From positions 1 through 42,335 of IMG/VR virus record IMGVR_UViG_3300048079_000052: a stretch of DNA of 42,335 bases; one strand, 5' to 3'. The DNA comes from a virus. Below the pieces are notes generated by a model. It worked only from the letters and a program-made list of their open reading frames with translations, made no database searches and had not been told where the DNA came from. A program made the position numbers and the translations under genes. Position 1 is the first letter of the stretch, and the number at the start of each line of letters is the position of its first letter. This document shows, one piece after another, positions 1-42,335 of this stretch.

Positions 1-17
1 CCCCCCCGGGGGGGGGG
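1..17. other. Probable assembly artefact: C-run joined to G-run
   Basis: Seven C are followed by ten G. At the other end of the map the same locus (42201-42217) reads through normal coding sequence into eight G. Only the eight-G version keeps the initiator gene in frame. The first nine bases have no counterpart at 42201-42209, so the C-run is most likely a read-end or foldback artefact at the G homopolymer. Confidence 0.7.
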
Positions 18-135
18 CTTCTCTTCTCTTTCAGGACGGTTATAGGACGGTTCAGGACGGATAGGGCGTCTCTCTGACGCCCCTGCGCGACTGTCTGACG
101 CCCCCCCTGCGTCTCTCTGACGCCCCTGCGCGACT
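10..135. repeat. Terminal direct repeat, left copy (circular overlap)
   Basis: Positions 10-135 are identical to 42210-42335, which is the end of the window. A perfect overlap of this size at both contig ends is typical of a circular or circularly permuted genome. The initiator reading frame continues across the join, so this is one locus sequenced twice and not a true duplicated terminus. Confidence 0.9.
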
Positions 136-449
136 GTCTGACGCCCCTTGGGGCGGCGCTCTGACGCCCCACCTGGAAACAGGCTGCCTTGGGAAAAAGC
201 AATCCGGTAGACGGTCGGGCACTTGGGGGTTGACGCCGTTTCTACTAGAAGAATCCGCTTGTCGCGCAGGTCTTTCAATGCCCTCTGCACCGTCCGGCGA
301 TCAAGTGAGGTTTTTGAGCAAATCGTAGCCACGCTCGGGAAGCTGTTGGTGCCAGAGTCATCCGCGTGCCAGGCCAACGTCAAAAGAACAAACTTCTGGA
401 CCCACGGCAATTCCATCTTATAGACCAAACTCATGCAGCGCACGCTCAT
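10..449 (-). CDS. Replication initiator (lambda O-like), N-terminal part; gene continues at 42209
   Basis: The ATG at 449 overlaps the methyltransferase stop (ATGA). The frame stays open to the left edge and resumes in frame at 42209, giving about 286 residues in all. Residues about 10-75 form a winged helix-turn-helix of the kind found in phage replication proteins: FVLLTLAWHADDSGT, then a PSVATI segment, then TVQRALKDLRDKRIL. Residues about 95-145 are a low-complexity Arg/Ala/Gly/Pro linker, and that DNA holds the iterons. By analogy with lambda O it should bind iterons in its own gene and recruit a helicase loader. It is followed by a loader-like gene. Role inferred from domain and layout. 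Confidence 0.8.
33..61. repeat. Three AGGACGG repeats phased at one helical turn
   Basis: AGGACGG starts at 33, 44 and 54, spaced 11 and 10 bp, directly beside the iteron array and next to a purine/pyrimidine-asymmetric tract (GCTTCTCTTCTCTTTC). They could be an accessory initiator site or the melting region of the origin. The placement is observed; the role is inferred. Confidence 0.55.
73..170. repeat. Five iterons inside the initiator gene: probable replication origin
   Basis: TCTGACGCCCC (plus strand) occurs at 73-83, 94-104, 116-126, 137-147 and 160-170. The spacings are 21, 22, 21 and 23 bp, about two helical turns, so all copies face one side of the helix. Location inside the linker of the initiator gene matches the lambda O/ori arrangement. 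Flanking bases also repeat (a CTGCGCGACTG or CTGCG filler). Confidence 0.8.
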
Positions 450-1186
450 GCCTTACCCTCAAATTCCAATTGCTCCGGCTGCTTCTCGAAGAGATTGGGC
501 TGGGCCTCGACCAGCGCGATGCGTTCGCGGGCGATGCGGCAATACTCTTCGCTGATTTCAAAGCCGAGGAAGTGGCGGCCTAGCTTCTTTGCAGCGACTG
601 CGGTTGTACCAGAGCCGAGGAAGGGGTCCAGAATCACACCATTCGGAGGGCATAAAAGCTCCGATAGATATTCCATGCTGTCGAGCGGTCGCGGGCAGGG
701 ATGTGCTGTCCTACTGTGGTCGCCCACTCCTTGCGTTCTGCAAACGTCTGTGCTTACGAAAAAATCTCTTTCGCTACAGGTCATATCCCATAGACGTTTC
801 CCCTTGCTCACCCCACCAACTAAAACCAAGTAATCTGTTCGCCATTGAATGTGACAGGGCATCCACTGACCGAATAGCTTTGGCAAGGCAACCAACCGCC
901 ACTCATTTCCGAACCATGCAGACCAGCGCGGTGCGTACTTTGCAGCTTGGAAAATTCCAACCAGAACAGAGAGCCGTCGCGCCTCACACACGAGTAATTG
1001 AATCAATTCTGGGTAGGCGGATTCTTTGTCGGCGTACCCTGTGCCATAGTTAAATCCAATGCCATACGGCGGGTCGGTAATCACCGCGTCCACGCAGCCA
1101 TCGGGCAGAGCCTTCATCAGCTCTAGGCAATCCCCCTGCACCACCGAGCAGCAATCGTATGGGCCGATTTTGCGCTCGCACTTCAC
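446..1186 (-). CDS. DNA methyltransferase (N6-adenine or N4-cytosine, beta class)
   Basis: Protein of 246 residues. DPPYGIG at residues 38-44 is catalytic motif IV and DPFLGSGTT at 187-195 is the S-adenosylmethionine motif I. The order IV before I is that of beta-class amino-methyltransferases such as CcrM/DpnA. DPPY favours N6-adenine. Starts at GTG (1186-1184), overlapping the stop of the upstream HNH gene (GTGA); its own stop overlaps the initiator ATG. No restriction partner is seen, so it is an orphan phage methylase, likely protecting DNA from host restriction or marking the origin. Target sequence unknown. Confidence 0.9.
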   Translation of the reverse strand: MKCERKIGPYDCCSVVQGDCLELMKALPDGCVDAVITDPPYGIGFNYGTGYADKESAYPELIQLLVCEARRLSVLVGIFQAAKYAPRWSAWFGNEWRLVALPKLFGQWMPCHIQWRTDYLVLVGGVSKGKRLWDMTCSERDFFVSTDVCRTQGVGDHSRTAHPCPRPLDSMEYLSELLCPPNGVILDPFLGSGTTAVAAKKLGRHFLGFEISEEYCRIARERIALVEAQPNLFEKQPEQLEFEGKA

Positions 1187-1830
1187 CCAAACATCTCCCG
1201 TTGCACCGCGCCCGCTCTAACGCCCACCCATCTTTTCCCACGAATAATGCCGTTCACCGTAGAATGATGAAGGCCCATCTCTCGCGCTACGGCGCTATGA
1301 GAAAATCCCTGCTCAACACGCTTGCGTATGTACCCGACCCGCTCACTCGTAAGCCTTGCCCGCTTCCCACGCCTGCAATTTTCAGCGTGTGTAACTGGCT
1401 CAAGATGATCTGGATTGACGCACGACGGCACCCTACAGAGATGGTCTAACTCAAGGCCCCTTGGTATTGGCCCATGTTTCTTTTCCCAGAAGTAGCGGTG
1501 TGCCTTGTGGCGATTCTTTTCCCTCTCGAAAACACCGTATCCCATATTGTCTTTTGCTCTCTGCCAAATCCAGCAACTATCGGCCTTGATAACATAGGCT
1601 GTATCTGGGTCGAATTTGGGAAAGCTCCTACCACGGCTACCGTGTCCCAAGACAAACCGAATCGGTTGGCCCTTGATGTGGCCTATTCCCCGGTCTGTTG
1701 ATGTGCAAATCCTAGTCTTTTGCCCGCAACCGCACTGGCAGTAGCCTTTTGCCATGCTCGGGATTGGCGGCATCAGGCGTGTGCCGTCGAGCCTCGCGTC
1801 ATAGGCCGGGCCGAAGGTGCGTGTCCTCAC
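1183..1830 (-). CDS. HNH homing endonuclease, fused to the first residues of another gene
   Basis: From a GTG at 1830 overlapping the upstream stop (GTGA) it gives 215 residues; from ATG 1755 it gives 190. Residues after MAKGYCQCGCGQ form a Cys-rich module with KGQPIRFVLGH, shared with the HNH genes at 3483 and 9142. The HNH core is CWIWQ, then LELDHLCRVPSCVNPDHLEPVTH, followed by a C-terminal helix-turn-helix (YIRKRVEQGFSHSAVAREM). The first 25 residues (RTFGPAYDARLDGTRL) resemble the start of a phage winged-helix protein, suggesting insertion into, or replacement of, that gene. Confidence 0.85.
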   Translation of the reverse strand: MRTRTFGPAYDARLDGTRLMPPIPSMAKGYCQCGCGQKTRICTSTDRGIGHIKGQPIRFVLGHGSRGRSFPKFDPDTAYVIKADSCWIWQRAKDNMGYGVFEREKNRHKAHRYFWEKKHGPIPRGLELDHLCRVPSCVNPDHLEPVTHAENCRRGKRARLTSERVGYIRKRVEQGFSHSAVAREMGLHHSTVNGIIRGKRWVGVRAGAVQREMFG

Positions 1831-2027
1831 AGCGCCGTCCTCGCCACAAACCCCGGTCTCCAGCCCCACAGCACCGGATCGCGCGGCATCTCTGCCGTCG
1901 TTTTCTTTGCCCGTTTCATGGCCTGCTCTAAGAGGTCGAGCTCGCCCAGCTCGATGCGTCCCATGAGGTTCAGCATCCGCATCTTTTCTTCCTGCTCGCC
2001 TCGGCCTCCTGTGCCCCACTTGGCCAT
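1827..2027 (-). CDS. Small hypothetical early protein
   Basis: Protein of 66 residues from ATG 2027, one base after the upstream stop, with AAGGA about eight bases before it. An in-frame ATG at 2048 would overlap the previous gene. Mixed charge, predicted mostly helical (KMRMLNLMGRIELGELDLLEQAMKRAKK), ending with WGWRPGF. No family recognised. Its stop overlaps the GTG of the HNH gene. Confidence 0.55.
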   Translation of the reverse strand: MAKWGTGGRGEQEEKMRMLNLMGRIELGELDLLEQAMKRAKKTTAEMPRDPVLWGWRPGFVARTAL

Positions 2028-2028
2028 C

Positions 2029-2214
2029 TCAAAGTTCCTTATGCTCATGGCGTGAATCCACGTAAGGGCAACCCGGTATAGGGCAGCGCAGCACCGTGCG
2101 GGGGCCGCGCTTCTTGTGATACTCCCGCATCTTGTCCGTCCCTACGCTTCGCCACACGGGTTGCTTCTCATGGTGCTCGACCATTTGAACGCTCACATGC
2201 TGAGGGCAGGTCAT
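2029..2214 (-). CDS. Small zinc-finger-like early protein
   Basis: Protein of 61 residues from an ATG that overlaps the upstream stop (ATGA). The C-terminus has a C-x4-C-x6-H-x-H pattern (CPIPGCPYVDSRHEH) that could bind zinc, and CPQH lies at the N-terminus. Function unknown; small DNA-binding or adaptor protein is a guess. Confidence 0.6.
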   Translation of the reverse strand: MTCPQHVSVQMVEHHEKQPVWRSVGTDKMREYHKKRGPRTVLRCPIPGCPYVDSRHEHKEL

Positions 2215-2411
2215 AGCTCTTCGTCTTTGAGGCAACGCAATTCTTTTGGCCAGTACCAATGCCGTGCATCTTTCGCGCCACGCAACTGAATCGTCCCCGC
2301 AGGTTCAATTTCCCATATCCTTCCTGGTTGTCCGGCTCTCCAACCATCCTCACTGATTGTTGGTGCGACAACTTGGCCCACTTTGAACTTCCTTTTTTGT
2401 TTGATAGCCAT
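2211..2411 (-). CDS. Small hypothetical early protein
   Basis: Protein of 66 residues. ATG 2411 is chosen because AAGGAG sits five bases before it. A basic N-terminus (KQKRKFKVGQVV) is followed by a probable small beta barrel (GRIWEIEPAGTIQLRG, HWYWPKEL) and an acidic end (KDEEL). No family recognised. Confidence 0.6.
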   Translation of the reverse strand: MAIKQKRKFKVGQVVAPTISEDGWRAGQPGRIWEIEPAGTIQLRGAKDARHWYWPKELRCLKDEEL

Positions 2412-2419
2412 TGCGCTCC

Positions 2420-2737
2420 TTATCGAGTTCTCCTTATCCACTGCGGTGAAATTCGCGCCAATGCCGTCCGCCATCTCTTCTCTGCCGCTCGGTCGCCGCG
2501 CCTTTCCGCCAGAAAGCGCTCGCATTCCAGTACGAGTTGTTTGTGCTTCCGCCGCCGCTCCGCTTTGGTGGGCAGTTCAGTCCCCACTTTGCGAAGCTCC
2601 TCAAGCGTCCACATGCGGTCTGTTATCACAGCGCCGTGCACACTCCGGCCGCACGACGGAAGCCTGATGGACAGCGCGCCACCCGTTGATTGTGCAATCC
2701 AGCCAGCGTATGGCCCACGGTCAGCGCGAATCTTCAC
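2420..2737 (-). CDS. Hypothetical early protein
   Basis: About 105 residues from a GTG overlapping the upstream stop (GTGA); a TTG at 2773 would add 12 residues. N-terminal half beta-like (IRADRGPYAGWIAQ), C-terminal half helical and very basic (KAERRRKHKQLVLECERFLAERRGDR described in two parts: KAERRRKHKQ and LVLECERFLAERRGD). Unknown function. Confidence 0.5.
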   Translation of the reverse strand: MKIRADRGPYAGWIAQSTGGALSIRLPSCGRSVHGAVITDRMWTLEELRKVGTELPTKAERRRKHKQLVLECERFLAERRGDRAAEKRWRTALARISPQWIRRTR

Positions 2738-2943
2738 TTTCTTGTCCAGCCTTCCAAGTTCACGCGCTTCCAATTCTTCGGCTTCACGCGGGAAAGAATC
2801 CTCAGCGCGGTTCGCAGCGCATATTGCGACCCTGGCGTGAAAGATACATCGCCTATTTCTGCATTCAGCATCACGCTTCGCAACATCGTCAATGTGTGGT
2901 CTTTCGTTCCCCAGTCAGCGTTGCACGATTTGACGTCGCTCAT
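2734..2943 (-). CDS. Small hypothetical early protein
   Basis: Protein of 69 residues from ATG 2943, twelve bases after the preceding stop, with stop overlapping the next GTG. The sequence is plain soluble protein (VMLNAEIGDVSFTPGSQYAL). No motif recognised. Support comes from its fit in the overlapping operon. Confidence 0.5.
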   Translation of the reverse strand: MSDVKSCNADWGTKDHTLTMLRSVMLNAEIGDVSFTPGSQYALRTALRILSRVKPKNWKRVNLEGWTRK

Positions 2944-2955
2944 AGCTTTCGCAAC

Positions 2956-3231
2956 TTACCTCGTCAATACTGCTTGCAACAGCCACCCAATAAAGCAGGC
3001 CCAACCGATGAAAGTGAGCCAGATCAGCCATCCCAGCCAAGCGCTGCGGTTCCGCCGCCTGTTGCCGTGCCACAACCTTTGATGCTCTTCAATCTGGCGC
3101 ACCCGCTCGGCAAGGTCTAATTCCGCTTGCGCGGTGGCCACCATCCGCCGGCGGTCAATCAGCAGGTGCTCACCTTCGCGCACATAAAATGGGCCGACCG
3201 AAACATCGCTGCGTTCACCGCGTCCGCTCAT
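2956..3231 (-). CDS. Small tail-anchored membrane protein
   Basis: Protein of 91 residues from ATG 3231 behind a G-rich ribosome site. A charged, probably helical middle (AQAELDLAERVRQIEEHQRL) leads to a basic stretch and a C-terminal hydrophobic segment (WLGWLIWLTFIGWACFIGW), long enough for one or two membrane passes. An early phage inner-membrane protein, perhaps host-takeover or superinfection-related; function not known. Confidence 0.6.
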   Translation of the reverse strand: MSGRGERSDVSVGPFYVREGEHLLIDRRRMVATAQAELDLAERVRQIEEHQRLWHGNRRRNRSAWLGWLIWLTFIGWACFIGWLLQAVLTR

Positions 3232-3242
3232 TGGAACCCCCC

Positions 3243-3464
3243 CTAGTTGGCCGCTGCCCGCGCCGATTCCATTGGGGCCGGAGGTTCGTTCAACCGCGCT
3301 TGCTGGATCGAGCTTTCCAACAGAATGGTCAGCCGGATCCACAAGCGGGTGAGTTCAATTACGTTCAAAGTTCGGGATGGCCAGGTCGCCGAGCAGCCGC
3401 TTTCCTCAACTAGGATTTTGACCATCTCGTCGTGCAGTTGGCGTGGAGTCATCCCACCGGTCAT
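3243..3464 (-). CDS. Small hypothetical early protein
   Basis: Protein of 73 residues starting at ATG 3464 with GAGGAG before it. Helical and mixed-charge (PRQLHDEMVKILVEESGC, RLWIRLTILLESSIQQA). Lies just downstream of an HNH gene. No family recognised. Confidence 0.55.
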   Translation of the reverse strand: MTGGMTPRQLHDEMVKILVEESGCSATWPSRTLNVIELTRLWIRLTILLESSIQQARLNEPPAPMESARAAAN

Positions 3465-3482
3465 TTTCTTTCTCCTCGTCCT

Positions 3483-3953
3483 TCACTCGTGCGCCCTCTG
3501 GCGGCGATTGTTTGCCTGCTCAACATGACCGGCCCAGCGGACGTTCCCAGGTTCGTAGTGGCCGTCGTTGTTGATCCGGTCCAGCGTCTTGTTCGCAGGA
3601 CGTCGACCCAAGCAAGCGATGAACTGTTCATAGCTGTCGAACAAGAAGCAGATTCCACGGCCGCCGTAGTGTTTCCATTTAAGGTTGCGCGGATTCGTGC
3701 AGCGTTGTTTTGCGCCCTCGTAGGAGCGATATTCCTGTGCCACTTTCCCCCTGCGGGCATGTCCGTGGCGGAGGGTGACGCTGTTGCCTGGCTGAAACCG
3801 ATGCTGCTGCCCAACAGCGTTACCCGGCTGAAAAACGCTGCCATGCCCCTGCACAAAGCGAACTGCTTGGCCCTTCACGCGGCCATAGCGCCGGTCATTC
3901 CGCTTCGCAATGGGGGCAGGTTGACTACATCCGCACTCACACAGTTGCTGCAA
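3483..3953 (-). CDS. HNH-type homing endonuclease
   Basis: Protein of 156 residues, TTG start at 3953 with GGAGG four bases ahead. N-terminal module LCECGCSQPAPIA, then KGQAVRFVQGH; C-terminal nuclease/DNA-binding part with RCTNPRN, YGGRGI, FEQ-like YEQFIACLG, and LDRINNDGHYEPGNVRWA, followed by EQANNRR. It is a clear paralogue of the gene at 9142. A long stem-loop lies immediately upstream and may restrain its translation. Confidence 0.88.
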   Translation of the reverse strand: MQQLCECGCSQPAPIAKRNDRRYGRVKGQAVRFVQGHGSVFQPGNAVGQQHRFQPGNSVTLRHGHARRGKVAQEYRSYEGAKQRCTNPRNLKWKHYGGRGICFLFDSYEQFIACLGRRPANKTLDRINNDGHYEPGNVRWAGHVEQANNRRQRAHE

Positions 3954-3969
3954 TTGTCCTCCGTAAGTC

Positions 3970-4044
3970 TTGGGCTCCTGCGGCCCCTTCGGAAACAGCC
4001 GTGAAAGGAGGTGAAAACGGCTGTGCCTCGACGTAGGAGCCCAA
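3970..4044 (-). promoter_or_regulatory. Two-tier stem-loop displaying an anti-Shine-Dalgarno sequence
   Basis: Outer arms 3970-3979 and 4035-4044 are a perfect 10-bp inverted repeat; inner arms 3995-4002 and 4017-4024 are a perfect 8-bp one. In the leftward mRNA the inner loop reads TCACCTCCTTTC (4014-4003), matching the 3' end of 16S rRNA. It sits between the exonuclease stop and the HNH ribosome site GGAGG (3962-3958), with which the loop could pair. Structure observed; regulation inferred. Confidence 0.6.
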
Positions 4045-4046
4045 CC

Positions 4047-4892
4047 CTATGCCGCGTCTGCCGGGATCGTCGCTTTCGGCGGACGCGGGATTTCTGGTTG
4101 CACTTCTTCCTTGAAGCTGCGCCAGTCTGCGGTCGCCCTCTGTTGCCACTCCCATAGCCGCTTCGCGTGTAGAAAAACTTCAAATGAGGTTTCTTCTGCA
4201 GCAGCCTCAACTACCTCAAAGTTTGGGTCTGTTTCTGTCTTGGGCAGACGAATCACTAAGCCGCGTACCGGATCTCCATGTCCCATTTCTCGGATCGCGT
4301 GCCGATAGGCGGCGTTTTGCAAATGGGACTCTGCGTAGACCGCCTTCCCTGTTTTCCAGTCGAGCACACTCAGTTCGCCATTCACTTCCGCCAGCAAATC
4401 AAGCGTGCCAGCGTAGCCGTGTGCATCGCTCCAAACGACTTGCTCAATGGCGATCGGTTTCAGATGCACCGACTTCTTCCAGTCTTCCCAAGCCATGAAC
4501 GCCCACTGTGCTTTGTCCGTGATTCGCGGAGAAGGCCCAGCCGCATAGAGCAGTTCCGCCCGCAGCGTCCACTCAATCAACGCATGGACCTGACTCCCAA
4601 TGTCGGCTGCCTTCTGCAACTCCTTCTTGTGAGCCTTCATCTTCCCGAGGCGCGATTGCATCGTCGAAATCCATGCGGTCAATGCCATGCGTGGAGTCTC
4701 TGCCACGTCTTGATATAGTTGACTGGAAACTTCCAAAACCAGTTCCCGCTCTACTTTCGCAGCCCAAGCGATCAATGCTGGTTTGGAAATTACTCCCAAA
4801 ATGTTGGTCACAGATGGTAGGAGGCCTACGCCTGGTATCTCGTAGAATCTGCCTCCGCTTTGTTGTCGTCGCACTTCTGTCGTTATTCCCAT
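4047..4892 (-). CDS. PD-(D/E)XK exonuclease (RecB/Cas4-type fold)
   Basis: About 281 residues from ATG 4892 (GGAGA six bases ahead); a TTG at 4913 would add seven. Nuclease motifs, numbered from the TTG: GSQVH with His110, GTLDLL with Asp172, LDWKTGK with Asp185 and Lys187, and Q-x3-Y (QNAAYRH). The N-terminal LPSVTNIL...KPALIAWAAK is typical of the phage members. Beside an SSB-like gene and in the same operon as RusA, it likely makes single-stranded ends for recombination or genome circularisation. Confidence 0.85.
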   Translation of the reverse strand: MGITTEVRRQQSGGRFYEIPGVGLLPSVTNILGVISKPALIAWAAKVERELVLEVSSQLYQDVAETPRMALTAWISTMQSRLGKMKAHKKELQKAADIGSQVHALIEWTLRAELLYAAGPSPRITDKAQWAFMAWEDWKKSVHLKPIAIEQVVWSDAHGYAGTLDLLAEVNGELSVLDWKTGKAVYAESHLQNAAYRHAIREMGHGDPVRGLVIRLPKTETDPNFEVVEAAAEETSFEVFLHAKRLWEWQQRATADWRSFKEEVQPEIPRPPKATIPADAA

Positions 4893-5295
4893 TTTGCTCT
4901 CCGTGTTTTTCAAGGTAAGCAGCAGCTAACCTCAGTTTATTTGGAGAATCATCTGCGTATCCAAGCACTCCATTACATTTCTTGCAGAGCAACTCACGCA
5001 CAGCTTTGGTTTTATGGTCATGGTCAACATGAAGTGGTTTTTCCTTATTTACCTGCTTGCAGATCGCACACCTTCCATGCTGCCTCTTAAACATGGCAGC
5101 ATAAACCCCAAGACCAAGTCCGTACTTCCAAGCTCTGTAGACATCTGCATGGACTTTCTTGCGGCCGATTCGATATTCCTTAAGCCTTTGGTCGTTAGCA
5201 GCCCTATACTTTTTATCGTACAGGCGCCTTTTCTCCCCATTTTTCTTTCGGTATTGCTTGAAATATTGTTTTTCTTTTTCACTCAGATGAGCCAT
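4573..5295 (-). CDS. Endonuclease VII-type HNH homing nuclease with run-on tail
   Basis: ATG 5295 (a GTG at 5298 is also possible). Residues 1-60 are basic and helical; the nuclease core follows: CAICKQ, LHVDHDHKT, VRELLCKKCNGVLGYADDS, then RLAAAYLEKHG, as in phage recombination endonuclease VII. After about residue 133 the frame continues for roughly 107 more residues inside the exonuclease gene in another frame, with low-grade composition. The natural stop was probably lost, or this insertion lies directly against its neighbour. Confidence 0.85.
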   Translation of the reverse strand: MAHLSEKEKQYFKQYRKKNGEKRRLYDKKYRAANDQRLKEYRIGRKKVHADVYRAWKYGLGLGVYAAMFKRQHGRCAICKQVNKEKPLHVDHDHKTKAVRELLCKKCNGVLGYADDSPNKLRLAAAYLEKHGEQNGNNDRSATTTKRRQILRDTRRRPPTICDQHFGSNFQTSIDRLGCESRAGTGFGSFQSTISRRGRDSTHGIDRMDFDDAIAPREDEGSQEGVAEGSRHWESGPCVD

Positions 5296-5303
5296 CACAA
5301 ACC

Positions 5304-5816
5304 TCAGAATGGCATTTCATCATCAGCGGGTTTTCCATTAGGGTTCTTCTCCAGTTCGGTACGCTTCGCACGTTCAACCATGCGGATGTAGTCGGTGTTC
5401 ACGCGCAGCTTCGCTGCTCCCTTTGCCGCTGGCACAACCGCCTGAACCTTGGCCCGGACTGTTCCCTCACTGTTCAGGTCATGGACAACTTGGATCTGGC
5501 AGTTTGCCCCGAGCAGCTTTTCAAGATCAAAGCCCTCCAGTTCTTGATGAGAGAACTTCCGCCCCCGCCAAGCTTCCAGCATGGGCCGCAAGCGCGACTT
5601 CTCATGGAGAGAAAGCGTGTAGCGTTGAACCACCATGAAAGGCTTTTCGACTTTCGAGTCGTGCTCTTCGAGCTGCCAGCGGATTTCCACTTGATGGCGT
5701 TCCCCCCAGGGGGAATCCAGCATTCCTAGATCAACCACGTCACAGCACACAGCAGCCCATAGGCCCTCCGGTGCTGGGGTGAAGTCTGTTTTGCTGGTTT
5801 TTGCAATGATGGCCAT
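5304..5816 (-). CDS. SSB-like phage protein with acidic PF tail
   Basis: Protein of 170 residues, ATG 5816 with AAGGAGG upstream. Beta-rich body (EGLWAAVCCDVVDLGM, VEIRWQLEE, YTLSLHEKS, GANCQIQVVHD) as in a widespread phage family next to exonucleases. The last residues, ADDEMPF, copy the DD-x-PF tip that bacterial SSB uses to bind partner proteins. Likely coats single-stranded DNA and works with the adjacent exonuclease. OB-fold identity is inferred. Confidence 0.7.
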   Translation of the reverse strand: MAIIAKTSKTDFTPAPEGLWAAVCCDVVDLGMLDSPWGERHQVEIRWQLEEHDSKVEKPFMVVQRYTLSLHEKSRLRPMLEAWRGRKFSHQELEGFDLEKLLGANCQIQVVHDLNSEGTVRAKVQAVVPAAKGAAKLRVNTDYIRMVERAKRTELEKNPNGKPADDEMPF

Positions 5817-5828
5817 GGTGTTGCCTCC

Positions 5829-6233
5829 TTAGAATCGGAATGGGGAAATGAACCCTTGAGTAATTCGCGCTGAACGTCGCGCCGCTTCCTGAGTTTGGGA
5901 AACGGCAGGGGGGAGTGGGGTGGCGTCCATGGCCGGGAAGTTGGCCGTTTCGGGAGGGTGCGTGGGAGAAGCATCCTCTGTGGTGACAGAGGATTCGGGC
6001 GCCACCCCGGCGAGCTCGTCCAAACCAAAAATCTGTTGCATCCCTCGGATGAAATAGCTGCGCAACGCTTCCAGGTGCTCGCGTTGCGGAAGCAGCATGG
6101 TTCGTCCGGCGATGATGTCGAAGGCTTCCTTCTCGAAGTCGCGCTCAAGTTCCTGATCCAGAAAATTGTTGAAGCCATTTCGCTGTTCGTAGCCGCATGC
6201 GCTGCAAATGGGAGTTCTCCTTTCAGTGAACAC
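5829..6233 (-). CDS. Hypothetical early protein with CxxC motif
   Basis: Protein of 134 residues. GTG 6233 overlaps the end of the upstream gene; AAAGGAG occurs only after it, so the true start may be slightly later. CSACGY near the N-terminus may bind metal with other residues. A helical middle (LLPQREHLEALRSYFIRGMQQIFG) is followed by a Pro/Thr-rich tail. Function unknown. Confidence 0.55.
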   Translation of the reverse strand: MFTERRTPICSACGYEQRNGFNNFLDQELERDFEKEAFDIIAGRTMLLPQREHLEALRSYFIRGMQQIFGLDELAGVAPESSVTTEDASPTHPPETANFPAMDATPLPPAVSQTQEAARRSARITQGFISPFRF

Positions 6234-6495
6234 TCACCGGACCGTTTCTCTCGAAGGACGGTCGGCGAGTCGTTTTTCCATTTTGTTTGGCTGGCCACAC
6301 CGCAATCGTGTCTTTGCTGGCAAAGCGCACCAACTGGCCGTGCGAGATCAGCACCCGCCGGCCGCAACGCCGGAAGCGCAACTGGCCCTGGGAGATCAGT
6401 AAGTCCAATGTTGAGGTGGAGATTGACAGCCACTGAGCAGCTTGTTTTCGGGAGTAGAGGCCGCGGGGCTGCTCCTGCGCTTCCACTGCGTTCAT
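6223..6495 (-). CDS. Excisionase-family helix-turn-helix protein
   Basis: Protein of 90 residues; ATG overlaps the upstream stop (ATGA). Residues about 13-60 match the HTH_17/MerR-like excisionase fold: LYSRKQAAQWLSISTSTLDLL as two pieces (LYSRKQAAQWLSIS, TSTLDLLISQGQL), then FRRCGRRVLISHGQLVRF. It could be the excision partner of the integrase or an early regulator. Second gene of the leftward operon. Confidence 0.75.
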   Translation of the reverse strand: MNAVEAQEQPRGLYSRKQAAQWLSISTSTLDLLISQGQLRFRRCGRRVLISHGQLVRFASKDTIAVWPAKQNGKTTRRPSFERNGPVSVH

Positions 6496-6674
6496 GCCGC
6501 CGCCCCCTGCCGTTCGAGCGCGGGCGCTATGCGCGCAAGCTCCAGCAGCACCAAGTCACGGACGAACGCCCCCTCGTCCTTGCCGACCTGCTTGGCTGCA
6601 AGCTGAAGTCTCTCGCGCTGGTCGTGCGTGAGGCGGAACATTACCCTGTCGGTCTTGCGCTGCTTGGTCACCAT
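6492..6674 (-). CDS. Ribbon-helix-helix regulator, first gene of the leftward operon
   Basis: Protein of 60 residues from ATG 6674. A basic N-terminus (TKQRKTDRVMFRLT) forms the presumed beta ribbon; two helices follow (HDQRERLQLAAKQVGK, EGAFVRDLVLLELARI). Arc/MobC/CopG-like size and layout. The ATG lies at the expected transcription start of the strong promoter just upstream, so the mRNA is probably leaderless here. Candidate repressor or anti-repressor of the operator palindromes at 6693-6784. Confidence 0.7.
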   Translation of the reverse strand: MVTKQRKTDRVMFRLTHDQRERLQLAAKQVGKDEGAFVRDLVLLELARIAPALERQGAAA

Positions 6675-6709
6675 GCTCTCAACGTACCTCAATGGCTGAC
6701 ACTTGTCAA
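6675..6709 (-). promoter_or_regulatory. Leftward early promoter
   Basis: On the minus strand TTGACA (6709-6704) and TACGTT (6686-6681) are separated by 17 bp. Six bases after the -10 box comes the ATG at 6674, so +1 should fall at or beside the A of the start codon. The palindrome TGACACTTGTCA (6697-6708) covers the -35 box and could be an operator. Confidence 0.75.
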
Positions 6710-6784
6710 GTTAATTCGCATCTTTGAACAAACTTTTCTGTCAGCCAAGGAAAACCCTTGACTAAAGAGGAGTTATGTCAGACA
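6693..6784. promoter_or_regulatory. Operator cluster of TGTCA palindromes
   Basis: TGACA-CT-TGTCA at 6697-6708 is a perfect palindrome of 5-bp arms. TGGCTGACA (6693-6701) and TGTCAGCCA (6739-6747) are exact reverse complements. TGTC-A-GACA (6776-6784) is a third palindrome. They lie between two divergent RHH genes. A weak rightward promoter candidate (TTGACT 6758-6763, 17 bp, GACAGT 6781-6786) overlaps the third site. Confidence 0.6.
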
Positions 6785-6921
6785 GTCGTCCCGCTATTCG
6801 CTCGACCTACTGGCCTCGGCAAAAAAAGAGAGAGCTCCAATGGGGAACGAAACCAAAACAAGAGTTCTTACCATTCGGCTGGACCCAACTCTTGGCATGT
6901 TATGCGATAGGGTCGCAGTAG
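6775..6921 (+). CDS. Possible 48-residue leader peptide
   Basis: ATG 6775 is preceded by an excellent ribosome site (AGAGGAG, two to three bases away) and the frame is open to TAG 6919-6921, overlapping the start of the rightward RHH gene in another frame. The peptide is basic (YWPRQKKRELQWGTKPKQ). It could couple translation into the RHH gene, or be chance: if the weak promoter at 6758 is used, transcription would begin after this ATG. Confidence 0.3.
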   Translation: MSDSRPAIRSTYWPRQKKRELQWGTKPKQEFLPFGWTQLLACYAIGSQ

Positions 6922-7112
6922 AACGAGGAGCGGCCGATTTGTCTGATTACATTCGTGGACTGCTGATCGCAGATGCGATTGCTTTGGGACACGTTCTTGT
7001 TGGAATTGAGGTCCCTAGCTGGGTGGTTGGCACAGTTCTGGATGTCCAGGGGAAAGTACCGGCCAGCGATGAGCTCAGGCGGATCAAAACACAAACAAAA
7101 AGATACGGATAA
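6840..7112 (+). CDS. Ribbon-helix-helix regulator upstream of the integrase
   Basis: Protein of 90 residues. Beta-ribbon segment TRVLTIRLD, then helices GMLCDRVAVERGA and DLSDYIRGLLIADAIA, the usual RHH arrangement. The last third (LVGIEVPSWVVGTVLD) is unassigned. The stop lies one base before the integrase ATG, so the two are cotranscribed. Divergent from the RHH gene at 6674, sharing the operator region; likely part of the lysogeny/integration control. Confidence 0.7.
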   Translation: MGNETKTRVLTIRLDPTLGMLCDRVAVERGAADLSDYIRGLLIADAIALGHVLVGIEVPSWVVGTVLDVQGKVPASDELRRIKTQTKRYG

Positions 7113-7113
7113 A

Positions 7114-8238
7114 ATGACCCACCCTCGCGGCATTTTCGAGAGACCACCAAATTCAAATGTCTGGTGGGTCAACTATTTCGAGCATGGCCGACGTCACCGC
7201 GAGCGCGTCGGCCCTCGCTCCCTGGCCATTGCCGTCTATCAGAAACGCAAAACCGAGATCCGCGAGGGGCATTTCTTCCCTCCCGGTCCACGCCGCCATC
7301 TCACCCTGCAAACCCTTGCCGAGCAAGCCCTTAAAGCCAAAGAGCTCAGAAACACTCCGTACTCGGTGCGCATGGACCGCATCCGCCTCAAGCGCCTGCT
7401 CGAGCATTTCGGCAGCATCACCGCCGCCGGCCTCACCAGTGGGGCTATCGAGGAGTTTATGGGCAAGCTGGCCTCCGTGGGTCGCTCCGGGGCCACCCTC
7501 AACCAATACCGCTCCCTGCTGTCGAGTTTCTACACCTTTGGGCTTCGCACCGCCCTCGTCAGCGTCAATCCCGTCGCCCGCGTTCCTCGCGCTCGCGTTT
7601 CTCCCGGCCGGATTCGCTTCCTTGACGCCAAGGAAGAAGCCCGACTCCGCCGCACACTCGACCCGCTCCCCTTCCACTGCGAAGCCGAACTTGATCTCTC
7701 GCTCAATACTGGCCTCCGCCGCGGCGAGCAATTCGCCCTGCGCTGGGATAAGGTGGACTTAAAGCGCGGCCTCTTGACCGTCGCTCGCGGCAAAACCGGC
7801 CTGCGGCACATTCCGCTCAATTCCGCCGCGCGCCGTGCTCTGAGCGTTCTCCGCCGCTACACCGGCCAAACTCCGTTCGTCTGTCCTTACGCTCATGGTC
7901 AGTTGCGCGATTGGCGCCGCTGGTTTGAAGCTGCCGTTAGGCGGGCCAAGCTGACAGATTTCCACTGGCACGATCTCCGGCACACCTTCGCCTCGCGCCT
8001 GGTCATGGCCGGCGTGGACTTGGCCAGCGTTCAAGCTCTGCTCGGCCATAAGACTGTGCAGATGACGTTGCGCTACGCGCACCTGGCTCCGGCACATCTC
8101 AAACGCGCTGTAGATGCCCTGTGTGATGGCCTTTCTTCGCACAGGGGAGCGCGTCGAGCGACGATCTCCTCCCGCCAGGACTCAGCAGCCACCAAAACAG
8201 GCTCTAGACAGCTGGTGCCTCTTGCCAGAAATTGTTAA
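7114..8238 (+). CDS. int: Tyrosine recombinase integrase
   Basis: Protein of 374 residues from ATG 7114, one base after the RHH stop (longer readings overlap that gene). Residues about 80-165 are the SAM-like core-binding domain. Catalytic residues all present: Arg202 (TGLRRGE), Lys227 (ARGKTG), His286 and Arg289 (HDLRH), His312 (LLGHK), Tyr321 (LRYAHL). It should integrate the phage at a host tRNA-Leu gene, since a tRNA half starts 18 bp after its stop. Convergent with the lysis genes. Confidence 0.95.
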   Translation: MTHPRGIFERPPNSNVWWVNYFEHGRRHRERVGPRSLAIAVYQKRKTEIREGHFFPPGPRRHLTLQTLAEQALKAKELRNTPYSVRMDRIRLKRLLEHFGSITAAGLTSGAIEEFMGKLASVGRSGATLNQYRSLLSSFYTFGLRTALVSVNPVARVPRARVSPGRIRFLDAKEEARLRRTLDPLPFHCEAELDLSLNTGLRRGEQFALRWDKVDLKRGLLTVARGKTGLRHIPLNSAARRALSVLRRYTGQTPFVCPYAHGQLRDWRRWFEAAVRRAKLTDFHWHDLRHTFASRLVMAGVDLASVQALLGHKTVQMTLRYAHLAPAHLKRAVDALCDGLSSHRGARRATISSRQDSAATKTGSRQLVPLARNC

Positions 8239-8256
8239 CTCCTTTGTTTTCACAGT

Positions 8257-8295
8257 GCGGAAGTGGCGGAACTGGCAGACGCGCAGGACTTAGGA
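8257..8295 (+). tRNA. 5' half of tRNA-Leu (anticodon TAG): probable attP core
   Basis: The sequence matches a class II tRNA-Leu from its first base: acceptor strand GCGGAAG, D-arm GGCGGAACTGGCAGAC, anticodon stem CAGGA and loop CTTAGGA with anticodon TAG. The expected pairing 3' stem (TCCTG) is absent and no T-arm or acceptor complement follows, so the gene is only a half. It lies directly after int and is the natural crossover identity block. Integration would give a hybrid tRNA whose 5' half and upstream DNA come from the phage. Confidence 0.75.
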
Positions 8296-8445
8296 GCTGA
8301 TACTGCTCTATTTGTGGCATCTTGCGGGGTTTCATCTCTAGCAGCTAAGAGTGTGCAACCCAATGGCTTACAATAAACACATCATGTCGTGGCAAATTGC
8401 GGAGAGTCCAATTACGGCCACCAGCAACAGCCACCTAACAGGCCA
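8296..8445. other. Intergenic region between attP core and lysis genes
   Basis: About 150 bp without a gene. It probably holds integrase arm sites and ends of two convergent transcripts. No convincing terminator hairpin with a T-run was found on either strand. Confidence 0.4.
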
Positions 8446-9129
8446 CTACTGACTGGCTGGCAGCGCCGATGGGTCTGGCAGTGGGATGAGCCGTGGCCGC
8501 GTCTTGCAGAGCCACAAACACCAGGCGCGCCGCTTCGGCTGTTGCAGAGCGTTGTAGCTGGTGACGTAAAGCTGCCGCACCACTTCGTAGCCGCGCATCG
8601 CGGCATCGCGCTGCTTCTCGATCGCGGCCAATTCTTTCTCCTTAGCCTCGCCCGCTTGGCGCAACGCGCCGCGTTCCTCGGTGAGTGCTGCGACTTGCTC
8701 GATCTGGTGCGGATAGTCAACCAGCGTCGCCAGGATCCGCCGCTGCACCGGGAATTCCGTGATGGGTCCACCCGCCGCTCGTTCCAGTTCCGGCAGCACT
8801 TGGAGGTCGGGGATGACTTCGACGCGACGCCGATCCGCCAGCGCCGCCCGCGAAGCGGCATCGGCTCGGGCCCCTGCCCGGTCTGCTGCAGCGGTCAAGT
8901 CCGCAGCCAACTTTGCAAACTCCACCTGCATTTCTCGCTGCGCTGTCAGCGTGTCGCCCAAAGTCTTGTCGGCCTTCTCGTAAAGCGCGCGTGTGGCCTT
9001 GACGTCGTCCTGAGCTTGTTCCATGCGGCCCTGCGCTTTTATCCTTTCGGTCCATTGCCAGCCGGCCAGGGCCAAGGCGAGCAAGACCGCGCCGGCGCCA
9101 ATCAGATGCAGTTTTGATAATCCGAGCAC
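8446..9129 (-). CDS. Rz-like inner-membrane spanin subunit
   Basis: Protein of 227 residues. One N-terminal membrane anchor (HLIGAGAVLLALALAGW), then a long periplasmic coiled coil (MEQAQDDVKATRALYEKADK and Ala/Glu/Arg-rich repeats), then a second coil region from about 140. This is the Rz (i-spanin) plan, but longer than lambda Rz. No embedded Rz1 lipoprotein with a lipobox was found in the other frames. Last gene of the late operon; expected to act in outer-membrane disruption. Confidence 0.65.
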   Translation of the reverse strand: MLGLSKLHLIGAGAVLLALALAGWQWTERIKAQGRMEQAQDDVKATRALYEKADKTLGDTLTAQREMQVEFAKLAADLTAAADRAGARADAASRAALADRRRVEVIPDLQVLPELERAAGGPITEFPVQRRILATLVDYPHQIEQVAALTEERGALRQAGEAKEKELAAIEKQRDAAMRGYEVVRQLYVTSYNALQQPKRRAWCLWLCKTRPRLIPLPDPSALPASQ

Positions 9130-9141
9130 GGTTCCCTCCTC

Positions 9142-9582
9142 TTATGCCACCCGCTTCTGTGCCCGCTGGTTCTGCCGTTGCTCGCTACGCGTAGCCCACC
9201 GCACGTTGCCGGGGTCATAGTCGCCGTCATTGTTGACGCGGTCCAGCGTCATCCCGGATGGTCTCGCGCCTAGTGTGGCGATGAACTGCTCGAAGCTTGT
9301 GAACAAAAACTGGATGCCGCGACCGCCGTAGCGGGGCCACTCCTTTCTGCGCGGATTAGTGCAGCGGGCTCTTGCGCTGTGAAAAGCACTATATTCTGGT
9401 GTCAACTTTCCTTGGCGGGCACCTCCATGACGCAGAGTCAGGGTATGGCCAGGCACGAAAGAGTGCTTGTTGTGACCGCGCACAAAACGAACCGCTTGGC
9501 CCTTCACATAGCCTCTAGAGGCGTCCGTAAACGTCGAAATTGGCGCGGGTTGGCCACAGCCGCACTCGCAGAGTTTAATCAT
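9142..9582 (-). CDS. HNH-type homing endonuclease in the lysis cassette
   Basis: Protein of 146 residues; ATG overlaps the end of the upstream gene by 8 bp. N-terminal LCECGCGQPAPIS, then KGQAVRFVRGH; later RCTNPRR, YGGRGI, FEQFIATLG, LDRVNNDGDYDPGNVRWA, EQRQNQR. Clear paralogue of 3483-3953. It separates the DUF5675 protein from the spanin-like gene, so is an insertion between lysis genes. Confidence 0.88.
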   Translation of the reverse strand: MIKLCECGCGQPAPISTFTDASRGYVKGQAVRFVRGHNKHSFVPGHTLTLRHGGARQGKLTPEYSAFHSARARCTNPRRKEWPRYGGRGIQFLFTSFEQFIATLGARPSGMTLDRVNNDGDYDPGNVRWATRSEQRQNQRAQKRVA

Positions 9583-9994
9583 TTTTCTCTGTCACCTCCT
9601 GTGCAATATCCTCATCTAGAATGGTAATCTGGTGTGGCCCGGCAGCAGCAAGAAACTTACTGAAAAGCTCCTTGAAAGCCAACCGGCTAGACCAGACTGC
9701 ATCCGCACCGCACGTCTTGCCCACCAGGATACAACCTTCAGTATCCTTCGCGTAATTTCCCCAGTGTATTAAAATCTGCGAGCGACCTGGCACGTTCAAC
9801 AGTTCGGGCATGTCCCGATTGAAGCGCGGTGAGTGTTGCAGCGCCAGCGGGTAGGTTCCAGCGGGGATACAAGATCCCGGCCCGCCGTTGCCCGCTGGAA
9901 GTTCCAAGGTAAAGCAGTTATGGGCGCCGTCCACTGACAACTCGCCCAGAGTGGCAATCGCAGTGCGTCTCTGGCGATGCAGGAGGAGATTCAC
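9575..9994 (-). CDS. DUF5675-type lysis-region protein (candidate cell-wall enzyme)
   Basis: Protein of 139 residues, GTG start with GAGG upstream. Contains FTLELPAGN, SCIPAGTYPLAL, VPGRSQILIHWGNYAKDTEGCILVG, the hallmark of DUF5675, a family with an L,D-transpeptidase-like H...GC arrangement (His in LIHWGN, Cys in TEGCI). Members sit in phage lysis regions. No classic lysozyme or amidase is seen in this window, so this is the best endolysin candidate, although activity is unproven for the family. Confidence 0.7.
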   Translation of the reverse strand: MNLLLHRQRRTAIATLGELSVDGAHNCFTLELPAGNGGPGSCIPAGTYPLALQHSPRFNRDMPELLNVPGRSQILIHWGNYAKDTEGCILVGKTCGADAVWSSRLAFKELFSKFLAAAGPHQITILDEDIAQEVTEKND

Positions 9995-10056
9995 TCAATC
10001 CTCATCTCATTGCCTAGGCTTCTGGTGAGAAAACTATTGAACCTACAACCGGCAAG

Positions 10057-10311
10057 TTATTTCTCCGGGTCCTTTGGCGGCTCTGCGGGCTTGGCTTTTT
10101 TCAGCGCCCCGTTAATCTCGTCGCTGGTGGACGCTTTCAGCTTCAACATTCCCACGCCTGTCAGGACTAGGGAGTATCCCATCTGCGCGATCTTGTCAGC
10201 GTCTGGGGTCGCCGGCACCCAGATTGAACCAATGACCAAAGCTACTCCCATGTGAATGAGGTACAAACCAACGGAGTCGCCCCAGCGGTAATGAATAAAG
10301 AAACGCCACAT
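10057..10311 (-). CDS. Holin-like membrane protein
   Basis: Protein of 84 residues with two hydrophobic segments (about 14-32, LYLIHMGVALVIGSIWV; about 43-58, MGYSLVLTGVGMLKL) and a hydrophilic charged C-terminal tail (KKAKPAEPPKDPEK), the usual plan of a two-pass holin. One base after the upstream stop, with GAGG as ribosome site. Lies before the DUF5675 gene. The region 9995-10056 between them shows nothing recognised. Confidence 0.6.
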   Translation of the reverse strand: MWRFFIHYRWGDSVGLYLIHMGVALVIGSIWVPATPDADKIAQMGYSLVLTGVGMLKLKASTSDEINGALKKAKPAEPPKDPEK

Positions 10312-10312
10312 T

Positions 10313-10522
10313 TTATCGCCTCTGCAACAGCCGGTCGAGTTTGCTTTCGATCCCCGTCAAGCGTGCCTTCAGTTCTCGCATGTCCTCTTCCAAGCCAGTG
10401 ATGCGCTGCTCATTGCGCCCAACTTCCCCGGCTGAGGTTGCGCGGTCGGCGTAGAAACCGATGACGATTCCCACGATGACCAACACAATGGCCACGACCC
10501 ACTTGAGCGTGTTCCCATTCAT
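10313..10522 (-). CDS. Small membrane/coiled-coil protein of the lysis cassette
   Basis: Protein of 69 residues from ATG 10522 (GGAG seven bases before; ATG 10534 is less likely). One membrane segment (VVAIVLVIVGIVIGFY, about 8-24) followed by a heptad coil (ITGLEEDMRELKARL, then IESKLDRLL). Similar in parts to haemolysin XhlA-type proteins but in the reverse order. A second holin-like or accessory lysis protein. Confidence 0.55.
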   Translation of the reverse strand: MNGNTLKWVVAIVLVIVGIVIGFYADRATSAGEVGRNEQRITGLEEDMRELKARLTGIESKLDRLLQRR

Positions 10523-10535
10523 TAGACGCTCCATG

Positions 10536-13500
10536 TCAATTCCCAGAGCAAGTGTAATTGATCACCGTGGTCACTGTGTTCGGGCCGGTGATCGTAAACG
10601 ACGACCCGGATACGTTCGCCACGCTCAAGAGCGCCGTCGCTGCCGCTGATTGCGCTGCAAGAGTACAGACGTAGCTCGTCGAGGAAGTGAACGCTGGAGA
10701 GATGCCGGTGATTGTGGCCGTGCTGGGCGTGCCTGAGACTAAGGCCGCGCTGCCGTAAACAATCTGGGCGGTAACTTGCGCGGTAGCAGAGCAAGTTGTC
10801 GTGGTGCCACAGAATTGCACCTTCGGGTGATTGCTGACGGTCAAGTTGGGAACTGGGGTCGTGCTGGTGATGCTGAGAGGTGCTGTGCCTGTCGCTTTTG
10901 TGCTTACAATCTGCTCTGCGAACGTCTTTACAGCCGTGAAGGTTTCGGCGTTGTTCAGCGAGGCCAGAGTAGCCGTGGCGAAGTTTGGGCCAGTTATAAC
11001 ACTGTTTAGGGCCAGTGTGGGCGGAATGTATCTTTGTGCAAACTCACCGGCGGATAGACGAATCTGGAGTGCGCCAATCTCATCCCGGTTGATGTAGGAT
11101 GGCCCGCCTGCGGGAAGGGTGCTTCTGCCGCCGCCACCAACAAAGCCTAGGGTGTCGCTAAACGAGTTGGTCGGGACGTTCGGCACGGTGCCAATCAGCA
11201 GTGAACCATCCCGATAGATGTTGTAGCCCTTCGGATTCCCAGCGACGGCAGTCCAGGTCAGGTTCACCGTCTGGTTGCCGCTGGTCGTGGTAATCGTGTC
11301 GGACGAAACCGAGTACACGCCATCGGCGTTGTTCCACCAGAAAGGTACGACGTGGTAGGTGTGGTCGCCGATGGGAACCGAGCCGCCTGCTGCCACAGTG
11401 CCAGCGGGCTTCCCTGGCTGTGCCCCGTTGATGAACAACGAATAGGGATTGCCAACATTCACGCCTGCATTAAAGACCTGCGAAGCGTACCGTGCGCCTG
11501 TGGCGGTAGCAAAGACGCCATCGGTGGCTGTCCCCGACGCGAAGAAGGCTGACCGAATGTTGTGGCCCGATAGCGGACCGCTGCTCAGTATCCCTACAGC
11601 CGGAGACCACAAAGCTGAGAATGGACGGCCCGTTATTTTTCCAGGGGCTGTCGCGCCGTCAACGCTTGGAGAATTGCCGCCCACCAGCAACAATCCTCCT
11701 ATGATGTCACCGTCAGCGGCGCTGAGGTTGGCGACTATCGCGTGCGCCATCGTATCTATATCGTACTGCACAGCGATGTTTGCGGTTACGGCGCCGCCGC
11801 TATTATAGAAGTTCAACGCAGGCGTCAAGCCGCCCTGCATCCGCCCGCTGTCAATCGTTACGTCCGCGCCCGCCGGTGCGAACCGGAAAAAGAAGCCCCG
11901 CCGACTTAGTTGCAGGTGCCGGGCCGTAAAGACGCCGCACTTATCGAAATAAATCAGCGGCGTGGCTGAAGCGCCTTGCACGACAGATGGCCCACCATCG
12001 GCTGTTACCTTGTTCAGGATGACCGAGAACGTGCCGCCCGTGATGGCGCGTTGCAGCAGGCCCACGCCCATGTAGTCCAGACTTCCGCCGGTCGAGAAAC
12101 TTACCGTGTCCCAGGTGTTGTTCGTTCCCATATCGAGCAGCATTAGCAGTGCGCCGTTGCTCCCCGCGTAAGCGAACTTCAGCCCGGCGACTACGGTGCT
12201 ATTAGAGCCATTGAGATACACGCCGGGATTCGCAGTGTTGACCGTAACAGTTGGGCCGCCCTGCCAACCGAAAGCGGCTCCGGTCGTCGGCTGAGGGGCC
12301 AGAAACCCATACCATTGCGTGTTCTGGTTGAACTCCACGGTTTCGTTCAGGTAGAGTGGCCCCGCTTGCGACACAGCAAGCGGAAACGGCATGGTCAGGT
12401 AGGAACTGACCACGTAACTTCCACTGGCAACCGCTGGGAAGTAAAGCGTTCCCGAACCCGCTGCGGCGTTGGCTGCTGTCAAAATGTTGGGCGCGTTGTC
12501 GAAGCGGATGGACGCCCCGCTAACGGTCGTTCCCGCCGCCGCTGCCAGCGTTAGCGTCGTTGTTCCAGCGCCGGAAACAATGGTGGTAACGAGATGATTG
12601 CTGGTCGCTACGCCGGGCGGGGTGGCTGGAACAAAGCCAGGCAGACTCATGTTCGCCATCATCGTTGTGCCGAAGTCGTCGTAGGTCAGGTCGGTAACAG
12701 TAGTTCCCTGCGGGCGGCCAACGCCAATGAAGGTAGTGCCCCTATAGAAGTAAAACTCCCAGGCTCCCGTTACGGCTGGCACGGTTATACGATTGGCGTT
12801 GAACCAGAATACCGTGCCACCTGTGGCCGCTGCCGCCGCGCCGTTGCGCGTGTCCATACCACTTGAAAAGGTGAAGTGCGTATTGTCTGCCACCGTGTCT
12901 ACGATGTACCAGCCGCCGAAGTTCGCGCTGTCGGAGGTGCCGTTGATTAGGACATTGGCCCCGATCGCAAGGCCATGCGCCGCTGAGGTCGTAACCGTCA
13001 CCACAGCGTTTGCGCGAGCGAGCGTAGAGATGCCGACCGATTGGGAGCCAAGCGCCGCCGCGCCTGTCGTGGTTGAGCCGACCGCGCTGGCTGCTGTGAG
13101 ACCGCCTGCCTTGTTTCGCACGACGATCTGATAGTTGTAGGTCGTCCCACCCGCAGGAGCGTTTACGACGATGCCAGTGCCCGTGCCCGCCGCTGCGAGT
13201 TTCGGCGTAACCGTGGGAGCGCTCGGCGTCGTCATGGAATGAGGCGCGCCACACCCGTAAATCACCACGCCATCACCGTTCTGGAATGTGCTTGCGGCAG
13301 AGATTGCAACAGTGGCAGAAGCTATGGTGCAGTTCGCCGTGATGCCTGCTGTCACCGGCGCTACGTTCGGGTCTACTGCCCGGACGCCATAGCGGGTTAC
13401 GTCCCTGTAAGGATTCGGCCCCTTGAACTGAAGGTTGACATCGAACGCGACTGGATTGGGCGTGGTGATTGGACTGGTTAAGCCTTCGATCCCGTTGCAG

Positions 13501-13820
13501 ACGATTTCCGTTGTGGTGCTGAATCCTGGCGCGGAGACTTGCCACTTATAGCAGCCTGGCAGCGCGTAAAACCCAAAATTCCCAAGCGAATCTGCGGTCA
13601 CGATGCTGTCGCTGTCTAGAAGCGTGAGTGCTCGGTCTGAATAGATGCTCGCCAGTGGCGCGCAGGGCGTACCTGCTGCGGTTTCGGTACAAACCCGTAC
13701 CGTCGCACCGGCAATTCCAGCAGTCGGACGCAGCGCAGTCTCGGTGAATCTGGTCCCTTGCGCTGATGCACTAGCACAAATAAAAAGGGCGGCCAACGCC
13801 GCCCAGAATACTTTCCGCAT
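10536..13820 (-). CDS. Very large tail-fibre/tailspike-like protein with a Sec signal peptide
   Basis: Protein of 1094 residues, ATG 13820 with AAAGGAG upstream. Residues 1-21 form a classical signal peptide (hydrophobic WAALAALFICA, cleavage after ASAQ-type end). Then a carboxypeptidase-regulatory-like fold (GATVRVCTE, IYSDRALT, LGNFGFYALPGCYKWQVSAPG), Fn3-like parts (YNYQIVVRNKAGG; YNIYRDGSLLIGTVPN), a Gly/Asn-rich probable beta-helix (about 510-720) and a C-terminal beta domain with several Cys. Probably binds or degrades surface glycans. A virion protein with an export signal is unusual. Confidence 0.8.
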   Translation of the reverse strand: MRKVFWAALAALFICASASAQGTRFTETALRPTAGIAGATVRVCTETAAGTPCAPLASIYSDRALTLLDSDSIVTADSLGNFGFYALPGCYKWQVSAPGFSTTTEIVCNGIEGLTSPITTPNPVAFDVNLQFKGPNPYRDVTRYGVRAVDPNVAPVTAGITANCTIASATVAISAASTFQNGDGVVIYGCGAPHSMTTPSAPTVTPKLAAAGTGTGIVVNAPAGGTTYNYQIVVRNKAGGLTAASAVGSTTTGAAALGSQSVGISTLARANAVVTVTTSAAHGLAIGANVLINGTSDSANFGGWYIVDTVADNTHFTFSSGMDTRNGAAAAATGGTVFWFNANRITVPAVTGAWEFYFYRGTTFIGVGRPQGTTVTDLTYDDFGTTMMANMSLPGFVPATPPGVATSNHLVTTIVSGAGTTTLTLAAAAGTTVSGASIRFDNAPNILTAANAAAGSGTLYFPAVASGSYVVSSYLTMPFPLAVSQAGPLYLNETVEFNQNTQWYGFLAPQPTTGAAFGWQGGPTVTVNTANPGVYLNGSNSTVVAGLKFAYAGSNGALLMLLDMGTNNTWDTVSFSTGGSLDYMGVGLLQRAITGGTFSVILNKVTADGGPSVVQGASATPLIYFDKCGVFTARHLQLSRRGFFFRFAPAGADVTIDSGRMQGGLTPALNFYNSGGAVTANIAVQYDIDTMAHAIVANLSAADGDIIGGLLLVGGNSPSVDGATAPGKITGRPFSALWSPAVGILSSGPLSGHNIRSAFFASGTATDGVFATATGARYASQVFNAGVNVGNPYSLFINGAQPGKPAGTVAAGGSVPIGDHTYHVVPFWWNNADGVYSVSSDTITTTSGNQTVNLTWTAVAGNPKGYNIYRDGSLLIGTVPNVPTNSFSDTLGFVGGGGRSTLPAGGPSYINRDEIGALQIRLSAGEFAQRYIPPTLALNSVITGPNFATATLASLNNAETFTAVKTFAEQIVSTKATGTAPLSITSTTPVPNLTVSNHPKVQFCGTTTTCSATAQVTAQIVYGSAALVSGTPSTATITGISPAFTSSTSYVCTLAAQSAAATALLSVANVSGSSFTITGPNTVTTVINYTCSGN

Positions 13821-13833
13821 TGTAGTTTCTCCT

Positions 13834-14796
13834 TTAGCTTAACGGCGCGATGAAGCGCAAAAAGAATACCGTCACGCGAATCTTTCCCGCCGCTGGCGTT
13901 CCCGTTGTCGTGATTCGCAGCTTAGCTGAAGCTGCTTGCGTTGGCCCCGCAGCATCCGAGGCCACTGCCCCCTTCATGTGATTCAAGCCCACCTTTGTAG
14001 TCCCGGCAATCAAGTCCGTTGTGGCGCTCAGAAAGCGAGCGGCTGTCGCGGCATCTCCCAGCGCCCAGTTCGTTGCTACGCTGATCCCTACCGTAATCCG
14101 AGCTACAACCGCCAGGATGACCGAATCAATCTCCAGAAGGTCGCCAACCGAATCCGTTGTTGTCCCTGCCGTGTTGAGCGTGATTTCTTCGGAGAGTTGG
14201 GCGGTAACAATTTTTGCATTATTTACACTGGCCAAAGAACGATTGAATCCGCCAGATTGCACAATCGACGCAAGAAAATCGGCAGTACCTTCGGCGGTCA
14301 GAGTTGTAAACCGGCCTGATGCAGGTGTGGTTAGACCGATGGGGTCAGGGGCGGTCCAAGTTTTGCCTTTCAGTTTCGCAGCATTCAGGTTTGCTACTTC
14401 CGTGTCCGAGGCTATGACAAGTGGGGCCGTTCCCGGCGCTGCTGTAGAGGTAATTTGGCCGCTGGCGGTGACGGTAGCAAGTGTCGTTAGGCCCGTGACG
14501 GTGAGCGCGGTAAATTCTCCAACATCAGGTAGATTGTGACGATCCTCTGTCCATTGCACTACGTCATTTTCATCCGTAAGAACGAATTTGTACCCTCCGG
14601 CTGCAAGCCAAATAGACGCTTCGCCAGCACCGTTCAAAATAGTTGGATTGGGATTTGCTGTAACCCCTGTCTGATCGGTGAAGGTCGCTTTTGGAGTTGA
14701 GCTGCCACTGAGGTATGAATATAGCTTCCATCCATTTCCAGGGGTTCCATCGTTTCTAGTCGCTCTGAATTTTGGAAAATTGCGGTTCGTCGCCAT
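13834..14796 (-). CDS. Tail-fibre protein
   Basis: Protein of 320 residues. The N-terminal 90 residues (FRATRNDGTPGNGWKLYSYL, then TDQTGVTANPNPTILNGAGE, YKFVLTDENDVVQWTED) are the common attachment domain of phage tail fibres. The rest is Thr/Ala/Gly-rich beta repeat-like sequence. Immediately upstream of the large exported tail protein; the two probably form the host-recognition apparatus. Confidence 0.85.
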   Translation of the reverse strand: MATNRNFPKFRATRNDGTPGNGWKLYSYLSGSSTPKATFTDQTGVTANPNPTILNGAGEASIWLAAGGYKFVLTDENDVVQWTEDRHNLPDVGEFTALTVTGLTTLATVTASGQITSTAAPGTAPLVIASDTEVANLNAAKLKGKTWTAPDPIGLTTPASGRFTTLTAEGTADFLASIVQSGGFNRSLASVNNAKIVTAQLSEEITLNTAGTTTDSVGDLLEIDSVILAVVARITVGISVATNWALGDAATAARFLSATTDLIAGTTKVGLNHMKGAVASDAAGPTQAASAKLRITTTGTPAAGKIRVTVFFLRFIAPLS

Positions 14797-14798
14797 CG

Positions 14799-14996
14799 TC
14801 AGCCTTTCTTCGCCATCTCGCGCAGCATCTCAAGATTCTTGGATGGCTTGCCGCGCTTCTTCGCAAACTTCTTTCTCTTGTGAGCCGGTGTTTTGTGAAT
14901 CATTTCTGCCCCCACAGACTGCGGAATACCTAATGTGCTACGCCCTGCCGCTGCCGCCGCCATCGCGCGAAACTGACGCCCTGACGTTACCGGCAT
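14799..14996 (-). CDS. Small conserved phage protein
   Basis: Protein of 65 residues, strong AGGAGG ribosome site before ATG 14996. The N-terminus SGRQFRAMAAAAAGRSTLG recalls the widespread small phage protein family beginning SKAQFRFM. The C-terminus is very basic (HKRKKFAKKRGKPSKN). Role unknown; may bind nucleic acid or accompany virion assembly. Confidence 0.7.
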   Translation of the reverse strand: MPVTSGRQFRAMAAAAAGRSTLGIPQSVGAEMIHKTPAHKRKKFAKKRGKPSKNLEMLREMAKKG

Positions 14997-15085
14997 ATCG
15001 CCCTCCTATAGGTCCGAAACTTTGCCTGTTCGCTTTAGGTTCTCTATTGACTTCCCCGCCCTGCTGGGCTCACGATTGCCGGACT
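14997..15085 (+). promoter_or_regulatory. Divergent intergenic region with weak rightward promoter candidates
   Basis: This 89-bp gap separates the leftward gene at 14996 from the rightward gene at 15086. Two weak matches exist: TTGCCT, 17 bp, TATTGA (ending near 15051), and TTGACT (15047-15052), 18 bp, CACGAT. No Shine-Dalgarno sequence precedes ATG 15086. Confidence 0.35.
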
Positions 15086-15739
15086 ATGAAAACCATATTG
15101 GCCCTGGTCGCCGCTCTTCTGATCAGCGCCTCTGCTCAAGCTCAAACCACCAATACCGATTGCACGGTGGTTGGGAATCAAATCCATTGCCGGTCCAACA
15201 CGCAAACCGCTCCCCCTTTTGCGCCGCTCTACATACCGCCACCGGCACCCCAAACGCCGTTGTTGACTCCTCAAATGGCGATGCTCATTGCCGAGCGCAA
15301 TCGAGCCGCAGCGGAGGCTAGGAGCCGGGATGTGGAGCGTTTCACTGGCGAGCTTTCTTCGCGCGATGCCTGGGTAAGCCTCAAAACGGGCAACTCCAAC
15401 CATGTCCGCATGTCTGGCGACCGCATCTACGTGAGAAGCATCGTGCCGCCCGGCGCATCGTGGTCGCACAATATGGAATGCGTGCCGGCGCAATCTCCCC
15501 CTGGAACCTGGAGCTGCACAATCTATTCCAATGTCAGCCGCGAAGTTGTTAGGTTTAGTGGGTTTGGCATCCAAAACTGCACCCTCGAAACCAAGGCAAC
15601 ACTGAGCCTTGTATCCCTGGACCGCATCACAGGCGAAGCCGAAGGCTTTGGCCTCAAGGACGTAAATTGGCGCAAATGCAAAGTCAAAAAAGTTGCCCGC
15701 GGATCCTTTACCTGGATTCCACGAGAAAAGCCCAACTAA
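15086..15739 (+). CDS. Exported protein on the opposite strand (moron-like cargo)
   Basis: Protein of 217 residues from ATG 15086. Signal peptide (TILALVAALLISASAQAQ) then a Thr/Pro-rich part, a helical segment (MAMLIAERNRAAAEARSRD), and a beta-rich domain with several Cys (NMECVPAQ, WSCTIYSN, IQNCTLETK, WRKCKVKK). The frame has protein-like composition, whereas the long opposite frame does not. It is the only rightward gene inside the late block, as expected for a lysogeny-expressed cargo gene acting in the envelope. No family recognised. Confidence 0.75.
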   Translation: MKTILALVAALLISASAQAQTTNTDCTVVGNQIHCRSNTQTAPPFAPLYIPPPAPQTPLLTPQMAMLIAERNRAAAEARSRDVERFTGELSSRDAWVSLKTGNSNHVRMSGDRIYVRSIVPPGASWSHNMECVPAQSPPGTWSCTIYSNVSREVVRFSGFGIQNCTLETKATLSLVSLDRITGEAEGFGLKDVNWRKCKVKKVARGSFTWIPREKPN

Positions 15740-15740
15740 C

Positions 15741-15800
15741 ATGCTGACCATCGCTGGCGGCATCATTCTTGCTTTCTTTGCGCTCGTCGTCGCCATTTAG
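15741..15800 (+). CDS. 19-residue hydrophobic peptide
   Basis: ATG 15741 comes one base after the stop of the exported-protein gene and reads MLTIAGGIILAFFALVVAI then TAG. It is a single ideal membrane helix. Its end overlaps by 4 bp the end of the tiny leftward gene. Too short for certainty, but its position suggests translational coupling to the exported protein. Confidence 0.35.
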   Translation: MLTIAGGIILAFFALVVAI

Positions 15801-15880
15801 CCTCGGAATAGCATTATAAGGATGATACCGTAAAGTACTAAGGCTACGATGGCGCAAAGTGCCGTAAGGTATCTTTTCAT
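15797..15880 (-). CDS. 27-residue single-pass membrane peptide
   Basis: ATG 15880 overlaps the ejection-protein stop (ATGA), the same coupling used throughout this operon, and the frame ends at TAA 15799-15797. The peptide starts MKRY, has about 20 hydrophobic residues (ALCAIVALVLYGIILIMLF) and ends RG: a basic start, one membrane helix. Could be a small holin-like or late membrane peptide. Confidence 0.5.
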   Translation of the reverse strand: MKRYLTALCAIVALVLYGIILIMLFRG

Positions 15881-18800
15881 TGCGGTCTAATCCGGCTCAC
15901 GTTTTCTTCTTCGCGTAAGACCATCGCTGGCATCCGCAGTTCGCGGATTGACTTCCTCTTGGGTGCTTTCCCGAAGAGTTCTTCCTTGCGAATGATCTGA
16001 CTCTTGGCGTACTTCGTCGCATCGGTCCGTAGCTTTTCCAATACTTCTTTTCGGTTCTCCCAAGAAAGTGCCAAAAAAGATTTGTTCTCCATGAGCCGAG
16101 TCGCTTGCTCGTTGATGCGCTGACCGCGCAACCGCTCAAATTCTTGCCGCAGTGCTGGTGAGACTTCCTCTTCTGGAAGTGCGCCAATTGGTGTCCGTCG
16201 GGGGCGATACACGCCGAGGCCATGATCGAGAAACAACATCTCCACAGGATTCACCTGCCGGGCCAAGCCTGGGAACCCCAAGCCGCCAGAATAGGGAATG
16301 GTCTTGCCTCCAGGAAGAATCTGGCGTGTCTCTCTTGGTTTTCCAGTCGTCGGCTCAATCACCGGCTCCTTCGTAAGAGAAAGGACAGGCACATTCGCGC
16401 CGACGCCACGGCGCACCGTCGGATCAAGCATGGCTTCAATGGCTGCCAGCACGCCTTGGCCGGGAATCAGTCGGTTCACAAAGGAGATGAACTCATTGCC
16501 AAGATGTTCCATGCTGACCGCGCCGCGCACCAGTTGCTCACTGGCCTGCAAGATTGGCGCAAGCAATCCGTTGAGATGAACAAGTGGAAGAGAACTATGC
16601 TGCATCGCGCTCCAGAATTTAGGTAGGTCGCCTTTGATTAAGGCGACAAGTGCGAGTGCGTCTGGGATGGGCGTTAACCCCGTCAGCCGAATCCGGCTCC
16701 CATCCTCACGGCGATACTCCATGCTGTTGAAGTCCACGTTTGGGTAGATGGTTTCTGAAACCAGATAGACTCCACCTAGTCCGGTCGCGTTCCGCGTAGC
16801 GAAGCCTACAATATCGGCACCTGTTACGTTGCCGGATTTGACCTTGCCCCAGAAATCAGGACTGAGGGGCGTGTGCTCAGCGAGCCAGCGCGTGAATTGC
16901 ATACTCCATCGCGGATAGGCGTTGATGAAAACCTGAACAGTCCGTGAGCGGCCAATCTGCTCTTCGATGGCGGAGAGGTTGCGGTTGAATCCCAGACGGT
17001 TTCCCTGCTCGGCAGTTGCCGCAATCTCAGCATCTCCGACATCGAATACGTGCTGATCCACAAAGGCTGCTTTCTCGCGCCCTTTCAATCCTCGCAGTTT
17101 CGCTTGATTCAAGGTCCGTTCGTAGAGACTGGACATCGCTCCATAACGCTTGAAGAAGCTGTCCACGCCTGCTTTGGCATAGGCTGGGGCGAAGAGCAAC
17201 TTGTCAATGTTCCGCCCCGTCAGTGGCGCGAAGCGTTCGCCCAAAGCGGTGCTGCCAAGTTCTTGCTGAATGCGAATGGGCATCTCGCGCCAGGGTCGGC
17301 CCCGAATCGCTCGAAGCATCCCTGCGGTGCGCTTCCCGCCATCGTAGAGGTCTTGTGCGCCCGCCTCAATGATCCTACTGCCTAAAGCTCCAGCATTGGT
17401 AAGCAGGTCGCGGGCGGCGCTGAATAGGGGAAACAGATTGACGCGCACATAATCAATCGGTGCGGTCAGAAGCGGTTTGATTTGGCCGTTTTGCAACGCC
17501 TCGCGCACGGTTGCAATGAGCGGTTCACGATGGCCAACCTGTCGGATGCGCTTCATTCCAAGCCCTACCCGGGCCAATTCATCTAAGAGTTCCGCTTCCA
17601 CTGGATAGTCGAATGCCTTGACGGTGCGGCCCGCGGCGCGGCGGTACTTCCTGTATTCTTGGGCTAGAGCCTCAAACTGCACCTCGGCACTGCGAAGCTG
17701 CTGACGGGTGAGTGGGTCGGCAGTCAATTCGGCATCTCGGCGGATGCTCTTGAGTTGCCGAGCGAAATGCGTAACCGCTGCGTTGACTTGGCCGGTGCGT
17801 GCCTCAGAAACCAGCCTGGTAGGTTGCGGCGCACCTTTGGCTCGGATTCCAGGGCGCAATTCCTTTGCGAGTGTGCCGGTTGCCGCAATCGCCTCGCTTT
17901 CTTGCAGGATGGTTTGCGCTTCCCTAGAAAGCAAAGAAATCTGGTCGTCCATTGTCGAGATAACGTCATCGGCGAGCGCACCAATCTTACTCACAACTGC
18001 GGGCGGCGCGGTAGGCGGTTTGATTTTCTCGAATGGCCAGCGAATGATGCGCTTCCAAACGGCAGGGTCGAGAAAACCGAAACTGCCCGCTGCGGGACCC
18101 AGTCCCTGCTTTGGCACAGGCGGCTCAGGAGCCTTTGCTGCGGGGGTTTTGAATTTCCAGTATTGAACACGCTGGCTAGAACTAATCTGAACCCCTCCGG
18201 CCTTTGTGAATTCCTTCGGGTCAAACGAACCAGGCAGCATCTTTACAACTTCTCCGCGACCGTACTCCTTTGGGTCTCCAACGTAGACTCTGCCTTCCTG
18301 AAGATATACGTTTCCAACCAAGTTACCAGAAGAGTCGCGCAGTTCTCCTTTATAGGCTCCCTTTGGGAATCGGCGTTCAGCAACGCTAACTAAGTCCTTC
18401 CCTGTCATCTCCCACGGTTGCTTTGCTGTTGGCTCAGGAGCCTTGATCTTAGCAGGGATAGGCTCAGGGGGCTTGGCGGCTTCTGCGGGGCGGGGCGGGG
18501 CTACAGGCTCTATGGCGGTGCGTTCCTGCTTAATCCAGTTGCCTGCCGCTTCCAAGAGCCGTTCATAGACCGGCCCCTTGCCGCGCGCTAGAGCTGCTTC
18601 CATGTCTTTCGGGCTTTCGCGGACTTCCTTCAGCCAGGGGAAGTCTCCTCGGCGAGAAGTAATCCCGTACCATACACCTCCACGGCGCTCCCCTTGCCCG
18701 CGCTTCCGGCCTGCGAGTACTTGTTCTCCCTCGCCTGCTTCGGCAAAATATACACCTGGACGCTCCTGCGCTTTCAGAAAGTCCGCCGTCTCCATAATCA

Positions 18801-19842
18801 GGCCACGCGCTGAGTCAAGCTCTTCTGCTGTCAGTGGGGCTTCCAGCTTGGCGCGCTGCGCTGCTTGGATTCTGCCAAGTTCCTGCAAGGCTCGTGTTCT
18901 GGCCTCCGGTTCGATAGCAGAAACGGCTTTTTCGCCTGCTACGAGTCGCTGGCCCAGCGTTGGCTCGGCAGCTTTCGCGGCTTCGCGCGCGGCTCTTTCC
19001 CTAGCAAAGCGTTCCTCGAATGCAGCTTTCTCTCCAGCCTCACGCTTCTGAAGTTCTGGCAAGCGCCCGGCTGCCCGTTCCGTGCGTTCGGCCTGGTCTG
19101 CGGCAATGCGCGCTTCAATGGCTGCGCGGCGCTCCGGGCTGCGGGTTCTTTTCAGTTGCGCTTGTAGTTCAATGATTTCGGCATTGATGGCGTTTGACGT
19201 GCGGGGCGCCGCTGGCGGTAGAAGTTCGCTCGGTGTGGGCGCAACGGCGCGCTCGACGGCTTGTAGACCAGCCTCAATTCGTGGTGCCTGCGCTCGCTGC
19301 TCAAGGATGCGTTGGGCGGCTGCTTGCTTGGCTGGAATGGCTTTTGGCTTTCCGCCTACCAAGCCGCGACCTAGAAGCCCCAGAGTCGCAATATCAACTA
19401 CCCCTGCTCCTACGGCTCCCCACGGGTCAGTCTCAAACTGTTCGATTCTGGCTTTCGCCATCGGGCCTACAATCGGAATGGCCCCCGAAGGTTCCGTCGG
19501 GATTGGCCCAAGCATAGGGATTTCGCTGACCATGAACGGCTCGGCTGGATGGCTGACGAGTGCCCCGCCAATGTCCTTGAATTCTTGGATGGCCCCCCGA
19601 ACAAGTCCCAGTTTCTTCGGCGGTTCGGCTTTAAATTCAGCAACCGCTTCAGAAAAGGAGAACGTATCTTTGACTTCGTTGTTGGCGGTATCGAAAAAGC
19701 CTTTGGTGAGGTCGGTGCTCGCTGGCAGGCCATACTTTCTCTTGATGCTTTCCTGATCCTTTGCAACGACAGACCATTCATCATCGCTGGGCGGAGGTTG
19801 CCCGCGCCGCATGACTTCCCACGGATTTGCAGCCGCGCTCAT
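15877..19842 (-). CDS. Large internal virion / DNA ejection protein
   Basis: Protein of 1321 residues from ATG 19842 (ATGA overlap). Order: PWEVM start motif; helical linker; several Gly/Ala-rich possibly membrane-active segments (IPIVGPMAKA, WGAVGAGVVDIATLGLLGRG at about 150-175); a long Glu/Arg/Ala coiled coil (about 190-360); Pro/Lys linkers; and a C-terminal half with FPLFSAARDLLTNAG, FINAYPRWSMQFTRWLAEH and TLGLLG-like stretches, typical of large phage internal proteins of the P22 gp16/T7 core type. Expected to be ejected with the DNA and help cross the envelope. Confidence 0.75.
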   Translation of the reverse strand: MSAAANPWEVMRRGQPPPSDDEWSVVAKDQESIKRKYGLPASTDLTKGFFDTANNEVKDTFSFSEAVAEFKAEPPKKLGLVRGAIQEFKDIGGALVSHPAEPFMVSEIPMLGPIPTEPSGAIPIVGPMAKARIEQFETDPWGAVGAGVVDIATLGLLGRGLVGGKPKAIPAKQAAAQRILEQRAQAPRIEAGLQAVERAVAPTPSELLPPAAPRTSNAINAEIIELQAQLKRTRSPERRAAIEARIAADQAERTERAAGRLPELQKREAGEKAAFEERFARERAAREAAKAAEPTLGQRLVAGEKAVSAIEPEARTRALQELGRIQAAQRAKLEAPLTAEELDSARGLIMETADFLKAQERPGVYFAEAGEGEQVLAGRKRGQGERRGGVWYGITSRRGDFPWLKEVRESPKDMEAALARGKGPVYERLLEAAGNWIKQERTAIEPVAPPRPAEAAKPPEPIPAKIKAPEPTAKQPWEMTGKDLVSVAERRFPKGAYKGELRDSSGNLVGNVYLQEGRVYVGDPKEYGRGEVVKMLPGSFDPKEFTKAGGVQISSSQRVQYWKFKTPAAKAPEPPVPKQGLGPAAGSFGFLDPAVWKRIIRWPFEKIKPPTAPPAVVSKIGALADDVISTMDDQISLLSREAQTILQESEAIAATGTLAKELRPGIRAKGAPQPTRLVSEARTGQVNAAVTHFARQLKSIRRDAELTADPLTRQQLRSAEVQFEALAQEYRKYRRAAGRTVKAFDYPVEAELLDELARVGLGMKRIRQVGHREPLIATVREALQNGQIKPLLTAPIDYVRVNLFPLFSAARDLLTNAGALGSRIIEAGAQDLYDGGKRTAGMLRAIRGRPWREMPIRIQQELGSTALGERFAPLTGRNIDKLLFAPAYAKAGVDSFFKRYGAMSSLYERTLNQAKLRGLKGREKAAFVDQHVFDVGDAEIAATAEQGNRLGFNRNLSAIEEQIGRSRTVQVFINAYPRWSMQFTRWLAEHTPLSPDFWGKVKSGNVTGADIVGFATRNATGLGGVYLVSETIYPNVDFNSMEYRREDGSRIRLTGLTPIPDALALVALIKGDLPKFWSAMQHSSLPLVHLNGLLAPILQASEQLVRGAVSMEHLGNEFISFVNRLIPGQGVLAAIEAMLDPTVRRGVGANVPVLSLTKEPVIEPTTGKPRETRQILPGGKTIPYSGGLGFPGLARQVNPVEMLFLDHGLGVYRPRRTPIGALPEEEVSPALRQEFERLRGQRINEQATRLMENKSFLALSWENRKEVLEKLRTDATKYAKSQIIRKEELFGKAPKRKSIRELRMPAMVLREEENVSRIRPQ
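18458..18488. repeat. 31-bp repeat, copy 1 (other copy 22552-22582)
   Basis: Identical to 22552-22582, about 4.1 kb away in the same orientation. Recombination between the copies would delete the ejection genes and the GNAT gene, so its retention is notable. Confidence 0.75.
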
Positions 19843-21002
19843 CGCACCCGCACAGGCTTTCCCTTCTCTAGCTTCCAAACCTGGCCATTGTTGAATTGCA
19901 CTTCTTCGCCTTCTACTTTCAGTTGCGCCAGAGCGCGTGCGGGGAGTTGACCTTCTGCGGTTGTTGTTTTTCCGGTGCCGAAATGCTCGGCTACCATGTC
20001 CGCGGTGATCTCAAGATGCTCAACAGGCGATTCAGGGTCAATCTGCTCCAACTGGGCTTCAAAGTCGTCTTGAACTGCCTGCCAGCGACCACGGAATTCA
20101 TCTTCCGCCATCGGATTCGTCAATGTGCGCTGCTGGCGCTCAGTCATCAGCCGCTGCAAAAGCGTGCTCTTCTTGTTGGTGATTTGAGCCTTCGAGCGTG
20201 CCAGCGGAAGCCCGCCGCTACGCTCTTTTGCCGCAATTCTCTTTCTCTGTGCTTCCACTTCCGGCGACAACGGAACATCTACGCCTGGAATAGGCTTTCT
20301 CTTTTCTGTTTCCAGATTGTGCCGCTTGGTTTCGATGGCTTGTCGCATCTCCTTAGACTGGTTTGCAATTGCCTCCAAGCGCGGCACTAGTTCAGGACTG
20401 AATTGCTCCGGCCAATCTTCGGGTTTGATAAATCCTTGTTGGATGGCCGCTGCGCGCACACCTGGATATGCCTGGGGGTCTTGCAAGGCCATCCCGGCCA
20501 TGCTTCCCATGATGTCTAAGCGCTTCCCCGTGTTTTCGAGTTGCGTCTGGTCCAGATTGGCGATTGCATTGGCAAACTCCACCCGTTGCTTCTGCTGCGC
20601 CGCTTCCTGCGTTGCGAATTGCTGCTCTAGTTCGGGAACTTGATGCGGCGAGATTTCTTGCAGTTTGCTTAGAATTGCGCTTTGTGATGTGCGCGGCGCA
20701 CGAGGGGCCATTGGTGCTGCGCCTAGCCCTTCCAGCCCAGGAACGTCTTGCATCTGCCCTGTAGATGGCTCAAAGCCTGGTTGCGCTCCAGCCGCGAATG
20801 CTGTTCGCATCGCGCCTCGCTCTTGTGCAGTGCGTCGTAGCTCGGTGAGATTCAAGTTGGCTTCTTCTTCACGCAGACGCCCATAGCGTCGCTGGTCAGC
20901 CATCTGCTGAAGCTGGGCGAAGCGCATGAGGATTTCAGAAATGGACTCTGGCTCGCGCATCCCGCGTGTCGTGATTGAGGGGTCGGTGTAGAATTGCGGC
21001 AT
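19839..21002 (-). CDS. DNA ejection protein, coiled-coil type
   Basis: About 387 residues; ATG 21002 overlaps the upstream stop (TAATG). Mostly helical and Gln/Glu/Arg-rich (SEILMRFAQLQQMADQRRYG, VPELEQQFATQEAAQQKQR, ITADMVAEHF near the end). Lies between the gp7-like and the large ejection protein, as gp20 does in P22. No enzymatic motif. Confidence 0.65.
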   Translation of the reverse strand: MPQFYTDPSITTRGMREPESISEILMRFAQLQQMADQRRYGRLREEEANLNLTELRRTAQERGAMRTAFAAGAQPGFEPSTGQMQDVPGLEGLGAAPMAPRAPRTSQSAILSKLQEISPHQVPELEQQFATQEAAQQKQRVEFANAIANLDQTQLENTGKRLDIMGSMAGMALQDPQAYPGVRAAAIQQGFIKPEDWPEQFSPELVPRLEAIANQSKEMRQAIETKRHNLETEKRKPIPGVDVPLSPEVEAQRKRIAAKERSGGLPLARSKAQITNKKSTLLQRLMTERQQRTLTNPMAEDEFRGRWQAVQDDFEAQLEQIDPESPVEHLEITADMVAEHFGTGKTTTAEGQLPARALAQLKVEGEEVQFNNGQVWKLEKGKPVRVR

Positions 21003-22063
21003 TAGTCCCACCTTCCTGAGTTGTCCTCACGGCCAGCGCCTCGCCGCGACAGTTGCATCCAAGTGAGCGGCAAATTCCCTAAATTCCCAAACACATTTCC
21101 CAGGGCGGAGTATCCCGAGGCTCGTGCTGCTGCTGCTGCTGTTTGGCCTCCCACTATGAGATTGCCAATGTTGGTCGCTGTGTCCGCTCCCTGCCGGCCT
21201 AACTCCGTCGCCGTCATCTGCCCCGCGCCAGCAACTGAGGCCAGTTGATTGAACCGCGTCCGTCGATTCTCTTGGAAGCGCCCAAAAACATTTTGATATT
21301 CTTTGCTCGCAAAATCCTGGTTGTACCGCGCCAGTTCCTTCAGCGTTCCGCCGCTCAACACCGTGCCGCGTGCTGCTGCTGAGCGTTCCAATGCTTTCAC
21401 ACCCTCCTGCAAGCGGAACGCATAGCCTGGATCGGCCTCAAAATCACCTGCGCCGAAGTCGCGCATCAGCGAGCCAAACTGGCCCCCCGGCAATCCACCA
21501 GGAGTTGTACCTGCTGGCCCGCCCGCGCCAATTTCAGACGGCTCAAAGCCTCCCCGGTCAAATCCGTCTCCATCCATTGCAAATTCGCGCCCACGTCCGT
21601 CCACGCGCCCATCGCTCACGAACTCTCTGCCGCCCATTTCACGCAGCCGCTCAAGGTTCTGGTTCAACTGCTGCTGCGGAACGCCAGTAACTTGCGACGT
21701 AACTTGTGCGGCTTGGCTTGGATTCACTCCCAGCCCCAGCAGGTATTGAAGCATCTGAATCGCTTGGGTGCCCGCCGTGAGCCAGGGCTGCTGTTGGGCT
21801 TGGGTGATTTCAAATTGGCGGCGCTGCTCAGCTATTGCCTGAGCGGAAGATTGCTCCGCAGCTTTGGCTTGCTTCTCTGCGCCCTTCTTGGCAAGGATGC
21901 CCCCAGCAACCGACCCGCCAACAGAAGCGGCAACGCCAAGACCAATCGCTAGGGCTGTTCCTATGATCTGTGGGCATTCTTGGTGCAACAGTTCAAATCC
22001 GCGTGGCGCGGAAAGTTCCGTAACTTCGCCTAATTCGTTATAGAGCAATGGCCTTCGGTTCAT
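21002..22063 (-). CDS. DNA ejection protein (P22 gp7-like)
   Basis: Protein of 353 residues, ATG overlapping the GNAT stop. Gly/Ala hydrophobic hairpin (ALAIGLGVAASVGGSVAGG, about 37-55) followed by a coiled coil (KQAKAAEQSSAQAIAEQRR). The C-terminal part FEADPGYAFRLQEGVKALER, then RGTVLSGGTLKELARYNQDF and FNQLASVAGAGQ, is a recognisable phage family found in DNA-injection proteins. Probably membrane-inserting during infection. Confidence 0.75.
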   Translation of the reverse strand: MNRRPLLYNELGEVTELSAPRGFELLHQECPQIIGTALAIGLGVAASVGGSVAGGILAKKGAEKQAKAAEQSSAQAIAEQRRQFEITQAQQQPWLTAGTQAIQMLQYLLGLGVNPSQAAQVTSQVTGVPQQQLNQNLERLREMGGREFVSDGRVDGRGREFAMDGDGFDRGGFEPSEIGAGGPAGTTPGGLPGGQFGSLMRDFGAGDFEADPGYAFRLQEGVKALERSAAARGTVLSGGTLKELARYNQDFASKEYQNVFGRFQENRRTRFNQLASVAGAGQMTATELGRQGADTATNIGNLIVGGQTAAAAARASGYSALGNVFGNLGNLPLTWMQLSRRGAGREDNSGRWD

Positions 22064-22500
22064 GCCAAGCTCCTTTGATATGTGGTTTCGACACGCTCAT
22101 ATCCTAGTCGCTCGTAAATCTGAGCTACGCGCTCGGTCGGTGCAATCATTTGCATCTTCATAGCCCCTAGTGCCATTGCCTTTTTCTCCGCTTCACGCAT
22201 CAGCCGTATTCCCATTGTTCCTCGCGCCTTGGGATTCACCCACCAGAACACTTCACCACCGACAAGTTCGCCTGAGAGATAATGGGGATAAACGAGTACG
22301 CCGATCATTCCCTCTAGGCCGCCACCATTCTCGGCGACGAGAATGAACGCGGTCGGGCCAGCCAGTAATTGCTCTGCAAGGCTCTTCATCTGCGCCGGAT
22401 TATCGCCGAGCAGCTTTTGATAGGCCGTTTCCTCTCGAAATCGCTTACCCATTTGTAGCAACTCCGGCAAATCCTTCGTTTCTGCTTCACGGATGTTCAT
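22060..22500 (-). CDS. GNAT-family N-acetyltransferase
   Basis: Protein of 146 residues; ATGA overlaps at both ends. GNAT order is visible: N-terminal REAETKDLPELLQMGKRF, central FILVAENGGGLEGMIGVLV, EVFWWVNPKARGTMGIRLM covering beta4-beta5 and the acetyl-CoA loop region, and IYERLGYERVETTYQRSL at the end. Such genes recur between head and tail genes of phages; the substrate (coat, tail or host protein) is unknown. Confidence 0.8.
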   Translation of the reverse strand: MNIREAETKDLPELLQMGKRFREETAYQKLLGDNPAQMKSLAEQLLAGPTAFILVAENGGGLEGMIGVLVYPHYLSGELVGGEVFWWVNPKARGTMGIRLMREAEKKAMALGAMKMQMIAPTERVAQIYERLGYERVETTYQRSLA

Positions 22501-22832
22501 TTCTTCGCCTTCTTGCGCTTGCGGCCGATAGGAGCCTCGACCTTGGGCGGCATAGGCTCAGGGGGCTTGGCGGCTTCTGCGGCGGCTGGCGGGGGCTGTG
22601 GCTCTACTACAGGGCTTTCTAGGGGCGCGGGCTGAGGATTCAGCGCCAAACGGACGTTTTCCGCCAGCCTTCCCTCTTGGGAGAGGTGCTTGTGAATCAC
22701 CGCGTCCACGTTCACCACCACAGGCCCGCTCAGGCCCACGTACAGAAATTTCTGGACACCGAAATCATCGAGGTAGCAAACTTCTACGTCTCTGTGCTCC
22801 GGTCGGAAGTTCCGTGAAACCTCTTTTGCCAT
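22497..22832 (-). CDS. Small virion-region protein with Pro/Ala/Lys tail
   Basis: About 111 residues; ATG 22832 overlaps the previous stop (TAATG). Residues 1-60 are folded and beta-like (EVCYLDDFGVQKFLYVGLSG); the rest is Pro/Glu/Ala-rich (AAAEAAKPPEPMPPKVEAP) ending in a lysine cluster (RKRKKAKK). The Pro-rich part shares a 31-bp exact DNA match with the large ejection-protein gene. Confidence 0.6.
   Translation of the reverse strand: MAKEVSRNFRPEHRDVEVCYLDDFGVQKFLYVGLSGPVVVNVDAVIHKHLSQEGRLAENVRLALNPQPAPLESPVVEPQPPPAAAEAAKPPEPMPPKVEAPIGRKRKKAKK
22552..22582. repeat. 31-bp repeat, copy 2 (other copy 18458-18488)
   Basis: The 31 bases starting ATAGGCTCAGGGGG are identical to 18458-18488 in the large ejection-protein gene. 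Both are read in the same frame, as AEAAKPPEP followed by I or M. Points to gene conversion or shared ancestry of the Pro-rich linker. Confidence 0.75.
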
Positions 22833-23401
22833 TACAAAAGCAACCCGTATCCAGCGCGGTCGCTGGCATCTGCCCCGCCGCTCCCGCCGGCCCCAGTTCC
22901 ACCCCCACCTGCGATTCCGCCAGCACCGCCCGAAGCAACCGTTTTCACTGAGAACGTAATCATACTGTCGCCCGTGACGTCCTTGAGCGCCGTAGAAATC
23001 GTCCAATTATTCAGCAGCACGTCGTAGCCAAGATAGAACCGTGTGCTGTACGCCTTGCCGGTAAAAGTTACAGCCGCGTGAGTTGCCACCGACGCTGCAT
23101 TGCGATAGCGCGTCCAACTCGATCCCACTCCCCCCGGCCCATAGACCCGCACCGTCGCATCCGCGCCAGCGTCAATCGAATCTGCTGTACCGTCATTCGT
23201 TGAGTTCTTTACCAGATTGGGTGCCGCGTTCACAGAGGCCAAGATGCCGGTGATGTTGGCAGATTTTCCACTGACGCTCACAGCGGCCAGATCCGTCGCT
23301 TGGCCGATCTTCCTGTATAACTCGCGCAACCAAGCGTCTAAGGCTCTATTCTGCGTCAGCGGGGGCGGATTGAGCGGATTTTGACCGATGGGGAGAGTCA
23401 A
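22832..23401 (-). CDS. Hypothetical tail-associated protein
   Basis: Protein of 189 residues, overlapping the gp10-like stop by 4 bp. N-terminal helical part (NRALDAWLRELYRKIGQ) common in phage neck/tail proteins, then a beta-rich jelly-roll-like region (VRVYGPGGVGSSWTRY, FTGKAYSTRFYLGYDV) and a Gly-rich end. Possible fibre or adaptor component. Confidence 0.6.
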   Translation of the reverse strand: MTLPIGQNPLNPPPLTQNRALDAWLRELYRKIGQATDLAAVSVSGKSANITGILASVNAAPNLVKNSTNDGTADSIDAGADATVRVYGPGGVGSSWTRYRNAASVATHAAVTFTGKAYSTRFYLGYDVLLNNWTISTALKDVTGDSMITFSVKTVASGGAGGIAGGGGTGAGGSGGADASDRAGYGLLL

Positions 23402-24843
23402 TGGGCTGCCGCCTCTGTTTCAAGATAGGCTGAGATCCAAATTTGCTTAGTTGGCTCGGTACATTTCACTTCGTAGACGCGATCCCGCGATTGGCCGAGC
23501 CTGCGCCAGATGGCTCGGCGCGTGTATTCCCCTTGCTTGCCCATACTCGCCCAATGTTCGTCGCTCCACGAATGTCCGCCGTCGTTGCTCCAGCGCAGCA
23601 TCGCTTGCGGATCGCTTCCATTCCCGCTTGCTAGGCCCACGCCAGCTTCGAGGTCAAGCTGAAAGGCGTGGTGTGAGATTCTTGCGCCAACATTGGAGAT
23701 GTGTAGTGCGCGGCGCAGCCGGCTAATCGGCGCTCCATCATCCGTGAACGTACTGTCGTCGAACTGGTAGAGGTTCCCGTTCACATAGTCCCCAACCAAA
23801 TGCCGCGTCCCGTCGAAGATGTGGTTTTCAGCGCGATGCCGCTGCATTGGGCTGCCGTCTACTGGCGTGTAGGTGCGCTCATGCCACAGGCCGCTGGCCA
23901 CGTCAAACGCCCAGGTCGTATCCGCACTGGGGAAGTTCAGGACGTAGAAACTATGACCACGATCCTGATAGGTGTAGGAAGTCGCTGAAGAAATATTCGC
24001 ATACCCAGAGATGGCGAACTCCACAGCATGAGTAGAAATCCGCTGAGGCACGTAGCCCTGCGCTCGCTTGACAATGCCTTCTCCTTTCTCGTTGATGCTG
24101 ACGAAAAACACTGTATTGTCCAGCTTCTGTACCGTGCCGGCAATCGCCCCCTCTTCGAGAAACGCTCCTTGCATCCGCTGGAACGGATTGTCGGCATCAC
24201 CGGAATTAAAGAATACTTCGACCGAGCGATCCCCAAACAGCCATAGTTCGCGGTGGTCTACCAGTAAGGTCAAAAGAACATCCGGCGACCCTTCTGCACT
24301 CCCGAAATCAAGACCATTCCAACTCGTCGCATCCGAGATAGCGGAAAACCAAAACCGCCCCGTTCCAGGTTCGTTCACGATGAGATATTGATCGAGAAAC
24401 TGCACGGTGTTTGCGCCCTTCGGGAACTCAGGGTCAGTGATCTCTACGACAACGCCAGTTGCAAGGTTGAGCGCGTATCCCTTCGCTCCATCTACCAAGA
24501 CCAAGTGAACGCCGTTATCCGCCATGCCGACACGCCCTGAGCCGGTCGTTCCGGTCGCCAGCAAGACAGGAGCAGTGGGCACAGTAACCTCATACAGGCC
24601 AGTCCCGCTGACGGCGAAAACATTTCCCGTTGAAGCGCGATACAAGCCGCGTACCGGCCCAGTGCCTAATGTGGATAATTTCAGAAGTCCAGGGGTTGAA
24701 ACCAATGCTGCAATCTCTCGCTCTTTCGCGGTGCCAAGTGCGTCTAGCTCAGGAAATAAATTCACTGTTCGTTCTGCATTCACATTCACAGAACGGGAAG
24801 TATTTGACGCGCCAATAAAACCCACCCATCGTGTCATCGGCAT
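23398..24843 (-). CDS. P22 gp10-like tail hub / packaged-DNA stabilisation protein
   Basis: Protein of 481 residues. The N-terminus (SVNVNAERTVNLFPELD, then LVSTPGLLKLSTLG) is diagnostic of the gp10 family, and the body shows repeated beta-propeller-like blades (VRGLYRASTGNVFAVSGTGL, LVLVDGAKGYALNL, YLIVNEPGTGRFWFSA). Directly follows the gp4-like gene, as in P22. It plugs the portal and anchors the tail needle/spikes. Confidence 0.85.
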   Translation of the reverse strand: MPMTRWVGFIGASNTSRSVNVNAERTVNLFPELDALGTAKEREIAALVSTPGLLKLSTLGTGPVRGLYRASTGNVFAVSGTGLYEVTVPTAPVLLATGTTGSGRVGMADNGVHLVLVDGAKGYALNLATGVVVEITDPEFPKGANTVQFLDQYLIVNEPGTGRFWFSAISDATSWNGLDFGSAEGSPDVLLTLLVDHRELWLFGDRSVEVFFNSGDADNPFQRMQGAFLEEGAIAGTVQKLDNTVFFVSINEKGEGIVKRAQGYVPQRISTHAVEFAISGYANISSATSYTYQDRGHSFYVLNFPSADTTWAFDVASGLWHERTYTPVDGSPMQRHRAENHIFDGTRHLVGDYVNGNLYQFDDSTFTDDGAPISRLRRALHISNVGARISHHAFQLDLEAGVGLASGNGSDPQAMLRWSNDGGHSWSDEHWASMGKQGEYTRRAIWRRLGQSRDRVYEVKCTEPTKQIWISAYLETEAAAH

Positions 24844-24845
24844 AT

Positions 24846-25619
24846 CTAGAAATCCCCGCGCAAAAAATCACTCAGGCTTGCGCCCCGTCTGGCTGTGAGT
24901 TCCGGGTCGCCATAGAGGTAGAGTGGTTTCTGGTTCAATCTCTTCACGCTGGCCTTGCCTTCCACTGCCGAAATGACCACTTCGGGTGGCGCTGGCTTTC
25001 CGTACTCAGGCGCGAGGCGAATCGCAAGGTTGTGAACAATCGCGTCTTTGTAACCTGGAGGTAGCGCAAGCTCGCTGGTGGTCCCGTCCACAAACACCTG
25101 CGAAAGCATCTGCTCCAAGTAGAGGATGAGCGTGTAGGCGGCGTCCGGCTTCACGTCGAACCGGATTTTTCCCAGCGGGAAGGTCGGCTCGTAATAGAGT
25201 TCTGACGGAATCCCAGAACTGTCAGGAAGCTGCTCGCTGGCCCACTGTTGGAGTGTGAGCACTTCCAATTCCGTCTCAGTCGTGCCAAGAGTTCCGCCAG
25301 TGATCCATGCCTGCCCTTGCTCGATGCGGTTGGGCCGTGGCGCATTGAGTCCTGGTGCGGCCACGCCTGGCCCAATCTCAAAAGGATTCGTGCCAATCGT
25401 AAGCGTGAAGGTGTTACGCGCCAAGACCCAAATGATGAGCTTTTCCGTGTTCCAGACATCCACCATGTCATTGAATGCTTCGAGTCCGTCCTTCAACTGG
25501 TCGGCTGGCAAGGGTTCTCCCGAAGCCACCACGCCAATCAATCGCAGCGCACGTTTGAGGATGTCCTGCGTGCTGCTGCGGACCCGATAGATGTCGTTGA
25601 CTGCGCCTAAGACGGGCAT
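24846..25619 (-). CDS. P22 gp4-like tail accessory factor
   Basis: Protein of 257 residues. N-terminal helices TQDILKRALRLIGVVASGEP and DGLEAFNDMVDVWNTEKL match the gp4/tail-adaptor family; later LPPGYKDAIVHNLAIRLAPEYG is a conserved block. It attaches to the portal ring after packaging and is the first tail-assembly factor. Next to the gp10-like gene. Confidence 0.85.
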   Translation of the reverse strand: MPVLGAVNDIYRVRSSTQDILKRALRLIGVVASGEPLPADQLKDGLEAFNDMVDVWNTEKLIIWVLARNTFTLTIGTNPFEIGPGVAAPGLNAPRPNRIEQGQAWITGGTLGTTETELEVLTLQQWASEQLPDSSGIPSELYYEPTFPLGKIRFDVKPDAAYTLILYLEQMLSQVFVDGTTSELALPPGYKDAIVHNLAIRLAPEYGKPAPPEVVISAVEGKASVKRLNQKPLYLYGDPELTARRGASLSDFLRGDF

Positions 25620-25621
25620 CG

Positions 25622-26356
25622 CTATATCCCCTGCGTAATTCCTATGGTTAGCTTTCTCCGCTGATCCAGCGGCCCGCCAACCGCAGCACCACTGAAAACT
25701 AAGGTCGCATCTATGCCTGCTAGGGTGTAGGTTCCAGGGTTGGCGCTGAGTACGCGGTCAGCGAGAAGGCTTGCCGCCAATCCGGTAATCGTATACGCCC
25801 CTGCGTCCGCAGACAGGAGAAACCCGTGCGCCAGCGTCGCGGCCAAACCCGTCAGCGTGTAACTGCCCGGGTCCGCTGAAATGAGCCGTGTGGCAAGCGT
25901 CTGCGCGGCTAGGCCGGTAATCACATACACACCGGAGTCCGCCGAAATCACTCGCCCGGCGAGCAGCGTAGCGTCGATCCCACTCAGAGCATAAGCCCCG
26001 ACGTTTGCCGAGAGCATTCTTCCAGCGACAACTTCCGCCGCTAGGCCGGTGATCGTGTAGGCCCCAGGATTGGCACTCACCATGCGGTCAGCCAAAAGCG
26101 TTGCCGCCAGCCCGCTAAGGGTGTACACCCCTGGGTCTGCAGAGAGCAAAAACCCATGCGCTAGTGTGGCGGCTAGGCCCGAGACTGTGTAGCTGCCAGG
26201 GTCCGCTGAAACCATACGGGCAGCTAGGAGTGACGCGGCAACGCCGGTGATGCTATAGTTGCCAGGATCAGCGTTGAGAAACGCCGCGGGCGCACCGATG
26301 TTCCGGCCGTGATCGGTAATCGGTGTTGCGGGGAAGCTACGGCCTATGCGGGCCAT
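25622..26356 (-). CDS. Nine-repeat structural protein
   Basis: Protein of 244 residues. After a 26-residue N-terminus (FPATPITDHGRNIGAPAA) it consists of nine tandem 22-residue repeats with consensus xSAxPGxYxxxGxxATLLAxRx. Regular Gly/Ala/Tyr spacing suggests a solenoid or beta-helix. Placed between head-tail joining genes and other virion proteins; probably a fibre, decoration or adhesion element. Copy number may vary between relatives. Confidence 0.65.
   Translation of the reverse strand: MARIGRSFPATPITDHGRNIGAPAAFLNADPGNYSITGVAASLLAARMVSADPGSYTVSGLAATLAHGFLLSADPGVYTLSGLAATLLADRMVSANPGAYTITGLAAEVVAGRMLSANVGAYALSGIDATLLAGRVISADSGVYVITGLAAQTLATRLISADPGSYTLTGLAATLAHGFLLSADAGAYTITGLAASLLADRVLSANPGTYTLAGIDATLVFSGAAVGGPLDQRRKLTIGITQGI
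25685..26278. repeat. Nine tandem 66-bp coding repeats
   Basis: The repeats encode units from LNADPGNYSITG (first) to LSANPGTYTLAG (last). Units 2-3 and 7-8 share the variant AHGFLLSAD, which suggests that a block of five units was duplicated. Divergence between units implies old repeats. Confidence 0.75.
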
Positions 26357-26359
26357 CGG

Positions 26360-26821
26360 TTACGCTCTCGACCATTTCAGCCATGCCAGCACGTTCACGT
26401 TGGCACTGACGTTGATACGCAGTAGGAACGAATCCGCCGCGTCGCCAGGGGACTCCGGCTCCAACCCCAACGGATTTTGCAGCACGAAGACTCCCATGAA
26501 CTGCGGAACGAAGATGCCGTTATGAATCGTGTAGGTCGTGCCCTCGGCAGAGAAGTTTTGCCCCACCGTCAGGCCATGCGCCTGTGCGCGACCCTTGATC
26601 TGGCTGGTGACAGGGGTGCCGACGCTCGTTCCGGCAGTGGTCTCATCGGACGTGCCCCACTCAAAGGTAGCCGGCACAGCTGTTGCCGTCACACCGTCCA
26701 TCGAGACGCCCAACTCGTGAATCGTGATGTAGAACCCTGTCGGGGTAATCAGCTTGAGTACCGTCTTGGCCCCAGCGACCGCAGCAAAAACTGTGTTCCG
26801 GGTTACGTAGACCGCATCCAT
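26360..26821 (-). CDS. Hypothetical virion protein
   Basis: Protein of 153 residues; GAGGAG precedes ATG 26821. Beta-rich (VLKLITPTGFYITIHELGVS, EWGTSDETTAGTSVG, ILLRINVSANVNV-like C-terminus) as in small phage decoration or head-fibre proteins. No enzymatic motif. Confidence 0.6.
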   Translation of the reverse strand: MDAVYVTRNTVFAAVAGAKTVLKLITPTGFYITIHELGVSMDGVTATAVPATFEWGTSDETTAGTSVGTPVTSQIKGRAQAHGLTVGQNFSAEGTTYTIHNGIFVPQFMGVFVLQNPLGLEPESPGDAADSFLLRINVSANVNVLAWLKWSRA

Positions 26822-26832
26822 ATTTTATCTCC

Positions 26833-28128
26833 TCACCACGATGCTGACCGCTCTACGGCTTGCTTGATGATTATTGGGCGCGGCGGAGTAACCACACCAG
26901 CCGCCGCCTCGCCAAAGGAGATGTAGGCGATGGTATGAGCTACCGCAGAATTATTCAGCGTCCAGGTGGTGCGAAAGCCGCTGGCGATGGCGGAAGCGTC
27001 GGCCTCGTCCCATGCGTCGCTTGTCCCTGGGTTGATGGTGTGAAAAGCCTTCGATGAGGAGATGCGCTGTTTCACGATTGTATTCCCACCCGTGGTCTCT
27101 GCGTGTTCTATGGCTACCGCACCCTCGTTGGTGAAGTCTGACCCACCCACCGCCAGCCGCGCATCATCTAGGATGGTTGTACCGGCCACTGCTGTCCGCC
27201 CGAATAGCAGTACACCTTTCACCGTTCCTTGACCTGTGTTCACATCCGATGTGCAATTCAAAGTAGTGCATTTGTCAAAGGTTCCGATGGCGACGTTGTT
27301 GGCTACGTCGGAGAACTTGAAGGCGACAAAATAAAAGCGGAACGCCGCCGCGCTAGTCGCATTGGTCACATTCCACGTCCAGCCATCGGTATCGAAGGTG
27401 ACGAAATCAGCCGCTTTTGAAAGTGCTGCTCCAAAGTTGTCCAATTTGGAGGCGCATTCAGTTACAACGAGCCGCCTTCCTGCCGCGAAAGGAGACATCG
27501 TATCGGCAGTGTCGGCGGATGCTGCCAGTGCCCAGCGGTTCGACGTACTGAGCACCGCGCCAAAGTCACGGATGTAGTCGCCCTCATTGCCGGGAAGTGC
27601 GGCGGTTCGGTCTGACCCACCGAAGAAGTGTAAAAAGTTGGGTTGAAACCCGACGCCCGTAAACGGCTGGTTCCCTGTGGCGGTCGCCCAAGTCCTGTCA
27701 CCTACCAACACGTTGGTAATATCGGTACCACCTAGCACCAAAAAGTAGATGATGATGGCGTTGGTGTCCGAGACCGTCCAGTTTAGGTCGAGGCTGCCAT
27801 TGTTGAAAGCCGTGAGCACAGCGGCCCCTGCAATAGTCGGCGTCACCGAGTCAGACAGGATGGAAATGGCATCCGTCGCCATCCGCACTTCGCTGTCGGA
27901 GGTGGCCAGGTTGTCTGTTTGGTAGGTGGCGATGCAACGGTTTTGCGCGGCAGCAGTGCCCGAGGTGGCCCCGAAGAACTCGCTGGCGTCTACCGAACCG
28001 CCTACTGCCGTCCGGTGCGTGCCCCAGAAATAGGCGACCTTGCCTGTAAAGCTCGGCGAGTAGGGTACATTCTGTGCGCCGGTGCCGCTGCGCTTGGTGA
28101 ATACCCCTTGTGCGACGCTCAGGCCCAT
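26833..28128 (-). CDS. Large hypothetical virion protein
   Basis: Protein of 431 residues, abutting the upstream stop. Ala/Thr/Gly/Asn-rich beta protein (YFWGTHRTAVGGSVD, VGFQPNFLHFFGGSDRTAA, FRFYFVAFKFSDVANN, IAYISFGEAAAG). Related in style to phage surface proteins, with an N-terminal MGLSVAQGVF typical of this class. A surface decoration or fibre role is inferred. Confidence 0.6.
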   Translation of the reverse strand: MGLSVAQGVFTKRSGTGAQNVPYSPSFTGKVAYFWGTHRTAVGGSVDASEFFGATSGTAAAQNRCIATYQTDNLATSDSEVRMATDAISILSDSVTPTIAGAAVLTAFNNGSLDLNWTVSDTNAIIIYFLVLGGTDITNVLVGDRTWATATGNQPFTGVGFQPNFLHFFGGSDRTAALPGNEGDYIRDFGAVLSTSNRWALAASADTADTMSPFAAGRRLVVTECASKLDNFGAALSKAADFVTFDTDGWTWNVTNATSAAAFRFYFVAFKFSDVANNVAIGTFDKCTTLNCTSDVNTGQGTVKGVLLFGRTAVAGTTILDDARLAVGGSDFTNEGAVAIEHAETTGGNTIVKQRISSSKAFHTINPGTSDAWDEADASAIASGFRTTWTLNNSAVAHTIAYISFGEAAAGVVTPPRPIIIKQAVERSASW

Positions 28129-28566
28129 CTAGCTGAAGTCTCCATAGGCGCGATTGAAAATCACGCGAAACTCACGGCTCTCCAGAAACTTGCCGCGCTT
28201 GACACCGATAGCATCTTGTGGCCGGTCAGGAGCTTCGCCCTTGCCAAAACCTTTGAAGCGAAACGCTGGATAGACGATGCCGCTTTGCCGGTCTTTGCCT
28301 GCAACACCTGACGGCGAAAACCAGTAGAAGTCCTCGCCGTGCAGCATATCGCAGTAGTTTCTGATTACGAATCCGCCGTCACGCCAGGTCTCGTATTGCT
28401 CGTCGTACACGATGACGATGATTTGGATGTCCTGCGAGGAGAGACTTGTCCAGTCGATTGAGACTAGCGGAAAGACAATCTTCGCTGTCGAGCCATCGCC
28501 GTAGTAGATGACGACTTCCTTGACGCCCCACTCGCTAAACGGTCGAGTTGAGAGTTGGCCTGGCAT
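28129..28566 (-). CDS. Hypothetical virion-region protein
   Basis: Protein of 145 residues from ATG 28566. Soluble, Tyr/Phe-rich with beta strands (VVIYYGDGSTAKIVFPLVSI, IIVIVYDEQYETW) and a C-terminal KRGKFLESREFRVIF. No family recognised. Confidence 0.6.
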   Translation of the reverse strand: MPGQLSTRPFSEWGVKEVVIYYGDGSTAKIVFPLVSIDWTSLSSQDIQIIVIVYDEQYETWRDGGFVIRNYCDMLHGEDFYWFSPSGVAGKDRQSGIVYPAFRFKGFGKGEAPDRPQDAIGVKRGKFLESREFRVIFNRAYGDFS

Positions 28567-28568
28567 AG

Positions 28569-28733
28569 TTACCCAGAGAGGGATGCACCACGTAAACCAA
28601 TTTCTCCCTTATCAACACTCAACTCAAAGTGGCGGTTGCCACAAACCCGGCACACCCGAACAGTCAGGTCGGGCCTGTCGGTTGGTTGCGGGATTAGATT
28701 CTCAGGCTTGGTACAGCACTCGTTGATGGCCAT
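28569..28733 (-). CDS. 54-residue zinc-ribbon-like protein
   Basis: ATG 28733 with AGAGGA upstream; TAA at 28571-28569. The peptide has ECCTKPENL near the N-terminus and VCRVCGNRHFEL in the middle, giving paired cysteines for a small zinc site, as in short phage structural-region proteins. Fills the gap between two virion genes. Confidence 0.65.
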   Translation of the reverse strand: MAINECCTKPENLIPQPTDRPDLTVRVCRVCGNRHFELSVDKGEIGLRGASLSG

Positions 28734-28741
28734 TGATCCTC

Positions 28742-29182
28742 TTATGCAAGAGTGAATATGGAACCTGTGGTTTCACTCCCATTGAACTTGACCGAAAACG
28801 TCTCCCCCGCCAACAGGGTTAGCGCCGAGCCGTAGTCCCACCAAGCGATGAGCGGCTTGAGCGGGGTAGCCTGCGTAAAGTTCATCAGCACGACGTACTG
28901 GAACGGGCCGATGGAGCCACCGCTCGCTGTCCACACCGCCTTGGTGCCGGTGAGCGTCGCCGTGCCAGTAGTCTCGGCCCAAGTGTTGAGTGTGTCGATG
29001 CCATCTGCTGTGTAGCCGTTGCCAGCGGTGATTTCCGCCAAGTCCGCCTTCACCGCGTCGAGCGAGGCAGACGGCACGGCGTTGCTCAAATAGACATGGA
29101 TCGCGTGCCCGGCTGCGCTGAAATCGTGCTTGGCAAGGCCAAGTTGCTCGACGAAATCCTGAAACTTTTGATACGCAGCCAT
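28742..29182 (-). CDS. Small virion structural protein
   Basis: Protein of 146 residues with GAGGAG before the ATG. The start (AAYQKFQDFVEQLGLAKHDF), then VYLSNAVPSASLDAVKADLAEI and AGNGYTADGID, is a common phage head/tail protein family; the second half is beta-rich (FQYVVLMNFTQATPLKPLIA). Function within the particle not known. Confidence 0.75.
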   Translation of the reverse strand: MAAYQKFQDFVEQLGLAKHDFSAAGHAIHVYLSNAVPSASLDAVKADLAEITAGNGYTADGIDTLNTWAETTGTATLTGTKAVWTASGGSIGPFQYVVLMNFTQATPLKPLIAWWDYGSALTLLAGETFSVKFNGSETTGSIFTLA

Positions 29183-29183
29183 A

Positions 29184-29561
29184 TTATGCTCCTCTCAATG
29201 CTAGTCGAATCTGTTGTTGGCGGTGAGAAGACAACAGTAAATACAGCGTCATCATCAATCCGCGTGCTCGTGAGCCATAAGCCTGCCACACATTCATACG
29301 ATAACCATTGTTAGTCGGGCGAGTCGAAAGATTTCCTCCGAATAGACGCTGAAGTTTAAGAAGTGGCTTGATCTCTTTCTGTGGTACCGAAACCATCTCA
29401 CATCCACGCGCACAACTCTTGGCGCGAATGAAGCAACCCTCACCTTCAAGAAATCCCGCAGCCCATTCCAAGTCCCTCGTAGTGGGAGATACCGCAGCAC
29501 GTGCGATATTGGATTTTGGTTTGGCTGTCCACTTACGAGTAGGAATGTTGTATGCCGCCAC
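29184..29561 (-). CDS. LAGLIDADG homing endonuclease
   Basis: Protein of 125 residues, GTG start with AAGGAG. EWAAGFLEGEGCF (about residues 33-45) is a LAGLIDADG motif with its catalytic acidic residue; the rest (VPQKEIKPLLKLQRLFGG, GYRMNVWQA, RLMMTLYLLLS-like end) follows a single-motif, homodimeric family. Inserted between two virion genes; cuts phage alleles lacking it. Confidence 0.8.
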   Translation of the reverse strand: MAAYNIPTRKWTAKPKSNIARAAVSPTTRDLEWAAGFLEGEGCFIRAKSCARGCEMVSVPQKEIKPLLKLQRLFGGNLSTRPTNNGYRMNVWQAYGSRARGLMMTLYLLLSSHRQQQIRLALRGA

Positions 29562-29572
29562 GGCTCACTCCT

Positions 29573-29911
29573 TTAGTTGTTCGGCGTGCTCGACACTTCC
29601 CGCACTGCTATCTTGGAGAGGAACAAAGTCCCTGTGCCAGAAGAAACAATGCCCGCGATATACGGGTCGCCGTTCGGAAAGGTGTGTACCCGCACATGCT
29701 TCCAGATTTTCGCCGTCAATGGATGGCTGGTTGTTAGCGCGACCACAGCGGAGTTCCCAAACTTGATGAAGCAATCGACACTCGCCCAGAGTTCATAGTT
29801 GGCGTCTACTTCTAACGGTACATTCGCGCTGGTCACGGACAAACTCAAGGTGAGCGGGTTGTCCAGCGGCACAGCAAAATAGGCGACCCGCGGCTGGCCA
29901 GCACTGCTCAT
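29573..29911 (-). CDS. Small beta-rich virion protein
   Basis: Protein of 112 residues; ATG 29911 overlaps the upstream stop (ATGA). Beta sandwich-like (VAYFAVPLDNPLTLSLSV, YELWASVDCFIKFGNSA, GTGTLFLSKIAVREV). A head-fibre, decoration or neck protein is likely. No specific family recognised. Confidence 0.6.
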   Translation of the reverse strand: MSSAGQPRVAYFAVPLDNPLTLSLSVTSANVPLEVDANYELWASVDCFIKFGNSAVVALTTSHPLTAKIWKHVRVHTFPNGDPYIAGIVSSGTGTLFLSKIAVREVSSTPNN

Positions 29912-30213
29912 TTGTAAAGCACCCAATAGGCCAGCGACAATACGGTGTCAATGGTTCTGCGCTTTTCGTTTGGATAAAGAGCTACAAGCAACTGCCGCGC
30001 TTCATCCTTACGACGATCATCCTGGGGCCGCTGGCCGCATTGGGGGCAGAAAGAAATGGTTGCTTCTGTTTTGGCTGCTGCTTGCAATGGCGAGTTCTCT
30101 TTGACCCGCTGGACGCAGAGCAATGCGGCAGGCCACAGAGCTTCTTTCCTCAGACTCCAGAGCTTCCAAATGAGACTCCAGAGTTTCCAAACGGCTTTGG
30201 ATCTTTCAAGCAT
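29908..30213 (-). CDS. Hypothetical protein with Trp-rich tandem duplication
   Basis: Protein of 101 residues, three bases after the upstream stop. Two imperfect 21-bp copies encode VWKLWSL and IWKLWSL. The second half has CPQCGQ and a helical DEARQLLVALYP, TIDTVLSLAYWVLYK. Over the first 60 codons another frame gives a good coiled coil (RLETLESHLEALES), so a frameshift or recoding is possible. Frame choice rests on the start and on the ATGA overlap at the end. Confidence 0.45.
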   Translation of the reverse strand: MLERSKAVWKLWSLIWKLWSLRKEALWPAALLCVQRVKENSPLQAAAKTEATISFCPQCGQRPQDDRRKDEARQLLVALYPNEKRRTIDTVLSLAYWVLYK

Positions 30214-30216
30214 GGT

Positions 30217-31458
30217 TTAGTTCGCTGGCGCTTGCCAGTACCAAATGGATGTCCCTTCTACTTTCTGGGCATCAGGAAGGTTCGCGTGTACTGCTTCCCG
30301 TACACCTTTCCGGTCTAAATCGTGGCCGCAGAGTAATCCACCTGGAGCGATACGTTTGAGCGCATTTCGTAAGTCGCGGCTCACCGAGTCGCAATCATGC
30401 GCTCCGTCAATGAAAATCATCTCCGGATGGAATGTTGCTAGAAATTCAACAACGAGAGGCGCGGAGTGGTCAGCGAAGATTGGGACTACTCGCCCTGAGT
30501 CAATGTGATCTCGCACGTTTTCACAAAAGGCAGGCCAAATGTTGGCCCTTGCATCTGCGGTCATCTCTACTTCTTGCGGTCCTTGCCAGTTGTCAATCGC
30601 AAAGACTGTTCCTATGGTGTTGTCCGCCAGCGCCCGCGTCGAGCGGCCATAGTGCGATCCCAATTCCACAATCGGACTGTACTTGGAAGCCTGCTCTGCG
30701 AGCCATTCCAATTCCGCCGGCGTCATCCAGCCATCAATCGCCAAAGCTCGCGTGATGTCTAGATACTCTCGTGCTCCGCCGGGCTGATGCAGCAAGAAAC
30801 GGTGATAGTTGCCGACAAAGGCTTTGCTTCCGACGTGCTCGAACTCAATGTCGGGATATACCCACAGTTGTCCACCAATGTCCCGCCATCTCTGGCAAAA
30901 AGCATAATCTTCAGTGCGAAACCGGCTGCCAAAAACTCCCATTCCGAAGAAATCATACGCTTCGCTGACTGCTGCCCCCCTCATTTCCACTACGCTCGAT
31001 TCATACTTCATTTCCGGGTAGGCTTTCGATAGACTCTCGAAAACGATACGTTTCAAGCGTGCGAATCCTACCGGCATAAGTTCTGCTTCGATGAGACCAT
31101 CGCGGCCAATAGGAATTCCGTCGACCATCTTGACCTTCACTGGATACCCAATGGCATCGCGTTTAAGCGGATAAATACCGCCGACGATGCCTTCCGGTCG
31201 TTCGAGAATCCTCAGCACGGCGCTGGCATCAAATCCTACATCCGAATCAATAAAAAAAAGGTCAGTCGCTTCGGGATCGGCTAGGAACATTGCGACCAGC
31301 GTGTTGCGCGCAACGGGCAGATAGGGGCAACTCTCAACAATGAATTCTTCGTGGGGAATCTTGGCACCGTTCAACAAATGATAGGCGGCGACAAGCGACT
31401 GATGACACTTTGCCTTGATGCCTCCTTCGAGCATAGGAAGACCGATGACAACTTTCAT
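30217..31458 (-). CDS. Glycosyltransferase-methyltransferase fusion
   Basis: Protein of 413 residues. Residues 1-230: GT-A-like fold, VIGLPMLEGG, PVARNTLVAMFL, FFIDSDVGF with DxD (Asp71, Asp73), GIYPLKRD, AYDFFGMGVFG, EDYAFCQRW, all typical of family 2-like phage glycosyltransferases. Residues 240-413: class I SAM methyltransferase of the Methyltransf_24 type (VELGSHYGRST at 264-274, FAIDNW, FIDGAHDCDSVSRDL, GGLLCGHDL). Lies beside the coat gene, so virion or surface-sugar modification is plausible. Confidence 0.85.
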   Translation of the reverse strand: MKVVIGLPMLEGGIKAKCHQSLVAAYHLLNGAKIPHEEFIVESCPYLPVARNTLVAMFLADPEATDLFFIDSDVGFDASAVLRILERPEGIVGGIYPLKRDAIGYPVKVKMVDGIPIGRDGLIEAELMPVGFARLKRIVFESLSKAYPEMKYESSVVEMRGAAVSEAYDFFGMGVFGSRFRTEDYAFCQRWRDIGGQLWVYPDIEFEHVGSKAFVGNYHRFLLHQPGGAREYLDITRALAIDGWMTPAELEWLAEQASKYSPIVELGSHYGRSTRALADNTIGTVFAIDNWQGPQEVEMTADARANIWPAFCENVRDHIDSGRVVPIFADHSAPLVVEFLATFHPEMIFIDGAHDCDSVSRDLRNALKRIAPGGLLCGHDLDRKGVREAVHANLPDAQKVEGTSIWYWQAPAN

Positions 31459-31526
31459 AGTGCAAGCCTCTAAGAATACGGCTTGGGGCCACCCGTCCCC
31501 ACAGCAAGCAGCCCCAGCCAGTTGTG

Positions 31527-31727
31527 TTACCCGATGAGGTTGTAATTCAGCATTGCCGTCCGCAAAGCGTTCGCCAATGCCTGCGTTGTGGTTGCATCGG
31601 TCCCTGCGGCTGCCGTTGCCTGTTTTACCACCGGCGTTGCAAGGCCATAGAAACCGATTTTTTCGCTCGCCTGACCAAAAACCGTTCCGTCAGGGTTGCC
31701 GTCTCCTACAACTTCGCCTGCTGGCAC
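31527..31727 (-). CDS. Small head-fibre-like protein
   Basis: Protein of 66 residues, GTG start with GAGG upstream. DGTVFGQASEKIGFYGLATPVV, cited here in two parts (DGTVFGQASEK, IGFYGLATPVV), then ALANALRTAMLNYNLIG, is a repeated theme at the ends of phage head-fibre and structural proteins. Immediately follows the coat gene. Confidence 0.6.
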   Translation of the reverse strand: MPAGEVVGDGNPDGTVFGQASEKIGFYGLATPVVKQATAAAGTDATTTQALANALRTAMLNYNLIG

Positions 31728-31750
31728 GTTTTCCTCGCTTTCTCTGACGT

Positions 31751-32962
31751 TTAAGCGTCAGCGTGAATTACTGCCGCCAGTTGCTGGCGGATGACTTTGT
31801 AGCCGTAGAGCACATCGATGCGGGACAGGAACTTCCCGTTTACGATGTCCCCCGCTCGCCACACTCGGCAAGACACAGTATCAACCACCTGTGTATCGCC
31901 CCATGCGCCGTACTTGGAAGGATTCTCCAGGTCGGCAAAGGCCACCGCAGCAAAGTCGCGGTGGAAATAGAGGCTCCGGTTGGTTTTCTCGCTGACACCT
32001 GCACCCAGCTTGACAACCGCACCGGCGTTGGTCGGGAAAGCACTGGCATTCTGCCTCGCTCCAGTCGTAAGGATGGCCGGAGAAATGGCAATATCGCCCG
32101 CGCCGCCCGCATAGGCAGCCGTGAGGACGAATTGCTTGAGGTAGCCCAAGTCGGCCTTTGTTTCAGGATGCACGGCATTGCAGCCCACAAACGTGACCCG
32201 ATCACCGACAACGAACGTCTGTGTGCCAGTCTGTACCGTAACCAAGCCATCTGCGCCTTCGGATGCTCCGTTCACGGTGTAGGTGGTGGTTTTTGCTGCC
32301 GTGCCGGTCGCGAGGTCAGTCAGGTGTGTGCTCGTTCCCACCCAACCAACGCCCGCAACCAGACCAACCATGCCACCTCTGTACTGAGCGCCGATTTGAC
32401 CAGCCGGAGTGAAGAGTCCCTTCACCGCATCCACGTACTTGGTGTTATGGATGGGAGAAAGGAAAAGGCTGAGATCATCTTCTTCATCGGGGGCCAAACC
32501 CTCAATGAGTTTCTGACGCCCTTGCATGAGGTGAAGGAACGAAAGAGCAGCTGCGTCGCCATCCACAAAATTGGCGACTGCGTTCGCACAACCGACGATG
32601 ATGTCGGCCTCGATGTTGGAAACCAGCACCTTGACGGCTGGCTCGATGACCCGCTTGGAAAAGTCCTCAATCGACAGCGCAAGATCGCTGTCCGAAAAGG
32701 CCATATCCACGCCTTTCATCGTTCCAATCGTCAGGGTTTCGCTGATTTCCGCAGTGTCCTGCACGTTCATGACGGTACCCGTGCGGACGGTGTATTCATT
32801 CGGGAGGCGAATCTTGATGGACCCACCACCCTTCCGTTGCCCGTCAACGGAATATTGCGCGTCATACTGCTGGTTGACACGCTTGAGGAACTTCCCCTTC
32901 TGATGCAGTACAACCGCAACCGCTCGGGTTACTGCGGTTGGGGTTAGAATGGTGTTAGCCAC
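31751..32962 (-). CDS. Major coat protein, P22 gp5-like
   Basis: Protein of 403 residues. N-terminus ILTPTAVTRAVAVVLHQKG, then YSVDGQRKGGGSIKIRLP and FSDSDLALSIEDFSKRVIEP are characteristic of the P22 coat-protein family; the C-terminus has WRAGDIVNGKFLSRIDVLYG. Size near the P22 coat. GTG start overlaps the scaffold stop. Forms the HK97-fold capsid shell. Confidence 0.88.
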   Translation of the reverse strand: MANTILTPTAVTRAVAVVLHQKGKFLKRVNQQYDAQYSVDGQRKGGGSIKIRLPNEYTVRTGTVMNVQDTAEISETLTIGTMKGVDMAFSDSDLALSIEDFSKRVIEPAVKVLVSNIEADIIVGCANAVANFVDGDAAALSFLHLMQGRQKLIEGLAPDEEDDLSLFLSPIHNTKYVDAVKGLFTPAGQIGAQYRGGMVGLVAGVGWVGTSTHLTDLATGTAAKTTTYTVNGASEGADGLVTVQTGTQTFVVGDRVTFVGCNAVHPETKADLGYLKQFVLTAAYAGGAGDIAISPAILTTGARQNASAFPTNAGAVVKLGAGVSEKTNRSLYFHRDFAAVAFADLENPSKYGAWGDTQVVDTVSCRVWRAGDIVNGKFLSRIDVLYGYKVIRQQLAAVIHADA

Positions 32963-33839
32963 TTACTTTTTTCTCCATTTTCTTCAGATACCGATCCCGC
33001 CAGACGGTCGGCGCCAAGTCATCGCGTAATTCCCCATCATCATGGGCTGCGACCTTGCGAACCGGAGTAATCGGTTTCGGTCCCCGAGTCTGCGGCAGAG
33101 GCTTTTGTCCTCCGCCCGTTTCGTCTGCAAGACGCGCCTCGATCCTGCCCAGAGCAATCACCGCTCGCGTCGGGTTGTCCATCTCGGTCAACTTTTGCAA
33201 TTCAGCTGGATTCTGGCAGAAGTGGTACAGCAACTCCGGCCCGATCTCGCTTTGCTGCAATGCGAACGAAATTGCCGCCCGACTTGGGCCTTGCGCCGAC
33301 TGAAGCAGTTCCTTCGTCACGGTGGGATCAGCAACCTCGTTGTAATCAGGATGCTTCTCGAGACAGGCTTCTTCTCTTTCCGCCCAGTCTGCCGAAATCT
33401 CCTCAACACGAGTTCGCTCCGCCATGCGCTGCTCTGCTTTCTGGACTTCTTCGCGTGTGACGCGCACAGCATCGTCGCGCACCCATGCGTCCCGTGCGTC
33501 CAGGTACTCCTCAGTCGTCTCAAAATCAGCCGGTTTGGGTTTGGGCTTGGCGGCATCCTCCGCTGGCTTCGCTTTGGCTTCATCCGCCTTGCCAACCGCG
33601 AGCTTTTCAAAATAGTCCGCTCTCGCTTCGGCTTCGGCTGCCTTGCGTACCAGTTCGTTGATGCGGCGCTGTACCCCACCCTTCCGTTTTTCCTCTTCGC
33701 CTCCGGCTGCTTGGTCAAGTTGCGTCTCGACTTTCGCGGCTGCCGAGGCTGCGGCGCTTTCGTCCGCCAAACGCTGCGCTTCCAGCGCGGCGGACTCGGC
33801 TGCTTGCTGTTCTGCGAGTACATCTGGTGCTGTGCTCAT
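32955..33839 (-). CDS. Scaffolding-like protein
   Basis: Protein of 294 residues from ATG 33839 with GGAGGA (in-frame upstream codons are not part of it). Ala/Glu/Lys-rich helical protein with long coiled coils (AEQQAAESAALEAQRLADES, VTREEVQKAEQRMAERTR). Located just before the coat gene, the usual position of scaffold; C-terminal lysine cluster (KKMEKK) fits the P22 coat-binding end. Confidence 0.75.
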   Translation of the reverse strand: MSTAPDVLAEQQAAESAALEAQRLADESAAASAAAKVETQLDQAAGGEEEKRKGGVQRRINELVRKAAEAEARADYFEKLAVGKADEAKAKPAEDAAKPKPKPADFETTEEYLDARDAWVRDDAVRVTREEVQKAEQRMAERTRVEEISADWAEREEACLEKHPDYNEVADPTVTKELLQSAQGPSRAAISFALQQSEIGPELLYHFCQNPAELQKLTEMDNPTRAVIALGRIEARLADETGGGQKPLPQTRGPKPITPVRKVAAHDDGELRDDLAPTVWRDRYLKKMEKKVSG

Positions 33840-33890
33840 CGTTGTCCTCCGATGGATTGACTGCCCAGCGATTGCGCCCGCTGGTGGGCT

Positions 33891-33934
33891 TCCAAAACAA
33901 AGGGCCAATCCCCTTCCCCTGGCGGACTGGCCCT
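33891..33934 (-). terminator. Rho-independent terminator between portal-linked gene and scaffold
   Basis: In the leftward transcript GGGCCAGTCC (33933-33924) pairs with GGATTGGCCC (33911-33902), ten pairs including one G-T, a 12-base loop, and then TTTGTTTT. It lies in the only sizeable gap (122 bp) of the head operon. It could set the ratio of packaging to capsid transcripts. Confidence 0.65.
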
Positions 33935-33961
33935 CGAATCGAAACTCGTTTGCGCTCTCGC

Positions 33962-34150
33962 TTACATCCTGTACATTCCAATCTTGATTCGCTCAGAAAT
34001 CTCCTCAGCGCATGGAAAATCCATTCCCTTCGGCATGATGTCGTCCAATTCTACATCCAGCAAAATCGTGGCGGCGGCTACAAGCTCATCCAGCAGTTCT
34101 TTAGCAAGTCTCCGTTTCACGCTGTAGCTTTTTTTATCTTTCATGCTCAC
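33962..34150 (-). CDS. Small hypothetical protein after the portal
   Basis: About 62 residues; the GTG overlaps the portal stop (GTGA), an in-frame ATG is two codons later. Basic start (KDKKSYSVKRRLA), helical core (LLDELVAAATILLD), acidic then basic end. Unknown; followed by the terminator. Confidence 0.55.
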   Translation of the reverse strand: MSMKDKKSYSVKRRLAKELLDELVAAATILLDVELDDIMPKGMDFPCAEEISERIKIGMYRM

Positions 34151-36171
34151 ATCCTCTGCGCTGCTGTGCCCGTCTCTTCGGCCAGTTGCGCGGAGTTAAT
34201 CTCCACCTGCATCTTGATCCCTTCAATTTCAGCCTTGAGCAATGCGATGGCTTCCGCACTGTCCAGCTTGAGTTGCAATTCCGTCCGTTGCAGGTCAATC
34301 TTCGCCATTGCGATGCGCTCGGCGCTTTCCAGCTTCAGTGTTTCCCGCTCGATGATTTCGTTCTTGGCGTTGAGTTCCTTCGTCAAGAGGTCAATCATCT
34401 GCGCGCTTTGCTGCATCTGTTGGGCTACCTGCGGCGGGATCTCCTGCTTTTCAGGCTGCTCCTGCAAGTTGGCAGGCAGAGTTTTCTTGGCGCGGTCAGA
34501 AAGCTCCTGCGCGTAAGGCATATCCAAAGTCTTCAGGATGAGGTCGGGAGCAATTTGCATCAGTTGTGGAGCCACGCCCACTAGGTCAATCAGCAACCGC
34601 GCCCCTTCTTGCCGCTTGGTCTGGAAGTTGGGGCCAGCGGTACAAACTACATCATATTTGCCAACGGTAAAGTCGAACTTCTTCCGCTTGCCGTGGTCGT
34701 TGAATTCCTGGTTGATTTTGACGATTTTCTGCGCGTCGTTTTCGCCAATAATGCGTACCACACGCGGCCCGCTGTACACTACCCCAATTAAATCCACCAG
34801 CATCTTCGTGCTGTGCGTGATGGAAAGCAGCAGGTTGTCTTGAAAGTGGAAGTTGGCAGTGTCGGATTGCTGCTGGCGGGCCAGAATCCCCCGCCCGCTG
34901 GTCTCGTTCGAGGTTGCACCCAAAGCAGCATCGTAAAGGCTAACCAGTGCCTTCAAGTCATCAGCGGCCAGCATCCGCGCTTCCGTCATCGCTGGGATGC
35001 TGACATTAGGAGCGAGCCGCTGAGGTAAGGGAGCCGGCTGCCCGCCAATGGTGGTGGGTTTCACCTGTAGAACTTGCTGTCGACTCAGGTTCCGCCATTC
35101 CTCTTCGTGGCCTTCAAACTGACCTTCGTAACCGACTACCTGACCCTTCGAGGAATCCACTGCCTCGGTCTGATCGGAGATGAGTTTGTTGAACTGTCGC
35201 TGGGAGTCTTTCATGTTGCGGACAATGCCTTGAAGAATCAGCTTCCCATTGACGGTCAGTTCTTGGCCAATGACTTTCACGATAGGGATTTTCGGGATGG
35301 GCCAGTCAGTTTCGTCTAGGATTTCCTTCGCGTTGAGCTTGTACCATTTCACCGAGGGGATGCGCGTCTCACGCTGGATTGGCTCGCCCTCAGCATCCTT
35401 CGCAATCAGCGGCTTATCGGCTTCTTCGAGTTCGCTCAGCAAGCGTGTTGAACCATCCGCCATCTGAACCAACAGTTCATCCTGATATTCGGTGGTGTAG
35501 TACTCCACGACTCGGATTTCATCTTGCCCAATCCACCCTCCGCTATCGCCTGTGCCAGAAGCCCATTCCAAGCCCGTAAAGTCAGCCTTTGGGTATTCGG
35601 CTTTGAATTCGTCTCGCGTGTAGGGCGTCACAATGAAGCCAAACTTAGCATCGGAACCATCGGGCATGGTGTGAGGGCCGAGATAGACCTGAAATGGATT
35701 CTGGATGCGTTCCAGTTTCACGTCTTGGTCAAAACTGAGTGGATCGGAGTACTCAGTGATTTGCCGCCAGTAACCGAAGCCCATCGCCACGGCGTAGAAC
35801 GCTCCTGTGTCATAGGCTAATGTACCGTGTGAGTTGTACTCAATGTGCCGAACGACGCCCTGTTTCTTTTCAGCCGTCTCAATGTCGCCCCGGTCATCCA
35901 CGGGAAAGACTTTGGCACTGATTCGATTTTGTTTCTGCGCGTTGCTGATGTGCAGGACAAATTGGGCTAGGCGGTTTATGACCAGCGCAGGACGCTGCGC
36001 CAGCGCCCGCTCGCGGAGTGCTTGGTCGCTCCATTGATTCCCGGCCAAGAATTCCAAATCGTCCAGACACTTGCGGCGAATGTCGGCCTCAGCGTCTACG
36101 CACTGCTGAAACCGCTTCTTGGCCTCGGCAATGATGCGCTCAGCGCGCGAATTGGTTTTTTCGTCAGGCAT
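34147..36171 (-). CDS. Portal protein, P22-like
   Basis: Protein of 674 residues, close to P22 gp1. N-terminus FQQCVDAEADIRRKCLDDLE, then GNQWSDQALRERALAQRP, VINRLAQFVLHISNAQKQNR and the VFPVDD strand are the P22 portal signature. Long helical C-terminal barrel (AQQMQQSAQMIDLLTKELNA). Forms the dodecameric DNA channel. Starts one base after the terminase stop. Confidence 0.9.
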   Translation of the reverse strand: MPDEKTNSRAERIIAEAKKRFQQCVDAEADIRRKCLDDLEFLAGNQWSDQALRERALAQRPALVINRLAQFVLHISNAQKQNRISAKVFPVDDRGDIETAEKKQGVVRHIEYNSHGTLAYDTGAFYAVAMGFGYWRQITEYSDPLSFDQDVKLERIQNPFQVYLGPHTMPDGSDAKFGFIVTPYTRDEFKAEYPKADFTGLEWASGTGDSGGWIGQDEIRVVEYYTTEYQDELLVQMADGSTRLLSELEEADKPLIAKDAEGEPIQRETRIPSVKWYKLNAKEILDETDWPIPKIPIVKVIGQELTVNGKLILQGIVRNMKDSQRQFNKLISDQTEAVDSSKGQVVGYEGQFEGHEEEWRNLSRQQVLQVKPTTIGGQPAPLPQRLAPNVSIPAMTEARMLAADDLKALVSLYDAALGATSNETSGRGILARQQQSDTANFHFQDNLLLSITHSTKMLVDLIGVVYSGPRVVRIIGENDAQKIVKINQEFNDHGKRKKFDFTVGKYDVVCTAGPNFQTKRQEGARLLIDLVGVAPQLMQIAPDLILKTLDMPYAQELSDRAKKTLPANLQEQPEKQEIPPQVAQQMQQSAQMIDLLTKELNAKNEIIERETLKLESAERIAMAKIDLQRTELQLKLDSAEAIALLKAEIEGIKMQVEINSAQLAEETGTAAQRM

Positions 36172-37725
36172 CTATCGCATCCATGAAAGTGACGCCTCCC
36201 CAATGGGAAGGTCGAAGTTCTGTACCTCTTTGCGCCTCGGCGGGGCTATGAGCATGGCGAACGTCAGAGCTAAGGCATCCGCATCATCGGGGCTGGCGCA
36301 GCCGCGCTCGACCATGCTTTGCTTCGATTCCAGTACCAGCTTGCCGCTGCTGTTGACGTGATAGCCGGGGCCGGTGAGGTCAAATTCGAGCTTCTGGTCG
36401 TCCTTCTGCGAGGGCAGTAGCCCGTGCAGCAGCCAGTCTTTCGTGAGGTTCCACATATAGGCGCGCTGATTCAGTTGGTGCTCATTGGGCGACTTCCCGC
36501 CAAAGTTGACTTCGTGAACCTGCCGGAACCCCATCGTGTGCAGCCGTTCGACAATCGGCGCACCGAAGGCCGTGTCTACAAACATGGCAGCGACTTTGCG
36601 CTCAGGGCGGGGATCACTCAAAATCTCCGCCGCACGAGCAATCAGCACGTTACGGTCGCGGGCTACCTCTCCAGGAAGACGCACAGGGGGGATGGAGCGA
36701 GCGTCAATCCCTTTGCGGAACCGAAAGACGTTCCAAGCTGCACCGCCGCCGGATACATCGAACCCAACCACCAGGGGGTCGTCGCCCAGTGGCTCGCCCA
36801 TGCGCTTCTGGGCCTCGTTCACCCGCCCCTGGTCAATGAATTGCAGTTCGCTCGCGCTGGGCGGAAGACCGAGCACGCGGACGCGAACGAAGTCCGAACC
36901 CTCGCCGTAATCCTCAATCCACTTGGCAATGAGTTGCTTGTTCGTGAACCGCGACTGCCGCCCATCGGTACAGCGGGTGTTCCAGCCCGCTTGCTCGGCC
37001 CCGAAACAAACTCGCCAGAGCTTGCCGGTATTGCGAATCGGCTGCCCCCAGATGAACTGCATCGGCTCACCATCGGTCAAGCCGCCTTCCATGACTTCAT
37101 AAATTTCGTCAGGGACCAGGCTGGCTTCGTCCGCCATGTACCAGGAGGTTGAGGTGCGGGCGTGCTGACCAGCGAAGGCTTGGGCGTTCTCCGCCTTGCA
37201 AGTCTGCGGCGTAACTTTCCAAGTGTCGGGGTAGCGTTTGTGGTAGATGCCCGAGGCCTGAATATCGAACCATCGAGCGGTGATGCACAGCTTCATCCAG
37301 TGCTGTAGCGCGGCCCAGGTACGCTCCTCGAGCTGCGTATAAGTGCCCGCCGTGACCGTTCCGGTGCTGTGCGGACGGGTCGAGAGAAGCCAAGCAGCAA
37401 TCCAAGCTCCCTTGACGGACTTGCCGGTGCCATGCCCGCTGCTTTCGGCCATACGAATCGGCAGGACAGGCGTCGAGCCGTCAAAGCCTCGTGCCTCAAC
37501 CAAAACCCCTAAGTCCTCAAGAAACCTGGTCTGAATGGCGTCGGGGCCAATCTCCTTCTCCAGTGCCCCGGGCTGCCCCCAGGGGAAGGCGAAACGCACA
37601 AAGCCTAATGGGTCGGCATAGAAGTCCGAAACCGCCCTAGCGAGCTGAAGGTCAGTTCGCTCGCTTACCGCTGCGAACCCGCTCTCGACCAGCGGCGAGG
37701 GCGGCGAGTATGTCTGCGTCCCCAC
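36172..37725 (-). CDS. Terminase large subunit
   Basis: Protein of 517 residues. Walker A ESSGHGTGKS (94-103), Walker B WYMADEAS (195-202, Glu200), nuclease aspartates in VVGFDVSGG (Asp323), MFVDTAFG (Asp384) and SPDDADALAL (Asp480-483). Packages DNA through the portal and cuts the concatemer. Starts at a GTG and overlaps the small subunit by 74 bp. Confidence 0.95.
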   Translation of the reverse strand: MGTQTYSPPSPLVESGFAAVSERTDLQLARAVSDFYADPLGFVRFAFPWGQPGALEKEIGPDAIQTRFLEDLGVLVEARGFDGSTPVLPIRMAESSGHGTGKSVKGAWIAAWLLSTRPHSTGTVTAGTYTQLEERTWAALQHWMKLCITARWFDIQASGIYHKRYPDTWKVTPQTCKAENAQAFAGQHARTSTSWYMADEASLVPDEIYEVMEGGLTDGEPMQFIWGQPIRNTGKLWRVCFGAEQAGWNTRCTDGRQSRFTNKQLIAKWIEDYGEGSDFVRVRVLGLPPSASELQFIDQGRVNEAQKRMGEPLGDDPLVVGFDVSGGGAAWNVFRFRKGIDARSIPPVRLPGEVARDRNVLIARAAEILSDPRPERKVAAMFVDTAFGAPIVERLHTMGFRQVHEVNFGGKSPNEHQLNQRAYMWNLTKDWLLHGLLPSQKDDQKLEFDLTGPGYHVNSSGKLVLESKQSMVERGCASPDDADALALTFAMLIAPPRRKEVQNFDLPIGEASLSWMR

Positions 37726-38263
37726 TTAGCTCCACCTTATTGATGAAGAGTTTCAAATACTGCCCGAGTAATTCCAAGCTGCGCGCTTTGTCTGCGAGTT
37801 TGAACCGTGTCCGCATAACCCGCTTGCGTTCCCCGTCACCCGTCCCGCCAGTGGCGTCCACCGTGTATTCCTGGATCGCCGCAGCTTGCTCCCGCGTTAG
37901 GTTCGAGAAGTCCACCACGAACTGACCGTCCTCGTCCACGCGCATATAGTCCAGCATGTTGGAGAAACCCATCTTGCAAAGCTCTCGAAGGACTTTCTCA
38001 GCGTCAAAGTCTAATTTCTTTGCCTTTTCCGCCATGAGCTTGCCGATTTGCGCTTGTACACTACTCTTCCCTAACAGTAGCGCACCTCTTACGTCTGCGC
38101 CTTTTTTGCTGTAACCCGCTTTAATTGCAGCCTTTGTAGCATTCATGTCAATCACATAGGCTCGGCAAAATACTTCTTGGCGTCTTTTAGCGCTCTGCTT
38201 GCCGTTTGACGGAGCGATTTGTTGGGTGTCTGCCACAGTCTTAGACCGATGGGGCCTCAGCAC
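37652..38263 (-). CDS. Terminase small subunit
   Basis: Protein of 203 residues. The N-terminal DNA-binding region (FCRAYVIDMNATKAAIKAGY, then SVQAQIGKLMAEKAKKLDFD) is the Terminase_2 signature. C-terminal basic segment. Recognises the pac/cos site, which in P22-like phages lies within this gene. GTG start; overlaps both neighbours. Confidence 0.9.
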   Translation of the reverse strand: MLRPHRSKTVADTQQIAPSNGKQSAKRRQEVFCRAYVIDMNATKAAIKAGYSKKGADVRGALLLGKSSVQAQIGKLMAEKAKKLDFDAEKVLRELCKMGFSNMLDYMRVDEDGQFVVDFSNLTREQAAAIQEYTVDATGGTGDGERKRVMRTRFKLADKARSLELLGQYLKLFINKVELSGDADILAALAAGRERVRSGKRAN

Positions 38264-38546
38264 GGCATTGGATTTGCGCGAGCATAGCTTTGGCCCAGCT
38301 GTGGCCCTCTGCTAGGGCGAGAACCAAAGGTTCACCTACGCGGCAGGAGCGGTCCCGCACTCTTGGGAGTCCCCCTTGCGAGAAAAGAATTCCACGCTCG
38401 CCCGCTCGGGGGTAGTAGTACCACTCAGCCTCTCCGTCGCGGATCATTGTCTTTTGCTCGGCCCAAGAAATGTGGTGATGAGAATTATCAGTACAAGTGC
38501 GCGAGCTGATGCGTTCATCCGACCAGTACGGCGGGATTAGGCACAA
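38241..38546 (-). CDS. Hypothetical protein preceding the terminase
   Basis: About 101 residues; the start is unclear: TTG 38546 is the first usable codon, with AGGAG too far upstream (before an in-frame ATC). NSHHHISWAEQKTMIRDGEA and CRVGEPLVLALAEGHSW, then KAMLAQIQ, match a class of small phage proteins found just upstream of terminase genes. Function unknown. Confidence 0.65.
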   Translation of the reverse strand: MCLIPPYWSDERISSRTCTDNSHHHISWAEQKTMIRDGEAEWYYYPRAGERGILFSQGGLPRVRDRSCRVGEPLVLALAEGHSWAKAMLAQIQCRAEAPSV

Positions 38547-38618
38547 AACTTTCTTAGCGATGGAAGCAGTCTCCTAGAATTAGCCGTGGAGAACGGCGAT
38601 ACAGATCTCTTCTACAAC

Positions 38619-38813
38619 TCAGACTTGCCGAATCACCGGCCCTGGCCCTTGATCGTCCAGATACTGCCGAAAACGGCTGGCCCCAAAGAACAAGCCTACC
38701 CCGATTGCTGACGGCCAAAACACCGAGGGCTGACCAAACGCTTTATAGAGTCCAATCGTCGCCAACAGCACTCCGACAACTTGAGCGAGATAGGTCCAAC
38801 GTCGTTTGCTCAT
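38619..38813 (-). CDS. Two-pass small membrane protein
   Basis: Protein of 64 residues. Membrane segments about 8-25 (YLAQVVGVLLATIGLYKAF) and 31-46 (VFWPSAIGVGLFFGA), followed by a charged tail. First gene after the candidate late promoter. Could be a late membrane protein or a second holin; no family recognised. The gap 38547-38618 holds only a possible ribosome site for the next gene. Confidence 0.55.
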   Translation of the reverse strand: MSKRRWTYLAQVVGVLLATIGLYKAFGQPSVFWPSAIGVGLFFGASRFRQYLDDQGPGPVIRQV

Positions 38814-38833
38814 CTGGTCACCAGCACGTTGCC

Positions 38834-38869
38834 GACTTTCGGTATGCGGGGAAAAGTTGCGCGTGTCAA
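38834..38869 (-). promoter_or_regulatory. Candidate late promoter
   Basis: On the minus strand TTGACA (38869-38864), 17-bp spacer, CATACC (38846-38841). The start site would be near 38834, about 21 bases before ATG 38813. It precedes the packaging and virion genes and lies in an 87-bp gap. The -10 box is imperfect. Confidence 0.55.
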
Positions 38870-38900
38870 GAAAAAACAGCAGGTAGGTGAAGGTTAGGGT

Positions 38901-39065
38901 CTACCGGTATACCTTTGAGGTTTTCTTTGGGGCAGAAAAGAGCTTTTCCTCGGTGGTGAACCGCTTCCCACAGAAACGACATTCCCGCCTGCGCCGGAGC
39001 ACGGTGTCCTTGTGCCGGTTTATGATGACTCGAGTTTTTCCGCTTCCGCAGTACGGACAAAGCAA
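38901..39065 (-). CDS. NrdR-type zinc-ribbon protein, stand-alone
   Basis: About 54 residues from TTG 39065, chosen because GAGGAG precedes it and because it clears the HNH gene (an ATG at 39170 would overlap it by 68 bp). LCPYCGSGKT, then RRRRECRFCGKRFTTEEK is the zinc ribbon of the ribonucleotide-reductase repressor NrdR, without its ATP-cone domain. A small DNA-binding regulator or cofactor. Confidence 0.7.
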   Translation of the reverse strand: MLCPYCGSGKTRVIINRHKDTVLRRRRECRFCGKRFTTEEKLFSAPKKTSKVYR

Positions 39066-39102
39066 GCTGATTCTCTCCTCATGGCTTTGCGCATTTCGTT
39101 CG

Positions 39103-39588
39103 CTACCTTCTGTTAGCCGCCTGCTCTTTCTTCGTCGCCCATCGACAGTTGCTTGGCGAATAGTCTCCATCGTTATCGATCCGGTCGATTGAATGCGTTG
39201 GCGAAGGCCGAAAGCCGGTGTCTTTGAAGAATGCCTTGAAACTTTGACGCCACCTCTCGCACACTTTAATGCCCCGCCCACCGTACCGTGCGTAGCGATT
39301 CGTGCGCGGATTCTCACAGCGCTGTTTCATCTGTATCCACGCAGTATATTCGGCCCATCTCCTCCCTTTTCTTTTTGCTCCATGGCGCGTGCGGACGTCT
39401 ATTTGAAGACAGCCACAACTCCGTGTATGACCGGTTCGCAAGTCATCACCACGAACGATTCGGTCTTTCCCACACGCGCAGCGACAACACCATCGTGCTA
39501 CTCCACGTCGATTACTTGTCGCACGGTTCACCACGGTAAAGCGTCCAAACTGCTGACCAGCCATTTCGATAACGCGGTTAGGCTTCAC
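39103..39588 (-). CDS. HNH/AP2-like homing endonuclease
   Basis: Protein of 161 residues; GTG 39588 with AGGAG seven bases ahead. N-terminal module [38 protein letters not shown], typical of phage HNH homing nucleases; C-terminal [50 protein letters not shown]. Shares the C-terminal DNA-binding/nuclease block with the genes at 3483 and 9142 but has a different N-terminal module. Confidence 0.88.
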
Positions 39589-39841
39589 TGAGCTCTCCTT
39601 TCCCTGGGGCGACGCATTTCTCAGCCTCGCCCAGCCAGTGCTGAGCGGCTTCTCCGGTCGTACAGGACAAGCTCAACTCCGCTAGGGCGCGTTTGACCAG
39701 CGGCAGCACCAGCGCAGCCTGCTCGCGGCGGTCGCGGCGAATCACCTCTGCTATCGCCGCCAGCCCCTTGTCATCCGTGTATTCCGGCATGACCTCAATC
39801 CGGTCAATCTCCTGAGCCATTTCCTCTGGTGTGCGTGTCAT
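39578..39841 (-). CDS. Small hypothetical early protein
   Basis: Protein of 87 residues; ATG 39841 overlaps the previous stop (ATGA). Acidic helical protein ([20 protein letters not shown], then [17 protein letters not shown]). Overlaps the HNH start by 11 bp. No family recognised. Confidence 0.6.
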
Positions 39842-40086
39842 GCCCGCTCCATTTTTATTTGGATTGCTATACCAGAGACCCCTGTACTCAATGCCCATCG
39901 AATGTCTTTCGCCAATTGTGGGTGCTCCTTCTTGCACGCCTTCGCGTAGGCGCGAAGAGCAGGCACGGAAAACTTGTCATGCACCAGGTCGAGCACAAAG
40001 TAGGAGCAACGTTCGTGTTTGCCCGTCTCATCGCCCAAGCGCCTTACATTATACTTTCGGTAGATACCCCTTGCTTGGTCGTTCAT
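39838..40086 (-). CDS. Conserved small phage protein
   Basis: Protein of 82 residues, ATGA overlap at both ends. KYNVRRLGDETGKHERCSYF, then VLDLVHDKFSVPALRAYAKA is a recurrent phage theme in early operons (a short basic/hydrophobic domain with a conserved cysteine). Function unknown. Confidence 0.7.
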   Translation of the reverse strand: MNDQARGIYRKYNVRRLGDETGKHERCSYFVLDLVHDKFSVPALRAYAKACKKEHPQLAKDIRWALSTGVSGIAIQIKMERA

Positions 40087-40667
40087 TTCGTCTCCTCCAG
40101 CGCCGCGCGTAACTGGTCGGCCCAAGCGCGGGCCTCGCTGTCGCAATGGCAATAAACGTCATGCTCGCACTTCGTTTGCTTCATGATCTCCGTCAGCCCC
40201 TCCAACCGCTCCCGCAGCGCCTTCTCCCTCGCCAGAATCCTGCCCGTCTCAATGGCTTGGGCTTCCAGGCTCGCTTGCACCGGTGCAACGGCTTCAACGC
40301 GAGCTTGGTCGAGTGCGCGAGCGAGGGCGCCCTTTTGTATCACCGCTCTTGCAGATTTGATGGCCGCTTTCCAATTACCCTCGACTACAAGATTGCTGAT
40401 TATTCGCGTAAAGAATTCTTCAATCGCTGCTTCCTCACCCGCCACCACAGCCTCCGCTCGCTCGCGCTCCATCTCGGCCCGCAGCGCGGCTTGGGCGGCG
40501 ATCCCCGCGTCTAAAGCAGCCAGAATGTTCTCCCTCGTCCATTCCGCGCTGAAACCACAATCGGTAACGTAGGTGCGGAGTTGCTCTAGCGTCTGCGGCT
40601 TCGTCTCGCTCGCTGGCACATTCGGGTTTTGGCCAGAGTTCCAGGGCTTCTCTCTTTCAATAGACAT
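40083..40667 (-). CDS. Coiled-coil hypothetical early protein
   Basis: Protein of 194 residues. N-terminal PQTLEQLRTYVTDCGFSAEW region, then a long Ala/Glu/Arg coil (AALRAEMERERAEAVVAGEE; LAREKALRERLEGLTEIMKQ) and a Cys/His-rich short stretch, CEHDVYCHCD, that could bind metal. Function unknown. Confidence 0.6.
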   Translation of the reverse strand: MSIEREKPWNSGQNPNVPASETKPQTLEQLRTYVTDCGFSAEWTRENILAALDAGIAAQAALRAEMERERAEAVVAGEEAAIEEFFTRIISNLVVEGNWKAAIKSARAVIQKGALARALDQARVEAVAPVQASLEAQAIETGRILAREKALRERLEGLTEIMKQTKCEHDVYCHCDSEARAWADQLRAALEETK

Positions 40668-40703
40668 GGCTATATCCCCCTCCGCTTGGCAGCGGCTTGT
40701 CGC

Positions 40704-41027
40704 TCATCGCTTCCCTCGCCTTATCGGAATCTCATGTTGGCCGCCTCGTTCATGGCCGTACAAGCGAACACACTTCAAACAGACAATGTGATGGCAGCCG
40801 TGGCAGTAATTCTCATCTGCATCCACCCTTTTCTTGCAGATACAACACGCTCTCGGGCGCAGTTCGTCGCGCTGGCAACCGACCTCCGCATAGGCAGTCT
40901 CAAGATAAACGAAGTATCGCCCGTTCTTTGTAATATGGCGTACCTCTCCCAGGAGGCTCACTTTCACGCGGTCACCGACCTTGATGGGCTTGGGCTTCCG
41001 CTTAGTCGCCATCGGCTTGTCGCTCAT
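40704..41027 (-). CDS. Zinc-finger early protein
   Basis: Protein of 107 residues from ATG 41027 with AAGGAG ahead; an ATG at 41051 overlapping the RusA stop is the alternative. N-terminal SH3-like part (KVGDRVKVSLLGEVRHI), then Cys-rich finger CCICKKRVDADENYCHGCHH, followed by CLKCVRLYGH, a likely two-zinc RING/FYVE-type arrangement. A protein or nucleic-acid binding adaptor. Confidence 0.65.
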   Translation of the reverse strand: MSDKPMATKRKPKPIKVGDRVKVSLLGEVRHITKNGRYFVYLETAYAEVGCQRDELRPRACCICKKRVDADENYCHGCHHIVCLKCVRLYGHERGGQHEIPIRRGKR

Positions 41028-41047
41028 CGGATCTCCTTCACAAGTGC

Positions 41048-41479
41048 TCATAGAAGTTCGTCAGTCTCAACGGTCACTTCGGTGCGCTCGGGCGTGCCGT
41101 AGCGCTTCGTTGCCACCAGGCACATGACCTGCGCGTCATCCTCAAAGAGAATTCCGCTGATGGCATCGAGACAACTCCGCGCTAATTTATCCACGTCCGG
41201 GCGTTTGGTGTGCGCTTCCTGCTTCTTCGCCAAACTCTTCGGCCGTTTCAGGTGGAACGACACGCGGAGAATCACGCCCACGTTTCTCGGGATGGTCGCA
41301 AAGCCCGTCTCTTGCTTGCGCACCACAGCGACCTGTGCAATAGCGTGGCGGTAGGGCAGAACTTTCTTGCTCGAATGGGTGATTGTCGCTCGCAGCTTGT
41401 CTCCCTGACGGAAGGCAAACGCCCGCATACTTCCCTGCGGCGTCGGTGTCCCGTAGACTAGGAATTGGATTTTAGCCAT
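41048..41479 (-). CDS. rusA: RusA-family Holliday-junction resolvase
   Basis: Protein of 143 residues from ATG 41479, five bases after the loader stop. KRPDVDKLARSCLDAISG supplies Asp95 and Asp97, and LFEDDAQV supplies Asp114/115, the catalytic acidic set of RusA. N-terminal YGTPTPQGSMR is also typical. Resolves recombination junctions in phage concatemers; works with the exonuclease and SSB-like genes of the same operon. Confidence 0.88.
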   Translation of the reverse strand: MAKIQFLVYGTPTPQGSMRAFAFRQGDKLRATITHSSKKVLPYRHAIAQVAVVRKQETGFATIPRNVGVILRVSFHLKRPKSLAKKQEAHTKRPDVDKLARSCLDAISGILFEDDAQVMCLVATKRYGTPERTEVTVETDELL

Positions 41480-41484
41480 AGAGT

Positions 41485-41928
41485 TCACGGCGAAACGGCA
41501 TTCGCTTTCCCAATCCACTCCGTTTTCACAACGAATTTTGCGCCTTGCGGATCTCCGGTGTATGTGATTCGCCAGCCTCCACTCTCCTCCACCCAGGTCT
41601 GCGGCTCTTTCACGAAATCCTCAAGCATCGTCGTCTGCTTCGGAGCTCCCTGCGCCTCTGGCAGGCGGTTGCACACATCCACCAGCTTGGGCATGAATTC
41701 GCACTCTCTGAGGCATCGCTGGAACGCAGTATCAAGCCGTCCTAACTCGATGCCCCGGAGCGCGTGCTGGTAAATCGCAATCTCGGCGTCATTGAGATCG
41801 ACCCGTAAGTGCGTGGCGCACAGCACCAGCCAGCCGGCGATCTGCTTCTCCGTGTCGTTCGAGGAATCGCTTGGCTGCTTCGAGATTACCGACGAGGCGT
41901 TGGTCGCTTTTTGTTTGAGCCGTTCCAT
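41485..41928 (-). CDS. Helicase-loader-like replication protein (P/G39P-type)
   Basis: About 147 residues from ATG 41928, overlapping the initiator end by 140 bp in another frame; a later start is possible. Residues about 30-95 (AGWLVLCATHLRVDLNDAEI, LGRLDTAFQRCLRECEF, MPKLVDVCNRLPEAQ) match the helical pattern of phage G39P-like loaders. Directly after the initiator, as P follows O in lambda. It likely delivers host DnaB to the iteron origin. Confidence 0.65.
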   Translation of the reverse strand: MERLKQKATNASSVISKQPSDSSNDTEKQIAGWLVLCATHLRVDLNDAEIAIYQHALRGIELGRLDTAFQRCLRECEFMPKLVDVCNRLPEAQGAPKQTTMLEDFVKEPQTWVEESGGWRITYTGDPQGAKFVVKTEWIGKANAVSP

Positions 41929-42335
41929 CGAACTCCCCTTCGAGCACTCGCGAAATGTTTCGGTCGTTGCGGATCAGGAAATCAAAATTCGCTTTCCAGC
42001 CGCGGTCGTTCTTGCCCGATAGGAATGGGCTGGCCCGACAGCGGATCACCGCCTCACGGAACTGCTCCGGGGTGTACTGCTTCGCTCGCCGCTGGCAGTT
42101 GCGCAGTCGGCTTGGGGTCAGCTTTTCGATTCCTGGCAGGGATCCGTGCTCTTCCTGCCAGATTTGAGCAAAGGGGTGGGTAGGGGGGATGTCTCGCGCC
42201 AGCGAGACAGGGGGGGGCTTCTCTTCTCTTTCAGGACGGTTATAGGACGGTTCAGGACGGATAGGGCGTCTCTCTGACGCCCCTGCGCGACTGTCTGACG
42301 CCCCCCCTGCGTCTCTCTGACGCCCCTGCGCGACT
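41789..42335 (-). CDS. Replication initiator, C-terminal part (same gene as 10-449)
   Basis: This is the continuation of the initiator across the circular join. Positions 42210-42335 duplicate 10-135; new sequence starts at 42209. The C-terminal half has a segment typical of phage initiator and DnaD-type proteins (THPFAQIWQEEHG, then KLTPSRLRNCQRRAKQY), followed by WKANFDFLIRNDRNISRVLEGEF, a motif common near the end of such proteins and probably used for partner contacts. The last 140 bp overlap the start of the loader-like gene in another frame. Confidence 0.8.
   Translation of the reverse strand, partial: VAQGRQRDAGGASDSRAGASERRPIRPEPSYNRPEREEKPPPVSLARDIPPTHPFAQIWQEEHGSLPGIEKLTPSRLRNCQRRAKQYTPEQFREAVIRCRASPFLSGKNDRGWKANFDFLIRNDRNISRVLEGEFDGTAQTKSDQRLVGNLEAAKRFLERHGEADRRLAGAVRHALTGRSQ
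42210..42335. repeat. Terminal direct repeat, right copy (circular overlap)
   Basis: Identical to positions 10-135. It carries a second copy of the short GGACGG repeats and the first three iterons. After removing one copy the unique map is about 42,200 bp. Confidence 0.9.

Follow-up and report, generated by a model that had tools for sequence, protein, structure and literature searches.

Two divergent genes for putative ribbon-helix-helix proteins, coupled to integrase and excisionase, form a candidate lysis-lysogeny switch in an uncultured phage

In the immI region of phage P22 the mnt and arc promoters are divergent, and in phage P2 the integrase shares an operon with the lysogeny repressor. 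P22 Mnt (82 aa) represses arc and ant, Arc (53 aa) represses mnt and damps ant, and both work beside a C2 repressor (PMC11016777, PMC7549136). In P2-like phages, whose promoters are face to face, the early genes begin with the excisionase, which regulates both the lytic and the lysogenic promoters (PMC7498355). In the archaeal virus SSV1, the chief viral factor that maintains lysogeny is F55, a ribbon-helix-helix (RHH) protein of 55 aa that binds repeats located in the early promoters (PMC9608457). Among 182 Pf prophages, 12 have an Arc-family gene next to xis instead of the repressor C gene (pf4r) (PMC7549136). RHH proteins are thus already known in lysogeny control, as Mnt/Arc and F55 illustrate. 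In the open-licence literature, we found no phage described with a divergent RHH pair that is coupled to int and xis and forms the only visible switch.

The DNA analysed here, called the window, is a whole IMG/VR virus record of 42,335 nt. Its ends are identical over 126 nt (10-135 = 42210-42335), and this overlap indicates that the genome is closed. The window appears to be a soil-type virus of bacteria and carries the tailed-phage genes for portal, terminase, major head and head-closure proteins. Every annotated gene lies on the minus strand, except RHH2 and the integrase. The locus reads att - int - RHH2, then divergently RHH1 - xis - early genes, the place of att being given by a tRNA half only. 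The features are as follows.

4047..6233, minus: rest of the early operon (g5829, 170-aa protein, endonuclease VII, exonuclease), syntenic with L019 and L020
4047-4913, minus: PD-(D/E)XK exonuclease, early operon
4573-5298, minus: endonuclease VII, early operon
5304-5816, minus: conserved 170-aa protein, early operon
6223..6495, minus: XIS, 90-aa excisionase-type HTH protein (TIGR01764, phrog_66)
6492..6674, minus: RHH1, ORF of 60 aa, first gene of the leftward early operon
6840..7112, plus: RHH2, 90 aa with a C-terminal extension, first gene of the integrase operon
7114..8238, plus: tyrosine integrase, 374 aa (PF00589 5e-28, phrog_1 4e-61)
8257..8295, plus: tRNA-Leu(UAG) 5'-half-like sequence, candidate attP (sequence inspection; exact 39-nt match in a bacterial genome)

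We propose, with a probability of roughly 55%, that this region is a compact switch for both lysis-lysogeny and recombination direction, made of two mutually opposed operons. The best reading of the comparisons is that its parts would be P22 Mnt/Arc-like and its gene order P2-like. P22 Arc/Mnt had been named as the nearest parallel by a sequence-only reading of this DNA, and the comparison is apt. Provided that RHH2 is taken as an RHH protein, the window and two uncultured phages, L019 and L070, all have two small divergent RHH genes, with the longer one on what would be the lysogenic side and the shorter one first in the putative lytic-side operon. Yet immI controls the antirepressor gene ant, whereas in the window the excisionase follows RHH1; P22 has a primary C2 repressor, whereas no C2-like gene was found in the window; and the RHH proteins of the window fall outside the Pfam Arc family. 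Because RHH1 is coupled to the excisionase, the P2/186 switch is as close a parallel, and its order (att-int-repressor, then early regulator/excisionase-early genes) is also that of the window. The repressors of P2/186 are, however, HTH proteins and not RHH proteins, the window has a proposed regulator (RHH1) that is distinct from its excisionase (XIS), and the promoters predicted in the window are back-to-back, unlike the face-to-face promoters of P2-like phages (PMC7498355). SSV1 differs in being an archaeal virus with a single RHH protein, which has no opposing RHH and is not coupled to int/xis. Pf is a filamentous phage with one RHH gene and no divergent RHH-int operon.

Codon usage clearly supported the reading frame of RHH1, which starts at the ATG at 6674 and not at the TTG at 6692. 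In its AlphaFold model (pLDDT 81), a beta-strand is followed by helices at residues 17-30 and 34-59. The top Foldseek matches of this model were Arc, PutA, CopASO, AmrZ and MazE, with probabilities of 0.90-0.98 and E-values all above 0.4, as expected at 60 residues, and a profile of four positional relatives (the RHH1 group) matched RHH structures at an E-value of 2e-5. The only Pfam match of RHH1 was to the NikA-like family PF21983 (2e-4, below cut-off); the Arc family PF03869 was matched by neither RHH1 nor RHH2 of the window. By prediction, then, RHH1 has a ribbon-helix-helix fold of the Arc/CopG/MetJ type.

The end of RHH1 and the start of XIS overlap by 4 nt (6492-6495), a coupling that the sequence-only reading had overlooked. 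XIS scored 30.3 bits against TIGR01764 (excise; cut-off 28.8), which makes it a member of the excisionase family. It also matched phrog_66, 'excisionase and transcriptional regulator', at 4e-5, and was 44-47% identical to its counterparts in L019, L070 and a further relative, L072. Further down the operon, the endonuclease VII and exonuclease ORFs share 341 nt (4573-4913, minus) in different frames.

RHH2 was more difficult to classify. Its frame is only weakly favoured by codon usage, its N-terminus was modelled as beta-alpha-alpha with low confidence (pLDDT 65), Foldseek gave nothing, and the protein alone matched no family in Pfam or NCBIfam. By contrast, when the RHH2 proteins of the window, L019 and L070 were compared as a trio with the RHH1 group, hhalign returned a probability of 89% and an E-value of 2e-6 over the RHH core, and the RHH2-like protein of L070 matched the Arc-like repressor phrog_3431 at 1e-4. 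Judged from these alignments, RHH2 is probably an RHH protein, though less certainly so than RHH1. The earlier description of two divergent RHH genes therefore stands for the divergence of the ORFs and, by model, for RHH1, while for RHH2 it depends on the profile alignment. In our reading of that alignment, the strand residues predicted to face the DNA are V-T-R in RHH2 and R-M-R in RHH1, and the two proteins may for this reason differ in the half-site that they recognize.

RHH2 is tightly coupled to the integrase, as had been claimed: its stop codon ends at 7112 and the integrase ATG is at 7114, which leaves a spacing of 1 nt. The candidate attP begins 18 nt past the integrase stop codon and extends over 39 nt to the end of the anticodon loop of a tRNA-Leu(UAG). 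Neither ARAGORN nor Rfam called a tRNA at 8257-8295. An exact copy of the 39 nt was found in 1 of 189 bacterial genomes, all of one phylum; in this genome (L099) it lies at a contig end and is followed by non-tRNA sequence. The window seems to carry the 5' half of the tRNA as opposed to the 3' half that is usual in phages. Relatives of the integrase in bacterial genomes were distant (25-43% identity over most of the length; one match of 54 residues at 61%), and in a crude pattern search none of those examined had a convincing RHH gene beside it.

RHH1 and RHH2 diverge from an intergenic region of 165 nt (6675-6839), which contains the following candidate elements.

6681..6709, minus: leftward (RHH1) promoter, -35 TTGACA at 6709-6704, 17-nt spacer, -10 TACGTT at 6686-6681
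6758..6786, plus: candidate rightward (RHH2-int) promoter, TTGACT-17-GACAGT
6697-6708, no strand: 12-nt palindrome TGACACTTGTCA (TGACA-CT-TGTCA), candidate operator over the leftward -35 and spacer
6693-6701, minus: half-site TGTCAGCCA (the plus strand reads TGGCTGACA), inverted copy of 6739-6747
6739-6747, plus: half-site TGTCAGCCA, between the two promoters
6776-6784, no strand: 9-nt palindrome TGTCAGACA (TGTC-A-GACA), touching the -10 of the candidate rightward promoter

As a prediction, the leftward promoter is convincing, and TTGAC(A/G)-17 was also the best-scoring site before RHH1 in L019, L070 and the relative L020. The predicted transcript start is at or adjoining the RHH1 ATG, and because of this coincidence the RHH1 mRNA may be leaderless, in which case it would differ from that of L019 and L070. 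The rightward promoter is marginal and scored below the threshold of a standard scan. The two predicted promoters diverge back-to-back, with their -35 elements about 48 nt apart.

Three TGTCA-based palindromes had been described on these promoters. There are in fact one of 12 nt, one of 9 nt and a half-site with a distant inverted partner. The proposed positions were partly borne out, as the 12-nt palindrome overlaps the leftward -35 and the 9-nt palindrome touches the rightward -10, which belongs to a marginal promoter. Four copies of TGTCA occur in the 165 nt (two in TGACACTTGTCA, one in TGTCAGCCA at 6739 and one in TGTCAGACA); no other cluster of this kind occurs in the 42 kb, which hold 47 copies in all. 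The exact TGACANNTGTCA occurred a single time in the window, at the 6697-6708 palindrome, and TGTC-A-GACA had one match, with at least one match also in 40 of 100 shuffles of the window. The most clustered word of the region was TGACA/CTGACA, and its clustering was equalled by 5-6 of 300 random genome regions (about 2%), allowing any 5- or 6-mer. A 9-mer shuffle test of the intergenic repeats was not significant (16 of 120 shuffles did as well). By themselves, the intergenic repeats are not compelling. A TGTCA operator common to the switch in its relatives was also considered and had to be rejected: the motif was not found in L019 and L070, neither shares the TGTCA cluster, and no operator-like motif as clear as that of the window was seen in them. 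TGTCTGAC repeats at the genome ends were likewise dropped as further RHH operators, as they are part of a 21-nt iteron array in a replication gene.

A 48-aa ORF (6775-6921, plus) starts in the last TGTCA site behind a strong Shine-Dalgarno sequence, AAAGAGGAG, and overlaps the start of RHH2 in another frame. Codon usage gives it no support; it could be a leader peptide.

The iteron array comprises about five iterons of 21-22 nt, of the type GCGACTCTCTGACGCCCCTGC, at 66-170 (same as 42266-42335). They sit within a replication-initiator-like ORF of 286 aa (HTH_36 match, 3e-14) that spans the genome junction (41789 to 449, minus); the iterons in this gene probably mark an origin of the lambda O type. 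The ORF at 38901-39317 (minus), which lies between the genes for replication and those for packaging, has an NrdR-like zinc ribbon (38901-39060, 1e-11) and might encode a late-transcription regulator. HNH-type nucleases are found at 1183-2019 and 39103-39588 (both minus), and two further ORFs (3483-3953 and 9142-9582, minus) are HNH-like in look, being named from reading only. With endonuclease VII added, the load of possible homing-type nucleases is heavy.

We infer a regulatory function for the RHH pair, in which RHH1 is proposed to be an Arc/Cro-like lytic-side regulator and RHH2 a Mnt/CI-like lysogeny-side repressor. The binding of the two proteins, their mutual repression and the side that each serves would be as follows. 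The rightward operon consists of RHH2 followed by the integrase, and the leftward one of RHH1, the excisionase and then the replication and recombination genes. RHH2, the longer protein, would bind over the leftward promoter, with TGACACTTGTCA on the -35 as the candidate site, and in the prophage it would keep the early operon and the excisionase silent. During establishment, its operon would be the source of integrase. RHH1, the short first early product, would repress the RHH2-int promoter after induction and damp its own promoter, like Arc acting on mnt and ant in P22. Since int and xis are each tied to a different one of the two putative repressors, a single decision would govern transcription as well as the direction of site-specific recombination.

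Relatives that share the early block of the window were gathered through the exonuclease, and one more was added by alignment of the excisionase. When viral contigs were scanned directly with RHH1 and RHH2 of the window, no relatives turned up, and with RHH2 of L070 and RHH1 of L019 as queries nothing was found among 50,697 phage records. L019 and L070 have the gene order of the window, with INT and RHH2-like on one side and RHH1-like and XIS on the other:

L019, 4871-5962, minus: INT of the cassette
L019, 6167-6550, minus: RHH2-like gene of the cassette
L019, 6635-6805, plus: RHH1-like gene of the cassette
L019, 6966-7190, plus: XIS of the cassette
L070, 1957-3180, minus: INT of the cassette
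L070, 3586-3885, minus: RHH2-like gene of the cassette
L070, 3973-4167, plus: RHH1-like gene of the cassette
L070, 4422-4646, plus: XIS of the cassette

The L019 genome is closed (112-nt end overlap); the ends of the L070 record do not overlap, and this record may be incomplete. In both, a small protein is encoded between RHH1-like and XIS. Small coiled-coil-like ORFs lie between RHH2 and the integrase (5962-6237 in L019 and 3205-3429 in L070, both minus) and are not found in the window. Identity to the window was 43% (L070) and 31% (L019) for INT and 46-47% for XIS, while the RHH proteins of the three phages are barely alignable. The position of the cassette is thus conserved and its sequence is not. 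Immunity genes commonly keep their position while their sequence diverges. The recurrence of the architecture in two independent phages indicates that it is likely a functional unit.

The relative L020 is closed and lacks both int and xis. RHH1 alone heads its early operon, which is the same as that of the window, and it is the only one of these proteins that reaches the Arc family PF03869. A role of RHH1 as autoregulator of the early operon fits this arrangement, which suggests that RHH1 regulates the early operon and that its partner gene and the integration genes are gained and lost along with lysogeny. An integrase is present in 5 of the 22 related records. No RHH pair was seen in L072, which has xis and int, or at the integrase loci of three others (G013, G016 and G020).

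The sequence-only reading had seen no CI-like or Cro-like repressor, and this was confirmed. In the window, L019, L070, L072 and L020, the only HTH_3 stretch was one of 33 residues within the HNH nuclease at 1183-2019 in the window, and no S24 domain was found in any of these records. Pfam scans of 20 further small window proteins revealed no CI-like repressor, and no HTH_3 gene adjoins int in the window, where its neighbour is RHH2. A classical repressor elsewhere in the closed genome was looked for and not found, and the window does not have the HTH_3 repressors, with CI carrying an S24 autoprotease, that make up a lambda CI/Cro-type switch.

We considered the possibility that the two proteins are local autoregulators, one (RHH1) tuning the early operon, with xis included, and the other (RHH2) tuning int. 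The pair would then set the timing of recombination, and lysogeny would be kept by another, unrecognised repressor, or there would be no stable immunity. Several early genes are without annotation, and a novel repressor with no recognisable domain could be among them; the Mnt/Arc pair of P22 is itself secondary, beside C2 (PMC11016777); and most of the relatives found through the exonuclease have no integrase, as if lysogeny were an add-on in this clade. Against this, a CI/LexA-type domain is absent from all cassette-bearing records searched, and in three phages the pair lies exactly where an immunity switch would be placed, with int on one side and the early operon on the other. We regard this explanation as unlikely, although it is the best of the alternatives.

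Less likely again is a P2-like variant in which RHH2 is the lysogeny repressor, XIS is an excisionase and repressor of the Cox type, and RHH1 is accessory. The phrog_66 and TIGR01764 matches of XIS, its better conservation than that of RHH1 and the regulation of lytic and lysogenic promoters by the excisionase of P2-like phages (PMC7498355) would be in keeping with such a role. Yet the first early gene is RHH1 and not XIS, and L020 retains RHH1 without xis.

The RHH proteins could also be architectural partners of the integrase reaction near attP and not regulators of transcription, as might be suggested by the relaxosome protein NikA being the sole Pfam match of RHH1 and by the coupling of both genes to recombination genes. 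This is improbable, since the TGTCA cluster lies between the promoters, away from the candidate attP at 8257, and RHH1 is kept in L020, which has neither int nor xis. Least probable of all is that they are orphan antitoxins or relics of plasmid copy control with no switching role: the RHH proteins of the relatives are weakly similar to RelB-like antitoxins and to the copy-control protein ORF56, but no toxin or rep gene lies next to the RHH genes, and this reading would not explain why their position relative to int and xis is conserved in three phages.

Returning to the switch of two opposed operons, a broader claim can be put forward tentatively, at somewhat less than even odds: that in a group of uncultured temperate phages an opposed RHH pair, each member translationally coupled to int or xis, is a bistable arrangement and the only immunity switch, with no CI, C2 or LexA-like protein. 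The order int-RHH, then divergently RHH-xis, would offer a recognisable signature for temperate phages that CI-seeking pipelines would call repressor-less, and it raises the question of how such a switch is induced without a RecA-cleavable repressor. If the claim is true, the RHH parts of what is a secondary immunity region in P22 can serve as the main lysis-lysogeny decision, and gene coupling alone can wire a repressor to the direction of recombination.

Follow-up and report, generated by a model that had tools for sequence, protein, structure and literature searches.

Directly behind the integrase gene (int) of the window, by which we mean the whole 42,335-base viral record IMGVR_UViG_3300048079_000052, lies a 39-bp block that is almost certainly the attP core of a temperate Acidobacteriota phage integrating in reversed orientation into the tRNA-Leu(TAG) gene. 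The block and its identity were observed directly, as was the arrangement after integration, both in a collinear relative and in further elements occupying tRNA-Leu(TAG).

The 5' half of tRNA-Leu(TAG) behind int

Genes for terminase, portal, major head protein, connector, exonuclease and methyltransferase were recognised in the window by their PHROG matches, and the int product carried the Phage_integrase domain of tRNA-targeting tyrosine integrase systems. The int region was composed as follows:

6840..7112, + strand: ORF of 90 aa directly upstream of int, without Pfam or PHROG match
7114..8238, + strand: tyrosine integrase (int), 374 aa, TAA stop at 8238; PF00589, 5e-28; PHROG 1 integrase, 3.6e-61
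8239..8256, + strand: spacer of 18 bp from the int stop to tRNA base 1, with no significant promoter match
8257..8295, + strand: almost certain attP core, made up of the first 39 bases of tRNA-Leu(TAG) (the 5' half, anticodon loop included); 39/39 identity to intact Acidobacteriota genes
8289..8295, + strand: CTTAGGA, the 7-nt anticodon loop and likely 7-bp strand-exchange overlap

The ATG of int was located 1 bp after the stop of the 90-aa ORF, and the two are probably on the same transcript; by position only, this ORF is a candidate regulator or excision factor. Elsewhere in the window, a minus-strand ORF of 1,333 aa (15877-19878) gave no PHROG match.

The earlier note had proposed that attP carries the 5' half of tRNA-Leu(TAG), 18 bp past the int stop and ending at the anticodon loop, and this was confirmed: the block matched positions 1-39 of the ARAGORN-intact tRNA-Leu(TAG) genes of Acidobacteriota contigs with no mismatches, and after the last base of the anticodon loop the host genes continued with TCCTG and the phage with GCTGA. 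The second-best ungapped match to the block within the window was only 23/39, which excludes chance. When the int side was joined in silico to the host 3' half, ARAGORN read a tRNA-Leu(TAG) 18 bp behind int, and no tRNA was read at the other junction. The attP core seen in the window itself adjoins int and repeats a stretch of a host tRNA gene exactly, this stretch being the 5' one, as in elements of reversed orientation.

According to the mechanism that we propose, the integrase would recombine the 39-bp core with the host tRNA-Leu(TAG) gene at its anticodon stem-loop, the strand exchange presumably taking place in the anticodon loop. The host 5' half with its own promoter region would be displaced to the far end of the prophage, and the phage 5' half joined to the host 3' half would give a sequence-perfect tRNA 18 bp behind int and on the same strand. 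Phage DNA would then drive transcription of the rebuilt tRNA, the likeliest routes being read-through from int or a site near the int 3' end. The exact match extends past a short recombination core, and was probably kept by selection for a working tRNA.

Phages integrating in tRNA genes are known to use lysogeny dependent on a phage tRNA, in which the host tRNA is broken by integration and a phage-borne equivalent takes its place (PMC10865867), but that system combines a short core, about 8-10 bp long, with a complete tRNA encoded by the phage. No complete tRNA was found in the window, and its core, 39 bp long, rebuilt a tRNA that ARAGORN read as perfect instead of failing to rebuild it, making this explanation extremely improbable.

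A search suggested in the earlier note, for a bacterial tRNA-Leu(TAG) having these 39 bases followed by TCCTG, was successful. Among 84,980 species genomes, the host form (41 bases) was present in only 8 contigs, all of Acidobacteriota (one of them Acidipila) and each with an intact gene, and the genome behind each contig had a single copy of the 5' half at three or fewer mismatches. These results suggest that the host very probably belongs to Acidobacteriota. An integrated copy of the exact window phage was not found in the genomes scanned, so that its own attB and the host base upstream were not seen, which counts against the attP reading. An exact 35-mer scan of IMG/VR found the core in no other virus, and a scan with the integrase gave one distant match.

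Integrated relatives and other elements at tRNA-Leu(TAG)

The closest prophage, G581, was recovered by searching with the portal protein of the window. It is 37 kb long and lies in tRNA-Met(CAT), with an integrase 50% identical to that of the window over residues 5-339. The intact tRNA-Met(CAT) began 21 bp after its int stop, both being on one strand (the gap is 18 bp in the window), and 37 kb away on that strand, at 38200-38240, the first 41 bases of this tRNA were found again as a displaced copy, with identity reaching four bases beyond the anticodon loop. The G581 homologues of the exonuclease, portal, head protein, connector and tail region followed the window order when the window was closed at its ends and opened at attP, placing the int-side boundary of the prophage where the earlier note had put attP. 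The insertion of this closest collinear prophage in tRNA-Met(CAT), unlike the tRNA-Leu(TAG) of the window, was counted against integration of the window phage at tRNA-Leu(TAG). Another prophage, G458, with a portal 41% identical, was discarded as it provided no useful junction.

Of 399 genomes from the class to which Acidipila belongs, 69 contained the tRNA-Leu(TAG) 5' half with no more than three mismatches, and some of these had two copies of it. The reversed layout was present at this gene with four other integrases (G500, G437, G443 and G530) and a decayed one (G640). The earlier note had also suggested looking for prophages with the window integrase at this gene; the exact phage was not found there, but a related integrase was, that of G500, which is 47% identical, ends 64 bp upstream of the intact tRNA-Leu(TAG) and has the displaced half 20 kb away. 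In G437, a 12.3-kb prophage encoding terminase, major head protein, tape measure and int separated the displaced half from the intact gene, and both outer flanks matched the unoccupied locus L103 in order. The restored tRNA behind element DNA, which the earlier note had predicted behind int on phage DNA, and the displaced 5' fragment at the far end were thus seen directly in G581, G437 and G500, which are relatives and not this exact phage.

The int-to-tRNA gap was 7 bp in G443 and 9 bp in G530, and in G640 the decayed integrase ended about 8 bp before the intact gene; in these three genomes the displaced half and the intact gene were on different contigs, the intervening DNA being unseen. In G494 the native locus, which matched L087 and L088 at 84% over 2.5 kb, retained the displaced half, and the intact gene was 5.8 kb further on, with no complete integrase found; G512 and G626 had only displaced halves. 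In G500, G437, G494, G443, G530, G640, G512 and G626 the displaced copies diverged from the gene at, or no more than one base from, the end of the anticodon loop. In G626 (L083) a second tRNA-Leu-like match was seen about 180 bp past the displaced 5' half. When a broader profile was used, the integrase matches near tRNA-Leu(TAG) genes were without exception on the 5' side; the 3' side had none up to about 1.5 kb from the gene.

The G437 integrase ORF (L063, 14736-16073) continued into and through the restored tRNA, suggesting that the C-terminus of this integrase would change on integration; the tblastn matches of this protein at many tRNA loci were rejected as an artefact of this overlap. Remnants of related integrase C-termini preceded the displaced halves of G500 (L062) and G530 (L068), which suggests serial integration at the same tRNA gene. 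A 76-bp identity upstream of the tRNA in G500 had been considered as an att core reaching the promoter; this was rejected, since ahead of the displaced copy lies what is left of a related int tail (22 aa, 91% identical) and the identity is better read as serial integration.

The 39-nt block could instead be a decayed remnant or an acquired fragment without a role in integration. Fragments of tRNA genes do occur as remnants, as with a decayed 5' half at L078, but the exact 39/39 match, the place right behind int and the matching layout in integrated relatives, including the collinear G581, make this explanation very improbable.

Orientation in the integrase family and known systems

Among the best 30 relatives of the window integrase in a phylum-wide sample, 17 adjoined a tRNA, and 14 of these were of the 3'-half type, in agreement with the statement of the earlier note that the 3' half is usual in tRNA-targeting phages. 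The other three had a tRNA after int in the same orientation: tRNA-Arg(CCT) at L023, tRNA-Arg(CCG) at L031 and tRNA-Leu(TAG) at L033. The displaced half was not found within the DNA examined for L023 and L033, and G069 (tRNA-Leu(TAG)) and G015 (tRNA-Arg(CCT)), with int before a same-strand tRNA and the displaced half absent from the DNA examined, were not counted as proven. In a tree of 35 integrases, the nearest row to the window was G500, likewise at tRNA-Leu(TAG), and the integrases of G443, G530 and G437 belonged to a group distant from it. The reversed label required at least three changes on well-supported branches, so that switching orientation looks evolutionarily easy.

It is known that recombination can take place at the 5' part of tRNA genes, less often than at the 3' part (PMC6563490), and the title of Zhao & Williams 2002, as cited there, refers to a reversal of the usual tRNA/tmRNA target orientation. 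Of 3,919 islands in Islander, 159 have a 5' fragment and 3,760 a 3' fragment (PMC4383910). The reversed arrangement is therefore already published and rare, and the window phage is a well-documented further case. As in the reversed-orientation tRNA/tmRNA elements, the 5' part of the gene would be displaced and a new one supplied by the element; in contrast to them, the elements described here belong to Acidobacteriota phages, and several integrases use one tRNA gene in this orientation. In the literature searched we found no earlier description of reversed orientation in Acidobacteriota phages, and nothing relevant on attP of Acidobacteriota prophages.

The archaeal pTN3-like integrases also have the 5' half of a tRNA gene as attB, with the integrase promoter described as driving expression of the recombinant tRNA (PMC8371274). 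However, the pTN3 int is split by integration, whereas the window int is intact and ends 18 bp before the tRNA. Mycobacteriophages integrate by means of a 3'-half core of 30-45 bp, reconstructing the tRNA and commonly using the anticodon loop (PMC10865867); the core length and the tRNA reconstruction are alike in the window, but the tRNA half is the opposite one, and the host promoter is kept in the mycobacteriophage case. The elements described here provide a clear multi-genome example of the rare reversed integration in a poorly studied phylum, with at least two distant integrase families sharing one target tRNA gene, and make testable the expression of a host tRNA once its promoter has been displaced.

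Promoter-like motifs upstream of the intact and displaced copies

Scoring by the sigma-70 consensus only, and with small counts, indicated that native tRNA copies often had TATACT or TAGAAT 9-20 nt upstream. The displaced halves of G494, G443, G640, G512 and G626 kept such native promoter-like motifs, suggesting that the native promoter is probably stranded with the displaced fragment and that the intact copies would then depend on phage DNA. It is conceivable, if unlikely, that the prophage takes over transcription of the host tRNA altogether, with the int transcript or a phage promoter as its sole source. The tRNA-Leu supply would in that case be tied to prophage regulation, loss of the int region of the prophage would be harmful, and the repeated, serial 5'-side integrations at tRNA-Leu(TAG) in Acidobacteriota could be explained.

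Upstream of the tRNA half of the window, the best -35/-10 match was 8/12, a score reached by 20% of the shuffles, and a stricter -10/-35 scan found no promoter. The int-adjacent copies of G500 and G530 likewise had no promoter match better than chance. Expression after integration is thus left unexplained by a recognised promoter upstream of the window block, a point counted against the attP reading; the lack of a match fits read-through from int, which the earlier note had suggested as cotranscription, without proving it. These results also weigh against a variant of the attP reading in which the restored tRNA would have its own promoter in, or just before, the int 3' end, independent of int transcription. 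We tentatively regard this variant as a real possibility, because in one further integrase family a promoter-like motif lies within the int 3' end, a TACAAT box and, at 17 bp, a -35-like hexamer being common to the int tails of G443 (L066), the displaced locus of G530 (L068) and L092, and because the intact copy of G494 had TATAAT 9 bp upstream.
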